A stretch of 64,000 nt of DNA from Maribacter algarum (ex Lu et al. 2025) (nom. illeg.) (lineage in GTDB: Bacteria > Bacteroidota > Bacteroidia > Flavobacteriales > Flavobacteriaceae), in assembly GCA_947495915.1 (NCBI GenBank), contig CANMAW010000001.1:806001-870000 (forward strand), written 5' to 3'. A program made the translations under genes and the position numbers. The notes beneath the pieces are model-generated. The model saw only the letters and a list, made by a program, of their open reading frames with translations, did not search any database and was not told the DNA's origin. Of this stretch, positions 1 to 64,000 are shown one piece after another (the first letter of the stretch is position 1; each line of letters begins with the position of its first letter).

Positions 1-266
1 GCTTAGTAACCATTGCACTGTAAAATGCAATTATCACTTGGCTAAATGGGGAAGTAATAATTACCCTTACCGATACTATTAATGGCAAAGATCAAGGTGA
101 ATAGTCTTTCAATTTCATAACTGTGGTAGTATTCAGGTAAATCGGAGCGATTTATTGATTACTTAATTGTTAGTGTTCTTGTTATTAGTGGGTAGAGTAG
201 CTCTTAAACTGAACAAAAGTTCTAGATAAAACAAGTTGTACTGCATTAAGAAAACTTAAATATCTA
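1..266. other. Left-edge intergenic region, no convincing gene
   Basis: AT-rich DNA before the first gene. One plus-strand reading from about 24 to 113 gives a protein-like stretch (NAIITWLNGEVIITLTD...) ending in TAG, but it is interrupted by TAA at 21-23 in the same frame and reaches the window edge. It could be the frame-shifted tail of an upstream gene or chance. An 8-bp element GTTGTACT lies at 235-242, the inverse of AGTACAAC at 2238-2245 just after the next gene. Confidence 0.4.
235..242. repeat. Left copy of 8-bp inverted repeat flanking the DUF2075 gene
   Basis: GTTGTACT at 235-242 is the exact reverse complement of AGTACAAC at 2238-2245. The two sit 24 bp before the start codon and 7 bp after the stop codon of the nuclease-helicase gene. 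The pair is short and could be chance. Confidence 0.3.
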
Positions 267-2231
267 ATGAACAGATCCTACTATAAAAACTCAATTTCAG
301 GATTCATTTCTGAAAATAATAATTCAATACTTGGACAATTAAGTTTAAATCATTCCAATAGACAATTAGAAGATCTACAAAAAAATGCTTGGGTAGAACA
401 AATTAAAATTCTAAAAGATCAATTATCAGAATTAGAAGGTAGAATCTACTTTGAATTTGCAATCCCTCGAATGGGAAAACGAGTCGACAATATTGTCATT
501 ATAAAGGATTTAATATTTGTAATAGAATTTAAAGTTGGAGATGGTGGTTATGAAAACTATGCACAAACACAAGTATTAGATTACACATTAGATTTAAAAA
601 ACTTTCACGAAGGAAGTCATAATGCAAAGTTAATTCCTGTATTAGTAGCAACTAAAGGAACGGCTGAAGACTGCGAAATTCAAAATGTCTTAGATCACAA
701 CGAAGTAGTAAAATCAAATAAAACCAATTTAAGATCTTTTCTTCATCAGTTTATAGAAAATACATCAATTACATTTGATTATTTAAGCTGGGAAAAATCT
801 ATATACAAACCTACTCCAACAATAGTAGAAGCTGCACAAGCTCTTTATAAAGGACATAATGTTGAAGAAATATCGAGATCTGATTCTGGAGCTATAAATT
901 TATCAAAAACAGCAACTTGCTTAAACAGAATTATTGAAGATTCTAAATTTAATCACCTTAAAACTATTTGTTTTGTAACTGGAGTTCCTGGTGCAGGTAA
1001 AACCCTAGCAGGGTTAAATATTGCCAATGATAGAATGAAAGCTGACGAAGATGAGCACGCAGTATTTTTATCTGGAAATGGACCACTGGTAGACGTTTTA
1101 AGAGAAGCTTTAGCCAGAGACTTAGTCTTGAATTCTAAAATCGACGGATCACTGATCAAAAAAGAAGATGCTAAAAGAAAAACAAATGCTTTTATTCAAA
1201 ATATTCATCATTTTAGAGATGAATATTTAAAGCACCAAATTGAACCAACTGAAAAAGTTGTTGTTTTTGACGAAGCTCAACGAGCTTGGAATAAAAAGCA
1301 AGTAAGTTCCTTTATGAAAAGGAAGAAAGGTATTGAAGACTTCAAAATGTCTGAACCTGAATTCTTAATTGATGTAATGAATAGACACCAAGATTGGTGT
1401 ACAATTGTTTGTTTAATAGGTGGTGGACAAGAAATTAATACGGGTGAAGCTGGTCTTGAAGAGTGGGTAAACTCGTTTAAAAACAAATTTAAAGATTGGA
1501 ATGTTCATTATTCAAATTTAATTACTGAAAGTAAAAACTATATAAGAACAAAAGAGCAAAGAAGCTGGTTAATTGAAAATGCAAAATCTGAAACAGAATT
1601 ACATTTATCCGTTTCTGTAAGATCTTTTAGATCTGAGAAACTTTCTTCTTTTGTACACGAACTACTGGAAGTAAATATTGAAAAATCAAAACAACTGTAT
1701 TCTGAAATAAAAAATGACTTTCAGATATTAATCACAAGAGATTTAGCTAAAGCAAAAAATTGGATCAGAAATAAAGCCAAAGGAAGTGAAAGAACAGGTT
1801 TAATTGCTTCTTCTGGAGCTCGTAGGTTAAGACCATTAGGGATTGATGTAAAAAACGAAATATCCGCACCTAATTGGTTTCTAAACGATAAAGAAGATAT
1901 TAGGTCTTCTTATTTTTTAGAAGAAATCGCAACAGAATTTGACATTCAAGGCTTAGAAATAGATTGGTCTTGCTTAGCTTGGGGAGCAAACTTCTATTTA
2001 AAAAACAATTCTTGGAAATATCAAAACTTTAAGGGAACTAAATGGATGAATATTAATCAAGAAATCAGCAAAGAGTATTTGAAAAATACATACAGAGTTT
2101 TATTAACCAGAGCTAGACAGGGAATGATAATTTATATTCCTAGAGGTTCAGAAATTGATCATACAAGACCTAGTGAATTTTATAAAGAAACTTGGAAGTA
2201 TTTTAAAGACATTGGAATTGAAGAAATATAA
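267..2231 (+). CDS. PD-(D/E)XK nuclease fused to DUF2075 (Schlafen group 3-like) helicase
   Basis: Predicted two-part nucleic-acid enzyme of 654 residues. The N-terminal part reads as a RecB/Cas4-like PD-(D/E)XK nuclease: Asp74 in RVDNIVI, Glu87-x-Lys89 in IEFKVG, then a Q/Y pair at about 102-106 (QTQVLDY). The C-terminal half is a P-loop NTPase: Walker A GVPGAGKT at 239-246, Walker B VVVFDEAQ with Asp335/Glu336, and a superfamily 1 helicase-like motif YRVLLTRAR near 610-620. This order matches the DUF2075 family, whose members occur widely in accessory and defence-associated DNA; biological roles are mostly unproven. It starts at ATG 267 and stands alone, with 155 bp or more on each side. 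A role in phage defence or DNA repair is inference only. Family assignment is firm, function is not. Confidence 0.85.
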   Translation: MNRSYYKNSISGFISENNNSILGQLSLNHSNRQLEDLQKNAWVEQIKILKDQLSELEGRIYFEFAIPRMGKRVDNIVIIKDLIFVIEFKVGDGGYENYAQTQVLDYTLDLKNFHEGSHNAKLIPVLVATKGTAEDCEIQNVLDHNEVVKSNKTNLRSFLHQFIENTSITFDYLSWEKSIYKPTPTIVEAAQALYKGHNVEEISRSDSGAINLSKTATCLNRIIEDSKFNHLKTICFVTGVPGAGKTLAGLNIANDRMKADEDEHAVFLSGNGPLVDVLREALARDLVLNSKIDGSLIKKEDAKRKTNAFIQNIHHFRDEYLKHQIEPTEKVVVFDEAQRAWNKKQVSSFMKRKKGIEDFKMSEPEFLIDVMNRHQDWCTIVCLIGGGQEINTGEAGLEEWVNSFKNKFKDWNVHYSNLITESKNYIRTKEQRSWLIENAKSETELHLSVSVRSFRSEKLSSFVHELLEVNIEKSKQLYSEIKNDFQILITRDLAKAKNWIRNKAKGSERTGLIASSGARRLRPLGIDVKNEISAPNWFLNDKEDIRSSYFLEEIATEFDIQGLEIDWSCLAWGANFYLKNNSWKYQNFKGTKWMNINQEISKEYLKNTYRVLLTRARQGMIIYIPRGSEIDHTRPSEFYKETWKYFKDIGIEEI

Positions 2232-2237
2232 AAACGA

Positions 2238-2264
2238 AGTACAACAACGTATATAAAAAATAGC
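2238..2264. repeat. Right copy of inverted repeat plus CAACAACGTATATAA-type element
   Basis: AGTACAAC at 2238-2245 mirrors GTTGTACT at 235-242 and runs into an ACAACAACGTATATAAAAAA-type stretch. Similar AACGTxTATAA sequences are recalled from 3' ends of accessory genes in flavobacterial genomes, but this recollection is unverified and no second full copy was found in the window. Confidence 0.3.
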
Positions 2265-2392
2265 AATTTAATCGCTTAATCGAAACAAATTAAAGGTCTG
2301 ATATAAACCAAAAAAATTGTGTGTAAAATCCGCTACTTCTCATATTCAAGACCGTTCTGCAATTTGGTTCATAATTTCTATTAAAATTGAAG

Positions 2393-2977
2393 ATGCAAAA
2401 GTTATTAATCGTAATTGGAGGTGTTGTTCTTATAACTGTTGGATGTTTCTATGCGTATTTATATGCACTTGGTTCTGCTTGGACCCTAAATAAACCTGAC
2501 AAAAGACCTTTTTTTATAACTACGGAACCAATAGTGGTTAAAAAGATAATTATACCAAAAGGAACTAAGGTAATTTATGACAAACAGTTCTTTTGGGAAA
2601 AATATGAACAAAAAGAACCACTTAATGAAGAAGATATTATAGAAATCTCCATCATGAATGGATCAACAATAGACTGGGGAGGCATTCCAGTTAATTCGAT
2701 GGTAAAGTTTTATAATTCAGAAATGAAGGGGTATTCTGTTAATGCTGATTTTAGAAAATTAGAAGACTATCGAAAAACAGAATTTTCTAATCTTTGGCAA
2801 AGTTGCAATAGCGACTTAGGAATAACCGTAAAACAGGAAAATGATTGGTCTTTCAACAAAGAAAACATTTCCGATGTTCAATCTTGCGGTGTAATCTATC
2901 AAAGGTACTTTGTAGAAGATGCAAAACAACAAAGCTTCTTAGATAGCCTACATACTGCGCTAATGAAAACAGATTGA
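2393..2977 (+). CDS. Hypothetical single-pass membrane or exported protein
   Basis: About 194 residues. The N-terminus is a hydrophobic segment of some 20 residues (LLIVIGGVVLITVGCFYAYLYALG) that fits a signal anchor; the internal Cys could suggest a lipobox, but the context is not typical. The rest is polar, Lys/Glu-rich and contains two further Cys residues (near SCNSDLG and QSCGVIY) that could form a disulfide outside the cytoplasm. ATG 2393 was chosen; a TTG two codons earlier (2387) is in frame and equally possible. No known family is recognised. It follows the nuclease-helicase gene by 160 bp and there is no sign that they are co-transcribed. Confidence 0.6.
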   Translation: MQKLLIVIGGVVLITVGCFYAYLYALGSAWTLNKPDKRPFFITTEPIVVKKIIIPKGTKVIYDKQFFWEKYEQKEPLNEEDIIEISIMNGSTIDWGGIPVNSMVKFYNSEMKGYSVNADFRKLEDYRKTEFSNLWQSCNSDLGITVKQENDWSFNKENISDVQSCGVIYQRYFVEDAKQQSFLDSLHTALMKTD

Positions 2978-3173
2978 TTACAAACCAAAAGTGATGGTAT
3001 TTAAGTGCTCTTTCTAAACCTTATACCATACTATTTTAAAATAGTCAGAACAAGGGCACATAATAACATTTCAACATGCGAAAGAAATTGTTAGAGACTT
3101 AAAACAAACCTAGTACCTTAGAGGTGTAAAGGCACTTAAACTTAAAGTAAATCAAAATCATAGGTACCAAAAA

Positions 3174-4319
3174 ATGAGTAAAAACCAGACAATCGACATT
3201 ATCGGAGCGGGAATAGGAGGTTTAACTACGGCCATTGCGTTAGAGCAAAAAGGCTTTACAGTTAGAATTTTTGAGCAGGCTGAACATATTAAACCAGTAG
3301 GGGCAGGTATTATTCTAGCAAATAACGCAATGCAAGTCTTAAAAAAGTTAGGCTTAAAAAATGTAATTGAGCAACATGGTAATACCATCTCGTCGATGAA
3401 TATTACCAAATCGAATCTTAAACTACTTTCTAAAATTGACTTATCGTATTTTGAACGTAAACATAATACAAAAAATGTTGCTATTCATAGAGGAAAACTA
3501 CAGCAGCTGTTAGTTAATACCTTAAAAACAACTACCATTTTTTTGAACCACAGACTCATCGCGATAGCGAAAAATGACGAGGGTTTCGATTTAGAATTTC
3601 AAAATGGCGAGCGTATTAATTCTACTATTGTACTTGGCGCAGATGGCTTAAATTCAAGAGTAAGACAATACCTGTTTCCAAAAAGCAATATTCGTCACGC
3701 CAATCAAATATGTTGGAGGGGCGTTACCGATTACGAATTACCCATACAACTTAGAAATGAGCTAAATGAGGCTTGGGGAAAAAAAGAACGTTTTGGCTTT
3801 GTTCAAATTGCTGCGAACAAAGTATATTGGTACGCCTCAAAATCATTCAAAAACAACCCAAGTGAATTTTCAGTTGATAGGTTAGATGATTACTTTAGTA
3901 AGTATGATTTTATAATTAAAGATCTGATAAAGTCAACTAAAAAAGAACATATAAATACGGCCGAGCTTTCAGATTTAGAGCCAACACATTTGTGGTTCAA
4001 AGACGGTATATGTTTAATTGGTGATGCGGCACACGCTGCAACCCCCAATATGGGGCAAGGTGCGTGCCAGGCAATTGAAGATGCCTATGTGCTTTCTGAA
4101 TGTTTAGATCAATATGAAAGTGCTTCAGCCTTTATAACCTATCAAAAATTAAGAGTACCAAAAGCACATAAAATAGTAAAAACCAGTTGGACGGTTGGAA
4201 AAATTGCACACCTTTCAAATCCGTTATTAATTGGCTTACGCAATCAAATATTAAGATGCACACCGTCTTCAATGAATAGAAAACAGAATGAAGAAATTTT
4301 CACCTTAGCTGAAATATAA
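3174..4319 (+). CDS. FAD-dependent monooxygenase
   Basis: Class A flavoprotein hydroxylase-like enzyme of 381 residues, the usual length. Features: N-terminal FAD-binding GxGxxG in IIGAGIGGLTTA, with an acidic Glu ending the second strand (RIFEQ); the mid-protein GADGLNSRVR motif, which matches the DG motif contacting FAD and NAD(P)H; and the C-terminal LIGDAAHAATPNMGQGACQA motif binding the FAD ribose. The family hydroxylates aromatic or related compounds (salicylate, 6-hydroxynicotinate, kynurenine) using NAD(P)H and O2. The substrate cannot be read from sequence and no catabolic genes lie next to it. It appears monocistronic, with about 140 bp to the next gene. Confidence 0.85.
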   Translation: MSKNQTIDIIGAGIGGLTTAIALEQKGFTVRIFEQAEHIKPVGAGIILANNAMQVLKKLGLKNVIEQHGNTISSMNITKSNLKLLSKIDLSYFERKHNTKNVAIHRGKLQQLLVNTLKTTTIFLNHRLIAIAKNDEGFDLEFQNGERINSTIVLGADGLNSRVRQYLFPKSNIRHANQICWRGVTDYELPIQLRNELNEAWGKKERFGFVQIAANKVYWYASKSFKNNPSEFSVDRLDDYFSKYDFIIKDLIKSTKKEHINTAELSDLEPTHLWFKDGICLIGDAAHAATPNMGQGACQAIEDAYVLSECLDQYESASAFITYQKLRVPKAHKIVKTSWTVGKIAHLSNPLLIGLRNQILRCTPSSMNRKQNEEIFTLAEI

Positions 4320-4414
4320 CTCACCAAATATGAATAGATCTACATACATTTGAAATAGGTTTAGCTAAAAATATTTTTAGAATAATGGTAAATTACTGTA
4401 CCACTTAAACGGTA

Positions 4415-4422
4415 TATTTTTG
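4415..4422 (+). promoter_or_regulatory. Candidate -7 box upstream of the M14-type hydrolase
   Basis: TATTTTTG fits the Bacteroidota -7 consensus TAnnTTTG, 38 bp before ATG 4461. Another box, TACATTTG, is at 4345-4352. Neither has a clear TTG -33 element at the right spacing. Confidence 0.35.
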
Positions 4423-4460
4423 TTGATTTATTTACAAAAGATCACTAAATACGAACTAAA

Positions 4461-5507
4461 ATGAGAACCCTATTTTTATCGCTGATTGTTATTTTAGTGA
4501 GTCATGTTGGTTGTGCTCAGAATGATTTTCAAGAGGCTTTCAAAACCAATGAAAGAAATACCAAAGAATATATACGTATTGCATTTTCCGATGATTTAGG
4601 AAACTCCGGAACCTTACCAATTTCTATTTTTAAAGGTAAAACTGACGGGCCTGTATTTACCATTGTTGCGGGTGTGCATGGTTATGAATATCCGCCAATT
4701 GTTGCTACACAAAAATTAATTCAAGAAATTGTAACCGAAGAGTTAAAGGGTACTGTAATTGTAATTCCGATTGCAAATAAGGCTTCATTTTATACAAGAA
4801 CCCCATTTATCAATCCGCAAGATCAAAAGAATTTGAACAATGCCTTTCCAGGTAAGGTTGATGGTAGTATTACCGAAAAAATGGCCCACTTTATTACTTC
4901 TAACATCATACCAGTAAGTGATGTTTTTCTTGATGTTCATGGAGGCGATTCTCCTGAAGATCTCTTACCATTTGTGTGTTATTATAATAACCTTAAAAAG
5001 CCAAAACAAACAGCATTAGCAAAAAAGCTTTCTGAAAAAAGCGGATTCGAATATGTAGTTTCTTACCCTTATACAATCGCTGCTGATGATGATGCAAAGT
5101 ATGTTTTTAAACAAGCGGTGCAAGATGGTAAAACGGCTTTGAGTATTGAATGTGGCAAGTTAGGTAATGTGCAAAAAGAAAATGTAGCACTGATAAAAAA
5201 TGCGGTGTTTAATATGCTATTTACTATGAACATGTATCAAAAGGCTAATGAGCCCCATGATCATATAATACATCTAAATAGCCAAGAATATGTAAGTTCA
5301 ACGGTGCAAGGTATTTTCTATAGTTCGTATAAGGCAGGTGATGCCGTACGTAAAGATGCGATTATTGGTTACACTACTGATGAATTTGGTAGCATATTAG
5401 AAGAATACAAGGCGCCCAAAGATGGTATTGTTTTGTACATGTTAGCAACACCACCAATCAATAAAGACGACACCGTAATGTGTATTAGTTCTTTGGAAAA
5501 AGACTAA
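4461..5507 (+). CDS. Succinylglutamate desuccinylase/aspartoacylase-type (M14) zinc hydrolase, exported
   Basis: 348 residues with an N-terminal signal sequence (LFLSLIVILVSHVGCAQ), so the enzyme is periplasmic or, if VGC acts as a lipobox, lipid-anchored. The zinc-binding set typical of the M14 carboxypeptidase/aspartoacylase fold is present: HxxE in GVHGYEYP (His73, Glu76) and a second His in LDVHGG (His160), with a probable catalytic Glu in SIECGKLG near 225-230. The C-terminal 80 residues look like the beta-barrel domain common in this family. Family members deacylate or de-amidate small N-acyl substrates or trim peptides; the true substrate is unknown. It stands alone between the monooxygenase and the tetR gene. 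Confidence 0.8.
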   Translation: MRTLFLSLIVILVSHVGCAQNDFQEAFKTNERNTKEYIRIAFSDDLGNSGTLPISIFKGKTDGPVFTIVAGVHGYEYPPIVATQKLIQEIVTEELKGTVIVIPIANKASFYTRTPFINPQDQKNLNNAFPGKVDGSITEKMAHFITSNIIPVSDVFLDVHGGDSPEDLLPFVCYYNNLKKPKQTALAKKLSEKSGFEYVVSYPYTIAADDDAKYVFKQAVQDGKTALSIECGKLGNVQKENVALIKNAVFNMLFTMNMYQKANEPHDHIIHLNSQEYVSSTVQGIFYSSYKAGDAVRKDAIIGYTTDEFGSILEEYKAPKDGIVLYMLATPPINKDDTVMCISSLEKD

Positions 5508-5612
5508 GTATTTTTCGTAAAGTTAAAGCCTAAATTTTAGATTTTAATGACTTCTAAATACATGAAGCAACAGCTCTATTTTGAAAAAAAAGCGTTAATT
5601 TTTATTACTATT

Positions 5613-5633
5613 CAAAGCAGTTGCTTAGTTTTG
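5613..5633 (+). promoter_or_regulatory. tetR operator (CAAAGC-AGTT-GCTTAG type) overlapping a -7 box
   Basis: CAAAGCAGTTGCTTAG (5613-5628) has AAGC/GCTT arms and is nearly the same as CTAAGCGATTGCTTAG at 6220-6235, in front of the gene after tetR. Its 3' end overlaps TAGTTTTG (5626-5633), a match to the TAnnTTTG -7 box, so binding should block the promoter. The -7 box ends only 4 bp before ATG 5638, which suggests a near-leaderless transcript. Confidence 0.65.
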
Positions 5634-5637
5634 TTTT

Positions 5638-6201
5638 ATGGCTCGTAAAAAACAATACGATGAGGTCGAAGTGATTGATAAGGCGATGCGTTTGTTTTGG
5701 CGCAACGGTTATGAAAATACTTCTGTGCGTATGTTAGAGAAAGCTATGGGAATAAATCAATTTTCTATTTACGCTAGTTTTAAAAATAAGCAAGGTGTTT
5801 TTTTAGAAAGCGTTAAGCATTATAAAACGCAAATAAAATCAATAACAGACAAGCTCGAACAATCAAATAACGGGGTAACGGGTATTCAAGAGTACTTTCA
5901 TGATTTTTTAGAATTCTCTAAAGAAGCTTCTGTTTTTAAAGGATGTTTGGTAACTAATACCGTGAATGAAATTAAAGAAGATGCTGACCCTATTATTATG
6001 CAAGAGTTGAAGAAATTTTCTTTACATATTAAAAGTTTGTTTGTAAGGAATCTAAAACAAGACGACTTAGGTAGTGTTGAAGACGTTAACAAGCTAGCAG
6101 ATTATTTAATGAACTGCATATTAGGTTTATCAATTTCTTCTAAAGTGTTTGACAAAACACAACTATCAAGTATGATTGAAATTACATTTAAACGATTATA
6201 A
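5638..6201 (+). CDS. TetR/AcrR family transcriptional regulator
   Basis: 187 residues, the usual TetR length. The N-terminal 55 residues form the expected three-helix DNA-binding domain (VIDKAMRLFWRNGYENTSVRML..., then INQFSIYASFKNKQGVF), and the remainder is an all-helical ligand and dimer domain with no assignable ligand. The sequence resembles regulators of the AcrR/YxaF type. The gene is preceded by an inverted repeat overlapping its own promoter and followed, 49 bp later, by an AhpD-like gene with a second near-identical repeat, so it probably represses itself and that gene. This regulation is inferred from the repeats only. Confidence 0.9.
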   Translation: MARKKQYDEVEVIDKAMRLFWRNGYENTSVRMLEKAMGINQFSIYASFKNKQGVFLESVKHYKTQIKSITDKLEQSNNGVTGIQEYFHDFLEFSKEASVFKGCLVTNTVNEIKEDADPIIMQELKKFSLHIKSLFVRNLKQDDLGSVEDVNKLADYLMNCILGLSISSKVFDKTQLSSMIEITFKRL

Positions 6202-6219
6202 CTTTTTTTTAACCCTAAA

Positions 6220-6235
6220 CTAAGCGATTGCTTAG
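6220..6235 (+). promoter_or_regulatory. Second TetR operator, upstream of the AhpD-like gene
   Basis: CTAAGCGATTGCTTAG is a perfect 6-bp-arm inverted repeat with a 4-bp spacer. It shares 13 of 16 positions with the repeat before tetR, including TTGCTTAG. It lies 15 bp before ATG 6251, next to a TAAATTTA sequence (6239-6246) that is one base off the -7 consensus. Confidence 0.65.
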
Positions 6236-6250
6236 AAATAAATTTATACG

Positions 6251-6814
6251 ATGACAACATTAAAAGTGCACGACATTGAATCGGCTCCTGAAGCAAGTAA
6301 ACCTTTATTAGAAAACTCTCTAAAATCATTTGGAATGATTCCTGGTTTACATGGTGTTTTAGCAAGCTCTCCACAAATTTTAGAGGCGTACCAAACCCTA
6401 CACAGTTTATTCTCAAAATCATCTTTTAACGAAGAAGAATTAACAGTAGTGTGGCAATCTATTAATGTAGAGCATGCCTGTCATTATTGTGTTCCCGCAC
6501 ATACTGGTATTGCGAATATGATGAAAGTTGATGACGCAATTACGGAAGCACTTCGTAATGAAACACCATTAGAGAATCCAAAATTAGAGGCTTTGAGAAC
6601 TATGACCTTAACGATGGTTCGTAATCGTGGTAATGTTACTCAAGAAGATTTAGATGCTTTTTATGCAGCTGGATATGGTGAAACACAGGTACTTGATATT
6701 CTTTTGGGTTTATCACAAAAAACCATCAGTAATTATGCAAACCATATTGCAAATACACCAGTTGATAATGCCTTCAAAAAGTTTGAATGGACTAAAGAGA
6801 ATGTGGTTTCGTAA
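6251..6814 (+). CDS. Carboxymuconolactone decarboxylase/AhpD-like protein
   Basis: 187 residues with the CMD-family redox core EHACHYCVPAH: Glu74, Cys77, Cys80 and His84, the arrangement used for thiol-based peroxidase or reductase activity in AhpD. Cys pair and His are intact, so a redox role (peroxide or electrophile detoxification) is more likely than decarboxylation, although the real substrate is unknown. The gene directly follows tetR on the same strand and has its own copy of the probable TetR operator, so it is likely the regulator's main target, induced when a reactive compound binds TetR. The transcript probably ends at the hairpin at 6847-6876. Confidence 0.88.
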   Translation: MTTLKVHDIESAPEASKPLLENSLKSFGMIPGLHGVLASSPQILEAYQTLHSLFSKSSFNEEELTVVWQSINVEHACHYCVPAHTGIANMMKVDDAITEALRNETPLENPKLEALRTMTLTMVRNRGNVTQEDLDAFYAAGYGETQVLDILLGLSQKTISNYANHIANTPVDNAFKKFEWTKENVVS

Positions 6815-6846
6815 TCCCCCAGAAACCGCAGGTTGATTGATGATAG

Positions 6847-6879
6847 AAACCTTTCACCTCTCGGGGTGGAAGGTTTTGT
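6847..6879 (+). terminator. Probable terminator after the AhpD-like gene
   Basis: Twelve-base arms AAACCTTTCACC (6847-6858) and GGTGGAAGGTTT (6865-6876) with one G-U-type mismatch and a 6-nt loop. The U-tract after it is weak (TTTTGTCTTT). Confidence 0.55.
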
Positions 6880-6976
6880 CTTTAAAGAAAATCGTTGTAC
6901 AAAACAGGAAGCAATTTTATAAGTTTTTACTGTTTTTTACGACCAATAAATTATAAAATAATAGCAGTCAAAACCT

Positions 6977-7969
6977 ATGAAAAAAGTAGCAATTAACGGA
7001 ATGGGACGTATTGGAAGAGCTTCATTAAAAGTAATATTAGAGCATTCAGAATTAGAATTAGTAGCGGTTAACGATATCGTTCCTATTGAGAATATTGCTT
7101 ATTTGATTAAGTATGATTCGGTATATGGAATTTATGAAAAGGAAGTTTCTCACGATGAAAATAACTTGATCATTGATGGCCAAAAAATACAATACAACTC
7201 CCTAAAAAACCCAGAAGAGTTACCTTGGAAAGAGCACAACATTGATGTGGTTATTGAAAGTACTGGTTTTTTCACGAAAAGTGAAGATGCCAAGTTGCAT
7301 ATTAAAGCTGGCGCTAAATCGGTTATTATTTCTGCTCCAACGAAGAGTGAAGATATTCCAACGGTGGTTCATGGTGTGAATTCTGAAGCTGGTGAAACCA
7401 ACATCTTTTCGTGTGCGAGTTGTACTACCAATAATATTAGTCCGGTTGTAGAGATTTTAGGCCGTAGAGTCGGTATTAAAAAAGCAATCATGACGACCGT
7501 GCATGCGTATACAGCATCACAAGGAATTGTAGATGCGCCATCAGCTAAAAACCATAGAATGGGTCGTGCTGGTGCCGCGAATATTGTTCCTACGTCTACT
7601 GGCGCCGCCATCGCAACGACAAAAGCCTTGCCTGAGTTTGCAGGCAAATTTGATGGGGTAGCTCTGCGTGTTCCTATTCCGGTAGGCTCGATGTCTGATT
7701 TAACTTTTGTTACCGAGCGACCCGTAACTCCCGAAGAAATAAATGAAATTTTCAAAGAAGAAGCGGCAACTAGCCGGTATCAAAATATTTTAGATACCAC
7801 AAATGAACCTTTGGTTTCTTCTGATATTGTTAAAAATCCTCATGCATCTACCGTCGATTTAGGCATGACGCGAGTTGTTGATGGTGACCTATTAAAAGTG
7901 ATGACTTGGTATGATAATGAATGGGGATTTACAAATCAAATGATTCGTCAAATCTTAGCTGAAATTTAA
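6977..7969 (+). CDS. gap: Type I glyceraldehyde-3-phosphate dehydrogenase (divergent copy)
   Basis: 330 residues with an N-terminal Rossmann motif GMGRIGRA, Asp33 after strand 2 (VAVNDI), which favours NAD over NADP, and the catalytic Cys149 in SCASCTTNN. The conserved His is in TTVHAYT and the C-terminal motif is WYDNEWGF. The enzyme oxidises glyceraldehyde 3-phosphate to 1,3-bisphosphoglycerate. The usual SNASCTTNC is altered: Cys replaces the first Asn and Asn replaces the second Cys, so it belongs to a less common branch and may be a second gap copy. It is followed within 41 bp by an EthD-like and a DsbA-like gene rather than by pgk or other glycolysis genes, which suggests a stress-related or auxiliary role. 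That role is inferred. Confidence 0.9.
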   Translation: MKKVAINGMGRIGRASLKVILEHSELELVAVNDIVPIENIAYLIKYDSVYGIYEKEVSHDENNLIIDGQKIQYNSLKNPEELPWKEHNIDVVIESTGFFTKSEDAKLHIKAGAKSVIISAPTKSEDIPTVVHGVNSEAGETNIFSCASCTTNNISPVVEILGRRVGIKKAIMTTVHAYTASQGIVDAPSAKNHRMGRAGAANIVPTSTGAAIATTKALPEFAGKFDGVALRVPIPVGSMSDLTFVTERPVTPEEINEIFKEEAATSRYQNILDTTNEPLVSSDIVKNPHASTVDLGMTRVVDGDLLKVMTWYDNEWGFTNQMIRQILAEI

Positions 7970-8010
7970 ACGATAGAAGTACATTTAGATCTACAATTGA
8001 AGCGTGTAAA

Positions 8011-8325
8011 ATGATTAAAGTATCTGTATTATATCCTAACGGCGATGATGTTAAGTTCGACGCCGATTATTATCAAAACCGTCACCTGCCCATGGTTTCA
8101 AAATTGGTAGGTAGCGCCTTAAAAGGTATAGAGTTAGATTTAGGTTTAGGAGGACGTGTACCTGGTGATGCGGCACCATATGTTGCCATAGCACATTTAA
8201 AGTTTGATGATGTTGCTAGCTTTCAAGCAGCTTTTGGGCCACATGCCAAAACGTTTGCAGCCGACGTTAAAAACTATAGCAACGTTCAAGGTATCATTCA
8301 AATAAGTGAATTAAAAACGTACTAA
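8011..8325 (+). CDS. EthD family protein
   Basis: 104 residues forming a single ferredoxin-like alpha/beta barrel domain of the EthD type: VSVLYPNGDDVKFDADYYQNRHLPMV carries the typical DYYxxxHxPLV signature, and the protein ends soon after a second helical repeat. EthD was named for its requirement in ETBE degradation by a P450 system, but most homologues have no known function; dimeric small-molecule binding is the usual suggestion. It lies 41 bp after gap and its stop is followed after 2 bp by the DsbA-like ATG, so the three are probably one operon. Confidence 0.82.
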   Translation: MIKVSVLYPNGDDVKFDADYYQNRHLPMVSKLVGSALKGIELDLGLGGRVPGDAAPYVAIAHLKFDDVASFQAAFGPHAKTFAADVKNYSNVQGIIQISELKTY

Positions 8326-8327
8326 AA

Positions 8328-8969
8328 ATGAAAGAGAAATTAAAAATAGATATTGTTTCTGATGTGGTATGCCCATGGTGTACCATTGGTTATAAAAGAC
8401 TTGAAAAAGCAATTGCTGAATTAGGAATTGAAGATGAAGTGGAAATTGAATGGCAACCTTTTGAATTGAACCCTAACATGCCCTCTGAAGGTCAAAATGT
8501 GACCGAACATATTGCTGAAAAATATGGTTCTACTTTAGAACAGCAGAAAGAATCGCAACAGCGAATGGCTGATATTGGGGAGGAGCTTGGCTTCAAATTT
8601 GACTACTTTGATGAGATGCGAATGGCAAATACTTTTGAGGCTCATATTTTATTAGAATACGCAAAAGACTTTGGGAAACAAACCGAATTGAAAATGCGAT
8701 TAACAACAGCCTTTTTTAGCGAACGAAAAGATGTTTCAAAAAGAGAGGTATTGAAAGAAGCCTTATTAGATGTAGGACTGAATGCGGAAGAAGCACTTGA
8801 TAAATTAGATAATGAAGAGGCTCGTTATGAAGTGCGTAGTAAGCAAGGCTATTGGAAAAACTTGGGCGTAAATTCTGTGCCTACCATCGTTTTTAACCGT
8901 AAAAGTGCAGTTACTGGTGCCCAGCCAGTAGATACTTTTAAAGAAGTTCTTACGGAATTGACAGATTAA
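8328..8969 (+). CDS. FrnE/DsbA family thiol oxidoreductase (cytoplasmic)
   Basis: 213 residues of the DsbA superfamily without a signal peptide, so cytoplasmic, as in FrnE-type proteins. The active-site CPWC is at residues 15-18 (SDVVCPWCTIG), the fold has the helical insertion expected, and the conserved cis-Pro is in VNSVPTIVF. FrnE of Deinococcus is linked to oxidative-stress tolerance as a disulfide isomerase. Here it follows an EthD-like gene by 2 bp and shares a transcript with gap, whose catalytic Cys is oxidation-prone; a protective link is possible but inferred. A strong hairpin terminator follows. Confidence 0.87.
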   Translation: MKEKLKIDIVSDVVCPWCTIGYKRLEKAIAELGIEDEVEIEWQPFELNPNMPSEGQNVTEHIAEKYGSTLEQQKESQQRMADIGEELGFKFDYFDEMRMANTFEAHILLEYAKDFGKQTELKMRLTTAFFSERKDVSKREVLKEALLDVGLNAEEALDKLDNEEARYEVRSKQGYWKNLGVNSVPTIVFNRKSAVTGAQPVDTFKEVLTELTD

Positions 8970-8996
8970 AAGCGTAAAGATTTCAATTCAATTCAT

Positions 8997-9027
8997 AAAA
9001 AAAATCCGTAGTCATACGGATTTTTTT
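8997..9027. terminator. Bidirectional hairpin terminator between gap operon and efflux operon
   Basis: AAAAAAAATCCGTA / GTCA / TACGGATTTTTTT: near-perfect stem with A-tract on one side and T-tract on the other. It can end the plus-strand frnE transcript and the minus-strand efflux transcript. Confidence 0.85.
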
Positions 9028-9066
9028 ATGCGCTACTTTTCAAGATTACGTTGCTTTAATTATAAA

Positions 9067-9105
9067 GAAGAAGGTTGAAGTATTATTCATACCCAAACCT
9101 TCTTC
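9067..9105 (-). terminator. Possible weak hairpin downstream of the efflux operon
   Basis: GAAGAAGGTT (9067-9076) and AACCTTCTTC (9096-9105) form a 10-bp stem with a 19-nt loop. On the minus strand it is followed by TTTATAATT, a poor U-tract, so it may help termination or mRNA stability only. Confidence 0.35.
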
Positions 9106-9148
9106 TAGAAAACACCAACCAAAAAATCTTTAGATGTTTATGTGCTAT

Positions 9149-10570
9149 TTATCGCCATCCACCGCCAAGGGCTTCATAAAGATCTACTACAGATACCAGT
9201 TGTTGCAACTGACTATCAATGATATTAAGTTCAGCACTTAATGCACTTTCACGAGCAGTCAGTAGATCTAAGTAATTGGCATAACCATTTTTAAGCAACT
9301 CTTCAGAGTTTGCTTCAGCGGTACGCAATGCTTCCACTTCATTTTTTCTAAATTCAAACTTCTTGGTTTCAGCTTCATAGGAGTATAACGCATTTGATAC
9401 TTCACTACCTGCAACTAATAAGGTCTGTTTGAACTGTAATAAAGCCTGTTCTTGTTGCGCAAGAGCCACCTCTTTTTGAGTTCTTAATTTACGCTGATTA
9501 AACAAAGGTTGAGTTAAGCCCCCAATTACCGTAGCAAACAGCGAATTGGCATCTAATAATTCATCAATATCTAAGCTCTGAAATCCACCAGATGCTGTTA
9601 ATGTCAACGATGGATATAAGTTGCTTTTTGCCACATTAGTTAATTCAAAAGACTGAATCAAACCATATTCGGCTTGCATTACATCAGGTCTATTACTCAA
9701 CAATTTTGCAGGCACACCAAGTACGATATCTTCTTGAAAACGCTGTACCTCTAAACTACTACGTTCAAAAGTCTGAGGTGCTTTTCCTAACAATATGCTT
9801 AGTGTATTTTCGGTTTTAAAAATTGCAATTTCAATATCAACTTGTAAAGCTTTTGCACTATTGTATTGGGCGATATTTTGATCAACAGCCACCTGAGTAA
9901 CTTGACCAGCATCTTTCAGAGCTTTAATCGTGGAAACACTACTATCTCTAGTAATGATGGTTTGCTTTGTTACTTCTAGCTGAGCATCTAAAGCCAACAA
10001 ATTGTAATAGGTGTTGGCAATACTAGAAATCAATTGTGTTTTCACTGCTTGGTGTCCTGATACACTTTGTAAATAGGCTGCTTGCGTTGCTCTTTTATTG
10101 CTTCTAATTTTTCCCCAGATATCAGCTTCCCACGACAAGTTTGCTGTGATGTCAAACTGATCTGTTGAAGTATCACTTAAAAACGCACCAAACTGTGAGT
10201 TTTTCGATAACTCTTGATGCGTCCAATTGGTACCAACATCAACAGCTGGCAAATACCCAGCTTTGCCTTGTTTGGCATAAGCCTCTGCAGCAATAATTTG
10301 CTGTAATGCGATGCGAACATCCATATTATTTTGCAACCCTTCATTGATATAATTCTGAAGATATTGGTCTGTAAATAGGGTTTTCCAAGACACATCTGCA
10401 ATTGACACACTATCGGTCGGCAAATTTTCCGTTCGGTATAGTGCTTCGGTTTCTGCTTCAAATTCTGGTCTCACATAATCTTGAGCAACAAAACAACTTT
10501 GTAAGGTTAAAGCAATACCCAGCACGAATGCTGCACTGCTAAAATTTCTATGTTTTATAATACGTTTCAT
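9149..10570 (-). CDS. RND efflux outer membrane factor (TolC/OprM-like lipoprotein)
   Basis: 473 residues with a signal peptide and lipobox (TLQSC; Cys at about 26), then a NodT/OprM-type outer-membrane factor. The body is two repeats of long alpha-helical segments plus strands forming the trimeric channel-tunnel, with the usual SNRPDV(M)QAE motif at the start of the second repeat and an N-terminal RPEF-like segment. It provides the exit duct through which the pump expels substrates. The start codon is 5 bp downstream of the pump stop codon on the minus strand, so the genes are co-transcribed. It is the last gene of the efflux operon. Confidence 0.93.
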   Translation of the reverse strand: MKRIIKHRNFSSAAFVLGIALTLQSCFVAQDYVRPEFEAETEALYRTENLPTDSVSIADVSWKTLFTDQYLQNYINEGLQNNMDVRIALQQIIAAEAYAKQGKAGYLPAVDVGTNWTHQELSKNSQFGAFLSDTSTDQFDITANLSWEADIWGKIRSNKRATQAAYLQSVSGHQAVKTQLISSIANTYYNLLALDAQLEVTKQTIITRDSSVSTIKALKDAGQVTQVAVDQNIAQYNSAKALQVDIEIAIFKTENTLSILLGKAPQTFERSSLEVQRFQEDIVLGVPAKLLSNRPDVMQAEYGLIQSFELTNVAKSNLYPSLTLTASGGFQSLDIDELLDANSLFATVIGGLTQPLFNQRKLRTQKEVALAQQEQALLQFKQTLLVAGSEVSNALYSYEAETKKFEFRKNEVEALRTAEANSEELLKNGYANYLDLLTARESALSAELNIIDSQLQQLVSVVDLYEALGGGWR

Positions 10571-10575
10571 TTTTC

Positions 10576-13500
10576 TTATGCTTCAATTATTTGTTCTTCT
10601 GGTGTACTCGAAACTTTTTCTTGTAACCATTGAAATAGTATAAAAAGGATTGGGATTACAAATACCCCTAAAAGGGTTCCGATTAACATTCCCCCTGCGG
10701 CTCCGGTACCAATTGCGTTATTACCTTCGGCACCAACTCCATTTGCTAACACCAGTGGCAATAACCCTAAAATAAAGGCAAAAGAAGTCATTAAAATTGG
10801 TCGTAATCTTGATTTTGCTCCGTCAATAGCGGCATCAACAATTGACTCCCCGGCTTTTCGTCGCTGCAGAGCAAATTCTACAATCAGAATAGCATTTTTC
10901 GCAAGTAGCCCGACCAGCATGATCAATGCAATTTGAAAATAGATGTTGTTTTCTAAGCCGAAAAACTTTGTACTTATATAAGCTCCGAATACCCCAAACG
11001 GTAATGATAATACTACGGCAAATGGCAACAAATAGCTTTCATATTGTGCACTTAATAAGAAATACACAAACAGAATACTTAGAATAAAAATGAAGGTGGT
11101 TTGATTACCTGCATTTACTTCCTCTCGTGTTAAACCAGAGTACGCTACGGTATAGTTACTCGGTAGCTTTGCTACTTCTTCTTCGATAACACGAATCGCA
11201 TCACCTGTACTATATCCGTCATTGGTTGCCCCAGTAATATTCGTAGAATTAAATAAGTTAAAACGAGTTACCAATTGTGGCCCATATACACGCTTTAAAG
11301 TGACAAATTGTGTAATTGGGGTCATTTCTCCAGTATCAGTTCGCACATACATACTGTTTAATGCATTCTCATCGGCTCGATCTTCTGGTAGTGCTTGAAT
11401 ATAGACCCTAAATTGTTTTCCGAATCTAGAGAAATCAGAAGCATAAATTCCACCGATATACCCTTGTAATGTTGAAAAGATACTCGTTATAGAAACCCCT
11501 TTTTCTTTGGCTAAGGGCACGTTTACTTCCATTTCATATTGTGGATAATTCGTGCTAAAAGATGAGGTTGCATATTTGATTTCAGGATGACTCATTAATG
11601 CCATAGAGAAATCTTTATTCGCCTGGTCAAGATCGGCAAATTCACCTCCAAATTTGTCTAATAAATTCACTTCAAAACCTGCGGAGTTACCAAATCCACG
11701 TATACTAGGTGGTGAGAAGAATATAATATTCGCATCAGGTATGGTCGCTGCGATGCCAAATAATTTACCAGTTATAGCTGCCGCAGAAAGTGAAGGGTCT
11801 TCACGATCGCCCCAATCTTCAAGTTTTATAATTCCGAATCCGAAGTTACTACCTGCACCACTAATTAAACTTCGACCTTTTATGAAGTTAACGGCTGCGA
11901 TGCCTTCTACATCTTGAATTTTATCATAGAGTTTTCTTGCTACTGCATCGGTTCTATCTAGCGAAGCCCCTGGTGGTAACTCTATATTTGCAAACACAAT
12001 ACCTCTATCTTCATCTGGTACGAATCCTGTTGGAGTAGTGGTAGATGCCCAATAAATTCCTGCACCAGCAATTACTAAAAGTAAAACAGAAACAAATTTT
12101 CTTTTGTATAAGAATTGAAGGGACTTACCATACCTTTCTATCGTTGCGTTAAATCCGCGATTGAATAGGGTATAAAATCGTTGTAGTGGGTTTTTACTTT
12201 TTAATTCCTCATCATCTTGATGTGGTTTCAGTAATAGTGCACATAAAGCCGGACTTAACGTAAGGGCGTTCACTGCAGAAATAAGAATAGCAATAATTAA
12301 GGTAACACCAAACTGCTCATAAAATACCCCAGTCGGACCTGTAATAAAAGTCACCGGTATAAACACTGCTGCCATCACTAAGGTGATTGATATAATAGCT
12401 CCTGAAATTTCGTTCATGGCTGTTATAGTTGCCTTTTTAGGACTTTTTTCACCGTCATCAAGTTTCGCATGTACCGCTTCTACAACTACAATGGCATCAT
12501 CTACTACAATACCAATTGCAAGTACTAAGGCAAAGAGGGTTAAAAGGTTAATCGAATACCCGAAGACGTTTAAAAAGAAGAACGTACCAATAATGGATAC
12601 AGGCACTGCGATTGCCGGAATTAAGGTTGAACGAAAGTCTTGTAAGAAGATAAACACCACTAAAAACACCAATAAAAATGCTTCCAATAAGGTACTTACC
12701 ACCTTTTCAATTGATGCGTTTAAGAATAAACTGGTATCATAAGGAATAAAGATATCTAGGCCCTCAGGCAATTCACTTTTAACTGTTTCTAGGGTTACTT
12801 TAATGTTCTCAATAATTTCTTGTGCATTAGACCCTTTGGTTTGAAAAATCCCCATAAATACTGCAGGATTTCCTAAACTCATCGCATTTGAAGAGTACGA
12901 TTGTGCATCTAATTCAATGTCTGCAACATCTTTTAATCTTAAAAACTCTCCATTTCCTAAGGCTTTAATAACAATGTCACTGTATTGGCTTTCGTTTTTA
13001 AAACGTCCGCTATAGGTTAAAGTATACGAGAATGATTCTCCATTATTTTCACCCAAAGAACCTGCTGCTGCCTCTAAGTTTTGTTCTGCTAAAGCAGCTG
13101 TAATATCAGAGGGAATTAAATTATACGCCGCTAATTTCTCCGGATTTAACCAAATACGCATGGCATAATCTTGCTGTGAGAATACACTAACATCACCCAC
13201 ACCACTAATACGTTGCATGGCCGGTATGACATTAATCTTCAAATAATTCTGAATAAAGGTCGCATCGTAGTCTTCACTTTCAGAATACATTGAAATGAAC
13301 ATCAATGCGCTCGTCTCTTGCTTTTGAGTGATTACACCGGTTTGTGTCACCTCTGAAGGTAATAGTGGTGCTGCTCTTGCCACACGGTTTTGAACGTTTA
13401 CCGCTGCAATATCAGCATCCATTTCTTGATCAAAATAAACGGTGATTGTTGCGGTACCATTGTTTGAAGCCGTAGAGGTGATATAAGTCATACCTTCTAC

Positions 13501-13713
13501 TCCATTAATTTGTTCTTCAATGGGTACAATGACACTCTCTAAAACTGTTTCTGCGTTTGCACCGGTATAACTAGCCGATACTTGTATGGTAGGAGGTGCA
13601 ATATCAGGGTATTCCTCTATGGGTAAGGTAGTTATACTAATAACGCCCAGTATAACTATGATAATAGAGATTACTGTTGAAAGAACGGGTCTTTCAATGA
13701 ATGTTTTTAACAT
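10576..13713 (-). CDS. RND multidrug efflux permease (AcrB/HAE1 family)
   Basis: 1045 residues, the full length of the hydrophobe/amphiphile efflux family. It starts with the typical MLKTFIERPVLSTVISI and has 12 predicted membrane segments with two large periplasmic loops. The proton-relay Asp pair is visible in AIGIVVDDAIVVVE in the fourth membrane segment, and the C-terminal half holds the conserved ENNIYFQIALIMLVGLLAKNAILIVEFA region. The trimer uses the proton gradient to export drugs, bile salts, dyes or solvents. It lies 22 bp after the adaptor gene and 5 bp before the outer membrane factor. Substrates cannot be predicted. Confidence 0.95.
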   Translation of the reverse strand: MLKTFIERPVLSTVISIIIVILGVISITTLPIEEYPDIAPPTIQVSASYTGANAETVLESVIVPIEEQINGVEGMTYITSTASNNGTATITVYFDQEMDADIAAVNVQNRVARAAPLLPSEVTQTGVITQKQETSALMFISMYSESEDYDATFIQNYLKINVIPAMQRISGVGDVSVFSQQDYAMRIWLNPEKLAAYNLIPSDITAALAEQNLEAAAGSLGENNGESFSYTLTYSGRFKNESQYSDIVIKALGNGEFLRLKDVADIELDAQSYSSNAMSLGNPAVFMGIFQTKGSNAQEIIENIKVTLETVKSELPEGLDIFIPYDTSLFLNASIEKVVSTLLEAFLLVFLVVFIFLQDFRSTLIPAIAVPVSIIGTFFFLNVFGYSINLLTLFALVLAIGIVVDDAIVVVEAVHAKLDDGEKSPKKATITAMNEISGAIISITLVMAAVFIPVTFITGPTGVFYEQFGVTLIIAILISAVNALTLSPALCALLLKPHQDDEELKSKNPLQRFYTLFNRGFNATIERYGKSLQFLYKRKFVSVLLLVIAGAGIYWASTTTPTGFVPDEDRGIVFANIELPPGASLDRTDAVARKLYDKIQDVEGIAAVNFIKGRSLISGAGSNFGFGIIKLEDWGDREDPSLSAAAITGKLFGIAATIPDANIIFFSPPSIRGFGNSAGFEVNLLDKFGGEFADLDQANKDFSMALMSHPEIKYATSSFSTNYPQYEMEVNVPLAKEKGVSITSIFSTLQGYIGGIYASDFSRFGKQFRVYIQALPEDRADENALNSMYVRTDTGEMTPITQFVTLKRVYGPQLVTRFNLFNSTNITGATNDGYSTGDAIRVIEEEVAKLPSNYTVAYSGLTREEVNAGNQTTFIFILSILFVYFLLSAQYESYLLPFAVVLSLPFGVFGAYISTKFFGLENNIYFQIALIMLVGLLAKNAILIVEFALQRRKAGESIVDAAIDGAKSRLRPILMTSFAFILGLLPLVLANGVGAEGNNAIGTGAAGGMLIGTLLGVFVIPILFILFQWLQEKVSSTPEEQIIEA

Positions 13714-13735
13714 GATAGATATGTTTAGAGGTTAT

Positions 13736-14866
13736 CTAATTTCTAAATAAGGTTGCTACAGGTTCTAAGGCCTCATCAAAAGAAGTTTCTTGCGGAGAAA
13801 TTGCCATTCCATTTTGTAATTTACCAATACCAGATACAATGATTTTATCGTCAATATCGATACCCGATTCAACAACGTATAAATTGTCAACGGTTCCTTG
13901 TATTTTTAATATGGATGTTTCGACTTTATTGTCAACATCTAATTTGAAAATCATAATATTTCCTTGTTGCTCAAATGTTGCTGATTGTGGTATTACGATG
14001 GCATCTTTATATTCTTCAGGAATTCGTATTGTTCCGCTATTACCATTCGTCAATATTTCATTAGGGTTGTCAAAAGCAGCTCTAATTTTAATGGTTCCAG
14101 TATTTTGATTTATTTGTCCGGTACTGGTTTGAATTCGTCCTTTTTCTGAATACAACTTGCCGTTGGCTAAGATCAAATCTAAATCTGGTGAATTCTTAAT
14201 ACGTTCTGCCTTAGTTTCACCTTCGTTTTTTTGTAAATGGTTAATGTATTGCGCTTCATTAAAACTAAAAAAAGCATACACTTGATCGATCTCACTTACT
14301 GTGGTTAATGGAATAGCGTCACTCGGACTGATTAAAGCACCTTCTCTAAAATTGATAGCGCCCACATACCCATCGATAGGGCTTTTAATAGTTGCGTAAC
14401 TAATATTGGCAGACACACTACTGTAAGTAGCTTTTGCTTGCGCTAAATTTGCCTTTGCGGTTTCAAGTTGCACCGGACTAATAATATTTTTTTCAACCAG
14501 AGGTATGAGTTTATCTACTTCTACTTGTGCAACGTTAACTAGCGCTTTAGCAGCTCCAGCATCTTGACTTAATGACTGCGTTTCTAGTTTAAAAAGTGCT
14601 TGTCCTTTACGTACTTTCTCACCTTCGTCAACAAATACTTTTTCAATATACCCTGATGTTTTGGCGCGAACATCACTATTTACAATACCTTCTATAGTGG
14701 CTGGGTATTCTGTATAGCCTGTTACTGTTTTACTTTGTATTTGAGCCACAGGAAATGCAGCTGGCGGAGCTGCTGCCGCAGCTTGTTTTTGTTCGTTGTT
14801 TCCACAACTTATTAGAGCTAAGAATAAACTTAGTGTTAGCATGGAAAATATTTTATTGTTTTTCAT
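13736..14866 (-). CDS. RND efflux periplasmic adaptor (membrane fusion protein), lipoprotein
   Basis: 376 residues with a lipoprotein signal (LALISCGNN). The order is that of AcrA-like adaptors: an N-terminal beta strand, first half of the lipoyl domain (VRAKTSGYIEKVFVDEGEKVRKGQALF), a helical hairpin (LSQDAGAAKALVNVAQVEVDK...), second half of the lipoyl domain (ATIKSPIDGYVGAINFREGALIS), and beta-barrel and membrane-proximal domains. It bridges the pump to the outer membrane factor. The gene begins 12 bp after the upstream regulator stop, so it is co-transcribed with regulator, pump and exit duct. Confidence 0.93.
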   Translation of the reverse strand: MKNNKIFSMLTLSLFLALISCGNNEQKQAAAAAPPAAFPVAQIQSKTVTGYTEYPATIEGIVNSDVRAKTSGYIEKVFVDEGEKVRKGQALFKLETQSLSQDAGAAKALVNVAQVEVDKLIPLVEKNIISPVQLETAKANLAQAKATYSSVSANISYATIKSPIDGYVGAINFREGALISPSDAIPLTTVSEIDQVYAFFSFNEAQYINHLQKNEGETKAERIKNSPDLDLILANGKLYSEKGRIQTSTGQINQNTGTIKIRAAFDNPNEILTNGNSGTIRIPEEYKDAIVIPQSATFEQQGNIMIFKLDVDNKVETSILKIQGTVDNLYVVESGIDIDDKIIVSGIGKLQNGMAISPQETSFDEALEPVATLFRN

Positions 14867-14878
14867 TTGAATTAGTAT

Positions 14879-15382
14879 TTATAAATCGAATTTTTTGTCT
14901 TGTAATTTTTTTCTTAATTCCTCAATTGAGGTTGTTGCTTCATCTATAAACTTGATGTAATCATTGTGAAAACTTAAATCAAATTTTTCTTCATTAGTAT
15001 CTATCTTTTCTAGGTTTATGGTATTCTTATAAGCTTTTATTTCTAGATGCAAGGTTCGTACCTCTTCCCATTCTTTAATGACTTTATCGATATGATGTAT
15101 CACGGAATCTTTATTGATGATGAAGTATTTCTTTCGATCTCCGGTTTTGGTGAAATACTCAATTTTCTTTAAGTCTTGTAAATGATTTAGATGCGTTGAA
15201 ATTGTACTTTTACTTGCACAAAGTACCGCTACCATTTCTTCAAAAGTTGCTCCCTTTTTACCTGTTAGTATAACATAAGCAAGAATTCTCGCTGCTACAG
15301 GAGCCAAATTTTCTCTTTTCTCTAAATGCACACCTAGTTTTTCTACAAGGGCCATTTTTACTTGACATATATTTTCTTTCAT
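14879..15382 (-). CDS. GbsR/MarR-like winged-helix repressor of the efflux operon
   Basis: 167 residues. Residues 20-95 form a winged helix of the GbsR/MarR type (PVAARILAYVILTGKKGATFEEMVAVLCASKSTISTHLNHLQ is the helix-turn-helix region, followed by a wing with KTGDRKKYF), and the C-terminal third is a helical dimer segment. It is the first gene of the operon, 12 bp before the adaptor gene, a common layout for a ligand-sensing local repressor. An 11-bp-arm inverted repeat at 15451-15478 lies in its promoter region and is the best operator candidate. The inducing ligand is unknown. Confidence 0.85.
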   Translation of the reverse strand: MKENICQVKMALVEKLGVHLEKRENLAPVAARILAYVILTGKKGATFEEMVAVLCASKSTISTHLNHLQDLKKIEYFTKTGDRKKYFIINKDSVIHHIDKVIKEWEEVRTLHLEIKAYKNTINLEKIDTNEEKFDLSFHNDYIKFIDEATTSIEELRKKLQDKKFDL

Positions 15383-15440
15383 TAATCTTGTATTCAGCTA
15401 TTTATTACAAATAGAACCATGTGTGGATTAATATCCGATG

Positions 15441-15478
15441 CGAAATTATAGTTTGGTTCGGAACAAACCGAACTAAAC
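15441..15478 (-). promoter_or_regulatory. Efflux operon promoter/operator: large inverted repeat
   Basis: GTTTGGTTCGG (15451-15461), 6-bp spacer, CCGAACTAAAC (15468-15478): arms pair in 10 of 11 positions. On the minus strand the repeat contains TTTG (15467-15464) and is followed 15 bp later by TAATTTCG (15448-15441), close to the TAnnTTTG -7 box. It lies about 60-95 bp upstream of the regulator start codon. Confidence 0.6.
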
Positions 15479-15636
15479 GAAGTTAAAATGTTGTTAAACC
15501 TTTTTATGACCACTAAAGGGAAGTGATGAAATGGCGATAATTTCTTGTTAAAATCTAAAAATTAGATAATTGTATGAAGTAAGTATTGTGTTTTTAAAGA
15601 GAAGAAATGCATTTGAAAAAAGGGGAATACTTGTAA

Positions 15637-16677
15637 TCAGTTCATCTTTCTTAATAAATACAAATACACCGGAAAATGATCAGAGTAACCCCCAACGTAA
15701 CTACCCCCGGCATAGGTTCGCAAGGGGTAACCTTTATATCTTCCAAAAGAATCTATTAGGTAGTTCGGCCGAAACACATTGGCTTTCCAAAAAGAATACG
15801 TCTCCTTTTTATCAGATATTAAATTCTGGGTAAAATATAGTTGGTCAAACAAATTCCATTTGTCTCGATAGGCTAAAGAACCAATACCTTTACGAAACAT
15901 CTTCTCCATAGGATTATATAAATTCAACGAATCTAATTCTTTTGTTTTTCCTTTTGTCTTTAGTATTTTTTGAAAGCTGTCATTTATTGGGTCGTCATTA
16001 AAATCACCCATGCTAATTATTTTAGCTTCACGATCTATATATTGAATCGAGTCAATAATTCGTTTGTTTAGTTGTGCAGCAGCTATTCTGTTAGGTCTAC
16101 TTCGTGCTTCTCCACCACTTCTAGAGGGCCAATGATTGACAATGAAATGAAAATATTCATTGTCTAAGTATCCGCCAACAACAAGTTGGTCTCTGGTGTA
16201 ATCTCTAAACCCATCGCTATTTGTTAGCAGTAGTCGCCGACTATCAAAGGTATCTGGTATAAATACAGATTTTTTATATAATAAGGCCACATCAATACCA
16301 CGCTCGTCGGGTGAGTCAAAATGTATAATACCATATTCTTGTTGAACTAAAGGTTCGTGATTGATTAAGTCTACCAGTACTTGTTTATTTTCTATTTCGC
16401 AGAGTCCGATGATATCGGGTGCCGTTTTGCTAACATCGCGCCCTATTTCCGAAATTACTTTTGAAATTTTGTTCAGTTTACGGGCATAGCGAGTTTTTGA
16501 CCATTGATCTTTGCCATCAGGCGTACGATCGTCATCAAAAGTCAGTGAGTCATTATAAGTGTCAAATAGGTTTTCAACATTATAAAAGGCAATAGTTTTT
16601 ATTTCATACGTGTTTGGTTTTTGAGGCCATATAATAACGGGTAGAATTAGAAGTAATGTTAATAGTCTTGACCTCAT
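15637..16677 (-). CDS. Exported endonuclease/exonuclease/phosphatase family protein
   Basis: 346 residues with a signal peptide (LLTLLLILPVIIWPQ), so it acts outside the cytoplasm. The EEP catalytic set is intact: Asn in FYNVENLFD, metal-binding Glu in IGLCEIENK, HW in IVNHWPSRSGG, the MGDFNDDP motif and the C-terminal YSDHFPVY with the catalytic His. The family hydrolyses phosphodiester bonds, including DNA, RNA and some phospholipids; the sequence SRSGGEARSRPNR is also found in bacterial extracellular nucleases. It is divergent, 113 bp apart, from a TonB-dependent receptor and a DUF5689/lamin-tail lipoprotein. Nuclease activity is likely from the motifs but not proven. Confidence 0.88.
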   Translation of the reverse strand: MRSRLLTLLLILPVIIWPQKPNTYEIKTIAFYNVENLFDTYNDSLTFDDDRTPDGKDQWSKTRYARKLNKISKVISEIGRDVSKTAPDIIGLCEIENKQVLVDLINHEPLVQQEYGIIHFDSPDERGIDVALLYKKSVFIPDTFDSRRLLLTNSDGFRDYTRDQLVVGGYLDNEYFHFIVNHWPSRSGGEARSRPNRIAAAQLNKRIIDSIQYIDREAKIISMGDFNDDPINDSFQKILKTKGKTKELDSLNLYNPMEKMFRKGIGSLAYRDKWNLFDQLYFTQNLISDKKETYSFWKANVFRPNYLIDSFGRYKGYPLRTYAGGSYVGGYSDHFPVYLYLLRKMN

Positions 16678-16790
16678 AGCGCTTTGTCAAATTACTTATT
16701 AATTTTAATTTTTATAAGATTTTTCTCATAAAATAGTAAGTTTATTTATATATTTCTGAATTGTCTTGACAAAACTACTAACCAACCAAA

Positions 16791-19520
16791 ATGTCATACG
16801 TGCTGTTTTTATCCTTTTTTATGCACTTTTATGGGGTTGCTGATGTACAGGAAAGTGGCTCTATAAAAGCAAGGGTTGTAAATGCCAGAAATAGCGATGC
16901 ATTAACCAATGCTGTAATTTATTTAGAAGGATATGACCATAAAACAACCACTAGTACCGAAGGTACATTCCAAATAAATGAGGTAGCAAAGGGTCAGTAT
17001 ATTTTAAATATTTCTAAGGATGATTTTAGTACCAAACGAATTCCCATTTCCATTGGTAATACCCAATTAGATTTGGGAAAAATCTTGCTTGAAGAAGATT
17101 TTAAAATAGCGTTGAAGGATAACTTAATCACGCTAACCGATGCCGAATTGTTTGATGATGAGGTCAGTTCATCTTCTACAGGTTTGTTGCAAGCAACCAA
17201 AGATATTTTTCTAAATAGAGCTGCTTTTGATTTCGGACAAGCTTTTTTTAGAGTGCGAGGGTATGACGCCAAACATGGTAAGATTTTGGTCAATGGCATT
17301 CCAATGAATAAATTCTATGATGGCCGGCCACAATGGAATAATTGGGGCGGACTTAATGATGCCACTAGAAGTCAACAATTCACCCTGGGCTTAGCATCTT
17401 CAAACTACGCTTTTGGCGGAATTTTAGGTACTACTAATATTGATATGAGTCCGTCTGCATTACGACCAGGCACCAAGATGTCTGCCTCCATTTCAAACCG
17501 AACTTATGCGAATCGATTGATGTTTACACATACATCTTCTAATTCTAAAAATAATTTGACCTACAGTTTTTCAGCATCTAGAAGGTGGGCAAAACAAGGG
17601 TATATTGAAGGTACTTTGTATGATGCTTTTTCAATTTATAGTGCTGTAGCCGTGCAACTTAATGAAGCAAATAATATTCAATTTACAGGTGTCTACGCTT
17701 CTAACAGAAGAGGTCGTTCGTCTGCCATAACTGAAGAAGTATTTGACCTCGTCGGAAAGAAATACAATCCGTATTGGGGTGAACAAGATGATAAGATTAG
17801 AAATTCAAGAGAACGAAAAATAGCAGAGCCTCTTCTAATACTGAACCATAAGTACACCACCGAAAAATTCAAGTTACAAACCGGTCTGGCATATCAATTT
17901 GGAATTAATGCTAGAAGCAGATTGGGGTATTATAATGCTCCAAATCCTGACCCTACATACTATCGCTATTTACCGAGCTTCTATATAAACAGCGCTATAG
18001 GCGCAAATTTTATTGGTGCGAATACTGCTAGAGAAGGGTTTTTGAAGAATCCGCAGTTGAATTGGTCTCAAATATATCTAGCAAACCAGCAAGAAAAAGC
18101 CGCTTATGTGCTTTACGATGACGTTGTTGATAATCATCGATTCATGATAAATAGTATTGCAAATATGAAGCTTTCTTCAAACATGGCCCTCGATTTTGGC
18201 GCTGGTTATTCACAACTCAATTCTAATAATTATGCAAAGATTAGCGATTTACTAGGTGCTACATTTCATGAAGATATAGATCCCTTTTCTAATACTAAGA
18301 ACGATACTAATGGAGTGCAGCAAAAATTTAAGGGCAACATTTTTAATTATAACTATGAAATTTCGGCATCAGAATTTGAAGCATTTGCGCAAATGAACTA
18401 TGCCAAAAAATCATGGGAGGCATTTATAGCTGGCAGCTTTAAAAATACAAGCTATGAACGAAATGGGATTTTTAAAAATGAACGATATATTGAAAATTCT
18501 CTAGGACGAAGTAGTATTATAAAATTTGACAATTGGAGTTTTAAGACCGGGTCTAGATATCATTTCAATGGAAGACATTCTTTAGCAATTAACGGGGCAA
18601 TACAGCATACTCCGCCGGTGCTACAAAATGTATTTATAAATCCTAGAGAGAATAATCAAGAAGTCAATAATCTTCAAAATGAAAAGACAACAACCTTCGA
18701 TTTAAATTACAACCTAAGGCTTTCGAAATTGGTGGGTCGATTAACAGGATATTACACCCGATTTCAAGATGCTACCGATGTAAATTTCTTTTTTGTGGAC
18801 TCGGGAGTCGGGTCTGATTTTGTGCAAGAAGTACTTACCGATTTAGATTATTTACATCTTGGTTTAGAACTCGGCTTAGAATATCAATTATCATCAACGG
18901 TTCAGTTAACTGGGGTGGCTGCTATTGGCAAACATGTGTATGCAAGCAACCCTAATGTGGCTATAAATTTTGATACGGCTGGTGCTGAAGAAGAGCTTAT
19001 ACATCCGTTAGGAACCATTGATTTAGGGCCTGCATATTTGAAAAATTATAAACGTGCTCAAGGCCCGCAGCAAGCCTATGCATTGGGTGTGAACTATCGA
19101 GATCCAAAATATTGGTGGATTGGTGTTACTGCGAATTACCTGACAGCAAACTACGCCAATGTTTCATCAATTACGAGAACCTCAAGTTTTTATGTTAATC
19201 CTGAAACGGGCGTGCCTTTTCCTGATGCAACAGATGAGAATGTTAACACATTGTTACGGCAAGACCCGCTAGATAGTTTTTACTTATTGAATCTTGTAGG
19301 AGGTAAATCATGGTTAAAAAAAGGAAAGTACATCAGCATTTTCGCAAGTATTAACAATGCCTTTGATGCCGTTTACCGCACGGGAGGGTATGAGCAAAGC
19401 AGGAATGGAAATTTTGGGCAGCTTAGGAATGATAATTTAAGTGGAACGCCTTCGTTTGCGCCCAAATTTTGGTATGGTTATGGTCGAACCTATTTTGTGA
19501 ACCTGGCATTTAGTTTTTGA
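16791..19520 (+). CDS. TonB-dependent receptor with carboxypeptidase regulatory-like domain
   Basis: 909 residues. A signal peptide is followed by a carboxypeptidase-D regulatory-like beta domain (about 25-95; SIKARVVNARNSDALTNAVIYLEG), a plug domain (about 130-240, with FFRVRGYDAKHGKILVNGIPM) and a 22-strand barrel ending in an aromatic residue (VNLAFSF), the usual outer-membrane insertion signal. It should import a bulky ligand across the outer membrane using TonB. No SusD partner follows; instead the stop codon is 4 bp before a DUF5689/lamin-tail lipoprotein that probably takes the surface-binding role. Divergent neighbour is an exported nuclease-like enzyme, so nucleic acid or its fragments is the suggested ligand (inference). 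Confidence 0.9.
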   Translation: MSYVLFLSFFMHFYGVADVQESGSIKARVVNARNSDALTNAVIYLEGYDHKTTTSTEGTFQINEVAKGQYILNISKDDFSTKRIPISIGNTQLDLGKILLEEDFKIALKDNLITLTDAELFDDEVSSSSTGLLQATKDIFLNRAAFDFGQAFFRVRGYDAKHGKILVNGIPMNKFYDGRPQWNNWGGLNDATRSQQFTLGLASSNYAFGGILGTTNIDMSPSALRPGTKMSASISNRTYANRLMFTHTSSNSKNNLTYSFSASRRWAKQGYIEGTLYDAFSIYSAVAVQLNEANNIQFTGVYASNRRGRSSAITEEVFDLVGKKYNPYWGEQDDKIRNSRERKIAEPLLILNHKYTTEKFKLQTGLAYQFGINARSRLGYYNAPNPDPTYYRYLPSFYINSAIGANFIGANTAREGFLKNPQLNWSQIYLANQQEKAAYVLYDDVVDNHRFMINSIANMKLSSNMALDFGAGYSQLNSNNYAKISDLLGATFHEDIDPFSNTKNDTNGVQQKFKGNIFNYNYEISASEFEAFAQMNYAKKSWEAFIAGSFKNTSYERNGIFKNERYIENSLGRSSIIKFDNWSFKTGSRYHFNGRHSLAINGAIQHTPPVLQNVFINPRENNQEVNNLQNEKTTTFDLNYNLRLSKLVGRLTGYYTRFQDATDVNFFFVDSGVGSDFVQEVLTDLDYLHLGLELGLEYQLSSTVQLTGVAAIGKHVYASNPNVAINFDTAGAEEELIHPLGTIDLGPAYLKNYKRAQGPQQAYALGVNYRDPKYWWIGVTANYLTANYANVSSITRTSSFYVNPETGVPFPDATDENVNTLLRQDPLDSFYLLNLVGGKSWLKKGKYISIFASINNAFDAVYRTGGYEQSRNGNFGQLRNDNLSGTPSFAPKFWYGYGRTYFVNLAFSF

Positions 19521-19524
19521 ACTT

Positions 19525-20886
19525 ATGAAAACACTCGGCTGCCTTATAATCATATTACAATTGATATTTATGAATTCTTGCGTGAGCGATAAGAGGTTCG
19601 ATATCATTGAAAAAAGATGTGATAATTCATTGTCAAAAAACGCCACGTATGCAGAAATAAAAGAGATGTTCAAAGGTGTGACCCTACAAATACAGGAAGA
19701 CTTGATTATTGAAGGGTATATAAATTCTTCCGATGAACAAGGTAATTTTTTTGGTGTGTTGCATTTTCAAGATAAACCGATAAATCCTACAGCGGGTTTT
19801 CAAATCGAAATTGATGTTCGCGATTCGCATTTATTTTATCCCGAAGGAAGTAAAATATACATCAAGTTGAAAGACCTTTACTTGGGTAAAAGTAAAGGCG
19901 CTTATAAAATAGGAGGTGCTTTTAGTGCTTTCGGAAATGTTTCTGTAGGACGCTTACCTTCGGCCATTGTAAGTGAACATGTAATTTTAGCATGTGAAGA
20001 AAATAGTGCTATTGAGCCAGATATAGTTTCCATTAAAAACCTGCAACAAAAGCACATTAATGCGCTAATTCGCCTTGATTCTATACAGTTTACTGAAGAA
20101 GATATTGATTTGCCATACGCCATTCAAGAAGAACAAACAGAACGATTTTTAGAACAATGTAATGGTGATGAAATTGTATTGTTGAACAGTGGCTATTCTG
20201 ATTTTTACGAAGCCGTTTTACCAAGCAAGAATGGATCGATAACAGGTATATTAACTCGAGATAATCAAGATTATAAATTGGTGATTCGATCAACCAATGA
20301 CATTCAGTTTTATAATGAACGATGCAATACAGTACCCGAAAAAATGACGACGAACAGTGTATTCATTTCAGAAATTGCTGATCCAAATAACAATGCTGCA
20401 GCACGATTTGTTGAGTTGTATAATGCCTCTGAAAATATACTGTATTTGAATGGATGGCAATTACAACGCTTTACCAATGCAAGTTTAGAAGTAAGTTCAT
20501 CGATTGACTTAACGAGAGTTGTAATTCCTCCAGAAAGTACATTTGTAATTTCCCCAAATGCCACTGAATTCGAGATTGTTTATGGTTTTCAACCGAATAT
20601 GGGGGTAGACCTAAATTCTCCTGCAGACTCTAATGGTGATGATAATTTAGTATTAGTAGATCCTTTCCAAACCATTATTGATGTTTTTGGGGTGGTTGGT
20701 GAAGATGGCACAGGTACTAATCATGAATTTGAAGATGGTAGGGCGGTTAGAAATGTAAAAATCAAAGCAGCTAATGCACAATTCAAATTTGATGAGTGGC
20801 GTATTTTTAATGATACTGGTGGTGAGCAAACCATGAATGTACCACAGAATGCACCAGACGATTTTACACCTGGTATACGAAATTGA
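19525..20886 (+). CDS. Surface lipoprotein with DUF5689 and lamin-tail domain
   Basis: 453 residues with a lipoprotein signal (LIFMNSC; Cys19). Residues about 35-265 are a DUF5689 domain (EIKEMFKG...IEGYINSSDEQGNFFGVLHFQD), a Bacteroidota family often paired with TonB receptors. Residues about 275-450 are a lamin-tail (LTD) domain: VFISEIADPNNNAAARFVELYNASE, LNGWQLQRF, and a negatively charged loop DSNGDDN. LTDs are found in bacterial extracellular nucleases of the ExeM type, joined there to an EEP domain; here the two are in separate proteins encoded back-to-back. The gene starts 4 bp after the receptor stop, so both are co-transcribed and probably form one outer-membrane complex. Confidence 0.85.
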   Translation: MKTLGCLIIILQLIFMNSCVSDKRFDIIEKRCDNSLSKNATYAEIKEMFKGVTLQIQEDLIIEGYINSSDEQGNFFGVLHFQDKPINPTAGFQIEIDVRDSHLFYPEGSKIYIKLKDLYLGKSKGAYKIGGAFSAFGNVSVGRLPSAIVSEHVILACEENSAIEPDIVSIKNLQQKHINALIRLDSIQFTEEDIDLPYAIQEEQTERFLEQCNGDEIVLLNSGYSDFYEAVLPSKNGSITGILTRDNQDYKLVIRSTNDIQFYNERCNTVPEKMTTNSVFISEIADPNNNAAARFVELYNASENILYLNGWQLQRFTNASLEVSSSIDLTRVVIPPESTFVISPNATEFEIVYGFQPNMGVDLNSPADSNGDDNLVLVDPFQTIIDVFGVVGEDGTGTNHEFEDGRAVRNVKIKAANAQFKFDEWRIFNDTGGEQTMNVPQNAPDDFTPGIRN

Positions 20887-20892
20887 ATGAAG

Positions 20893-21246
20893 CTATTCTT
20901 GAGATAGGAATTCTTGCCATCCGATGATGGCAGAATTACCGTTTTGGTAGGCATGATACGAATGGTACAATAATTCTTTTTTTAAATCGAGAACTACAGG
21001 CCACGTAATATCATCCCAGCCTTGACCTAAAAGTTTATTGATGCCTGTTTCTACAAGTACTTCAGTAACGGCACCCATGATTCGTATAGATTCATTTCCG
21101 TTTTTATTTGAAAGCCCAATATAATAATCGGCCTTTGCACCTGAAAAAGAACATTTGGGGAAAGTTCTTATCTGAAAATCAGATAAATCAATAATGGTTT
21201 GGTCATGCGGTGTTAGCTCATGTTTGGTTTTAGAAGCTATTTGCAT
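20893..21246 (-). CDS. Hypothetical small cytoplasmic protein
   Basis: 117 residues, no signal peptide or membrane segment, no recognised family. Composition is mixed, with a middle section rich in conserved-looking Gly and small hydrophobic residues (RIMGAVTEVLVETGINKLLGQG) and a Trp-rich tail (GWDDITWPVV, IIGWQEFL). It is convergent with the lamin-tail lipoprotein gene, 6 bp apart, and transcribed alone, with about 165 bp to the response-regulator gene. Reading frame is clean, so a real gene is likely, but no function can be offered. Confidence 0.6.
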   Translation of the reverse strand: MQIASKTKHELTPHDQTIIDLSDFQIRTFPKCSFSGAKADYYIGLSNKNGNESIRIMGAVTEVLVETGINKLLGQGWDDITWPVVLDLKKELLYHSYHAYQNGNSAIIGWQEFLSQE

Positions 21247-21349
21247 ACTTCAAGGTACATTTAATAAATAAACGAGGGTGCTTTCACGGATAAGAATTAT
21301 TAACTTTTTATCAACCATAGCAATTTAAGAATGTCAATAAAACAAATAG

Positions 21350-21380
21350 AGCCCTGCCTTATATAGTAAAAGACAGAGCT
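21350..21380 (-). terminator. Terminator of the kinase/response-regulator operon
   Basis: AGCCCTGCCTT (21350-21360) and AAGACAGAGCT (21370-21380) pair over 11 positions when G-U pairs are allowed. On the minus strand the hairpin follows the receiver gene by 30 bp and is followed by a T-rich CTATTTGTTTTATT. Confidence 0.7.
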
Positions 21381-21410
21381 GCTAAATTTTTACTTTTTAA
21401 AATTTGCTAT

Positions 21411-21818
21411 TTATGCAATAGCAATATTTGCTAGAACGCTCTCTAAATCTTGAGGCGATACTGGTTTTAGAATATACTTGTGTATAATATTATAGTCTTG
21501 AACCTTTTGCAAATCTCTGGGATCTACAGAAGAGCTAACAATATATATCACCACTTTTTCTCTTTTTTGAATAGGTATTTTTACAAAATCTTCTAAAAAC
21601 TCCCATCCTGTCATGAGTGGCATATTGAGGTCAAGAAAGATAATATCAGGTAAATCTTTATCTTGATTAGAAAGTTCAAGAAGACCATCAATGGCATCTT
21701 GCCCATTATTATATACTAAAATTTCATTCGAGAAATTTGATTCTTTCATGATGCGTTTGGTGCCGTAAATGAATATTGGGTCGTCATCAATAATACAGGT
21801 GCTATTTACTTTTTTCAT
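21411..21818 (-). CDS. Stand-alone response regulator receiver (CheY-like)
   Basis: 135 residues, only a receiver domain. The acidic pocket is Asp11-Asp12-Asp13, the phosphoacceptor is Asp63 in IIFLDLNMP, the switch Ser lies in VYIVSSSV and the conserved Lys in HKYILKPVSP. No output domain follows, so it relays or competes for phosphate, or acts through protein contact, as in Rcp1-like regulators of Bacteroidota and cyanobacteria. Its start codon is 11 bp after the stop of the multi-PAS kinase upstream on the same strand, so it is probably that kinase's partner; the duplicated kinase further upstream could also use it. Confidence 0.92.
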   Translation of the reverse strand: MKKVNSTCIIDDDPIFIYGTKRIMKESNFSNEILVYNNGQDAIDGLLELSNQDKDLPDIIFLDLNMPLMTGWEFLEDFVKIPIQKREKVVIYIVSSSVDPRDLQKVQDYNIIHKYILKPVSPQDLESVLANIAIA

Positions 21819-21829
21819 ACTACTATTAC

Positions 21830-24028
21830 TTATGCTTTGTCTAAAAATATTTTAAATAAGGTGCCTTTATCTACTTCACTTTCTACTGTTATTTTACCGT
21901 TAATAGCTTCAACTTGATTTTTAGTTAAAAATAAACCAATACCCTTTGCGTCTTTGTTTCGATGAAAGGTTTTATACATGCCGAATAGTTTAGCCCCATG
22001 TCTTTTTAAGTCTATACCAATACCATTGTCAGCAAAATGAATTTCTACAGTTTCTTTTACTATTTTATGAATCGAAATTGAAATTATTGGTGGTCTGTCT
22101 GGTGAACAATATTTAAGGCTATTTGTAAAAAGGTTAAGAAAAATACTATCAAGGTAAGCTGGCTTTCCTAATAACTCTAAGTCTTTTGGTATTTCAATTA
22201 TACATTCAGCTTTTTTTTCTGCCATTAAGAGTTCTAAATTCTGCTGCACATTTTTTAAAGTTGAACAAAGATTTATGTTTTTTAATTTCTCTACTGCTTC
22301 AGTTTTCACTTGAATTACTTCATTGAGGTGAAAAACTGTTTCGTTCAAACTACACGAGGCGTCGTTTAACATTCGCATCAAGTTTTCATGTTCTTCTTTA
22401 TCATTTTCTTTCTTGAGAAAACCATTTATCATTGAGAGATTTGTAGAATGAGACCGTAGGTTGTGTGAAACAATATGAGCAAAATTCATAAGGCTGTCGT
22501 TTTGCTTTTTACTAACATTTAATAGTCTATTTAACTTACGGGCATCTTTAATTCTATCAGAAATATCGACCACTTGGCCTACAATATGAGCCGTATTTCC
22601 GTCAATATCTTTTACCGAAGTTACCGCCAACAGCGTATATACAATATGTCCTTTTTTGTGATAATATCGTTTTTCAAGTTGATAGCCATCACGTTTTCCG
22701 TTAACTATCTCTTGAAACAAAACAAGGTCTTTGTTAAGATCTTCAGGATGTGTTAACTCTTGAAAGGTAAGTTTGGTAATTTCATCTTTGTCGTAGCCCA
22801 TTATTTTATTCAAGGCACTATTGGTTTTTAATAAGGTACCATCAATGGCAACAAAAGCCATACCTATATTTGAGTTTTCAAACGCTCCTTGAAATGATTC
22901 TTCACTTTTTTGTAGCAGTAGTTGTGTTGTTCGCAGTTGGGTATAATCCCAATTGGTGCCAACCATTTTTATGGCTTCTCCTTTTTTATTTCGTTGGGTG
23001 ACAGCCATCGCACGAATATACCGCACTTCTCCGCTGGGCCAAATTACTCTGAAATGGGTGTTAAATTCTTTTTCACCAGAAATGGCCATGGCGATTTCTT
23101 GATCACCTCTTTCTTTGTCGTCAGGGTGAAGGCCAGATCGCCACGCTTCATATTCACCAATAAAGTCTTCTTTCTGAATACCATATAAGCGGTACATACT
23201 ATCATCCCATACCAATTTGTTGTTGACTAGGTTATAGTCCCAAACGCCAATTAAAGATCCTGATGTTGCTATTTTTAACCGTTCAGCAGTTTCCTTATAT
23301 TTAATTTCAGCTTTCTTTTTAGCATCAATCTCTTGAAAAGTACCAACTAACCGAATACATTTTTTACCAATAAATTCGGCTTCTCCTTTGGCCCTTACCC
23401 AAGTCTCGTTTCCTTTTGCAGTAACAATTACTAACTCAGTATCCCATGATTTACCTTCGGTCATTGCAGCAGCAACCAACTTCCTTATTTTTTCTCTGTG
23501 TTCACCTGCTTTGTAAAAGTTAATACCTTGCTCTAATGTTGGGGTAAAATCATGAGGTACTTCGTGAATTTCTTTTGTAATTTTTGTCCAATAAAGCTGA
23601 TTGGAAATCATATCAACTTCCCAGCCACCAATACGAGCAACTTCTTCGGCCATATATAGTAACTCCTCTTTGCGTTTTTGAAGTGTAATATCTTCGCATA
23701 CAATGATTAAACCTCCAAGCTCATCGATTTCATTTTTCCATGGATTAATTTTCCATTTCAACCATTGAATTTGTCCATTAGAATACACAAATTTTTGGCC
23801 ATTATTAGAGTTTGATTTACCTAAAAGACAAGCTTGGTGAACCTGTTTTATTTCGATAGGCGTTTGGGGTAAAGCATCGTAATATAATTCTCCATTTAAT
23901 GATTGTTGTTTTAATCCAAATTCTGTTAGCCATGCTTTTGAATGACTAATAAACCGCATGTTACAGTCTACGATGGCCACTGCAACTGGTGAATCTTTTA
24001 TTAAATAGTTTACGGTTAAAGTTTCCAA
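21830..24028 (-). CDS. Multi-PAS sensor histidine kinase (copy 1)
   Basis: 732 residues with no membrane segment, so it is a cytoplasmic sensor. Domains in order: PAS at about 1-115, PAS/PAC at 125-240, PAS at 245-370 and PAS/PAC at 375-495, then a HisKA-like dimer segment with H-box HIVSHNLRSHSTN near 515-525 and an HATPase_c with N-box LNLFTNSLKY, G1 DNGIGID and G2 KGIGLFLTKNQ. The SHNLRSH H-box is typical of a Bacteroidota kinase subgroup. No cofactor-binding motif (haem, flavin) was clear in the PAS domains. It sits 11 bp before the receiver gene and is a tandem paralogue of the next kinase upstream. Confidence 0.92.
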   Translation of the reverse strand: METLTVNYLIKDSPVAVAIVDCNMRFISHSKAWLTEFGLKQQSLNGELYYDALPQTPIEIKQVHQACLLGKSNSNNGQKFVYSNGQIQWLKWKINPWKNEIDELGGLIIVCEDITLQKRKEELLYMAEEVARIGGWEVDMISNQLYWTKITKEIHEVPHDFTPTLEQGINFYKAGEHREKIRKLVAAAMTEGKSWDTELVIVTAKGNETWVRAKGEAEFIGKKCIRLVGTFQEIDAKKKAEIKYKETAERLKIATSGSLIGVWDYNLVNNKLVWDDSMYRLYGIQKEDFIGEYEAWRSGLHPDDKERGDQEIAMAISGEKEFNTHFRVIWPSGEVRYIRAMAVTQRNKKGEAIKMVGTNWDYTQLRTTQLLLQKSEESFQGAFENSNIGMAFVAIDGTLLKTNSALNKIMGYDKDEITKLTFQELTHPEDLNKDLVLFQEIVNGKRDGYQLEKRYYHKKGHIVYTLLAVTSVKDIDGNTAHIVGQVVDISDRIKDARKLNRLLNVSKKQNDSLMNFAHIVSHNLRSHSTNLSMINGFLKKENDKEEHENLMRMLNDASCSLNETVFHLNEVIQVKTEAVEKLKNINLCSTLKNVQQNLELLMAEKKAECIIEIPKDLELLGKPAYLDSIFLNLFTNSLKYCSPDRPPIISISIHKIVKETVEIHFADNGIGIDLKRHGAKLFGMYKTFHRNKDAKGIGLFLTKNQVEAINGKITVESEVDKGTLFKIFLDKA

Positions 24029-24061
24029 GATAGGTTTATGATAGGAGTATTAGTTTGTCAT

Positions 24062-24090
24062 TAACGTAAGAAAAACCCTATAAATTGTGT
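24062..24090 (-). promoter_or_regulatory. Conserved upstream block of kinase copy 1
   Basis: On the plus strand it reads TAACGTAAGAAAAA, then 7 bp, then AATTGTGT. The same block, one base shorter, lies upstream of kinase copy 2 at 26395-26422. It starts 33 bp upstream of the start codon. Confidence 0.45.
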
Positions 24091-24180
24091 ATTTAATTAA
24101 ATTATTTTGGTGTATTAAATTTTAAATAACACTATTTAATTTAAGGATATAACTACAATAGAAATAGAACAGTTTTAGCG

Positions 24181-26367
24181 TTATGGTTTTTCAAAAAAGA
24201 GTTTGAATAAGGTGCCTTTATTTACTTCACTTTCTATTTTGATTTTTCCGTTGATGGCTTCAATTTGATTTTTTGTAAGAAATAGACCAATACCTTTAGC
24301 ATCTTTGTTTCTGTGAAAAGTCTTATACATACCGAATACTTTATCGCCATGTCGATTTAAATCAATACCTAAACCATTATCTGAAAAATGAATTTCAACA
24401 GCATCTTTGTGAATTTCATGTATGGCAATTTTTATTTCAGGTGTTCTTTTGGGCGAACTATACTTAATACTGTTGGTAAAAAGGTTAAGAAATATACTAT
24501 CCATATAGGCTGATATTCCAAGAACATGAAGATTTTCTGGAATCTGAATAATACATTTAGCTTTTTTCTCTTCCATCAAAAGCATGAGGTTTTGTTGAAC
24601 ATTTTTCAAGGTCTCACAAATGTTGATTTTTTTCAATTTGTCAACCGCTTCTGTTTTTACTTGAATTACTTCATTCAAATGAAATACAGTATCGTTAAGA
24701 CTGGTAGATGCTTCGCCCAGCATGCGCATTAAATTGGCATGCTCTTCGGCATCATTTTCTTTCTTCAAAAAGCCATAAATCATTGATAGATTTGTGGAAT
24801 GCGAACGTAAATTATGAGAAACAATATGCGCAAAGTTTAACAAACTCTCATTTTGTTTGTTGGCAATTTTATTCAGACGGTTAAGTTTGTTGCTAGCTTT
24901 TATTTGAGACGAAATATCTACAATTTGCGCAATAAAATTGATTATTTCTCCATAAATGTCTTTTACTGCGGTTACAGCAATAAGTGCATAAACGACATGG
25001 CCATTTTTATGATAATAGCGTTTTTGAAGTTCAAAATTTTCTAAAGAGCCAGCAATAGCTTTTTTAAACATCAAACCACTTTTTTTAAGATCATCTACGT
25101 GGGTAATGTCTTTGAAATTTTTCTTTTCAAGTTCACCGGTTTCATAGCCTAATATGCGTCTTAAGCTTTTGTTCGTTTTGATCAGCTTACCTGTTAAATC
25201 AGTTAAAGCCATGCCAATGTTGGAGTTTTCAAAAGTACCTTGAAGTGATTCATCGCTTTTTTGTAATAATAACTGGGTAGTTTTTAGCTCAGTAATGTCC
25301 CAATTGGTGCCAAGAATTTCTGTAACCTTTCCTTTCTCATTTTTATAACAAACAGCAACGGTGCGTATGTATCGTAATTCTCCGTTTGGCCAAATCACAC
25401 GAAACTCGGTGTCAAAATTTATCGCTCCTGAAACGGCATCTGAAATAACCTGATCTGCTAGGTGCTTATCTTCAGGGTGTAGCACTAAATTCCATGCATC
25501 TAAAACATTGGGATAATCGTCTTTGTTTAATCCATAAAGGCGATACATTTGATCATCCCAAACCAGTGTTTTTTGCTCTAAATTATATTCCCAAATGCCA
25601 ATTTCAGAATTGTTGGTCGCTATTTTAAACAGTAATTCAAGTTTTATTTCTGCCTTTTTCTTTGCATCAATATCTTGAAAAGTACCAAATAGTCGTACAC
25701 ATTTGCCATCTATAACTTCTGCTTCACCTTTAGTGCGCACCCACAGCTCATTGCCCTTGGCGGTAATTATTTGGCATTCGGTATCCCAAGGAGTACCGTC
25801 AATCATTGCTTTTGAAACCAAGTTTGAAATACGACTTTTATGTTTTCCTTTATAATAGTTAATACCTTCTTCTAAATTTGGAATGTACTCATCGGCTTGT
25901 TCATGAATTTCTCGAGTTATTTGTGTCCAGTACACTTCATTATTTATTAAATCTACTTCCCAACCACCTATTTTAGCTACTTGTTCTGCTCTGTATAGCA
26001 GTTCATTTTCGCGTTTTTGTCTTGTAATATCTTCAAGAATAAGAATAATACCTGCCGGTAAATTGAGTTCATTTAACCAAGGGTTAATTTTCCACTTCAA
26101 CCATTGTATTTTTCCGGATGATGAGATAAATTTTTTACCCGGGTTAATGTTGGTATTTCCTTGAATACAATGATTTATTTTTTCTTTAAGTTCGTTGGGT
26201 GTCTGCGGAAGTATTTTATAGAGGTGTTCGCCAATGATACTTTTACCGTCTAAATCAAATTCAGACGTCCAGATTTTTGAATGGTTGACAAAGCATAGGT
26301 TTTTGTCAAGTACAGCTACTGGGGAGGGTGAGTCTGTAATTAGATAATTAACAGTTAAGGTCTTCAA
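24181..26367 (-). CDS. Multi-PAS sensor histidine kinase (copy 2, tandem paralogue)
   Basis: 728 residues with the same layout as the neighbouring kinase: four PAS regions to about 490, H-box HIVSHNLRSHSTN near 510-520, N-box LNLFTNSIKY, G1 DNGLGID, G2 KGIGLFLTKNQ. Both begin MxTLTVNYLI. From the H-box to IQVKTEAV the two differ at few positions, while the N-terminal PAS regions differ much more. That contrast suggests duplication followed by change of the sensory part with the output part kept, or later gene conversion of the output part. It is separated from copy 1 by 152 bp, enough for its own promoter and for a separate one for copy 1. Confidence 0.92.
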   Translation of the reverse strand: MKTLTVNYLITDSPSPVAVLDKNLCFVNHSKIWTSEFDLDGKSIIGEHLYKILPQTPNELKEKINHCIQGNTNINPGKKFISSSGKIQWLKWKINPWLNELNLPAGIILILEDITRQKRENELLYRAEQVAKIGGWEVDLINNEVYWTQITREIHEQADEYIPNLEEGINYYKGKHKSRISNLVSKAMIDGTPWDTECQIITAKGNELWVRTKGEAEVIDGKCVRLFGTFQDIDAKKKAEIKLELLFKIATNNSEIGIWEYNLEQKTLVWDDQMYRLYGLNKDDYPNVLDAWNLVLHPEDKHLADQVISDAVSGAINFDTEFRVIWPNGELRYIRTVAVCYKNEKGKVTEILGTNWDITELKTTQLLLQKSDESLQGTFENSNIGMALTDLTGKLIKTNKSLRRILGYETGELEKKNFKDITHVDDLKKSGLMFKKAIAGSLENFELQKRYYHKNGHVVYALIAVTAVKDIYGEIINFIAQIVDISSQIKASNKLNRLNKIANKQNESLLNFAHIVSHNLRSHSTNLSMIYGFLKKENDAEEHANLMRMLGEASTSLNDTVFHLNEVIQVKTEAVDKLKKINICETLKNVQQNLMLLMEEKKAKCIIQIPENLHVLGISAYMDSIFLNLFTNSIKYSSPKRTPEIKIAIHEIHKDAVEIHFSDNGLGIDLNRHGDKVFGMYKTFHRNKDAKGIGLFLTKNQIEAINGKIKIESEVNKGTLFKLFFEKP

Positions 26368-26394
26368 AGTTTGCTAAGGTTTGTTCATTTTTTA

Positions 26395-26422
26395 TAACGT
26401 AAGAAAATACTTACAATTGTGT
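26395..26422 (-). promoter_or_regulatory. Conserved upstream block of kinase copy 2
   Basis: Plus-strand TAACGTAAGAAAAT, 6 bp, AATTGTGT, matching the block in front of kinase copy 1 (24062-24090). On the minus strand it contains GTAAG-TATTTT-CTTAC, a 5-bp inverted repeat not kept in copy 1. It starts 27 bp upstream of the start codon. Confidence 0.45.
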
Positions 26423-26500
26423 AAAAATAACAAAAATATACTGTAAACTATTTGATGCTAGATTTGTAACCTTAATATCTTTAATTTGATGTATAATTAA

Positions 26501-26532
26501 AAAAAGAGGTACTGTATTCAGTACCTCTTTTT
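26501..26532 (-). terminator. Terminator of katG
   Basis: Perfect 14-bp arms AAAAAGAGGTACTG and CAGTACCTCTTTTT with a TATT loop. It lies 24 bp past the katG stop codon and could act in both directions. Confidence 0.88.
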
Positions 26533-26556
26533 AATATTCTTAGATGGTGAATTCAA

Positions 26557-28860
<2,304 letters not shown>

Positions 28861-28894
28861 TCACAACGTTTTACTTGTTTTGAATTATCACAGT

Positions 28895-28922
28895 ATTGAT
28901 ATTATCTATAATTGATATCAAT
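28895..28922. promoter_or_regulatory. Palindromic cluster between katG and the ankyrin gene
   Basis: ATTGATAT (28895-28902), ATTATCTATAAT (28901-28912; ATTAT/ATAAT arms) and the perfect 12-bp palindrome ATTGATATCAAT (28911-28922). The cluster lies 89 bp upstream of katG and 101 bp upstream of the ankyrin gene. It does not fit the PerR box; only one CTAT quarter-site matches the OxyR pattern, so no regulator is named. Confidence 0.4.
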
Positions 28923-28977
28923 TACTATAAACAGTACCAATTTAGATTAGTTACTTCACTTAATTTTCAGGCTGGTA

Positions 28978-29006
28978 TTGAACCAAGAATGTTTTTTATA
29001 CTTTTA
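28978..29006 (+). promoter_or_regulatory. Candidate promoter of the ankyrin gene
   Basis: TTG at 28978-28980, 18-bp spacer, TACTTTTA at 28999-29006 (one base off TAnnTTTG). It ends 17 bp before ATG 29024. Confidence 0.45.
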
Positions 29007-29023
29007 TTTTTAAAATTGATAAG

Positions 29024-29494
29024 ATGAGTGATTCTATATTCGAAGCAGTACGAAATAACAACACAGAAGATGTACTTAAAATACTTAAGGAAAACCCTGA
29101 AATAGTGAATACTAAAGACCAAAGAGGATCAACACCTTTAATTCTAGCTACGTATTATAACCACCTCGACACGACCAAACTACTTCTTGAAAAAGGGGCT
29201 GATATCGATTCTGTTGATGCCTCGGGTAATACAGCGCTCATGGGTGTTTGCTTTAAAGGCTTCGTCGAGTTAGCACAAATATTGATTGATAACGACGCAC
29301 TAATTAATGTGCAAAATGCAACCGGTAGTACCAGCCTAATTTATGCAGTGACTTTCAAACATTTAAACATTGTTAAACTGCTACTACAATGTGGTGCTGA
29401 TAGTACTATAAAAGATGCCAGAGGTTTTAATGCTCTTGACCACGCTAAATTGCAGGGAGTAGCTGACCTTATTGATTTATTAGAAGCAGTTTAA
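29024..29494 (+). CDS. Ankyrin-repeat protein
   Basis: 156 residues made of about four to five ankyrin repeats: GSTPLILATYYNHLDTTKLLLEKGAD, GNTALMGVCFKGFVELAQILIDNDA, GSTSLIYAVTFKHLNIVKLLLQCGAD and a capping repeat (GFNALDHAKLQG). There is no signal peptide, so it is cytoplasmic. It is divergent from katG with 217 bp between start codons. In Pseudomonas aeruginosa ankB follows katB and is needed for full catalase activity; here the pairing is with a catalase-peroxidase and the orientation differs, so a similar support role is inference. Confidence 0.87.
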   Translation: MSDSIFEAVRNNNTEDVLKILKENPEIVNTKDQRGSTPLILATYYNHLDTTKLLLEKGADIDSVDASGNTALMGVCFKGFVELAQILIDNDALINVQNATGSTSLIYAVTFKHLNIVKLLLQCGADSTIKDARGFNALDHAKLQGVADLIDLLEAV

Positions 29495-29497
29495 TAA

Positions 29498-29773
29498 TTA
29501 TTTGAACATTTTTTTGGTAAACTTACCTTTGACCATAAACGCTAGAATGATTCCAGCTAAAAGTAATGTAATAGCATTACCAAGAATTATTGGTGTTTGA
29601 TGATTCAATAACCCGTATACCAGCCATAAGGTAACCCCAGTTACGAATAGCAAATACATAGGAAACGATAGGCTTGCCGTATTTTGTGTTTTGATTGTTT
29701 TAATCGCTTGAGGTAAAAAGCTAACCGTTGTTAGTATGGCAGCAATGTTACCAATAATTGCAGTAAAATCCAT
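29498..29773 (-). CDS. SemiSWEET family sugar transporter
   Basis: 91 residues with three predicted membrane helices, the size and layout of a bacterial SemiSWEET, which functions as a dimer. The PQ-loop motif is in helix 1 (TVSFLPQAIKTIKTQNTASLSF), and helices 2 (FPMYLLFVTGVTLWLVYGLL) and 3 follow. The family carries mono- or disaccharides down their gradient; the substrate here is not known. The gene is convergent with the ankyrin gene (3 bp apart) and apparently transcribed alone. Confidence 0.88.
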   Translation of the reverse strand: MDFTAIIGNIAAILTTVSFLPQAIKTIKTQNTASLSFPMYLLFVTGVTLWLVYGLLNHQTPIILGNAITLLLAGIILAFMVKGKFTKKMFK

Positions 29774-29966
29774 AATTTAAGTTTTAAGTAGGTTTGTACT
29801 AATTTTATAGCAAAGTTCAGAGATTTATGGATTTTATATTACAACCGTATAATCCAATTTCTATGATATTTTAACCAATAAGTGAAAAATCAACTAACAT
29901 TAGGTTAAAAAATGATACATTCAGTCATTTTGTATTCAAGAAATAGTTGAAAAAGAATTGATTTTT

Positions 29967-30587
29967 ATGATAGAAAAAGACCCCTTAACTTTAATTAAAA
30001 GAATCAAGGCCATTGCCGAAACCGGATTGGTTTATTCTGAAGGTGCCTACGACCAAGATCGATACAAAGAATTAAAAGAAATAAGTTTAAAATTATTAGC
30101 ACATACTACCCAGCAACCCTTGCAAAGTGTGAAAGATTTGTTTTTGCCTACAACAGAATACCCCACGGTGAAAGTAGATGTGAGGGGTTTTGTGTTGAAT
30201 GAAGCTGATGAAATCTTGATGACTAAAGAAAGCGTTGATGGTAAGTGGACCATACCCGGAGGATGGGCAGATATTGGTGATTCGCCTTCAGAAGCAGTAC
30301 TTAAAGAAATTAAAGAAGAAACCGGTTTTGACGCAGAGATTATTCGCTTATTAGCCATATATGATAAACGATTACACGAACATCCGCCAGAGCCTTTTTA
30401 TATTTATAAAATTATGTTTTTCTGTAAAATTACTGGGGGTGAATTAGCTCCCGGATTCGATATGAGAGGGGCTAATTTTTTTCCTATTCATGCGCTTCCT
30501 GAGTTATCAGAAGACCGTATTTTGAAATCTCAATTAGTTCATCTAATGGAGTTGGCAAAACATAAAACTGACGTATATTTTGATTAA
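29967..30587 (+). CDS. NUDIX hydrolase with N-terminal NUDIX_N-type domain
   Basis: About 206 residues. Residues 1-60 form a helical N-terminal domain seen in a subgroup of Nudix enzymes (PLTLIKRIKAIAETGLVYSEGAYDQDRY). The Nudix box is in GGWADIGDSPSEAVLKEIKEETGF: the REUxEE core reads KEIKEE, so the metal-binding Glu residues are kept, with Asp in place of the first Glu. It should hydrolyse a nucleoside diphosphate linked to another moiety, such as ADP-ribose or a sugar nucleotide. ATG 29967 was chosen; a TTG three codons earlier is in frame. It precedes an amidohydrolase gene by 9 bp, so the two are co-transcribed. Confidence 0.87.
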   Translation: MIEKDPLTLIKRIKAIAETGLVYSEGAYDQDRYKELKEISLKLLAHTTQQPLQSVKDLFLPTTEYPTVKVDVRGFVLNEADEILMTKESVDGKWTIPGGWADIGDSPSEAVLKEIKEETGFDAEIIRLLAIYDKRLHEHPPEPFYIYKIMFFCKITGGELAPGFDMRGANFFPIHALPELSEDRILKSQLVHLMELAKHKTDVYFD

Positions 30588-30596
30588 TCTTAAGCC

Positions 30597-31370
30597 ATGA
30601 GTCAAGAACTAAAATTAGCCTTAATTCAATCTTCAATAGTTTGGGAAAACCCAGAAGAAAATAAAACACTTTTTTCCAAAAAGATTAGAAATATTTCTTC
30701 GGATGTAGATGTAATTATGCTTCCTGAAATGTTTACCACAGGTTTTACTATGAATCCCCAAAAATTAGATCAAAAAGAGGGTAATCGAACTTTAGAATGG
30801 ATGCAAGATCTAGCCAAAGAAAAAGTTGCTGTTTTAATTGGAAGTATACCGTTTTACGAAAACTCGAACTATACGAATAGACTTTTATTTGTACTTCCTA
30901 ACGGTGATCATTTTAGTTATGATAAACGACATACATTCACTTTAGCTGGTGAAGATAAAGTGTATCAATCGGGAAATGAAAGATTAATTGCTTCCTATAA
31001 AGGTTTTCGAATTTGCCCAATGGTATGTTATGATTTACGTTTTCCGGTGTGGGCAAGAAATACTGATAATTACGATCTTTTAATTTATGTTGCTAACTGG
31101 CCAAAACCAAGAATCAATGCTTGGGATGCACTACTAAAAGCAAGAGCAATAGAAAATATGACTTATTGTGTGGGGGTTAACAGAATAGGTACAGATGCTG
31201 AAGGGCATAATTACCCTGGTCATTCTGTTGTCTATGATGCTTTGGGTGAACAAATTGCATATTCAGAAAAGGAGGAAATTGTTTATGCCAGCATTATAAA
31301 AAAGCACGTGACTCAAGTTAGATCAAGGCTAAAATTTTTAGAAGATCGTGATGCTTTTAAGCTTTATTGA
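30597..31370 (+). CDS. Nitrilase-superfamily amidohydrolase (omega-amidase/YafV-like)
   Basis: 257 residues, cytoplasmic. The Glu-Lys-Cys triad of the carbon-nitrogen hydrolase fold is visible: Glu in IMLPEMFTTGF, Lys in YDKRHTFT and Cys in PMVCYDLRFPVW. MFTTGF and YDLRFPVWARN match the omega-amidase (YafV/NIT2) branch, which turns 2-oxoglutaramate or oxosuccinamate into the 2-oxo acid, a repair step for products of glutamine and asparagine transaminases. It follows the Nudix gene by 9 bp, a pairing that suggests metabolite clean-up. Its last bases overlap the convergent downstream gene by 7 bp. Confidence 0.88.
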   Translation: MSQELKLALIQSSIVWENPEENKTLFSKKIRNISSDVDVIMLPEMFTTGFTMNPQKLDQKEGNRTLEWMQDLAKEKVAVLIGSIPFYENSNYTNRLLFVLPNGDHFSYDKRHTFTLAGEDKVYQSGNERLIASYKGFRICPMVCYDLRFPVWARNTDNYDLLIYVANWPKPRINAWDALLKARAIENMTYCVGVNRIGTDAEGHNYPGHSVVYDALGEQIAYSEKEEIVYASIIKKHVTQVRSRLKFLEDRDAFKLY

Positions 31371-32050
31371 TTGGGCGTATTGCTTTGATTATAAAAAATA
31401 AAAGCATGAATTATATCGGCATCTTTTTTTAAATTTAATTGTTCATTTTTAATGAAGTCTTGTGTGCCTTTATCAAAAAGGGCTAATACCTTTTTATTTT
31501 TTTTTGGCAATTCTTGAATTGTACCTGATGAATCTTTAAAATAAAATTTCGTCTGAATGACCACACGATCTTTATTATCAATATTAAGTAGAGAAGCATC
31601 GGTGGCTGCTTTTATTATTTTAGTGTGATACACTCTAAATAACGAAAATGAACCATTAACTAGTGATTCTGCGAAAATAGCTTTCGACGAAGGTTCAATT
31701 TTTATAGGCACAAACTTTTTACCTGATAGTTCAACTGAAATACCACTAACTGGGTCAAGAGAAACAAAGTCTTTCTCTTTTAAAATTTCAACTTCACCGG
31801 TAGAGGTGTTAAATCTTGCAAGTAGTTTAATTATTTTTTTATTTGCTAGTGAAGTTACGCTAGCTTGAGTCCATTCTTCATTTAGATAGACCGTACCTTC
31901 AACCGCAGGTTGCGATTTTGAAGTTGCGCGAATAAATGGCACACTTTCAGTGCCAACGGTTAGAGTAGCATTCTCTTTATTGATGTTAACCGTTTGCTGT
32001 GCTAAACATAATTGAGTGCTTAAAAAAACAAATAATAAAAGATTTTTCAT
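31364..32050 (-). CDS. Exported hypothetical protein paired with an Ig-like lipoprotein
   Basis: From ATG 32050, 228 residues beginning with a signal peptide (KNLLLFVFLSTQLCLAQQ), so it is periplasmic. The rest is beta-rich with repeated Lys-rich linkers (ELPKKNKKVLALFDKGTQDF). No family was recognised. A longer reading from 32119 overlaps the upstream gene and lacks the signal peptide at its start, so the shorter start is preferred; it gives a 7-bp gap from the upstream stop. The gene is co-transcribed with the large Ig-like lipoprotein, which suggests a shared envelope role. Function is unknown. Confidence 0.7.
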   Translation of the reverse strand: MKNLLLFVFLSTQLCLAQQTVNINKENATLTVGTESVPFIRATSKSQPAVEGTVYLNEEWTQASVTSLANKKIIKLLARFNTSTGEVEILKEKDFVSLDPVSGISVELSGKKFVPIKIEPSSKAIFAESLVNGSFSLFRVYHTKIIKAATDASLLNIDNKDRVVIQTKFYFKDSSGTIQELPKKNKKVLALFDKGTQDFIKNEQLNLKKDADIIHAFIFYNQSNTPNQ

Positions 32051-32057
32051 AATTGAT

Positions 32058-33686
32058 TTATTGATTGATGATTGTAAAGGTCTCATTTTTTTCCCAGTTT
32101 GCTCGTACTTCAATTTCATTTGGGTAATAACTAACGCGCTCAGGCATGATTCGTTTTAGAAAACTACCAGTATCCCACTTGCCATTGTCATTTTCATCTT
32201 GAATGACCCTAATTAAATAGACTGCGGGTTCAATGTAGTTAAAAACAATAGGGGAGTTGTCAGCTGCTTTCTTTTCTGAAACTAATTTACCATTTGTATC
32301 TATAAGTTGAGCAATTACGGGATATGTTACTGCTCCTTTTAAGTTTAGAGTTAGGGTTCCAAAATCTGATAGACTTCGCGTATTTAAGCGATAATTTAGG
32401 GTGTCGTTGGTTTGACCAAAAAAATCAGTAATTGCACCAGGTAATAATTCTAAATTATATAATTCTTCTGGTTCTTTGATAAAATCAAAATCAACCTTAT
32501 TGGCTAAAGTATCATAATTAACTTTAAAAGGTAAGTCAAGCGAATCTTTTACTAACATTTTCATTTTAGTTGTGTCAACCGCAATCAAAGGGGTGTTAGC
32601 TGAGATAAAAAAGGGTTGATCAAAAACTAAAGAGCCGTTCTGATTTGGAATAAGTTTAAGTGAGTCATTTTCTACTTTTCTCCGTTTTACATTAAAAGTG
32701 TCGATTACTTTTTTCTTTGCATTAGAAACAAGAAATAGTATGGAATCAATTTTGTTGGGCGTAAACCAGAAGTTAATAGAATCTTTATCCTGTTCTTTTA
32801 AGACTCTTGTTTTAACGGAATCAGGTAGTGCTGTTAGTGGTGATATTTCGATTTCCTCATTTTCTTCACCGTAGTAACCAAATATAATTTTATTGCCAGA
32901 AGCATAACTGGGCACTGAAGCACTATAATCTTGGGTTTCTTTAAAAAGGGTTAATACCGGCAATTGAATAGAATCGGATGGAAGTGAAATCGTATCTGTT
33001 GAATATGCAATTTTATCAGCATTTTGGTCGAAAATATTGTTTTTCGCAACGTCTTTCAGAGCGAATATAGCGTACTTTCCTTCTTTTAGATTTTTAAGCC
33101 TAAAAATGACGGTACTGTCTAAGGTATTGGTGATGTAGTTGGGCGGTTTTTTATACAAGGTAGAGTCATTATACGTCGAGTCAATCTCGTATAATAAAAC
33201 ACTAATGAATTCATCCGCTTTTTGATTAAATGCATCTTTTACTACCCCAGAAACCTCTAAAGAATCAATGTAAGCTCCAGTTGAAAATACATAAGTTAAA
33301 AAACTGCTAGGGTTACCTTCGTTGTTGTCTTGTACGCTTTGTCCAAAATTTAAGGTGTAAGTCGTATTAGGTGCAAGGGTGTCTTTTATTTTGATTTCAA
33401 CATATTTTTGCGCACCCCCTTGAGGCGTAATTTCAGGTAAATACTTCAATGGAGGAGATACTATTAGTTGATCTTGAACATCTTGAAGTTTGATATACTC
33501 ATCAAAATATAATCGGATTTTATCTGACTTAAAATTGGTTGATAAATTTTTGGGCTCAGCACGAATTAAAATCGGTGGGTCAATGTCTTTTGGCCCACCA
33601 GTTAATGTACCACCACGCCGACCACAGTGTGATATTGAAATAAATATTAAAACGAAGAAAATACAAGCGAGAAAACGTCGCAACAT
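32058..33686 (-). CDS. Bacterial Ig-like (Big_5) domain lipoprotein
   Basis: 542 residues with a lipoprotein signal (ISISHCGRRGG; Cys at about 21). The sequence after it (GGPKDIDPPILIRAEPKNLSTNF, then IRLYFDEYIKL) matches the N-terminal part of a Bacteroidota Ig-like family containing a Big_5 domain, and is followed by several beta-sandwich-like segments, one with FSTGAYIDSLEVSGVVKDAFN (transthyretin-like). The C-terminus carries VYLIRVIQDENDNGKWDTG, an Asp/Asn-rich loop that may bind calcium. It is conserved in flavobacteria as an anchored envelope protein of unknown role. It is followed by a small exported protein 7 bp away. Confidence 0.82.
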   Translation of the reverse strand: MLRRFLACIFFVLIFISISHCGRRGGTLTGGPKDIDPPILIRAEPKNLSTNFKSDKIRLYFDEYIKLQDVQDQLIVSPPLKYLPEITPQGGAQKYVEIKIKDTLAPNTTYTLNFGQSVQDNNEGNPSSFLTYVFSTGAYIDSLEVSGVVKDAFNQKADEFISVLLYEIDSTYNDSTLYKKPPNYITNTLDSTVIFRLKNLKEGKYAIFALKDVAKNNIFDQNADKIAYSTDTISLPSDSIQLPVLTLFKETQDYSASVPSYASGNKIIFGYYGEENEEIEISPLTALPDSVKTRVLKEQDKDSINFWFTPNKIDSILFLVSNAKKKVIDTFNVKRRKVENDSLKLIPNQNGSLVFDQPFFISANTPLIAVDTTKMKMLVKDSLDLPFKVNYDTLANKVDFDFIKEPEELYNLELLPGAITDFFGQTNDTLNYRLNTRSLSDFGTLTLNLKGAVTYPVIAQLIDTNGKLVSEKKAADNSPIVFNYIEPAVYLIRVIQDENDNGKWDTGSFLKRIMPERVSYYPNEIEVRANWEKNETFTIINQ

Positions 33687-33740
33687 AACTGTAATGATTC
33701 TTATAGAATAACTTAAACAAAGAAACGACTAATTTGCTGA

Positions 33741-34454
33741 TTATTGAAATTGAGGTACCACTGCCATACTAAGAATAAAAATTGAAACCCCTTCAACCTC
33801 TTGTAGCGCTTTCGCACAAATTTCCATAGTTGCCCCACTAGTGATAACATCATCAACGAGAAGCACATTTTTATTTTGTAACAGGTCAGAGTGCTTCACC
33901 GTATATAAAGCGGTATTGTTTTGCCATCTAGCTATTCTACTTTTAGCGGTTTGGGTTTTTGTGTTCGCATTTTTAATCAATATGTCAGCATGATAAGCTG
34001 CATGAAGGTGATGGGCCAATTGCTGAGCAAATTTGGCTACTTGATTATAACCTCGTTTTTTTAATTTTTTTTTGTGTAAGGGCACTGGTAAAACATAATC
34101 AATTGCAGGTAAAAACGCTCTTTCCTTCAGTTCTTGACCATACCAATCGCCCAAAAAGGTGCCAATTTGTTCTTGATTTTTATACTTTAAATGATGAATT
34201 AGTTGTTGTACGATACCATTTTCAGTGAAAAAAAGTAAAGAACTAGCCTTTTTTATATTAATTCGACCATAAAAAATACGGTCAAGTGCATTTTCTTCGT
34301 TAAAGGTGTACTCGGTGAGTGGCAAATTATTTCGACAAACGGTACATAGGTGGTTCTCTCCTCTATTTAAATGAGCATTACAGCCAAAACAGACCCGTGG
34401 TACGAGAATGCTGTTGATATCGTTTATTATATTTGTAACTGTGCTTACAACCAA
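33741..34454 (-). CDS. ComF family protein (phosphoribosyltransferase-like)
   Basis: 237 residues. The N-terminus has a zinc-ribbon-like pair of Cys motifs (CFGCNAH and CTVCRNN) and the C-terminal part is a type I phosphoribosyltransferase fold with the PRPP loop VLLVDDVITSGATM. ComF members are known from DNA uptake during competence in Gram-positive and some Gram-negative bacteria; the exact biochemical role is not settled. In flavobacteria the gene is widespread and does not by itself show competence. It is divergent from a coiled-coil membrane protein, 43 bp away. Confidence 0.9.
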   Translation of the reverse strand: MVVSTVTNIINDINSILVPRVCFGCNAHLNRGENHLCTVCRNNLPLTEYTFNEENALDRIFYGRINIKKASSLLFFTENGIVQQLIHHLKYKNQEQIGTFLGDWYGQELKERAFLPAIDYVLPVPLHKKKLKKRGYNQVAKFAQQLAHHLHAAYHADILIKNANTKTQTAKSRIARWQNNTALYTVKHSDLLQNKNVLLVDDVITSGATMEICAKALQEVEGVSIFILSMAVVPQFQ

Positions 34455-34497
34455 ATTTTGAATTTTTTAGAAACCTACTTAAAGCCTATTTAGACTA

Positions 34498-35394
34498 ATG
34501 GATAGTCAAGATACCAAATTTAATTACAAGATAATTCTTGCCGCCTTGTGTGCTGTAATAGTAGGTGTACTTATTGCCTTTTATTATAGCTATCAACAAT
34601 CAAAAACTGAAATCGACTTTTTAGAACATGAAAAAGAAATTTTGGTAAAAGATTTAACGCTAATGAAAGCTGATGTAGATCGGTTATCTGCTTTAGATGA
34701 GGTTAATGATATTGAATTACAATCTTCAAGATATCGAGTGCAACAATTATTAGATTCTGTTGGTAGATTAAATTTTACTGTTCAAAAGCTAAGAGAATAT
34801 AAAACAGAACTTCGCAGATTAGAAGCTAAAAATGATAGTCTTAAACTGAAAAATGATTTTCTTAACTACAATAATATGCAGTTGACAGAAAAGTTTGAAG
34901 CTTCTCAAAAAGAAATACAAAGAATTCGAACTTTAAATACAGCCTTGGCTAGAGCAGAAGCCTTAGAAAGAGATAAAATTCAAGATTTAAACAAAGAATT
35001 AAAGTCTAAGAAATATTTAGAATTACAAATGACCGAAGGTAGTGCAATTCGTGTTCGTGGAGGAAAACCAATTCGAACAAATAAAGCCTCTACTATTGAA
35101 AAGTTAAAAGGTTGTGTGACGATATCTGCTGATCGTTCTTTGGCAAATCAAGAGAAAATCATTTATTTTCAATTTTTAGGCCCAAATATGGGCATTATTG
35201 AAGACAATGCAAATACAATAAACGTAAATGGTAACGTATATAGTAAACGTGTAGCAATTGATTTTAATGGTGAGCAAACTGAAATTTGCGACTTTATCAC
35301 AATTCCTGAAGGTTCGCTTGAACCTGGAGCTTATATCTTGAACGTATTTGAAGATCAACGATTACTTCAAAGTTCAGAGTTTGAACTGAAGTAA
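34498..35394 (+). CDS. Single-pass membrane protein with coiled coil
   Basis: 298 residues. One membrane helix at about 11-31 (IILAALCAVIVGVLIAFYYS) is followed by a long heptad-rich coiled coil (about 35-165, e.g. LRRLEAKNDSLKLKNDFLNYN) and a C-terminal beta-rich domain (about 190-298). The layout is that of an anchored periplasmic protein with a coiled-coil stalk, though topology cannot be proved from sequence. Conserved hypothetical in flavobacteria; no role is known. It stands alone upstream of glyS, 89 bp away. Confidence 0.75.
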   Translation: MDSQDTKFNYKIILAALCAVIVGVLIAFYYSYQQSKTEIDFLEHEKEILVKDLTLMKADVDRLSALDEVNDIELQSSRYRVQQLLDSVGRLNFTVQKLREYKTELRRLEAKNDSLKLKNDFLNYNNMQLTEKFEASQKEIQRIRTLNTALARAEALERDKIQDLNKELKSKKYLELQMTEGSAIRVRGGKPIRTNKASTIEKLKGCVTISADRSLANQEKIIYFQFLGPNMGIIEDNANTINVNGNVYSKRVAIDFNGEQTEICDFITIPEGSLEPGAYILNVFEDQRLLQSSEFELK

Positions 35395-35471
35395 TCACAA
35401 GTTATTTTTAAAGAAATGTGCTTTATTTTTTAAAAGGATATTTTAATACTACTTAAAATCGGATAAAATTC

Positions 35472-35479
35472 TATTTTTG
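35472..35479 (+). promoter_or_regulatory. -7 box of glyS, probably near-leaderless
   Basis: TATTTTTG matches TAnnTTTG. It ends 4 bp before ATG 35484, so the transcript would begin at or next to the start codon. No clear TTG -33 element was found. Confidence 0.5.
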
Positions 35480-35483
35480 CCAA

Positions 35484-37031
35484 ATGGCAGTACAAGAAGA
35501 CGTTTTTAAGAAAGTAATTTCTCATGCAAAGGAATACGGTTACGTATTTCAATCTAGTGAAATATATGATGGTTTGAGCGCAGTTTATGATTATGCTCAA
35601 AACGGTGCTGAATTAAAGAAGAACATCAGAGAATACTGGTGGAAAGCGATGGTTCAGTTAAATGATAATATTGTTGGCTTAGATGCCGCTATATTTATGC
35701 ATCCTACTACATGGAAAGCTTCTGGCCATGTAGATGCATTCAATGACCCACTAATTGATAATAAAGATTCAAAGAAAAGATATCGAGCAGATGTTTTGGT
35801 TGAAGACTATGTGGGTAAGATTGAATCTAAAATTGAGAAAGAAGTGAAAAAAGCCGCCAAACGCTTTGGTGATGCTTTTGATAAAAAACAATTCTTAGCT
35901 ACAAATCAACGTGTAGTTGATTATCAAGAACAAGCAGATACAATTTTAAAACGTTTGGGTAAATCTTTAGAAAGAGAAGATTTAGCCGACGTAAAAAAGT
36001 TGATTGAAGAGTTAGAAATAGCATGCCCTATGTCAGGTTCTAAAAATTGGACTGATGTAAAACAATTCAACTTAATGTTTGGTACCAAGCTTGGTGCTTC
36101 GGCAGATACAGCGATGGACTTATACCTAAGACCTGAAACTGCACAGGGTATTTTTGTGAATTTCTTAAACGTTCAGAAGACTAGTCGAATGAAGATTCCG
36201 TTTGGTATCGCACAAACAGGAAAAGCCTTCAGAAACGAAATTGTTGCGCGTCAGTTTATTTTCCGTATGCGTGAGTTTGAACAAATGGAAATGCAATTTT
36301 TCGTAAAACCAGGTTCACAAAAAGAATGGTACGAGAAATGGAAAGAAAACCGTATGAAATGGCACCTTTCTTTAGGAATGGGTGAGGATAATTATCGTTT
36401 TCATGATCATGAAAAATTGGCTCACTACGCAGACGCGGCAGCAGATATCGAGTTTCGTTTTCCTTTCGGATTTAAAGAATTAGAAGGTATACATTCACGT
36501 ACAGATTTCGATTTATCAAAGCATCAAGAATTCTCAGGTAAAAAATTACAATATTTTGATACTGAAGAAAACAAAAACTATGTGCCATATGTAGTTGAAA
36601 CTTCTATTGGTTTAGACCGGATGTTCTTAGCTATATTTTCAAATTCGTTGAAAGAAGAAGAGCTTGAAAACGGTAGTACCAGAACAGTTTTGAAAATTCC
36701 AGCAGTGTTAGCACCCACAAAAGCAGCTGTTTTTCCTTTAGTGAAAAAAGATGGTTTACCTGAATTAGCCCAAGAAATTGTAGACGATTTAAAATGGGAA
36801 TTTAATGTAATTTATGATCAGAAAGACGCTGTAGGTCGTCGTTATCGAAGACAAGATGCTAACGGTACGCCATTTTGTATTACAGTAGATCACCAATCAC
36901 TAGAAGATAAAACGGTTACTATTCGTCATAGAGATACGATGGAGCAACAACGGGTTGCTATTGCTGATGTGAAAGGTATTATTCACCAAGAAGTTGATAT
37001 GAAGGCATGGTTGCAGAAAATGCAAGACTAA
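35484..37031 (+). CDS. glyS: Glycine-tRNA ligase (single-chain, class II)
   Basis: 515 residues, the single-polypeptide (eukaryote- and Bacteroidota-type) enzyme, not the two-subunit form. It charges tRNA-Gly with glycine. Visible class II motifs: motif 2 region RMKIPFGIAQTGKAFRNEIVARQFIFRMREFEQMEMQFF, motif 3 in VVETSIGLDRMFLAI, and the C-terminal anticodon-binding domain (VLAPTKAAVFPLVKK...). A 1-residue offset between strands is not seen, and the length is normal. The gene has a candidate -7 box only 4 bp upstream, suggesting little or no 5' UTR. It is convergent with a TonB receptor gene, 16 bp apart. Confidence 0.96.
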   Translation: MAVQEDVFKKVISHAKEYGYVFQSSEIYDGLSAVYDYAQNGAELKKNIREYWWKAMVQLNDNIVGLDAAIFMHPTTWKASGHVDAFNDPLIDNKDSKKRYRADVLVEDYVGKIESKIEKEVKKAAKRFGDAFDKKQFLATNQRVVDYQEQADTILKRLGKSLEREDLADVKKLIEELEIACPMSGSKNWTDVKQFNLMFGTKLGASADTAMDLYLRPETAQGIFVNFLNVQKTSRMKIPFGIAQTGKAFRNEIVARQFIFRMREFEQMEMQFFVKPGSQKEWYEKWKENRMKWHLSLGMGEDNYRFHDHEKLAHYADAAADIEFRFPFGFKELEGIHSRTDFDLSKHQEFSGKKLQYFDTEENKNYVPYVVETSIGLDRMFLAIFSNSLKEEELENGSTRTVLKIPAVLAPTKAAVFPLVKKDGLPELAQEIVDDLKWEFNVIYDQKDAVGRRYRRQDANGTPFCITVDHQSLEDKTVTIRHRDTMEQQRVAIADVKGIIHQEVDMKAWLQKMQD

Positions 37032-37047
37032 AATTTTGAAGTTGAAA

Positions 37048-39123
37048 TTATAGTCGATATCCCAAACGAAAACCAACGTAATAGTTTATAGGGTTTCCTG
37101 GGTAGAAATATCGAGGTTCATTTCCTCCAAATCCTTGCGTGTTTATTAAAACAGATTGTGCATATGTGCTATCAAATAGGTTGTTGATTCCGAAATCTAT
37201 TCCTAGTGTGAAGGTGCTATAAAGCTTTTTTTGATAGCCCATTCTCATGCCGTAAACATTAAAAGAATCGCTAGAGATTGTATTTGCATCAGTAAGCGGA
37301 ATCGCGTCTACATATTGATGCGTAATGTTCCAATAAAAATGTTCAAACCATCTCATTTGTAGCCCTGAAGTGATCAAGTGCTTTGGTACTCCTGTTAGAT
37401 TATTCCCAGAAAAGTCCTCATCCTCATCAATAAATTCTACAAATTTATGAGCATTGAAGGTGTAATTTAAAAAGGGTTGCAGCTCTAAATATTTGCTCAT
37501 TTTCAATCTGTAGTTTAATGCCAATTCCAAACCGCTATGTCTGGTTTTACCGGCATTTTTTCCAATCAATTGATCTTCGTTCACACGTTCGGAAACCAAA
37601 AGGTTGTTGACATTCATTTGATAAATGGTAGCGTTTATATGAAGCTTTTTGTCATTTAAATACAACGAAGTGCCAAGCTCATAATTTACACCGATCTCTT
37701 GCTCAATATCTGGATTAATCACACCGTCAGGAGTAAGGGTTTCTTCTAAACTCGGGTTAGAAAAACCACGGCTAATGTTGGCATAGTATTTCTGATTTTC
37801 AGAATATTGATAGTTAAAATTAATACTTGGTAGAGCAATGGTTTTAAATTGGCGCTGAGCGCTTTTGTTTGTAGTACCAAGGTTGAATTGATCTTGAAAA
37901 TTGTATTTGGTGTTATTCAAATTCAAGCCCAATTGCATGGTGAAAGCATCTGTAAAAGGCACGAGAATTGTACCGAACGTGTTCAATTGGGTTCTAAATT
38001 CTTTATTTCGGGCAAATTGTTCGCCTTTTAAACTGCCATTGCCATTATTTTCTTGATATAAATTCTGAAATTCATCCCAGTCATATTCATCTTTAAACAA
38101 TTCGGCACCTAAGGTGTACTGTGAACTTTTTCCAAGCAAATTAAACGAACCGACAAATCGAGTTCGAAATCCGAAAGTCTTTGTGATTTCTTCTAAAATA
38201 CCAAAAAATCGTGCCTCGGTTTTATCAAGGTAATTATAAAAAATGCTCGAGGTATTTTCGAGATTCTCACTAAGTTTTCGTTGATATGACACCCCAACAA
38301 GCGTAGTATTATTAGCTTCAAAACCCTGCGATGCACGCCATGTGAAAGTGGCTTGTTGGGGGTTTTCAGCAAATGCAGTTGCACCAAGAGAACTTGGTAT
38401 TTGGGCGGTAAAGTCAATATGATTTAGTAAAAGACTTACCTGTGATTTTTCATTAAGCCGATATGAGGTGTTAAGTAAAAATCCGTCTCTTTCAAAATTG
38501 CTATTCTGTCGGTAGCCATCAGTTTCCATATGTCCGTATTGAACGCCTAAACGTAATTTACCATCGTAATGATTAAATGAGAGATTGTTTTTAAGCAACC
38601 CAAAAGAACCTGTAGTGAAATTGTTTGAAAAATTGGTTGACAAGCCAAGCGCCTCTTTCGGAGTCAAAAGTATGGCTCCGCCTAAGTTGGCTCCAAAAGC
38701 GGTCGCCTTAGGGCCTTTAACTACTTCAATTTGACTAAGATTTTCAAGATCAAATTGTTCTATTTCTGATGAACCTGCCCCATTAATCACCGGAATTTCG
38801 TTATAATATAATCGCAATTTATCCGTGCCGAAAAGTGTTCGTGCCCCAATACCTCGTACGGTAATTCTGTTTGTGTTTAAAGCGCCTGATAGAACGTAAA
38901 CACCAGTAATTTGATTGAGTGCAGATACCATTTCAACCGGACTGTAATTCTGAAAGACTTTAGCCGAAATGATGTCTGAGGGTGTAACCCCGGTAGATCT
39001 TTTACTTTTTAAAGCGTCAATTAATACAATTTCATCTAATTGTGTAATGCTGTCAGATTCAATGGTGGTTTGTGCATTTATTGTTAATGTAAAGCATAAA
39101 GCCAACAGAACTAGTATTCTCAT
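37048..39123 (-). CDS. TonB-dependent receptor (FecA-like, metal-chelate type)
   Basis: 691 residues. A signal peptide is followed directly by a plug domain (about 25-155; PSDIISAKVFQNYSPVEMVSAL, then VYVLSGALNTNRITVRGIGARTLFGTD and SQIEVVKGPKATAFGANLGG) and a barrel that ends in YVGFRLGYRL. It lacks the carboxypeptidase regulatory-like domain found in the other two receptors of this window, which favours a siderophore or metal-chelate role of the FecA type. No transporter, SusD or regulator gene is next to it. A Fur box was not seen in the upstream sequence. Confidence 0.88.
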   Translation of the reverse strand: MRILVLLALCFTLTINAQTTIESDSITQLDEIVLIDALKSKRSTGVTPSDIISAKVFQNYSPVEMVSALNQITGVYVLSGALNTNRITVRGIGARTLFGTDKLRLYYNEIPVINGAGSSEIEQFDLENLSQIEVVKGPKATAFGANLGGAILLTPKEALGLSTNFSNNFTTGSFGLLKNNLSFNHYDGKLRLGVQYGHMETDGYRQNSNFERDGFLLNTSYRLNEKSQVSLLLNHIDFTAQIPSSLGATAFAENPQQATFTWRASQGFEANNTTLVGVSYQRKLSENLENTSSIFYNYLDKTEARFFGILEEITKTFGFRTRFVGSFNLLGKSSQYTLGAELFKDEYDWDEFQNLYQENNGNGSLKGEQFARNKEFRTQLNTFGTILVPFTDAFTMQLGLNLNNTKYNFQDQFNLGTTNKSAQRQFKTIALPSINFNYQYSENQKYYANISRGFSNPSLEETLTPDGVINPDIEQEIGVNYELGTSLYLNDKKLHINATIYQMNVNNLLVSERVNEDQLIGKNAGKTRHSGLELALNYRLKMSKYLELQPFLNYTFNAHKFVEFIDEDEDFSGNNLTGVPKHLITSGLQMRWFEHFYWNITHQYVDAIPLTDANTISSDSFNVYGMRMGYQKKLYSTFTLGIDFGINNLFDSTYAQSVLINTQGFGGNEPRYFYPGNPINYYVGFRLGYRL

Positions 39124-39290
39124 ATATTAAATAAGTCAACTTCAAAAATAGGATTTTTAAACCGTAATCTATTTCAAATAGTAACAACGAATGTTATAAT
39201 TAGTTAAAAACAGATTTAAATTTGAAAGCGAAGGTTGTTGAGGTTTTTATCAAAGGATAACAATGCCTATTTTCGAGTAAAATTATATTT

Positions 39291-40055
39291 ATGAAAATAG
39301 TTTCTTATAACGTGAATGGTATTCGCGCCGCATTAAAAAAAGGGTTTGTTGAATGGTTGCAATCGGTGAATCCTGATGTGGTTTGTTTACAGGAAATAAA
39401 GGCACAAGAAGATCAATTAGATTTATCAGTTTTCAAAGATGCGGGGTACGACTATTCTTACTGGTACAGTGCACAAAAGAAGGGTTATAGTGGTGTGGCC
39501 ATACTTTCAAAAACGAAACCTGATCATATTGAATTCGGTACCGGTATTGAAACAATGGATTTTGAAGGAAGAAATATTCGCGCTGACTTTGGAGACTTTT
39601 CTGTTATGAGCATGTACCTCCCTTCTGGTACAAATATGGATCGTCTTGATTTCAAACTAAATTATATGGCTGAAATTCAAAATTATTTTAACGAGTTGCG
39701 AAAAGAAAGACCAAACCTAGTAGTTGTTGGTGATTATAATATTTGTCATGAAGAGATAGATATTCACAATCCTAAAGGCTTAAAAAATGTTTCCGGATTT
39801 TTGCCCGTTGAACGCGAGTGGATTGGTAATTTGATCAACAGTGGTTTCATTGACAGTTTTAGACATTTTAACAAAGAACCAGATCATTATACTTGGTGGA
39901 GTTACCGAGCAAATGCGAGAAATAATAATAAAGGTTGGCGATTAGATTATGCCATGGTATCTGAACCTTTGAAAGAGCGATTGAAACGCTCGGTGATATT
40001 ATCAGAAGCAAAACACAGTGATCATTGCCCAATTCTAGTAGAAATTGATGCATAA
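39291..40055 (+). CDS. xth: Exodeoxyribonuclease III / AP endonuclease
   Basis: 254 residues, the usual length for the ExoIII/APE1 group. Motifs present: NVNGIRAAL at the start, the metal-binding Glu in CLQEIKAQEDQLD, GDYNICHEEIDIHNPK (with Asp and Asn), WTWWSYR-like DHYTWWSYRANARNNNKGWRLDY and the catalytic His in HSDHCPIL. It cuts the DNA backbone at abasic sites and trims 3' blocks in base-excision repair. A TATTTTCG box (39268-39275) lies 15 bp upstream of ATG 39291. It is divergent from the FecA-like receptor gene. Confidence 0.95.
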   Translation: MKIVSYNVNGIRAALKKGFVEWLQSVNPDVVCLQEIKAQEDQLDLSVFKDAGYDYSYWYSAQKKGYSGVAILSKTKPDHIEFGTGIETMDFEGRNIRADFGDFSVMSMYLPSGTNMDRLDFKLNYMAEIQNYFNELRKERPNLVVVGDYNICHEEIDIHNPKGLKNVSGFLPVEREWIGNLINSGFIDSFRHFNKEPDHYTWWSYRANARNNNKGWRLDYAMVSEPLKERLKRSVILSEAKHSDHCPILVEIDA

Positions 40056-40073
40056 ATCTGCATGTAATTATCG

Positions 40074-40081
40074 TATTTTTG
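40074..40081 (+). promoter_or_regulatory. Candidate -7 box of the aldo/keto reductase gene
   Basis: TATTTTTG matches TAnnTTTG and lies 23 bp before ATG 40105. No clear -33 element. Confidence 0.45.
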
Positions 40082-40104
40082 TCAATTAAATTAAGCGCCT
40101 AACA

Positions 40105-41145
40105 ATGATATATACCAACTTACCTCATACTGATATTGAAGTCAGCAAGATATGCCTAGGAACGATGACATGGGGAAATCAGAACACTGAAGCTGAAGGT
40201 CATGAACAAATGGATTATGCAGTAAGTCAGGGAGTTAATTTTTTTGATACTGCAGAATTGTACCCGATTCCGGCACATCCTGATCGGCATTCAGATACTG
40301 AGAAAATAATTGGTACTTGGTTCAAAAAGTCTGGTAATAGAGATAAAATTGTTTTAGGAACTAAAATTGCTGGAAAAGCTGATTTTACCAAATTCATTCG
40401 AACTACCGGCTTTAATAGAGAATCTATTATTGAAGCAGTTGAAGGAAGTTTAAAAAGACTTCAAACCGATTATATTGATTTATATCAATTGCACTGGCCT
40501 GATCGAAATACCAATTACTTTGGTAAAAGAGGGTATAGTCATGATATTTCAGATCATTGGCAAGATAATATTCATCAACTTCTTGAAACATTTAGAGATT
40601 TAATCAGAGAAGGTAAAATTCGACAAGTTGGTATATCAAATGAAAGCCCGTGGGGCACTATGCGTTTTCTTGAAGAAAGCAAAGTGCATGCAAGTTTGCC
40701 AAGAACTATTACGATTCAAAATCCGTATAGTTTGTTAAATCGATTGTTTGAAGTTGGAATGTCTGAAATAGCCATGCGAGAAAAAGTTGGATTATTGGCA
40801 TATTCACCAATGGGATTTGGTGTTCTAAGTGGCAAATATTTAGGAAATCGTTTGCCTGAGGGTGCTCGAATTACCTTGTTTCCTAATTATAAAAGATACC
40901 TAAGTGAGCAATCAGTTGCTGCGACTCAAAAATATTATGAGCTGGCACAACAGAATGATTTGTCATTAGCACAAATGTCATTGGCTTTTGTGAATTCTCG
41001 ACCTTTTTTGACAAGTAATATTATTGGAGCAACCTCAATGAGTCAATTGAAAGAAAACATAGCGAGCATTGATGTTACTTTGAGTGATGAAGTTTTGAAA
41101 GGTATTGAAGAAATTCACAATCAAATTCCAAATCCAGCACCATAA
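40105..41145 (+). CDS. Aldo/keto reductase (Tas-like)
   Basis: 346 residues. The TIM-barrel signature is typical: Asp and Tyr of the active site in NFFDTAELYP, Lys in VLGTKIAGKA, His in LYQLHWPDR, and the NADPH-binding C-terminal tail IIGATSMSQLKENI. Length and start (SKICLGTMTWGNQNTEAEGHEQMDYA) match the Tas subgroup. It should reduce aldehydes or ketones with NADPH; the substrate is unknown. The stop codon is directly followed, with no gap, by a 35-codon membrane micro-ORF. Confidence 0.92.
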   Translation: MIYTNLPHTDIEVSKICLGTMTWGNQNTEAEGHEQMDYAVSQGVNFFDTAELYPIPAHPDRHSDTEKIIGTWFKKSGNRDKIVLGTKIAGKADFTKFIRTTGFNRESIIEAVEGSLKRLQTDYIDLYQLHWPDRNTNYFGKRGYSHDISDHWQDNIHQLLETFRDLIREGKIRQVGISNESPWGTMRFLEESKVHASLPRTITIQNPYSLLNRLFEVGMSEIAMREKVGLLAYSPMGFGVLSGKYLGNRLPEGARITLFPNYKRYLSEQSVAATQKYYELAQQNDLSLAQMSLAFVNSRPFLTSNIIGATSMSQLKENIASIDVTLSDEVLKGIEEIHNQIPNPAP

Positions 41146-41253
41146 ATGATTGCAATCGTGTTCTTAAGAATTGGTTTTTGGCAGTTGGCCTTAATACTTG
41201 CAGTGATAATAATAATTTTGGTGTTCACTAGAATTATGAGAGATAAGCGCTAA
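41146..41253 (+). CDS. Putative 35-residue membrane micropeptide
   Basis: ATG at 41146 directly follows the reductase stop. It reads MIAIVFLRIGFWQLALILAV, then a run of Ile/Leu/Val, and ends TRIMRDKR. One membrane helix of about 20 residues is followed by a positive tail, a good one-pass topology. IGFWQL followed by a hydrophobic run recalls the start of TatA proteins, but the FG hinge and amphipathic helix are missing. It may be translated by re-initiation after the reductase. Its stop overlaps the convergent radA stop by 4 bp. Real expression is uncertain. Confidence 0.4.
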   Translation: MIAIVFLRIGFWQLALILAVIIIILVFTRIMRDKR

Positions 41254-42611
41254 CCAAATAGTGCTTGTACCACATCTTCAATTTTAGAAGCTAATTCTAT
41301 TCTTATTTTAGAATTCTTTAGAGACAATTTATTGTTTTTCGATACGTAAATAGTATTGAAGCCTAATTTTTCTGCTTCTAAAATACGTTGCTCTACGCGT
41401 TGCACCGGCCTAATTTCACCTGCCAGGCCAACTTCTGCGGCGAAACAAACCCCTTTTTCAATAGGAATATCTTCATTGCTTGATAAGATTGCAGCAATAA
41501 CTGCCAAGTCAATTGCAGGGTCGTCAACTGAAATTCCACCTGTAATATTTAAAAACACATCTTTAGCGCCTAATTTAAATCCGGCACGTTTCTCTAAGAC
41601 AGCCAAAAGCATGTTCAATCGTTTTGCATTATATCCTGTTGTAGAGCGTTGTGGTGTTCCATATACGGCAGTACTAACTAATGCTTGAATTTCAATCATT
41701 AAAGGCCGCATGCCTTCAACAGTCGATGCAATGGCAGTACCGCTTAAGCCTTCATCATTTTTTGAAATTAATATTTCTGAAGGATTGTTGACCTGTCGTA
41801 AACCACCCCCTTGCATTTCATAAATACCTAATTCTGCTGTAGATCCAAATCGGTTTTTTAACGCTCTTAATATTCGGTAAACATAATTTCGGTCTCCTTC
41901 AAATTGTAAAACAGTGTCGACCATATGTTCTAAAATTTTTGGTCCAGCGATTGAACCGTCTTTAGTAATATGACCTATTAAAATTACAGGAGTATTGGTT
42001 TCCTTAGCAAATTTGATGAGCTCGGCAGTACATTCTCGAATTTGAGAAATACTTCCTGCAGCAGATTCGATATAATCGGAATGTAAAGTTTGAATGGAAT
42101 CTATAACAACAATATCAGGTTCAGTGCTTTCTATTTGTTGAAAAATGTTTTGCGTTTTAGTCTCGGTAAGAATAAGACAATTTTCACTATGAGGATGAAT
42201 ACGATCAGCACGCATTTTTATTTGCTTCTGACTTTCTTCACCAGAAACGTATAGGGTTTTGTACGGAAGTTTTAATGCAATTTGAAGGAGTAATGTACTT
42301 TTACCTACTCCTGGTTCACCACCTAGAAGAACCAAAGCCCCAGGAACGAGACCTCCCCCTAGTACCCTATTAAATTCTAGGTCAATAGTATTAAGTCGAA
42401 TTTCTTTATCAATCGGAATTTCGTTAACCCGAAGCGGTTTAGAAATTTTTCTTTTGGTGCTTGAAGGGGTCTTCCAAGATTGTTTTTCTTCTTTTTGAAC
42501 AACCTCTTCTACAACGGTGTTCCATTCTTTACAAGCAGAACATTGTCCTACCCATTTAGCATACTGAGTGCCGCAATTTTGACAGAAAAATGCCGTTTTT
42601 GTTTTTGCCAT
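41250..42611 (-). CDS. radA: DNA repair protein RadA
   Basis: 453 residues, the usual length. N-terminal zinc finger FFCQNCGTQYAKWVGQCSACKEW, RecA-like ATPase with Walker A GGEPGVGKSTLL and Walker B (VIDSIQT), the RadA KNRFG motif (LKNRFGS) and a C-terminal Lon-protease-like domain starting near VFLNITGGISVDDPA. RadA drives branch migration and helps recombination and processing of stalled forks. It is the last gene of the panC-panD operon, 66 bp after the pseudo-esterase gene. Confidence 0.96.
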   Translation of the reverse strand: MAKTKTAFFCQNCGTQYAKWVGQCSACKEWNTVVEEVVQKEEKQSWKTPSSTKRKISKPLRVNEIPIDKEIRLNTIDLEFNRVLGGGLVPGALVLLGGEPGVGKSTLLLQIALKLPYKTLYVSGEESQKQIKMRADRIHPHSENCLILTETKTQNIFQQIESTEPDIVVIDSIQTLHSDYIESAAGSISQIRECTAELIKFAKETNTPVILIGHITKDGSIAGPKILEHMVDTVLQFEGDRNYVYRILRALKNRFGSTAELGIYEMQGGGLRQVNNPSEILISKNDEGLSGTAIASTVEGMRPLMIEIQALVSTAVYGTPQRSTTGYNAKRLNMLLAVLEKRAGFKLGAKDVFLNITGGISVDDPAIDLAVIAAILSSNEDIPIEKGVCFAAEVGLAGEIRPVQRVEQRILEAEKLGFNTIYVSKNNKLSLKNSKIRIELASKIEDVVQALFG

Positions 42612-42677
42612 TTGCTCATTTGAGGTTTGGCTTTAAAGGTAATAAGAACTTTGAAAAATTGAACTTATAATGTTAGA

Positions 42678-43820
42678 TTAAAACCCAAAATCTGCTTTAA
42701 GAGCGTCAATCTTTTCAAGCGCCATTTCTTTAGTAAGGAAGTCGATTTCATCCATTCCGAAGGCCTTTTCGAAGGTTTTCAAAGCTTTTTTAGGCTCTCC
42801 TAATTGTTCATAATATTCTCCTTCGAAGTAAAAGCCCAACATTGTACCCGGAAATTCTCGCTTACACAATTCAGAGAGTGGTTTTAAAGATTCGAAATCT
42901 TCCTTTTTTCTAGTACCTGCATATATGGCCATAATGTCATTCAGTTCTACTGTCTTATTGATGCCAAATAGGTCTTCAATGTTTTTGTATTTCGTTTGTA
43001 AATAATCAAATACAGGCTCTTCAGAAGTTAAGATTTGTGTTTTGTACTCCTTTGGACTTATTGGCTTGAACATTCCGAAGATATTGTCAAAAGCCTTACC
43101 AATACCGTAGGTTGCAATTGAAATATGATCTGCACCTTTATATTCGTCAAAATAGTAGTGCAATGACTCTTTTTCAATGGCTGAAATAGCTTTATGCATT
43201 TCCATAATTCTTGGGGTATTTTTATTTTTTTCCTCTTCAAGAATTAATTGGTAAAAAATCTGTTTGTCAAAAGCCTTTAAGCGAGCAGGTACTCTACTTT
43301 CCATTTCAGGTGCGAGATCTGGTGAAATATTGATGTAAGCGTTAAAAAGAGAATTTTCTTTGAACAGCCAGTAGTTTTCAAAATTGGCAGTTATATCGTA
43401 ACCAACAACCATTTTAAAAGGGGCGGTACTATAATTTAGATCTAAGTATGGAATTAACTCCATCCCTAAAAACTCAAAAAACTTTTTGGCCTTTTCATTG
43501 GGCAATCCGTTTTCTTGGTCCCATGCGCAATCGTCTAATCGAATACTGTTTTCGCTTTGATGAACCCCAGCAACAATCATTTGAGGCATGCCGTGAAATT
43601 TGCTATAGAATTTAGCATTTGCTACCACTTGATCAAAGAGATAATCTGCATCTAAAACTAAAACAAGCGGGTACTTTTTTTCTTCGTCGTAATCTTCAGG
43701 AATATAGTAGCTCACATCACGCCTTTCTTGAAGCTTAAAAGATTCGAAAATTTCTTGAGTTATTTGAGCATTTGCACTTATGCATATTAAGAATGCGAAA
43801 AAAGTAAATAAGCGTTGCAT
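42678..43820 (-). CDS. Exported esterase-fold (Fes/EstD-like) protein with substituted nucleophile
   Basis: 380 residues with a signal peptide (LFTFFAFLICISANAQ). Residues about 30-265 follow the putative esterase (Fes/esterase D) alpha/beta-hydrolase fold: VSYYIPEDYDEEKKYPLVLVLDADYLF and LIPYLDLNYSTAPFKMVVGYD. The nucleophile elbow, normally GxSxG, here reads G140-Y-D142-I-T, so the Ser is Asp (codon GAT). The His region (GADHISIA, His232) is kept. A C-terminal tail with a TPR-like part (KKALKTFEKAFGMDE) follows. The protein may have lost hydrolase activity and act as a binding protein. It lies between a flippase-like gene and radA in the pan operon. Confidence 0.8.
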   Translation of the reverse strand: MQRLFTFFAFLICISANAQITQEIFESFKLQERRDVSYYIPEDYDEEKKYPLVLVLDADYLFDQVVANAKFYSKFHGMPQMIVAGVHQSENSIRLDDCAWDQENGLPNEKAKKFFEFLGMELIPYLDLNYSTAPFKMVVGYDITANFENYWLFKENSLFNAYINISPDLAPEMESRVPARLKAFDKQIFYQLILEEEKNKNTPRIMEMHKAISAIEKESLHYYFDEYKGADHISIATYGIGKAFDNIFGMFKPISPKEYKTQILTSEEPVFDYLQTKYKNIEDLFGINKTVELNDIMAIYAGTRKKEDFESLKPLSELCKREFPGTMLGFYFEGEYYEQLGEPKKALKTFEKAFGMDEIDFLTKEMALEKIDALKADFGF

Positions 43821-43847
43821 GGTATAATTTTGGCTGTGATAGCGAGG

Positions 43848-44813
43848 CTATCTGTTTCGGTTAAATAACGGTAATAACAGAAAAGATATTGCGCCAAAAA
43901 CGAGTAACATTGAATTTTGACTCGTCCACATTATCCACCCAAATGCTTCCCCTGCATTTTCAGAAATTCCGAAGAAACCCAAAGTGGCTGCTACAGCTAT
44001 AGGGTATAGTCCCAATCCACCATTTGTTGCAACCATAGCAAAGGTACCCGCTACGAATGCAACTAAAATTTGACCCAATGAAAGTACTGCGGTTTCGGGT
44101 ACGGTATATTTGATAACCCAAAACATGCCAATGTAGCAGGTCCAAATTAAGAAGGTATGAAAAATAAAAGCCCCCTTGCGTTTCATTTTAAAAATGCTCA
44201 GCACTCCATCTAACAACCCTGTAAGAAATGTTTTTATTTTGATTGCCAACGGAGCTTTTGATTTTTTAATAATTCGTACGGCTACATACAAACCTATAAC
44301 CCCCGCAAATAAAATGGCAATTGATCCAAAGAGTCCAATTCCATTTTTTTCAAGTATTTGAAAGATAATGTCTGTTTGAAGAATCAAAGCAATTAAAATG
44401 ATTAATAAGAGCATTATCACGTCAATTATTCTTTCAGTCACAACGGTGCCTAAGCCTTTTTCAAAAGGAACATTTTCATAAGTTTTGAGAGCTGTTACTC
44501 TTAATACTTCACCCGATCTAATAATAAGAAGGTTGGCGAAATAAGAAATAAAAATGATGAAAATATTATTGATCAGTTTAGGTTTGTACCCTAAAGGTTC
44601 TAACAAATAATTCCATCGAATGGCCCTTGAAATATGACTAACTGCCCCAATTAGTATAGATAACAACACAAGTGTTAGGTCTACATTCTTTATGGAGTCA
44701 AAAATCTGTTGACGGTCTTCAGGTGTAGTTGTAAAATAAGAGTACAACACCAAACCCAAACCGATGATAATCGGTATAGTAATTTTTAAAATCTTTTTTA
44801 CAGAAGGGCTCAA
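43848..44813 (-). CDS. Flippase-like/lysylphosphatidylglycerol synthase TM-region protein (UPF0104)
   Basis: 321 residues with about eight predicted membrane helices (e.g. KIITIPIIIGLGLVLYS-like start, VLLSILIGAVSHISRAIRWNYL, GTFAMVATNGGLGLYPIAVAA). This matches the UPF0104/LPG-synthase TM region family, a membrane domain proposed to flip lipids or lipid-linked sugars. The cytoplasmic synthase domain of MprF is absent, so it is not a lysyl-PG synthase. The loop RWNYLLEPLGY is a family signature. It lies 73 bp after panD and 27 bp before the esterase-fold gene, in a shared operon. Confidence 0.88.
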   Translation of the reverse strand: MSPSVKKILKITIPIIIGLGLVLYSYFTTTPEDRQQIFDSIKNVDLTLVLLSILIGAVSHISRAIRWNYLLEPLGYKPKLINNIFIIFISYFANLLIIRSGEVLRVTALKTYENVPFEKGLGTVVTERIIDVIMLLLIILIALILQTDIIFQILEKNGIGLFGSIAILFAGVIGLYVAVRIIKKSKAPLAIKIKTFLTGLLDGVLSIFKMKRKGAFIFHTFLIWTCYIGMFWVIKYTVPETAVLSLGQILVAFVAGTFAMVATNGGLGLYPIAVAATLGFFGISENAGEAFGWIMWTSQNSMLLVFGAISFLLLPLFNRNR

Positions 44814-44886
44814 AATAAATGAAGTTTTTTCTTAAGATTCTATTTGAACCGAATTGATTTGTTTGAGTGTTATACTGTGAAATCGT

Positions 44887-45237
44887 CTATTTCAATAAAT
44901 TTGTTTCCGTATCAGGAAAGACTAAAGAAGGGTTGAATGATTTTGCCTCTTCAATATCCATTCGAGCATACGTTATTAAAATTAGAATATCACCAACTGC
45001 AACACGACGTGAAGCTGCACCGTTCAATGTGATTTCTCCACTTGCTCTTGGTCCGGGTATGGCATAGGTTTCGAGCCGTTCACCATTATTATTATTAACT
45101 ATTTGAACTTTTTCGCCCTGTATAATATTAGCTGCATCCATTAAATCTTCATCAATGGTTATGCTTCCTATATAATTCAGGTCAGCTCCGGTTACTTTTA
45201 CGCGGTGTATTTTAGATTTTACAACTTCAATTTGCAT
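44887..45237 (-). CDS. panD: Aspartate 1-decarboxylase
   Basis: 116 residues, the length of the proenzyme. Self-cleavage site Gly24-Ser25 is in [12 protein letters not shown], giving the pyruvoyl cofactor; the catalytic Tyr and substrate-binding region lie in [24 protein letters not shown]. The enzyme makes beta-alanine from aspartate for pantothenate and coenzyme A. It follows panC by 13 bp on the same strand, so both steps leading to pantothenate are made from one mRNA; panB is not in the window. Confidence 0.97.
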
Positions 45238-45250
45238 GGTGTAAAGTTAA

Positions 45251-46096
45251 TTAATTAAGGGCAATATTGTCTATCAATCGAACATCATCGGCATAAACGG
45301 CAACAAAAGCCCGATATTTTACATTTTTTTGTTTTCGCTGAATTGGAGTTAAAGTCTCTACATCGGTAATCTCAATATATTCCAGTTTGAGGCTATCATG
45401 TTTATCAAATTTTTCTTGAACCCATTCAATTACCTTTGGTGCACTTTTCGTGCCAAATTTGAGTTTGGCAGTTTGCAGTGTTTTATAAATAAAAGAAGCC
45501 TCGTTTCTCATACTTTTTGTCAGTCTTTCATTGCGTGAACTCATTGCTAAACCATTTGGTTCTCTGACTATTGGGCAGCCTATAATGGTGACGGGTAATT
45601 GCTGTAGTTTCACCATTTTTTTAATGATTTGAAGCTGTTGAAAGTCCTTTTCGCCGAAATAAGCTCGGGTTGGTTTAGTAAGTCGAAGTAGCATTTCTAC
45701 AATAGTGCCAACACCGTTAAAATGATCATCTCGAAATTCGCCTTCCATAACCTTATCTAATCCATCAAATTGATAAGATTTTGTTTTTACACCGTCAGCA
45801 TAAATTTCTTCAACAGTTGGTGAAAATATCGCCAATTCACTTGAAATTTGAGTTAATAGCTCAATATCGGCTTCTAAAGTTTTAGGATATTTTATTAAAT
45901 CATCTTGATTATTGAATTGAGTGGGATTTACAAAGATGCTTACAATCACTTTTTGATTATGCGAAAGAGCCTTAGACACTAAAGACAGATGACCTTCATG
46001 CAGAGCACCCATAGTAGGCACCAAGCCTATTTCATCATTGTTTTTTGTCAGCGAAAGAAAAGATTCTAGTTCTTTTTTGGTTCTTAAAAGTATCAT
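45251..46096 (-). CDS. panC: Pantothenate synthetase (pantoate-beta-alanine ligase)
   Basis: 281 residues, normal length. Motifs of the cytidylyltransferase-like superfamily: VPTMGALHEGHLSLV (HxGH), SIFVNPTQFN, DHFNGVGTIVEMLL, YFGEKDFQQLQII and SSRNERL (KMSKS-like). It joins pantoate and beta-alanine using ATP. It is the first gene of a five-gene minus-strand operon (panC, panD, flippase-like, esterase-fold, radA) and is divergent from the half glycogen-synthase gene, 115 bp between start codons. Confidence 0.97.
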   Translation of the reverse strand: MILLRTKKELESFLSLTKNNDEIGLVPTMGALHEGHLSLVSKALSHNQKVIVSIFVNPTQFNNQDDLIKYPKTLEADIELLTQISSELAIFSPTVEEIYADGVKTKSYQFDGLDKVMEGEFRDDHFNGVGTIVEMLLRLTKPTRAYFGEKDFQQLQIIKKMVKLQQLPVTIIGCPIVREPNGLAMSSRNERLTKSMRNEASFIYKTLQTAKLKFGTKSAPKVIEWVQEKFDKHDSLKLEYIEITDVETLTPIQRKQKNVKYRAFVAVYADDVRLIDNIALN

Positions 46097-46155
46097 ACTA
46101 CTTATTTAAAAGCGAGCAAACTTACTATAATTAAGGCAAATCGGCATAATTTTTG

Positions 46156-46163
46156 TAATTTTG
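46156..46163 (+). promoter_or_regulatory. -7 box of the glycogen-synthase-like gene
   Basis: TAATTTTG fits TAnnTTTG; it lies 48 bp before ATG 46212. It overlaps an in-frame TTG that would extend the protein by 17 residues, which argues for the ATG start. Confidence 0.45.
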
Positions 46164-46211
46164 CGGCTGCGCTTAGAATTTTTAAACGCTCTAAAATCAA
46201 ACAAAGCTTTT

Positions 46212-47021
46212 ATGAACGGTAAAAAGATATTATTTGTATCTTCAGAGTTAGTACCTTACTTGCCTGAGAACGACGTCTCTCTAATGTCGTATGAAACCCC
46301 TAGAATGGTTAATAGTAAAGGAGGTCAAATACGAATTTTCATGCCTAAATATGGCAACATTAATGAGCGAAGACATCAGCTTCATGAGGTTATTCGTCTG
46401 TCGGGTATGAATTTGGTTATTAATGATATGGATATGCCTCTAATTATCAAGGTGGCATCTATACCACGAGAACGAATTCAGGTATATTTTATCGACAATG
46501 AGGAATATTTCAAAAGAAAAGCAACGTTTTTAGATAAAAACAACGTTTTGTTTGAAGACAATGATCAACGTGCTATCTTTTTTGCTAAGGGAGTTGTTGA
46601 AACCGTTAAAAAATTGAATTGGGCGCCAGATATTATTCATGTTCATGGATGGTTAGCTTCATTACTTCCATTATACTTGAAAAAGTTTTATGCTGATGAA
46701 CCACTTTTTGGCGATAGTAAAATTGTCACCTCGGTTTATGGTAAAGGTTTCGAAGGAGAGCTTGATTCAGAAATGATTAAAAAGATTTCATTTGATGGTG
46801 TTCCGGAAGAGAGTATTGCATCATTGGCGACTCCGAACTATAATAATTTGTTAAAGGTTGCTGTAGATTTTTCAGATGCGGTTATTTTAGCATCGGAAGA
46901 AATTCCGGAAGAGTTACAAAACCACATTTCCAACCTTGAAAAACCAGTGTTACCATATGTTCCTTTGCAAGAATTCGAAGAAGCATACACAAATTTTTAT
47001 GACACCGAAGTTTTAAAATAA
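46212..47021 (+). CDS. Half-length glycogen/starch synthase-like protein (GT5 N-terminal domain only)
   Basis: 269 residues from ATG 46212. It resembles the N-terminal Rossmann domain of GT5 glycogen/starch synthases: KKILFVSSELVPYLPEND, SKGGQIRIFMPKYGNI, and the PDIIHVHGWLASLLPLYLK signature. The substrate loop KTGGLADV of real synthases is reduced to SKGGQ, and the whole C-terminal nucleotide-sugar domain is missing, since the protein stops after about 270 residues. Such single-domain proteins are known next to panC and a DUF4270 gene in flavobacteria, so the truncation is old and not a recent break. Full synthase activity is unlikely. The next gene, a DUF4270 lipoprotein, starts 5 bp later. 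Confidence 0.8.
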   Translation: MNGKKILFVSSELVPYLPENDVSLMSYETPRMVNSKGGQIRIFMPKYGNINERRHQLHEVIRLSGMNLVINDMDMPLIIKVASIPRERIQVYFIDNEEYFKRKATFLDKNNVLFEDNDQRAIFFAKGVVETVKKLNWAPDIIHVHGWLASLLPLYLKKFYADEPLFGDSKIVTSVYGKGFEGELDSEMIKKISFDGVPEESIASLATPNYNNLLKVAVDFSDAVILASEEIPEELQNHISNLEKPVLPYVPLQEFEEAYTNFYDTEVLK

Positions 47022-47026
47022 TCTGA

Positions 47027-48886
47027 ATGAATTTTTTGAATAGATTTAAATTTCCTGCGTTAGCAGGAATTTTATTTGTTGTAGTGCTGGTCTCTTGTGA
47101 GCAAGATTTAACAACTATAGGTTCAGGTGTAATTGGTGGTGAGCCATTTGTCACTGATAAGGCAGTATTTGATGTTTTTGCTTATAATAAAAAGATAACT
47201 GCTGTTCAAACAAATCAATTGCCAGTTTATCAATTAGGTGTTTATACCGATCCGGTGTATGGAAAAACTGAAGCACATATTAATTCTCAAGTACAACTTG
47301 TTAGTTATGATCCTATCTTCGGAGATTGGTCAGCAACAACTGAAATAGATAGTGCGCGAAGTGAAAAAGAAACAATTGATAGTGTATATATTTATATTCC
47401 ATATATCAACAACAAATTAGATAGTGATAATGACGGTGTTGTTGATGTTTTAGATAGTGCGCCTTTTGATGGCACCAATGATACTGATGGAGATAACGTG
47501 CCAAATAATGAAGAAGTAGCAAATAATACCGATCCAAACGTTGCAGATACCGACGGAGACGGTAAGAATGATGATGTTGACGATTCTACTTTGGGATCTC
47601 GGTTTCCGGAAACATTTCAACTTGATAGTATTTACTTAAATAATAAAAGGTTTGATCAATCTACTGATGTAATTGTGACTCCTCCATATATAGGTGCTTC
47701 TTTTAATTTGAAATTAGAACGTTCTACTTTTTTCTTAAGAGATTTAGACCCAAGTACGAACTTTCAAGAGGCACAAGAATATTATTCTTCGCAACAATTT
47801 TCTCCTACATTTACCGAAGAGGTATTTTATGATGGTCCTGTTTCTATAAGCGATCAAGAAATATTGTATTTAGAAACAGAAGATGATCCTGAGACTGAAG
47901 AAGATGAAGTAGGAACAATAACGAGCAGGTTAGATCCTGGTATTTATGTCAAGTTAAATGATGTTGCTAATATGTTCTTTCAAGAGAACATTCTTGATAA
48001 AGAAGGGAGTTCTGAACTATTAAGCTCTTCAAATTTTAAAGAATTTTTTAGAGGGGTTTATTTATCTGCAACTCCTACAGCAGACGATATCATGATGATA
48101 CTTGATATAACGGGTGCAAAGTTTGATGTTTTTTATACGTATGAAGATATTGTTGATGATGCTGTAGCAGATGCCCAAAAGACTCTTGAGGTTAGATTGG
48201 TCACTCAAAGCAATAATCTCATTTCTGGTAATGCCATAAATACTTTCATAAACGAGGGTTACCCAGCTGAAATTACAAACAGCCTTGATGTTACCGAAAA
48301 TGCGGAAAGAATTTATTTAAAAGGGGGCGCGGGTTCTTATGCCGAAATTCAGTTATTTGATGAAGTGGAAGGTGAAGCCGAAACCATTATAAATCAAATT
48401 AAAGCTAATAATTGGATTATAAATGAAGCAAATTTGGTTTTTAATATAGATACCGATGTAGTGCCTGCCGAAACAATAGAACCACCACGATTGTATTTAT
48501 ATAATGCTGAAAATAATCAGCCTGTTTACAATGCAGATACCGAAACTAATGAAGCTGATACGGCTTTAGGAATATACCTTAACTATGATGGTATTATCGA
48601 AAAATCTGCAGATGGTTCAGGATTGAAATATACTGTTAAGATAACAGAGCATATTAATAATATAATATTTCGTGATTCTTCTAACGTAAGACTGGGATTA
48701 GCGGTTACTGCTGATATTCGTATTATTGGTGCCAATAATACCATGTTGCCTAATGGAGTTGAAAAAGACTTACCTGCTGCGTCGATATTAACACCTTTAG
48801 GAACTGTGATTCATGGTAGTAATGTTTCTGAAGCTAATGAAAGTAAAAAATTACAGCTAGAGATTTTTTACACCGAAACCAATTAG
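47027..48886 (+). CDS. DUF4270 lipoprotein with thrombospondin type 3 repeats
   Basis: 619 residues with a lipoprotein signal (VLVSCEQD; Cys24). Most of the length is the DUF4270 family of Bacteroidota, a large beta-rich surface-lipoprotein of unknown function. Residues about 132-187 (DSDNDGVVD, then DTDGDNVPN, then DTDGDGKND) are Asp-rich TSP3-type calcium-binding repeats placed between two DUF4270 strands (DSVYIYIPY and LDSIYLN). The gene is 5 bp after the half glycogen-synthase gene. Calcium binding is likely from the DxDxDG pattern; the function is unknown. Confidence 0.85.
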   Translation: MNFLNRFKFPALAGILFVVVLVSCEQDLTTIGSGVIGGEPFVTDKAVFDVFAYNKKITAVQTNQLPVYQLGVYTDPVYGKTEAHINSQVQLVSYDPIFGDWSATTEIDSARSEKETIDSVYIYIPYINNKLDSDNDGVVDVLDSAPFDGTNDTDGDNVPNNEEVANNTDPNVADTDGDGKNDDVDDSTLGSRFPETFQLDSIYLNNKRFDQSTDVIVTPPYIGASFNLKLERSTFFLRDLDPSTNFQEAQEYYSSQQFSPTFTEEVFYDGPVSISDQEILYLETEDDPETEEDEVGTITSRLDPGIYVKLNDVANMFFQENILDKEGSSELLSSSNFKEFFRGVYLSATPTADDIMMILDITGAKFDVFYTYEDIVDDAVADAQKTLEVRLVTQSNNLISGNAINTFINEGYPAEITNSLDVTENAERIYLKGGAGSYAEIQLFDEVEGEAETIINQIKANNWIINEANLVFNIDTDVVPAETIEPPRLYLYNAENNQPVYNADTETNEADTALGIYLNYDGIIEKSADGSGLKYTVKITEHINNIIFRDSSNVRLGLAVTADIRIIGANNTMLPNGVEKDLPAASILTPLGTVIHGSNVSEANESKKLQLEIFYTETN

Positions 48887-48913
48887 AAACAGTCTAATTT
48901 TTAGCTTGTTATC

Positions 48914-48960
48914 GGTTTAAATTGTTATGGTGTTGCATTGTGGCATAACAATTTGCAACC
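48914..48960. repeat. Long hairpin between the DUF4270 gene and glmS
   Basis: AAATTGTTATG (48919-48929) and CATAACAATTT (48944-48954) are perfect 11-bp arms with a 14-nt loop; outer GGTT (48914-48917) and AACC (48957-48960) extend it. There is no U-tract, so it is not a typical terminator; it may be an mRNA-end or regulatory structure. Confidence 0.55.
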
Positions 48961-49008
48961 ATTTTATACCACTTGTAGATATTTTTCGTTGTACGTCTAG
49001 ATGTATTG

Positions 49009-49037
49009 TTTGATACGTATGTATCAATGTACATTTG
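49009..49037 (+). promoter_or_regulatory. glmS promoter with internal inverted repeat
   Basis: TTTG (49009-49012), 17-bp spacer, TACATTTG (49030-49037): an excellent Bacteroidota promoter, 35 bp before ATG 49073. The spacer holds TGATAC-GTAT-GTATCA (49011-49026), a perfect 6-bp-arm inverted repeat and candidate operator. Confidence 0.68.
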
Positions 49038-49072
49038 TACTAATTGAATTAACCTAAGAAATACTTAAAAAT

Positions 49073-50920
49073 ATGTGTGGAATTGTAGGATACATTGGCC
49101 ATAGAGAAGCTTATCCAATAATTGTAAAAGGTCTTCAAAGACTTGAATATCGTGGATATGATAGTGCTGGTGTTGCTATTTTTGATGGTAAGGATATAAA
49201 TCTTGCTAAAACTAAAGGTAAGGTTGAAGATTTAAAAAATAAGGCTGAAAGCACAATTTCAGTAAAAGGTAACTTAGGTATAGGTCACACACGTTGGGCT
49301 ACTCATGGGGTGCCTAATGATGTTAATTCGCATCCTCATTATTCAAATTCTGGAAATCTAGTTATCATTCATAACGGTATTATAGAAAATTACGAATCGG
49401 TTAAAAAAGAGTTAACCAAAAGAGGTTATGTTTTTCATTCTGATACAGATACTGAGGTGCTTGTAAATCTTATTGAAGAAGTACAGAAAACAGAAGGTGT
49501 AAAATTAGGTAAGGCCGTTCAAATAGCTTTGAACCAGGTGGTAGGAGCATATGCGATTGCCGTATTTGACCAAAGAAAACCAGATGAAATTGTAGTTGCT
49601 AAATTAGGAAGCCCCTTAGCTATTGGAGTAGGTGAAAATGAATTTTTTATTGCATCAGATGCTTCTCCTTTTATTGAGTTTACCAATAATGCCGTATACT
49701 TAGAGGATGAAGAAATGGCAATTGTACGCTTAGGAAAAGAAATAAAGCTCAGAAAAATAAAAGATGACGCCATAGCTTACCCAAACATCTTAGAACTTCA
49801 AATGAATTTGGAGGAAATAGAAAAAGGTGGGTATGATCATTTTATGCTAAAGGAAATTTATGAGCAACCAAGAGCAATTCTTGATACGTATAGAGGAAGG
49901 TTAAGAGCAGATCAAGGCATTATCAAAATGGCTGGTATTGATCAGCACCTTGATAAGTTTATGAATGCGAATAGAATCATTATTGTTGCCTGTGGAACTT
50001 CTTGGCATGCTGGTTTGGTTGCAGAATATATTTTTGAAGATTTAGCACGTATTCCTGTTGAGGTTGAATATGCTTCTGAGTTTAGATATCGAAATCCGGT
50101 TATAACCGAGAATGATGTATTAATCGCTATTTCACAATCTGGTGAAACAGCAGATACATTAGCGGCAATAAAATTAGCTAAAGAGAATGGTGCTTTTGTT
50201 TTTGGAGTGTGTAACGTAGTTGGCTCCTCTATTGCAAGAGAGACTCACGCAGGGGCATATACTCATGCTGGTCCTGAAATAGGAGTTGCTTCAACAAAAG
50301 CATTTACCACTCAGATTACAGTATTGACTCTTATTGCTTTACAATTAGCAAAAGAAAAAGGTGAATTTACAGATGCTAAGTTTCACGAATACTTATCAGA
50401 ATTAGAGGCTATACCCGCAAAAGTTGAAAAAGCTCTTGAGTCAAATCCACTAATTGAGATTATTTCTGAGGTTTATAAAGATTCTACTAATTGCCTTTAT
50501 TTGGGGCGTGGGTATAATTTTCCAGTTGCATTAGAAGGTGCTTTAAAGTTAAAGGAAATCAGTTATATACATGCTGAAGGATATCCAGCAGCAGAAATGA
50601 AACATGGGCCAATTGCTTTGATTGATGAGCAGATGCCGGTTTTTGTAATAGCTACTAAAAAAGGTCACTACGAAAAAGTAGTAAGTAACATTCAAGAAAT
50701 AAAATCACGAAAAGGAAAGATAATTGCTATTGTAACCGAAGGCGATGAACAAGTTAAGGATTTGGCTGATCATGTAATTGAGGTTCCAGAAACTTTAGAA
50801 AGCCTTACACCGCTTTTGACCACTATTCCGTTACAATTACTTTCTTATCATATTGCAGTAATGCGAAATTGTAATGTAGATCAACCTCGTAACCTTGCAA
50901 AATCAGTTACAGTAGAATAA
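49073..50920 (+). CDS. glmS: Glutamine-fructose-6-phosphate aminotransferase (isomerising)
   Basis: 615 residues, normal length. The N-terminal Cys2 nucleophile of the glutaminase domain (MCGIVGYIG) is present, with the class II amidotransferase motifs GNLGIGHTRWATHG and VIIHNGIIENY; the C-terminal half carries two SIS domains (ACGTSWHAGLVAEY, ISQSGETADTLAAI, LKLKEISYIHAEGYPAAEMKHGPIALI). It makes glucosamine 6-phosphate, the first step to UDP-GlcNAc for cell wall and lipopolysaccharide. It has its own strong promoter with an inverted repeat and a strong terminator. No glmS ribozyme fold was recognised in the 186-bp upstream region. Confidence 0.97.
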   Translation: MCGIVGYIGHREAYPIIVKGLQRLEYRGYDSAGVAIFDGKDINLAKTKGKVEDLKNKAESTISVKGNLGIGHTRWATHGVPNDVNSHPHYSNSGNLVIIHNGIIENYESVKKELTKRGYVFHSDTDTEVLVNLIEEVQKTEGVKLGKAVQIALNQVVGAYAIAVFDQRKPDEIVVAKLGSPLAIGVGENEFFIASDASPFIEFTNNAVYLEDEEMAIVRLGKEIKLRKIKDDAIAYPNILELQMNLEEIEKGGYDHFMLKEIYEQPRAILDTYRGRLRADQGIIKMAGIDQHLDKFMNANRIIIVACGTSWHAGLVAEYIFEDLARIPVEVEYASEFRYRNPVITENDVLIAISQSGETADTLAAIKLAKENGAFVFGVCNVVGSSIARETHAGAYTHAGPEIGVASTKAFTTQITVLTLIALQLAKEKGEFTDAKFHEYLSELEAIPAKVEKALESNPLIEIISEVYKDSTNCLYLGRGYNFPVALEGALKLKEISYIHAEGYPAAEMKHGPIALIDEQMPVFVIATKKGHYEKVVSNIQEIKSRKGKIIAIVTEGDEQVKDLADHVIEVPETLESLTPLLTTIPLQLLSYHIAVMRNCNVDQPRNLAKSVTVE

Positions 50921-50940
50921 TTAATTATACAAATTTTTAA

Positions 50941-50976
50941 AAAGGACCTGATTTAAATTTCAGGTCCTTTTTTTTG
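50941..50976 (+). terminator. glmS terminator
   Basis: AAAGGACCTG (50941-50950) and CAGGTCCTTT (50961-50970) with ATTTAAATTT between, then six more T residues. It lies 20 bp after the stop. Confidence 0.9.
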
Positions 50977-51116
50977 GGTTATTTTTTGAAATTGGCAATA
51001 AAACATATATAATTTTGGAGAAAAATTACTATGCATGCATAATTTTTTTCTTTTTATGATTTTCGGTTTGAAAAAATCTGTATATTGCCAGCAAACTAAT
51101 TTAACTCAAGCTTCAC

Positions 51117-53870
51117 ATGAAAACACCCCTGTTTATAGCGTTGCTGTTGTTCGGATTTGCTGGAATGGCACAAACAACGGTTGACGGAAAAGTTGTTGAC
51201 CAGAACAATGAACCAATTCCCGGAGCCAACGTCGTTATTGTTGGTAAGGCTATCGGAACAACTGCCGATTTTGATGGTGTATTTAAACTGGAAACATCTG
51301 AAATCCCCCCTTTTCAAATTAAAATTACTAGTGTTGGGTATTCTGATGCAACAGAAAATGTAACTGAAAATAATCAAACGTTTACTGTTGTACTGAATGA
51401 AGCTCAAACTTTCTTAGACGAGGTGGTCATTTCAGCTTCGAGAACACCAGAGCGTATTTTTGAATCTCCAGTTTCTGTAGAACGTTTTGGTCTTAAAGAA
51501 ATAAAAAATACCACAGCAGCTTCTTTTTATGGCGGATTAGAGAATTTAAAAGGTGTTGATGTTAATACGAATAGTTTAACTTTTCAATCCATAAATACTA
51601 GAGGTTTTGCATCATTCGCAAATACTAGATTTATGCAATTAGTCGACGGAATGGATAATTCTGCACCTGGTTTGAACTTCGTTGTAGGTAACTTGGTCGG
51701 TATGTCAGAACTTGAGGTTCAAAGCGTTGAAATATTACCAGGAGCATCTTCTGCTTTATATGGGGCTGGAGCTTTTAACGGAATATTGTTTATGCGTAGT
51801 AAGAACCCTTTTGACTATCAGGGTATTAGTGCTTACGCTAAAGTAGGGGTTACTTCTCAAGAAGCGGCTGGAACTAACAATTATTATGATTTTGGAGTTC
51901 GAGCAGCTCATGCATTCAATGATAAATTTGCGGTTAAGGCAAACCTTTCTATTTTAAAAGGCGAAGATTGGCACGCCGTTAATAAGATTGATTTGTCAGA
52001 CCCGACAAGAACAAGACAAGATCCGGGTTATGACGGATTAAACGTGTATGGTGATGAAGTAGGCGTTTTGTTGAATTTTGATCAACCTTTAAATTTAGCA
52101 GATGGTACTTTTGGTTCTCGGTTTGTAACCAGAACTGGTTATGATGAAGTAGATTTGGCAAATTACGAAGCCGAAAGTGTAAAGTTTGATGGTTCTATTC
52201 ACTATAAACCATTTGCTGATGATTTTGAGATTGTTTATAATGCAAGAGTTGGTCGTGGTAATACATTATACCAAGGTGCTAATAGGTATTCTTTAAAGAA
52301 TTTTATCATGCAGCAGCATAAACTAGAACTTAGAAATGATAATTTCTTTTTAAGAGGTTATATTACTAAAGAAGGTTCAGGAGATTCTTATGACACAAGA
52401 TTTGCCGCTATTAATATAAATAGAGCTTGGAAATCTGATTTACAGTGGTTTACTGACTACACGGGTGCATATTTGGCAGCAAGACTTGGGTCTTTTAATG
52501 GCGGAAATCGTTTAGATGATACCGCTGCTCATGCATTTGCAAGAACACAAGCAGATTCTGGAAGATTGGTACCGGGTACACCTGAATACCAAGCAGCTTT
52601 TGATAAAGTTACTGCAGACGGAAATTTAGAAACTGGTGCCAAGTTTATTGATCAAACAAGCTTGAGACATATAGACGCAAATTATAACTTTAGCCATATC
52701 ACAGGTGATGTGGCCGATATTCAATTGGGTGGTTCTTTTAGAGAATATGTTCTTGATTCTGATGGCACAATTTTTACTGATATTGACGGGCCAATTACTT
52801 ATAGTGAATATGGTGCATATCTTCAAGTTCAGAAAAAACTGATGGATGAACGTCTGAAACTTACTGGATCAATTCGTTATGATAAAAATGAATTTTTTGA
52901 TGGTTTCTTTTCTCCAAGAATCTCAGCTGTTTATACCGCAGGTGAAAATAGAAATCAAAATTTTAGAGCATCGGTTCAACAAGGTTTTAGAAACCCCACA
53001 ACTCAAGATTTATTTATTGGCTTAAATGCTGGTCGAGCAATTTTGGTAGGCTCTGCACCGCAAAATTTAGATCGTGATATTAGAACGTTTGATTTAAGTG
53101 ATTCTGGTGCGGCAATCACTGGTCAAGAAACGGCAACAATTGTTGGGCGCGCTGCTTATGAGAATGCCTATTCGTTAAGCTCTGTAAGTGCTGGAGCTCC
53201 TACTGCGGCTAATACGGGCTTGGTAAAACCTGAAGAAATTACTGCATTTGAGGTAGGGTATAGAGCGCAGTTTGGAAAAGTTGCGATTGACTTAAGTGCG
53301 TATTACAACCAGTACACAGACTTCATTGCAAACGTAACTACTTTAGTTCCGTTATATGGTCAAGCTGGTGATGGTGGTTTGTCTTTATTGGCCTTGCAAA
53401 ACGGTGATTTCAAAGCGTATCAAACCTATACCAACTCAGAAGCTGATATTGAATCATATGGAGTTATTTTTGGGGTAGATGCTAAAGTTTTTGGAAACTT
53501 TGATTTTGGAGCTAGCTATACTTACGCTGATTTCGATTTTAATCAAGATGCTTATCCTGATTTTAGAACCCAGTTCAATACTCCGAAACATAAAGTAAAA
53601 GCTTCTTTTGGAAATACAGAGCTATTTAAAAATGTTGGATTCAACATTAATTACAGATGGAGTGATGATTTTGAATGGCAAAATACCTTTGCTGACGGTC
53701 CAGTTCCTTCGTTTAGTGTATTAGATGCGCAATTGAATTATAACTGTGAAAGTTTGAAGTCAGTTTTCAAAATTGGTGGATCAAATATTTTGGGAGATGA
53801 ATATTTTACTGCTGTAGGGACAGGATTAATTGGTTCAATGTACTATTTGTCGTGGACTATCAATCCATAA
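51117..53870 (+). CDS. TonB-dependent receptor with carboxypeptidase regulatory-like domain (no SusD)
   Basis: 917 residues. Signal peptide, then a carboxypeptidase-D regulatory-like domain (about 20-95; TTVDGKVVDQNNEPIPGANVVIVG), a plug (about 110-225, with INTRGFASFANTRFMQLVDGMDN and VEILPGASSALYGAGAFNGIL) and a barrel ending MYYLSWTINP. The substrate cannot be told; there is no SusD-like lipoprotein or enzyme gene next to it, and the barrel has a region with a strand that resembles the oligomer-binding type. It stands alone with its own terminator at 53892-53919, between glmS and atpDC. Confidence 0.88.
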   Translation: MKTPLFIALLLFGFAGMAQTTVDGKVVDQNNEPIPGANVVIVGKAIGTTADFDGVFKLETSEIPPFQIKITSVGYSDATENVTENNQTFTVVLNEAQTFLDEVVISASRTPERIFESPVSVERFGLKEIKNTTAASFYGGLENLKGVDVNTNSLTFQSINTRGFASFANTRFMQLVDGMDNSAPGLNFVVGNLVGMSELEVQSVEILPGASSALYGAGAFNGILFMRSKNPFDYQGISAYAKVGVTSQEAAGTNNYYDFGVRAAHAFNDKFAVKANLSILKGEDWHAVNKIDLSDPTRTRQDPGYDGLNVYGDEVGVLLNFDQPLNLADGTFGSRFVTRTGYDEVDLANYEAESVKFDGSIHYKPFADDFEIVYNARVGRGNTLYQGANRYSLKNFIMQQHKLELRNDNFFLRGYITKEGSGDSYDTRFAAININRAWKSDLQWFTDYTGAYLAARLGSFNGGNRLDDTAAHAFARTQADSGRLVPGTPEYQAAFDKVTADGNLETGAKFIDQTSLRHIDANYNFSHITGDVADIQLGGSFREYVLDSDGTIFTDIDGPITYSEYGAYLQVQKKLMDERLKLTGSIRYDKNEFFDGFFSPRISAVYTAGENRNQNFRASVQQGFRNPTTQDLFIGLNAGRAILVGSAPQNLDRDIRTFDLSDSGAAITGQETATIVGRAAYENAYSLSSVSAGAPTAANTGLVKPEEITAFEVGYRAQFGKVAIDLSAYYNQYTDFIANVTTLVPLYGQAGDGGLSLLALQNGDFKAYQTYTNSEADIESYGVIFGVDAKVFGNFDFGASYTYADFDFNQDAYPDFRTQFNTPKHKVKASFGNTELFKNVGFNINYRWSDDFEWQNTFADGPVPSFSVLDAQLNYNCESLKSVFKIGGSNILGDEYFTAVGTGLIGSMYYLSWTINP

Positions 53871-53891
53871 TATCATAATATTGAAGAATTT

Positions 53892-53919
53892 AAGGCGACT
53901 ATTTATAGTCGCCTTTTTT
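53892..53919 (+). terminator. Terminator after the 917-residue TonB receptor gene
   Basis: AAGGCGACTA (53892-53901), TTTA loop, TAGTCGCCTT (53906-53915), then a short T-run. It starts 21 bp after the stop. Confidence 0.9.
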
Positions 53920-53966
53920 GTCTTAAAAAAGAAGTAAAAGTAGTTTTCATTTAAAAGGGAATACCA

Positions 53967-53974
53967 TATCTTTG
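53967..53974 (+). promoter_or_regulatory. -7 box of atpDC
   Basis: TATCTTTG, followed by CA as in many strong Bacteroidota promoters, 68 bp before ATG 54043. No clear TTG -33; TTTC is at about the right distance. Confidence 0.5.
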
Positions 53975-54039
53975 CAGCCTGAAAATCAGCTATATTTAAT
54001 TTTTTTGAATTAAAGAAATCCTAATACATAAATACGTAA

Positions 54040-55551
<1,512 letters not shown>

Positions 55552-55626
55552 ATCAGTTATTAGTATGCAGATGTAGTAAGAATTTGTTACTACTATTTGA
55601 TTGCCATAACTACCAACTAGAAATAT

Positions 55627-55905
55627 ATGTATTTAGAAATTGTATCACCTGAAGCAACTTTATTTGCTGGCGAAGTAACTTCTGTTATAGTACCAGGTAT
55701 TAATGGTGAGTTTCAAATGTTGAAAGATCATGCACCAATTGTTTCATTACTTCAAGAAGGAAATGTTCGTATTGAAGGAAACATAACGGTAGATGAAATG
55801 TACCAGAATCAATTCTCTAAAGACGCACAAGGTAGAACTACTTTGCCTATAACAAGCGGTACTATAGAATTGAAGGATAATAAAGTGATTGTCTTAGCAG
55901 ATTAA
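55627..55905 (+). CDS. atpC: F1 ATP synthase subunit epsilon (short form)
   Basis: 92 residues, forming only the N-terminal ten-strand beta-sandwich (LEIVSPEATLFAGEVTSVIVPGINGEFQMLKDHAPIVSLL), ending with KDNKVIVLAD. The C-terminal two-helix domain of the 130-140-residue enterobacterial subunit, which inhibits ATP hydrolysis, is absent. This short form is common in Bacteroidota. It couples gamma rotation to the c-ring. It follows atpD and shares its transcript, ending at the hairpin 55927-55960. Confidence 0.95.
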   Translation: MYLEIVSPEATLFAGEVTSVIVPGINGEFQMLKDHAPIVSLLQEGNVRIEGNITVDEMYQNQFSKDAQGRTTLPITSGTIELKDNKVIVLAD

Positions 55906-55926
55906 TCAGGTTTTTGAAATAATAAT

Positions 55927-55960
55927 AAAATGCCCAACACTTCTGTGTTGGGCATTTTTT
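55927..55960. terminator. Bidirectional terminator for atpDC and the GNAT gene
   Basis: AAAATGCCCAACAC, TTCT loop, GTGTTGGGCATTTT: perfect 14-bp arms with an A-tract and a T-tract on opposite sides. It lies 21 bp after atpC and about 100 bp after the convergent acetyltransferase gene. Confidence 0.92.
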
Positions 55961-56062
55961 GTTTTGACATAGAAATTATTTTTGAAGTGTATTAGATATT
56001 TGGTTGAAATTAAAAATAATGGTTTTGAAGATGTACCATTTAAAACCTCTAATTTTAAAGTA

Positions 56063-56596
56063 TTATCTCCAATTCCAACAAATGAGTTCCCAAGATATAT
56101 CATCAGAAATTTGGGTTTTTAAAACTTCAAAACCTACACTTTTGTGAGCGTTTAGCGAACGAATATTATTTGTTGCTACTTCAGTTAACAAGCAGTCGAA
56201 TTCATGATTAAGTTCTTTCTTGTAAAAGTTGTAAAGACCTTTAAAAATACCTTTTCTTCTATAGTTTTTTGAAATACAAATTTGCCCCATTGCAACATAT
56301 CTTTGATCTCCAAGAAGTTTTTGAGCAGTCTCAAACATGGCCGTTAATACTGAAATTTCATCTTTAAATTCCTTAAGCATTACCAAAGCATAACCCACTA
56401 CAAAATCATCATCTTTTGCAATTATGTGTGCACATTTATCGTTCATTTTTTTCAAAACATCTAAACTATGTGCGACCGTAACAAAGCCCTCTTTCTGAAT
56501 TTCATCATAAGATAATGAAGATTTAAAATTTTCTTTTTGCAGTGCTAATATTTGCTCTAATTCTAATGTTTTAGTTACCCTTTTATAACGAATCAT
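56063..56596 (-). CDS. GNAT family N-acetyltransferase
   Basis: About 177 residues. The GNAT core is visible: the pyrophosphate-binding loop in GQICISKNYRRKGIFKGLYNF (Arg/Gly-rich Q/RxxGxG/A), with VVGYALVMLKE before it and LLTEVATNNIRSLNAHKSVGFEVLKT after it. It transfers an acetyl group from acetyl-CoA to an unknown amine. ATG 56596 (MIRYKRVT) was chosen; an upstream ATG at 56626 would put the start 6 bp from the divergent bioF start and leave no room for promoters, so a start inside is more likely (56602 is also possible). Confidence 0.85.
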   Translation of the reverse strand: MIRYKRVTKTLELEQILALQKENFKSSLSYDEIQKEGFVTVAHSLDVLKKMNDKCAHIIAKDDDFVVGYALVMLKEFKDEISVLTAMFETAQKLLGDQRYVAMGQICISKNYRRKGIFKGLYNFYKKELNHEFDCLLTEVATNNIRSLNAHKSVGFEVLKTQISDDISWELICWNWR

Positions 56597-56632
56597 TTCC
56601 ATTAAATTTGCATAAAGATAGTACATTAGAAT

Positions 56633-57778
56633 ATGGGTGGTTTTCCAAAAAAATTAAAAGAAAAAATTCAGAAAAGGCGTGTAAATGATTCGTTTCGAGC
56701 ACTACCATCAGCCCATAAATTAATCGATTTTTCGTCAAACGATTACCTAGGGTTTTCTAAGAATGAAACAATTTATGCAAATACTTTTCAACGTTTGCTA
56801 AAGAATGAAAAATCAGAAAATGGCGCAACCGGTTCACGTCTGATTACTGGTAATCATGCTTATTACAAAGAAATTGAATCGTTGTTGGTTGCAACATTTT
56901 CTTATCCGTCTGCTTTGGTGTTTAATTCTGGTTATGATGCAAATATTGGTTTTTTTAGTGTGGTACCGCAGCGTAACGATATCGTATTTTACGACGAGTT
57001 AGTTCATGCAAGTATTCGTGATGGTATGAAACTAGGAAATGCGAAAAGCTATAAATTCAAACATAATGATTTAGATGACCTAGCAGCTAAGTGTAAATCA
57101 GTTTCTGATGAAATAGAGGTTTATGTTGTTACTGAATCAGTTTTTTCTATGGATGGTGATCAGCCTGATTTAAAGGCACTTTCAGCTTTTTGTAAAAAAA
57201 ATAAATTTAATCTAGTTGTAGATGAAGCTCATGCTTTAGGTGTTTTTGGAGAAGGTGGAGTAGGAATGATTCAGCAATTGGGATTAGTTAAAGATGTTTT
57301 TGCACAAATTATCACCTATGGAAAAGCTTTGGGAGCGCATGGTGCAGCGGTATTGGGTTGTAATGACTTAAAAGACTATCTATTAAATTTTGCTCATAGT
57401 TTTATTTATACCACGGGTTTGCCACCGCATTCATTAGCTACAATTTTGTCTGCTACTGAGTATTTAAATTCAACTAATGGAAAAAAGGAAAATCAAAGGT
57501 TGCAGAGTAATATATCTTTTTTTAAGAATAAAGTAGCTTCTCTTAAAATGGAATCCTTTTTTATTGACAGTAATTCTGCTATCCATGCTTGTGTAATACC
57601 AGGTGTAAACGATGTAAAAAAAATATCAAAAAAACTATATCTTGACGGATTTGACGTGAAAGCCATTGTTTCGCCAACAGTACCTGAAGGTAAAGAGCGG
57701 CTAAGGTTTTGTTTGCATAGTTACAATACTTTTGAAGAAATAGGTTGGGTTTTACAATTATTAAAAAAGTATATATAG
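56633..57778 (+). CDS. bioF: 8-amino-7-oxononanoate synthase
   Basis: 381 residues, a PLP-dependent alpha-oxoamine synthase. Seen: FSSNDYLGFS near the start, GATGSRLITGNHAYYKEIE, VDEAHALGVFGEGGVG and the PLP Lys in ITYGKALGAHGAAVLG. It condenses pimeloyl-CoA/ACP with alanine in biotin synthesis. It starts the biotin cluster and is followed 3 bp later by a DUF2007 protein and then bioD. N-terminus and length match bioF more closely than the related kbl or sphingolipid synthase, and the neighbours settle the assignment. Confidence 0.93.
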   Translation: MGGFPKKLKEKIQKRRVNDSFRALPSAHKLIDFSSNDYLGFSKNETIYANTFQRLLKNEKSENGATGSRLITGNHAYYKEIESLLVATFSYPSALVFNSGYDANIGFFSVVPQRNDIVFYDELVHASIRDGMKLGNAKSYKFKHNDLDDLAAKCKSVSDEIEVYVVTESVFSMDGDQPDLKALSAFCKKNKFNLVVDEAHALGVFGEGGVGMIQQLGLVKDVFAQIITYGKALGAHGAAVLGCNDLKDYLLNFAHSFIYTTGLPPHSLATILSATEYLNSTNGKKENQRLQSNISFFKNKVASLKMESFFIDSNSAIHACVIPGVNDVKKISKKLYLDGFDVKAIVSPTVPEGKERLRFCLHSYNTFEEIGWVLQLLKKYI

Positions 57779-57781
57779 CGA

Positions 57782-58165
57782 ATGAAACAAAAGTTTTATA
57801 CTATTGGTTCTTTTGAGTTTCCAGCAGATGTGCAAATCATTAAAGGTAAATTAGAATCTGAAGGTATACCTGTATTTCTTTTAGATGAAAATACATTAAA
57901 TACCGACCCATTAATTAGTAATGCAATTGGTGGTGTTAAATTGCAAGTATATTATAAAGATAGCGAACGGGCCCTCGAAATATATAATGAAATTAGGGCT
58001 TACGCTCTTGATGATAATGGCTCTTTGGTAGTATGTCCGAATTGCAAAGCAAAAAGATCAGAGGTATATTTTGAGCGTAAGGGTATTTTTTACAAACTTT
58101 TCCCGTTTTTTGAAAAAAGAAAATACAAATGTCTAAATTGTGGAATAATAACGAAACCTCAATGA
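57782..58165 (+). CDS. DUF2007 protein with C-terminal zinc ribbon
   Basis: 127 residues. Residues 1-75 are a DUF2007 domain (putative signal-transducing domain, PII-like fold): FYTIGSFEFPADVQIIKGKLESEGIPVFLLDENT and VYYKDSERALEIYNEI. The C-terminus is a zinc ribbon of two Cys pairs (CPNCKAK and CLNCGII). It lies between bioF (3 bp upstream) and bioD (1 bp downstream), so it is made from the biotin mRNA. A role in biotin synthesis is not established; it could instead just be carried in the unit. Confidence 0.82.
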   Translation: MKQKFYTIGSFEFPADVQIIKGKLESEGIPVFLLDENTLNTDPLISNAIGGVKLQVYYKDSERALEIYNEIRAYALDDNGSLVVCPNCKAKRSEVYFERKGIFYKLFPFFEKRKYKCLNCGIITKPQ

Positions 58166-58166
58166 T

Positions 58167-58784
58167 ATGCAGAAAGTATTTGTCACCGGAATTTCAACAG
58201 AAGTTGGTAAAACTGTAGCTTCAGCAATAATAACAGAAGCTTTAGAAGCTGATTACTGGAAACCAGTTCAAGCAGGGGAGCTAGAGAATACCGATAGTCA
58301 TAAGGTTGCGGGTTTAATTTCAAATACAAAAACGATAATTCATAAAAGTGCATATGAATTAACTTCACCAATGAGTCCGCATGCTGCTGCAGAAGTTGAT
58401 GGTGTTCAGATTGATATCACAAAAATAGTTGAACCAAATACAGAGAACAATTTGGTTATTGAAGGGGCAGGTGGTTTATTGGTTCCTTTAAGTTCTGACG
58501 ATACTATTCTAGACATAATAATGCCAGATTATAAAGTGATTGTTGTTTCAAGGCATTATTTAGGAAGTATTAATCATTCTTTATTGACCATAAATTGGTT
58601 GAAACAAAAAGGATACGAAGTTTCTGTTTTATTTAGTGGAGACCCCAATCCGCATACCGAAAATATTATACTTCATAAAACAGGAGTGCCTTTAATTGGG
58701 CGAATTGAAGAAGAGAGCAGTTTTAATAAAGAGGTTATAAAAGGTTATGCTGATAAGTTTCGTAATATTCTACAAACCTTATAA
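58167..58784 (+). CDS. bioD: Dethiobiotin synthetase
   Basis: 205 residues. P-loop GISTEVGKTVASAI at the start, the DAPA/carbamate-binding KPVQAGE, and the GAGGLLVPL signature. It closes the ureido ring of dethiobiotin using CO2 and ATP. It follows the DUF2007 gene by 1 bp. Its last bases overlap the convergent GT39 gene by 6 bp. Confidence 0.94.
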   Translation: MQKVFVTGISTEVGKTVASAIITEALEADYWKPVQAGELENTDSHKVAGLISNTKTIIHKSAYELTSPMSPHAAAEVDGVQIDITKIVEPNTENNLVIEGAGGLLVPLSSDDTILDIIMPDYKVIVVSRHYLGSINHSLLTINWLKQKGYEVSVLFSGDPNPHTENIILHKTGVPLIGRIEEESSFNKEVIKGYADKFRNILQTL

Positions 58785-60263
58785 CCGCACAAAAATTTCT
58801 GCCTGATCTACAACGGCTTTAAGCTGATAGTTGTTAGGTAAATAGTGATCGAGGTAGGTATTGGCTTCTACTTGGTTTTCATCAAAAATTAGCCGCCCTT
58901 TTCGCACTACAAGTGTATTAGGCCGGAGCTCTTCCATTATAAAACGTAGTTCATCAATTCCGGTTTTTCTCGGATTATCAAATGCTGCAAACATCTCAGG
59001 TTTGCAAATATTACTAGGATGTGTTGATGCTTTTGTTGGAGGTTTTTCACCTAACATCCAATAACCAATATGATAGTCAAAAAATAGAATATTACTCTTA
59101 TTTATATTATGTTCTATAATATATTTAGGAACAGTAATGCCTTCACCATTAAAATAACTTCCTCTTTCTATTTTGTGTTTTGCAACGTTATATAATTCAA
59201 GATAACTTTCTGCTGGAAGTATTATCAATATTAAAGCAAAAGCCTTGTGCATTCGAAATTGTAGTGAGTTGAATAATGAACTTATAGCTACTCCAAAAAG
59301 AACGATGAAAATAGGATAGAGTTGAATTAAATAATGGCTGTTAATTCTTCCTCCCTTATAAAAAGCATACAAAACTCCTATGGTAGCGATTAAAAGTATT
59401 TGAACACCATTGCTTTTAAATTCGAGATGCTTATTTTTTATTGACCAAAAAAGAAAAACAGTGATGATTATAAATGTTGGCATTAATTTAAAAAAAGAAG
59501 TTTTACCAGCGTTCGCGTAATCTAAGGGTGCGATAAAAACAGACTTCCACCAAAGGTCTTCAATACCATTGAAATAGTAAGGTATACATGTCAACGCAAT
59601 AATGGTTAATATTCCAATTCCGTATGCGGTTACTCCATAAACACCTTGCCAAATCTTCTTGCTATTAATGAAATAGTAAACCAAATACAAGCCAATAAAT
59701 AAGACGGTATAGGCCATATTTAGCTTCACCATAATTGCTATGCCACTTAATATACCTGATAAGGCTAGCCAATACCATTCTTTTTTAACGATAGCTAAAT
59801 AAATAGCAGGTGTTAAAAAGGCCATACAAATATGTTCTGACATGACCCCTTGAATACTACCGAACATGCTTTGAAATATGACACAAAAGAAACCAATCCA
59901 AAATGCGTTTTTTTTGTTAGATAAGGTCGCCCCAATTTTGAATGAATATAAAGCAGTTAGCGCAACAATCAATACTCCGGCTAAGCGAATTGCTATAAAG
60001 CTTTTACCAAAAATGTAAATTATTATTGCAAAAAAAAGGAAGGTTATAGGTGGTTTAAGATCCCATAATTCGGTGTAAGGTAAGTGGCCATCTACCCAAG
60101 ATTGCGCCATTAAAATAAACGTACTTTCGTCACGATCAATGTAATCACGAAAAAAGAAAGGAAATCTTATAAATAGAGAAAGACAAAATAAAATACCAAA
60201 AACCGAACGATTTTTTAGCTGATCATAATTTGGAGTAATTCTGTCTAGAAATTGATATATCAT
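58779..60263 (-). CDS. GT39-type membrane glycosyltransferase (ArnT/PMT-like)
   Basis: 494 residues with about ten to twelve predicted membrane helices. The first periplasmic loop carries the acidic motif RDESTFILMAQSWVDGHLPYTELWDLKPP, typical of the ArnT/PMT family that moves a sugar from a polyprenyl-phosphate donor. Acceptor and donor are unknown; lipid A or protein modification are the family options. It is opposite in direction to the biotin genes on both sides and overlaps bioD at the 3' end, so it has its own promoter near 60264-60387. Confidence 0.85.
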   Translation of the reverse strand: MIYQFLDRITPNYDQLKNRSVFGILFCLSLFIRFPFFFRDYIDRDESTFILMAQSWVDGHLPYTELWDLKPPITFLFFAIIIYIFGKSFIAIRLAGVLIVALTALYSFKIGATLSNKKNAFWIGFFCVIFQSMFGSIQGVMSEHICMAFLTPAIYLAIVKKEWYWLALSGILSGIAIMVKLNMAYTVLFIGLYLVYYFINSKKIWQGVYGVTAYGIGILTIIALTCIPYYFNGIEDLWWKSVFIAPLDYANAGKTSFFKLMPTFIIITVFLFWSIKNKHLEFKSNGVQILLIATIGVLYAFYKGGRINSHYLIQLYPIFIVLFGVAISSLFNSLQFRMHKAFALILIILPAESYLELYNVAKHKIERGSYFNGEGITVPKYIIEHNINKSNILFFDYHIGYWMLGEKPPTKASTHPSNICKPEMFAAFDNPRKTGIDELRFIMEELRPNTLVVRKGRLIFDENQVEANTYLDHYLPNNYQLKAVVDQAEIFVRL

Positions 60264-60387
60264 TAAGAATTACTTTTTTGTTTCAGAAAGAAACCTAAAA
60301 TCTCCATTAAATTTCAATTAAGAAGAGTTATAAAAATTACCATCTTTGCAAGATAAAGAAATATAAAGGTCTGTAAATCGTATTGTA

Positions 60388-61656
60388 TTGAAAAATCTTT
60401 CTGAAAGAGATAAAAAACATATTTGGCATCCATTAACCCAACATCAAACTGCGGCTGATGCAATCGGGATTGTAAAAGCAAAAGGAGCCTTGCTTTGGGA
60501 TGATCAAGGTAACGAATATATTGATGGAATTGCCTCTTGGTATACCGCAATGTATGGCCATTCTAACGATCAAATTACGAAGGCCATTTCTGATCAAATG
60601 CAGCAATTAGATTTTGTGATGTTTAGCGGTTTTACACATGAGCCAGCTGTGAAACTATCTGAAAAGTTAATACCAATCTTGCCATCGAATCAAGAAAAAA
60701 TATTTTTTAATGATAATGGTTCAACGGCGGTAGAGGCTGCCATAAAAATGGCTTTACAATTTCATCATAATAACGGTAGTAAAAGAAATACACTTATTGC
60801 TTTTGAAGACGGTTTTCATGGAGATACTTTTGGTGCTATGAGTGCTTCAGGCTTGTCTTCTTATAATGGCCCTTTTGAAGATTATTTATTGAAGGTTAAG
60901 CGTATTCCAATTCCTAAAACCAATAACCTTTCTGAAGTTTTAGCACTATTGCATGAAATAATACAAAACAATTCATGTGCTGCTTTTGTTTTTGAACCCT
61001 TGGTTCAAGGTGCAGCTGGTATGAAGTTTCACTCCGCCAATGGTCTTGATCAATTATTAAAAATGTGTCAAGAAGCAGGAGTATTATGTATAGCTGATGA
61101 AATTATGACCGGTTTTGGCAAAACAGGTAAGAATTTTGCGTCTGACTATTTAGAATATAATCCTGATATTATATGTTTGAGTAAAGCTTTAACGGCTGGT
61201 ATGTTTCCCTTAAGTATAACAAGCTGTTCTAAAAAAGTTTTTGACGGTTTTTTAAGTGAAGAGGTACATAAGGGATTTTTTCATGCACATACGTTTAGTG
61301 CACATCCTTTGGGTTGCGCTGCGGCTTTGGCAGGTATTGATTTGTTGTTGTCTGATGAAATATGTGAACGAAAGAAAGTCATTGCAAAGCAGCACCAAAA
61401 GTTTGTAGAATTAATTGAAAATCATTCGAAAGTGAAAGAAGCGCGTGCTTTGGGTGTTATATTAGCAATTGATTTGAATGTGGAAACGGAGCGATATGGC
61501 AATTTACGAAATGAGTTGTATCAATTTTTCATGACAAGGGGAGTTGTACTAAGACCGCTAGGAAATACTATTTATGTCTTGCCTCCATTTATTATTACTG
61601 ATGATCAACTATCAAAAGTTTATGCCGTGGTTAAAGAGGCTTTAGAATTGTTCTAG
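60388..61656 (+). CDS. bioA: Adenosylmethionine-8-amino-7-oxononanoate aminotransferase
   Basis: 422 residues. It starts with TTG, as no in-frame ATG exists upstream before the stop at 60364; LSERDKKHIWHPLTQHQT after it is the normal N-terminus. Class III aminotransferase motifs: DDQGNEYIDGIASWYT, DEIMTGFGKTGKNFA and the PLP Lys in CLSKALTAGMFPLS. It makes 7,8-diaminononanoate using S-adenosylmethionine as amino donor. A CATCTTTGCA box near 60341-60350 is one base off the -7 consensus. The 3' end overlaps the Coa1-like gene by 15 bp. Confidence 0.94.
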   Translation: MKNLSERDKKHIWHPLTQHQTAADAIGIVKAKGALLWDDQGNEYIDGIASWYTAMYGHSNDQITKAISDQMQQLDFVMFSGFTHEPAVKLSEKLIPILPSNQEKIFFNDNGSTAVEAAIKMALQFHHNNGSKRNTLIAFEDGFHGDTFGAMSASGLSSYNGPFEDYLLKVKRIPIPKTNNLSEVLALLHEIIQNNSCAAFVFEPLVQGAAGMKFHSANGLDQLLKMCQEAGVLCIADEIMTGFGKTGKNFASDYLEYNPDIICLSKALTAGMFPLSITSCSKKVFDGFLSEEVHKGFFHAHTFSAHPLGCAAALAGIDLLLSDEICERKKVIAKQHQKFVELIENHSKVKEARALGVILAIDLNVETERYGNLRNELYQFFMTRGVVLRPLGNTIYVLPPFIITDDQLSKVYAVVKEALELF

Positions 61657-62076
61657 TTCTTCATTTAATAAATCAATACTTTGGTCATCTTTGATTTCAA
61701 GTCTTATTTCGTGATAGGTCCAATTTTCTCCTATACTAGAAGCTTTTACAGAAAGCATTCCGCTACCTTTTGGCCCTGAAACCGGAATTTTAATATCGGC
61801 TCGACCATCACCATTTGAATAGTTTATACGGCCTTGAAGCATGCCGTTTTTTTCAATAGGTGTACCCAATATGGCGGTAATTTCTTCATCTTGGTTAATA
61901 GTTTTTAGGGCATATTCATATGGAGTTGCCTTTTCTATCATATTAGTAACGCCATAAAATATAGAGCCAATAAATATGACCAAAACTAAGACTAAAGTGA
62001 AACAACCGCCTACTGGTACGACCCATTTCCAGTTTTTTTTCCACCAATTAGGTTGTTGAATTAAATCGTTATTCAT
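61642..62076 (-). CDS. Coa1-like cytochrome c oxidase assembly factor family protein
   Basis: 144 residues with one membrane helix (VPVGGCFTLVLVLVIFIGSIF, about 19-41) after a short positively charged cytoplasmic tail rich in Trp and Lys. The remaining ectodomain (about 45-144; ATPYEYALKTINQDEEITAILGTPIE, then GPKGSGMLSVKASS) matches the Coa1-type domain used in cytochrome oxidase assembly in mitochondria; the bacterial role is not proved. It is opposite to the biotin genes and overlaps the bioA 3' end by 15 bp. Confidence 0.8.
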   Translation of the reverse strand: MNNDLIQQPNWWKKNWKWVVPVGGCFTLVLVLVIFIGSIFYGVTNMIEKATPYEYALKTINQDEEITAILGTPIEKNGMLQGRINYSNGDGRADIKIPVSGPKGSGMLSVKASSIGENWTYHEIRLEIKDDQSIDLLNEELEQF

Positions 62077-62095
62077 CTTTTTTTTAATCTAATGG

Positions 62096-62124
62096 TTTGA
62101 TGAAGTTAAGAACTTTTACTTTTG
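62096..62124 (+). promoter_or_regulatory. Promoter of the ketoacyl-synthase gene
   Basis: TTTG (62096-62099), 17-bp spacer, TACTTTTG (62117-62124). It fully matches the -33/-7 pattern and lies 15 bp before the TTG start at 62140. Confidence 0.68.
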
Positions 62125-62139
62125 TAGAAATTTAAAATT

Positions 62140-63309
62140 TTGTTTGAGCCAATTTCTATAACAGCCATAGCATCTATTTCTTCATTAGGTAAAACCTTAA
62201 CTGAAACTTGGCAAGCTTATAAAAGAAGTGAACATTTTTTTTCTGAACAAGAATTTGATCAGCAATTAGAATGGGTGGCAAGTCTCTCCGATAATTCAAT
62301 GGCTTCAATTGAACAGGTTAGACAATCAGATAATAAGTACAAAAATTTAGATGCGAGTGTTTTGTATGCTTTATATGCGTCTCGAAAGGCTATGAAAATT
62401 GCGAAATGGCAACCAGAAGATAATTTTGGAATAAATTTAGGTTCTTCACGAGGGGCTACTTCACTATTTGAGCAATTTCATTCTCAATATATTCAAAATG
62501 GAAAAGTGGCAACACTTGCTTCTCCAACTACAACCCTAGGAAATATTTCGTCATGGGTAGCTCATGATTTGCAAACAAAAGGCCCAGAGATTTCTCATTC
62601 GATTACATGCTCAACAGCGCTACACGCATTATTGAATGGGGTTGCATGGTTGCGAAGTGGTATGGTCAATAAATTTATGGTTGGGGGTAGTGAAGCGCCT
62701 TTAACACCTTTTACTATTGCGCAAATGAAGGCTTTAAAAATTTATACAAAGCATATTTCTTCTTCAAAAGATTCTTTTCCTTGCAAAGCATTTAATTTGG
62801 ATAAAGCTAAAAACACTATGGTTTTAGGAGAAGGGGCTTCTGTTGCTTGTTTAGAAAGAGAAATTTCTGATCGCACCATGGCGACAATTGAAGGTATTGG
62901 GTATGCTACTGAAATTTTAAAACATAATGTTTCAATTTCAACCGACGCAAAGTGTTTTCAAACGTCAATGCAAATGGCTTTATCAGGTATAGATGTAGAC
63001 AAAGTAGATGTTATCGTAATGCACGCACCCGGAACGATCAAGGGTGATTTATCAGAGTATAAAGCCATTGAAAAAGTGTTTCAAAAGAATATGCCTTCAC
63101 TAACCACCAATAAATGGAAATTGGGTCATACCTTCGGAGCATCAGGTTTACTTAGTGTAGAATTTGCTATTTTGATGCTACAGCAACAAGAGTTTATAAA
63201 AGTACCATTTGTTCAAAATCAAGTTTCACCAAAAAAAATTAAAAAGGTTTTGGTAAATGCAGTTGGTTTTGGCGGTAATGCTGTTAGTGTGCTGCTTTCA
63301 TTGCCATAA
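62140..63309 (+). CDS. Beta-ketoacyl-ACP synthase-like enzyme of the biotin cluster
   Basis: 389 residues of the thiolase-fold KAS II (FabF) family. Active-site residues are present: Cys157 in ISHSITCSTALHAL, His295 in VIVMHAPGTIKGD, Lys325/327 and His330 in NKWKLGHTFGASG. It starts with TTG, with no in-frame ATG in the first 50 codons. It lies between bioA and bioB with its own promoter. It is shorter and more divergent than housekeeping FabF. A role in making the pimeloyl chain is attractive, because bioC, bioH and similar genes are not seen in the window, but that is inference. Confidence 0.84.
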   Translation: MFEPISITAIASISSLGKTLTETWQAYKRSEHFFSEQEFDQQLEWVASLSDNSMASIEQVRQSDNKYKNLDASVLYALYASRKAMKIAKWQPEDNFGINLGSSRGATSLFEQFHSQYIQNGKVATLASPTTTLGNISSWVAHDLQTKGPEISHSITCSTALHALLNGVAWLRSGMVNKFMVGGSEAPLTPFTIAQMKALKIYTKHISSSKDSFPCKAFNLDKAKNTMVLGEGASVACLEREISDRTMATIEGIGYATEILKHNVSISTDAKCFQTSMQMALSGIDVDKVDVIVMHAPGTIKGDLSEYKAIEKVFQKNMPSLTTNKWKLGHTFGASGLLSVEFAILMLQQQEFIKVPFVQNQVSPKKIKKVLVNAVGFGGNAVSVLLSLP

Positions 63310-63428
63310 ACTATTTTGCTGCGTTAAATTATGAAATTTAATGTTATATGATTTGAATGGTATTTTGCAGTTTGCTTAATTGGCATTTGATTTCTAATAC
63401 CGTATTTTTACCGAATATCTAAGAGCTT

Positions 63429-64000
63429 ATGAGTACGATCAAACACAATTGGACGAAAGAAGAAATTCTTGAAATTTACAATAAACCGATGATGGAGTTG
63501 CTTTACGAAGCAGCAACCACTCACAGACAGCACCATGACCCGAATACGGTACAGGTATCTACGTTATTGTCAATTAAAACAGGTGGTTGTCCTGAAGATT
63601 GTGGGTATTGTCCACAAGCGGCACGATATCATACAGATGTAGATGGTAATGACCTTATGACGGTATCACATGTTAAGGCACAGGCTTTGCGTGCGAAAGC
63701 CTCAGGTAGTTCGAGAGTATGCATGGGTGCCGCATGGAGAAATGTGAAAGATGGCCCTGAGTTTGATCAAGTTCTTGAAATGGTACGTACCATCAACAAA
63801 CTAGATATGGAAGTCTGTTGTACCTTAGGAATGCTTACCGAGAATCAAGCGAATCGATTGGCTGAAGCAGGGTTATACGCCTATAATCATAACCTTGATA
63901 CTTCTGAAGATTACTATAAAGATGTAATATCAACACGAGCATTTGAAGATCGATTAGAAACAATTGATAATGTACGTAAAAGCAATGTGACAGTTTGTAG
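63429..64000 (+). CDS. bioB: Biotin synthase (cut by window end)
   Basis: The first 190 residues, open to the window end; ATG 63429. The radical-SAM CxxxCxxC cluster is in TGGCPEDCGYCPQAARYH, with the usual ASGSSRVCMGAAWRNV, EVCCTLGML and YNHNLDTSEDYY motifs, giving Cys ligands of the second cluster. It inserts sulfur into dethiobiotin. It is preceded by a 119-bp gap from the ketoacyl-synthase gene, with a TATTTTTA box at 63403-63410, so it may have its own promoter. Confidence 0.97.
   Translation, partial: MSTIKHNWTKEEILEIYNKPMMELLYEAATTHRQHHDPNTVQVSTLLSIKTGGCPEDCGYCPQAARYHTDVDGNDLMTVSHVKAQALRAKASGSSRVCMGAAWRNVKDGPEFDQVLEMVRTINKLDMEVCCTLGMLTENQANRLAEAGLYAYNHNLDTSEDYYKDVISTRAFEDRLETIDNVRKSNVTVC

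What the first reader, a model, noticed from the sequence alone, without database searches (positions are those of the whole stretch)
15637..20886. Split extracellular-nuclease architecture joined with a TonB receptor
In ExeM-type extracellular nucleases a lamin-tail domain and an EEP catalytic domain are in one protein. Here an exported EEP enzyme with intact active site is divergent from a TonB receptor co-transcribed with a DUF5689 + lamin-tail lipoprotein. The locus reads as a SusCD-like uptake system in which the lamin-tail protein replaces SusD and the enzyme cuts nucleic acid outside, giving phosphate, nucleosides or oligonucleotides. The role of DUF5689 is not known, so this would give it one.
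Basis: partly seen in the sequence, partly recalled or inferred. Interest (0 to 1): 0.72.

Follow-up and report, generated by a model that had tools for sequence, protein, structure and literature searches.

The report
DNA-uptake gene trio with linked nuclease
Three neighbouring genes, an outer-membrane gate, a surface protein and a DNA-cutting type of enzyme, keep together in many Bacteroidota, and because the gate and surface protein are already known to be needed for taking up DNA in a relative, the enzyme is probably a DNA-processing part of that uptake machine rather than a feeding enzyme.

Summary
The genes are as described: a Sec-exported EEP enzyme (15637-16677, -) with intact active site, divergent from a TonB-dependent receptor (TBDR, 16791-19520, +), followed 4 bp later by a DUF5689 + lamin-tail lipoprotein (19525-20886, +). 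The trio is a conserved unit: in 146 genomes of the order the TBDR orthologue occurs in 55, and the EEP is divergently adjacent in 41 of these; 5 of 7 loci outside the order keep it. TBDR-adjacent EEPs fall in one clade. Phosphate feeding is not the best reading. The pair corresponds to RA0C_RS04915/04920 of Riemerella anatipestifer, each essential for natural transformation (PMC8459023, whose authors already propose DNA binding and transport for the two). Structure prediction makes DUF5689 OB-fold-like, as many nucleic-acid binders are, although the domain is acidic. None of 20 ComEC proteins from the order matches the nuclease (Lactamase_B) domain. Proposed: a pilus-free, TonB-driven DNA importer whose EEP acts in the periplasm like EndA. 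The EEP step is inferred; feeding is not excluded. The lamin-tail domain is an exchangeable accessory; SusCD and ExeM labels fail their models.

The parts
15637..16677 (-). EEP-family enzyme (PF19580), Sec signal, predicted periplasmic; active-site positions present
   Evidence: in the TBDR-linked EEP clade
16678..16790 (.). 113-bp AT-rich divergent intergenic region between EEP and TBDR
16791..19520 (+). TonB-dependent receptor (carboxypeptidase-regulatory-like domain, weak plug match); corresponds to RA0C_RS04915 of R. anatipestifer
19525..20886 (+). lipoprotein with DUF5689 and C-terminal lamin-tail domain; corresponds to RA0C_RS04920; matches NCBIfam M949_1556 lipoprotein model (196 bits, under its cut-off of 475)
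19636..20304 (+). DUF5689 domain (residues 38-260), predicted OB-fold pair
20344..20694 (+). lamin-tail domain (residues 274-390), exchangeable accessory domain

Best explanation
The locus encodes the outer-membrane part of a pilus-free DNA-import system of the kind used for natural transformation in R. anatipestifer, together with a linked nuclease. The lipoprotein (OB-fold-like DUF5689 plus an exchangeable beta domain, here a lamin-tail domain) captures DNA at the surface. The TonB-dependent receptor passes it through the outer membrane with TonB energy. (These two steps were already proposed for Riemerella in PMC8459023.) New here: the Sec-exported EEP processes the DNA in the periplasm, nicking it or degrading the non-transforming strand, and so supplies in trans the nuclease activity that ComEC in this order seems to lack, as EndA does in pneumococcus. 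Shown elsewhere: TBDR and DUF5689 protein are essential for transformation in R. anatipestifer. Shown here: correspondence of the pair, conserved divergent trio, system-linked EEP clade, OB-like model, no Lactamase_B match in 20 ComEC. Inferred: order of steps, site and nuclease role of the EEP, and use for transformation in this organism.
Against: The DUF5689 domain is acidic (window net -13; median -4 of 143 rows), unusual for charge-driven DNA binding; Foldseek TM-scores are low (0.44 or less in the rows shown). DUF5689 is not always the neighbour: the partner in L193 and L195 has no DUF5689 match (L195 has weak OB hits), and L194, L183 and L159 have none beside the TBDR. G199 keeps the system-type EEP without the pair (L177); G185 has the pair but only a second-clade EEP (L181). 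In a Flavobacterium group the EEP lies 20-60 kb off or on another contig, and F. johnsoniae was not transformable as tested (PMC7965970 abstract). 8 of the 20 ComEC come from genomes without the strong TBDR, so the missing domain is not specific. M949_1556, which gives the lipoprotein family its name, is reported to affect antigenicity and pathogenicity (Zou 2015, title in a reference list). No EEP deletion is reported in the papers I saw. G090 is identified by gene order only.
Confidence: 0.57

Rival explanations
1. Nutrient scavenging: the trio takes up extracellular DNA or oligonucleotides for phosphate, nucleosides or nitrogen; transformation is a by-product. The EEP shortens the DNA and the TBDR imports fragments.
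For: EEP kept without the pair in G199; relatives of F. johnsoniae keep TBDR, DUF5689 and an EEP elsewhere although F. johnsoniae was not transformable as tested (PMC7965970); Flavobacterium induces TBDTs and phosphodiesterases under Pi depletion (PMC8115612); DUF5689 also occurs in much larger proteins outside this unit.
Against: Complete loss of transformation in both deletions shows that transforming DNA depends on the pair; none of the four neighbour proteins scanned is a phosphatase, nucleosidase or nucleoside transporter; the Pi-induced TBDT Fjoh_3841 is listed as orphan with pf13620, whereas three F. hydatis-type orthologues match PF13715 over cut-off and PF13620 below it or not at all, so it is probably another gene, not settled.
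Confidence: 0.27
2. The EEP is an unrelated housekeeping phosphodiesterase (for example for lipid or nucleotide turnover) that merely shares a divergent promoter with a true DNA-uptake pair.
For: Divergent rather than in the operon in nearly all loci; relocated in a Flavobacterium group, absent beside the TBDR in L185, replaced in G185; present without the pair in G199.
Against: System-linked clade, adjacency kept in more than one order, co-directional TBDR-DUF5689-EEP in L157; adjacent EEPs are more basic than non-adjacent ones (median pI 8.4 of 64 against 6.1 of 24).
Confidence: 0.15
3. TBDR and DUF5689 act indirectly: they keep the envelope or surface polysaccharide in a state that permits DNA uptake.
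For: The R. anatipestifer screen also hit envelope genes (PMC8459023 Table 1), and M949_1556 is linked to antigenicity (title seen).
Against: Loss is below detection, while the apolipoprotein acyltransferase, amidase and lysophospholipid acyltransferase hits only lower the frequency; OB-like fold; link with an EEP clade.
Confidence: 0.08

Closest known systems
RA0C_RS04915/RA0C_RS04920 natural-transformation pair of Riemerella anatipestifer (PMC8459023)
   Same: TBDR with carboxypeptidase-regulatory domain followed by a DUF5689 protein, same order; the paper also reports the two as neighbours across Flavobacteriaceae; window TBDR 33% identical to the G090 orthologue
   Different: The window's lipoprotein has a lamin-tail domain instead of the choice-of-anchor-J / DUF5017 type; the passages and sections read do not discuss the EEP; comEC is about 266 kb away in this genome
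ExeM/NucH extracellular nucleases
   Same: Lamin-tail and EEP parts occur in one system (an OB-fold in ExeM is recalled, not tested here)
   Different: Spread over two polypeptides; 39.5 bits of a 300-bit cut-off and 34 of 1300; plain Sec signal
EndA/NucA competence nucleases and the MBL domain of ComEC
   Same: Proposed role: processing incoming DNA outside the cytoplasm (PMC12455585 and PMC12236230, passages read)
   Different: Different protein family (EEP); role untested
SusCD nutrient importers
   Same: TBDR plus lipoprotein in one operon
   Different: No SusC/RagA or SusD model matches; partner is beta-rich and OB-like

Membership tests
R. anatipestifer-type transformation pair (RS04915/RS04920) | TBDR orthologue with carboxypeptidase-regulatory domain | tested here: met
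   PF13620 and PF13715 over cut-off; one strong family member in the genome, 1252 bits against 157 for the next
R. anatipestifer-type transformation pair (RS04915/RS04920) | DUF5689 protein directly downstream | tested here: met
   79 of 80 named loci have it within two ORFs, the 80th is cut by the contig end; exceptions among unnamed loci are told in the report
R. anatipestifer-type transformation pair (RS04915/RS04920) | Essential for transformation in this organism | not testable with these tools
   needs a deletion experiment
R. anatipestifer-type transformation pair (RS04915/RS04920) | Other screen genes in the genome: ComEC, DprA, HHH protein, DUF1343 protein | tested here: met
   family matches only; ComF and RecA were not searched
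ExeM/NucH nuclease | Score over the NCBIfam cut-off | tested here: not met
   39.5 bits of 300 (EEP), 34 of 1300 (LTD protein)
ExeM/NucH nuclease | LTD and EEP in one polypeptide | tested here: not met
   two divergent genes
SusCD | SusC/RagA-type TBDR model match | tested here: not met
   no such match in Pfam or NCBIfam scans
SusCD | SusD-family lipoprotein | tested here: not met
   only DUF5689 and LTD match over cut-off in Pfam; beta-rich model
EEP (DNase I-like) enzyme | Active-site motif positions | tested here: met
   motif names recalled
EEP (DNase I-like) enzyme | Nuclease activity | not testable with these tools
   other EEP enzymes act on lipids or phosphates (recalled)
OB-fold protein | OB fold in DUF5689 | tested here: met
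OB-fold protein | Binds DNA | not testable with these tools
   acidic net charge speaks against

The most novel reading that the evidence does not exclude
Bacteroidota have a pilus-free DNA import machine, old enough to occur in more than one order, in which an OB-fold surface lipoprotein (DUF5689) loads DNA into a TonB-driven receptor, and a dedicated periplasmic EEP nuclease replaces the nuclease domain missing from ComEC. The lipoprotein and EEP would be split counterparts of an ExeM-type nuclease.
Probability: 0.35. Interest if true: 0.86.

Novelty: new variant of a known kind. Interest (0 to 1): 0.62.

Why it matters
How bacteria such as Riemerella, whose transformation screen lists no pilus-type uptake gene, bring DNA across the outer membrane, and what makes the DNA single-stranded when ComEC has no nuclease domain, are open questions. 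The conserved trio names one concrete gene to test (RA0C_RS04910 and its orthologues) and gives DUF5689 a testable fold. If right, a TonB receptor would transport DNA itself.

Tried and rejected
Single-sequence searches of solved structures gave nothing for any of the three proteins. Whether Fjoh_3841, a Pi-induced TBDT, is the orthologue was not settled. ComEC presence as a co-occurrence test: all 55 TBDR genomes have ComEC, but so do 48 of the other 91, and lineage confounds it, so I do not lean on it. The second model's searches were filled by its C-terminal MAM / gingipain-adhesin-like domain and did not retest the OB part. One supposed DUF5689 partner (L183) proved to be a radical SAM protein. 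One search counts (115 of 145) and the rows hold some genomes more than once, so one search is not used as a frequency. L141 (cut) and L096 and L113 (start at the TBDR) stay in the 80.

Full report
WHAT IS THERE. The three ORFs lie at the stated coordinates. The EEP protein matches PF19580 over nearly its whole length (9e-123); the receptor matches carboxypeptidase-regulatory-like domains and, below cut-off, the TonB plug; the lipoprotein matches DUF5689 (6e-68, residues 38-260) and LTD (1e-13, residues 274-390). EEP and TBDR are divergent over 113 bp; TBDR and lipoprotein are 4 bp apart. The window is G000:C1:806001-870000 of a 4.17-Mb genome, in family f1, which I take to be Flavobacteriaceae because named members fall among f1 rows; the order is then Flavobacteriales.

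IT IS A CONSERVED UNIT. In 146 genomes of the order, drawn evenly with a 90% completeness floor, 58 had a match at 1e-40 and 55 a strong TBDR orthologue (over 500 bits). PF19580 occurs in 98 of 146 and in all 55. In 41 of the 55 the EEP lies divergently just upstream of the TBDR, 194-598 bp between match ends. Of the other 14, 11 have an EEP 12-60 kb away on the same contig and 3 on another contig; one of these 3 (G098) cannot be judged, as its TBDR ends about 200 bp from the contig end. In 80 named loci fetched by the TBDR alone, 68 have the divergent EEP, 67 have DUF5689 next and 79 within two ORFs, 67 have EEP and DUF5689; 2 loci begin at the TBDR and 1 ends in it. Twelve genomes behind such loci, among them 9 of the 10 that could be judged and lack an adjacent EEP, all have PF19580 somewhere. 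In 158 genomes across the phylum, 25 have a match at 1e-60 and 24 at 1e-100 or better, 7 of these in families f18 and f19 (same class, not the same order). Five of those 7 loci keep EEP, TBDR and DUF5689 in this arrangement, one of them with an ORF in between; one (L185) has no EEP beside it and one (L183) neither EEP nor DUF5689. In one genome of the Weeksellaceae family a second, diverged copy has TBDR, DUF5689 and EEP in one direction (L157). DUF5689 is not without exception: the partner gene in L193 and L195 has no DUF5689 match (L195 has two weak OB-type matches), and L194 and L159 have no recognised partner beside the TBDR. That TBDR and DUF5689 genes are neighbours in Flavobacteriaceae was already reported in PMC8459023 (passage); the EEP is what I add.

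THE EEP BELONGS TO THE SYSTEM. In a tree of 95 EEP rows (94 different; adjacent ones thinned at about 72% identity; the window's own present twice), all 64 TBDR-adjacent rows fall on one side of a branch (support 100/98; 71 rows), together with the co-directional one, three relocated Flavobacterium ones from TBDR-bearing genomes, two extra copies or pieces at such loci, and one (G199) from a genome without the strong TBDR. On the other side are 14 EEPs of genomes without the strong TBDR and 10 second-clade EEPs. I sampled 15 of the 43 genomes that have an EEP but no strong TBDR, the best EEP each. Exceptions against the link: G199 keeps the enzyme alone, and G185 keeps the pair with a DUF6845-type gene in the EEP's place and a second-clade EEP further off. 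13 of 14 inspected motif positions are conserved in 63-65 of 65 rows. 62 of 65 have a hydrophobic run followed by an A-x-Q-type site and 1 a lipobox-like motif, by a loose pattern; Pfam finds no domain beyond the EEP in the two scanned. That fits the periplasm better than the medium, but it is a reading of sequence.

WHAT THE PAIR DOES. A transposon screen in Riemerella anatipestifer (PMC8459023; abstract, passages and sections 17, 18, 20 read) found that markerless deletion of RA0C_RS04915 (carboxypeptidase-regulatory outer-membrane protein) or RA0C_RS04920 (DUF5689) abolishes natural transformation, and that insertion in RS04915 silences RS04920. Its authors already propose that RS04920 binds dsDNA and RS04915 passes it through the outer membrane, with an unknown step to ssDNA. 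A companion paper reports that tonBA and tonBB mutants transform less and that tonBA is not iron-starved (PMC8383284; abstract and sections 20, 21 read). With tags in steps of five this is the spacing of RS04870, RS04895, RS04915 and RS04920, so RS04910 is the EEP. The paper mentions RS04910 once, as a neighbour whose transcription did not change. A library search for the three tags finds no other paper; the listings of four further searches show no title or abstract start on this enzyme. Subscription papers and preprints are not covered.

WHY A NUCLEASE. ComEC's C-terminal metallo-beta-lactamase domain degrades the non-translocating strand; pneumococcus, whose domain is probably inactive, uses EndA, and H. 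pylori lacks both (PMC12455585, passages read). None of 20 ComEC proteins from the order matches Lactamase_B at 0.01, while E. coli YcaI does at 2e-23; 103 of 146 genomes have a ComEC, so this is a sample. Eight of the 20 are from genomes without the strong TBDR, so this shows a vacancy, not that the EEP fills it. The window's genome has ComEC, DprA, a NamZ_N/DUF1343 protein and a 297-aa HHH protein, kinds of gene named in the Riemerella screen; orthology of these was not tested.

THE FEEDING RIVAL. F. johnsoniae induces several TBDTs under Pi depletion, one of them (Fjoh_3841) annotated only with pf13620; no DUF5689 protein is in the table (PMC8115612; passages and section 14 read). Three orthologues from its relatives match PF13715 over cut-off and PF13620 below it or not at all. 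Dual use of imported DNA remains possible. F. johnsoniae was not transformable in one study (PMC7965970, abstract and section 14 read). Phosphate removal lowered transformation in R. anatipestifer and raised it in R. columbina (abstracts), so it decides nothing.

VERDICT. Observation confirmed; interpretation partly right. The pair's role and an outline model are already published; the system-linked EEP, its synteny in more than one order and the OB-like fold of DUF5689 are what this analysis adds. Each step involving the EEP is inference. On checking I lowered confidence from 0.58 to 0.57 and interest from 0.63 to 0.62, for the DUF5689 exceptions and the published model.

Noticed in passing
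window 9149-15382: What reads as a TolC-like / RND pump / membrane-fusion operon with a MarR-like regulator gene lies directly behind the EEP; in eight loci of genus mates and one near genus (L014-L021) no match to pump, fusion or regulator protein stands there, so it looks like a local insertion or rearrangement.
   Followed up: no
window 20893-21246: A 117-aa protein without Pfam match, convergent behind the lipoprotein gene, is conserved at that place in seven of those eight loci (53-67% identity).
   Followed up: no
window 21830-26367: Two tandem, visibly similar sensor-kinase-like proteins of 732 and 728 aa next to a stand-alone response regulator (21411-21818). The kinase label is read from sequence, not scanned.
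   Followed up: no
L022 4785-15838: Tandem duplication of TBDR plus DUF5689 gene, the DUF5689 proteins about 900 aa with three DUF5689 copies each.
   Followed up: partly
L180, L191, L026, L135, L138: A second EEP of another clade sits one or two ORFs behind the DUF5689 gene.
   Followed up: partly
L099, L104: Contigs of MAGs labelled Rhizobium and Candidatus Nitrotoga carry flavobacterial versions of the TBDR: probably binning errors.
   Followed up: no
L092 12818-13450, L111 12805-13413: In ten loci an extra ORF lies between TBDR and DUF5689 genes; the two scanned are ~200-aa proteins with a sub-threshold DUF5017 match.
   Followed up: partly
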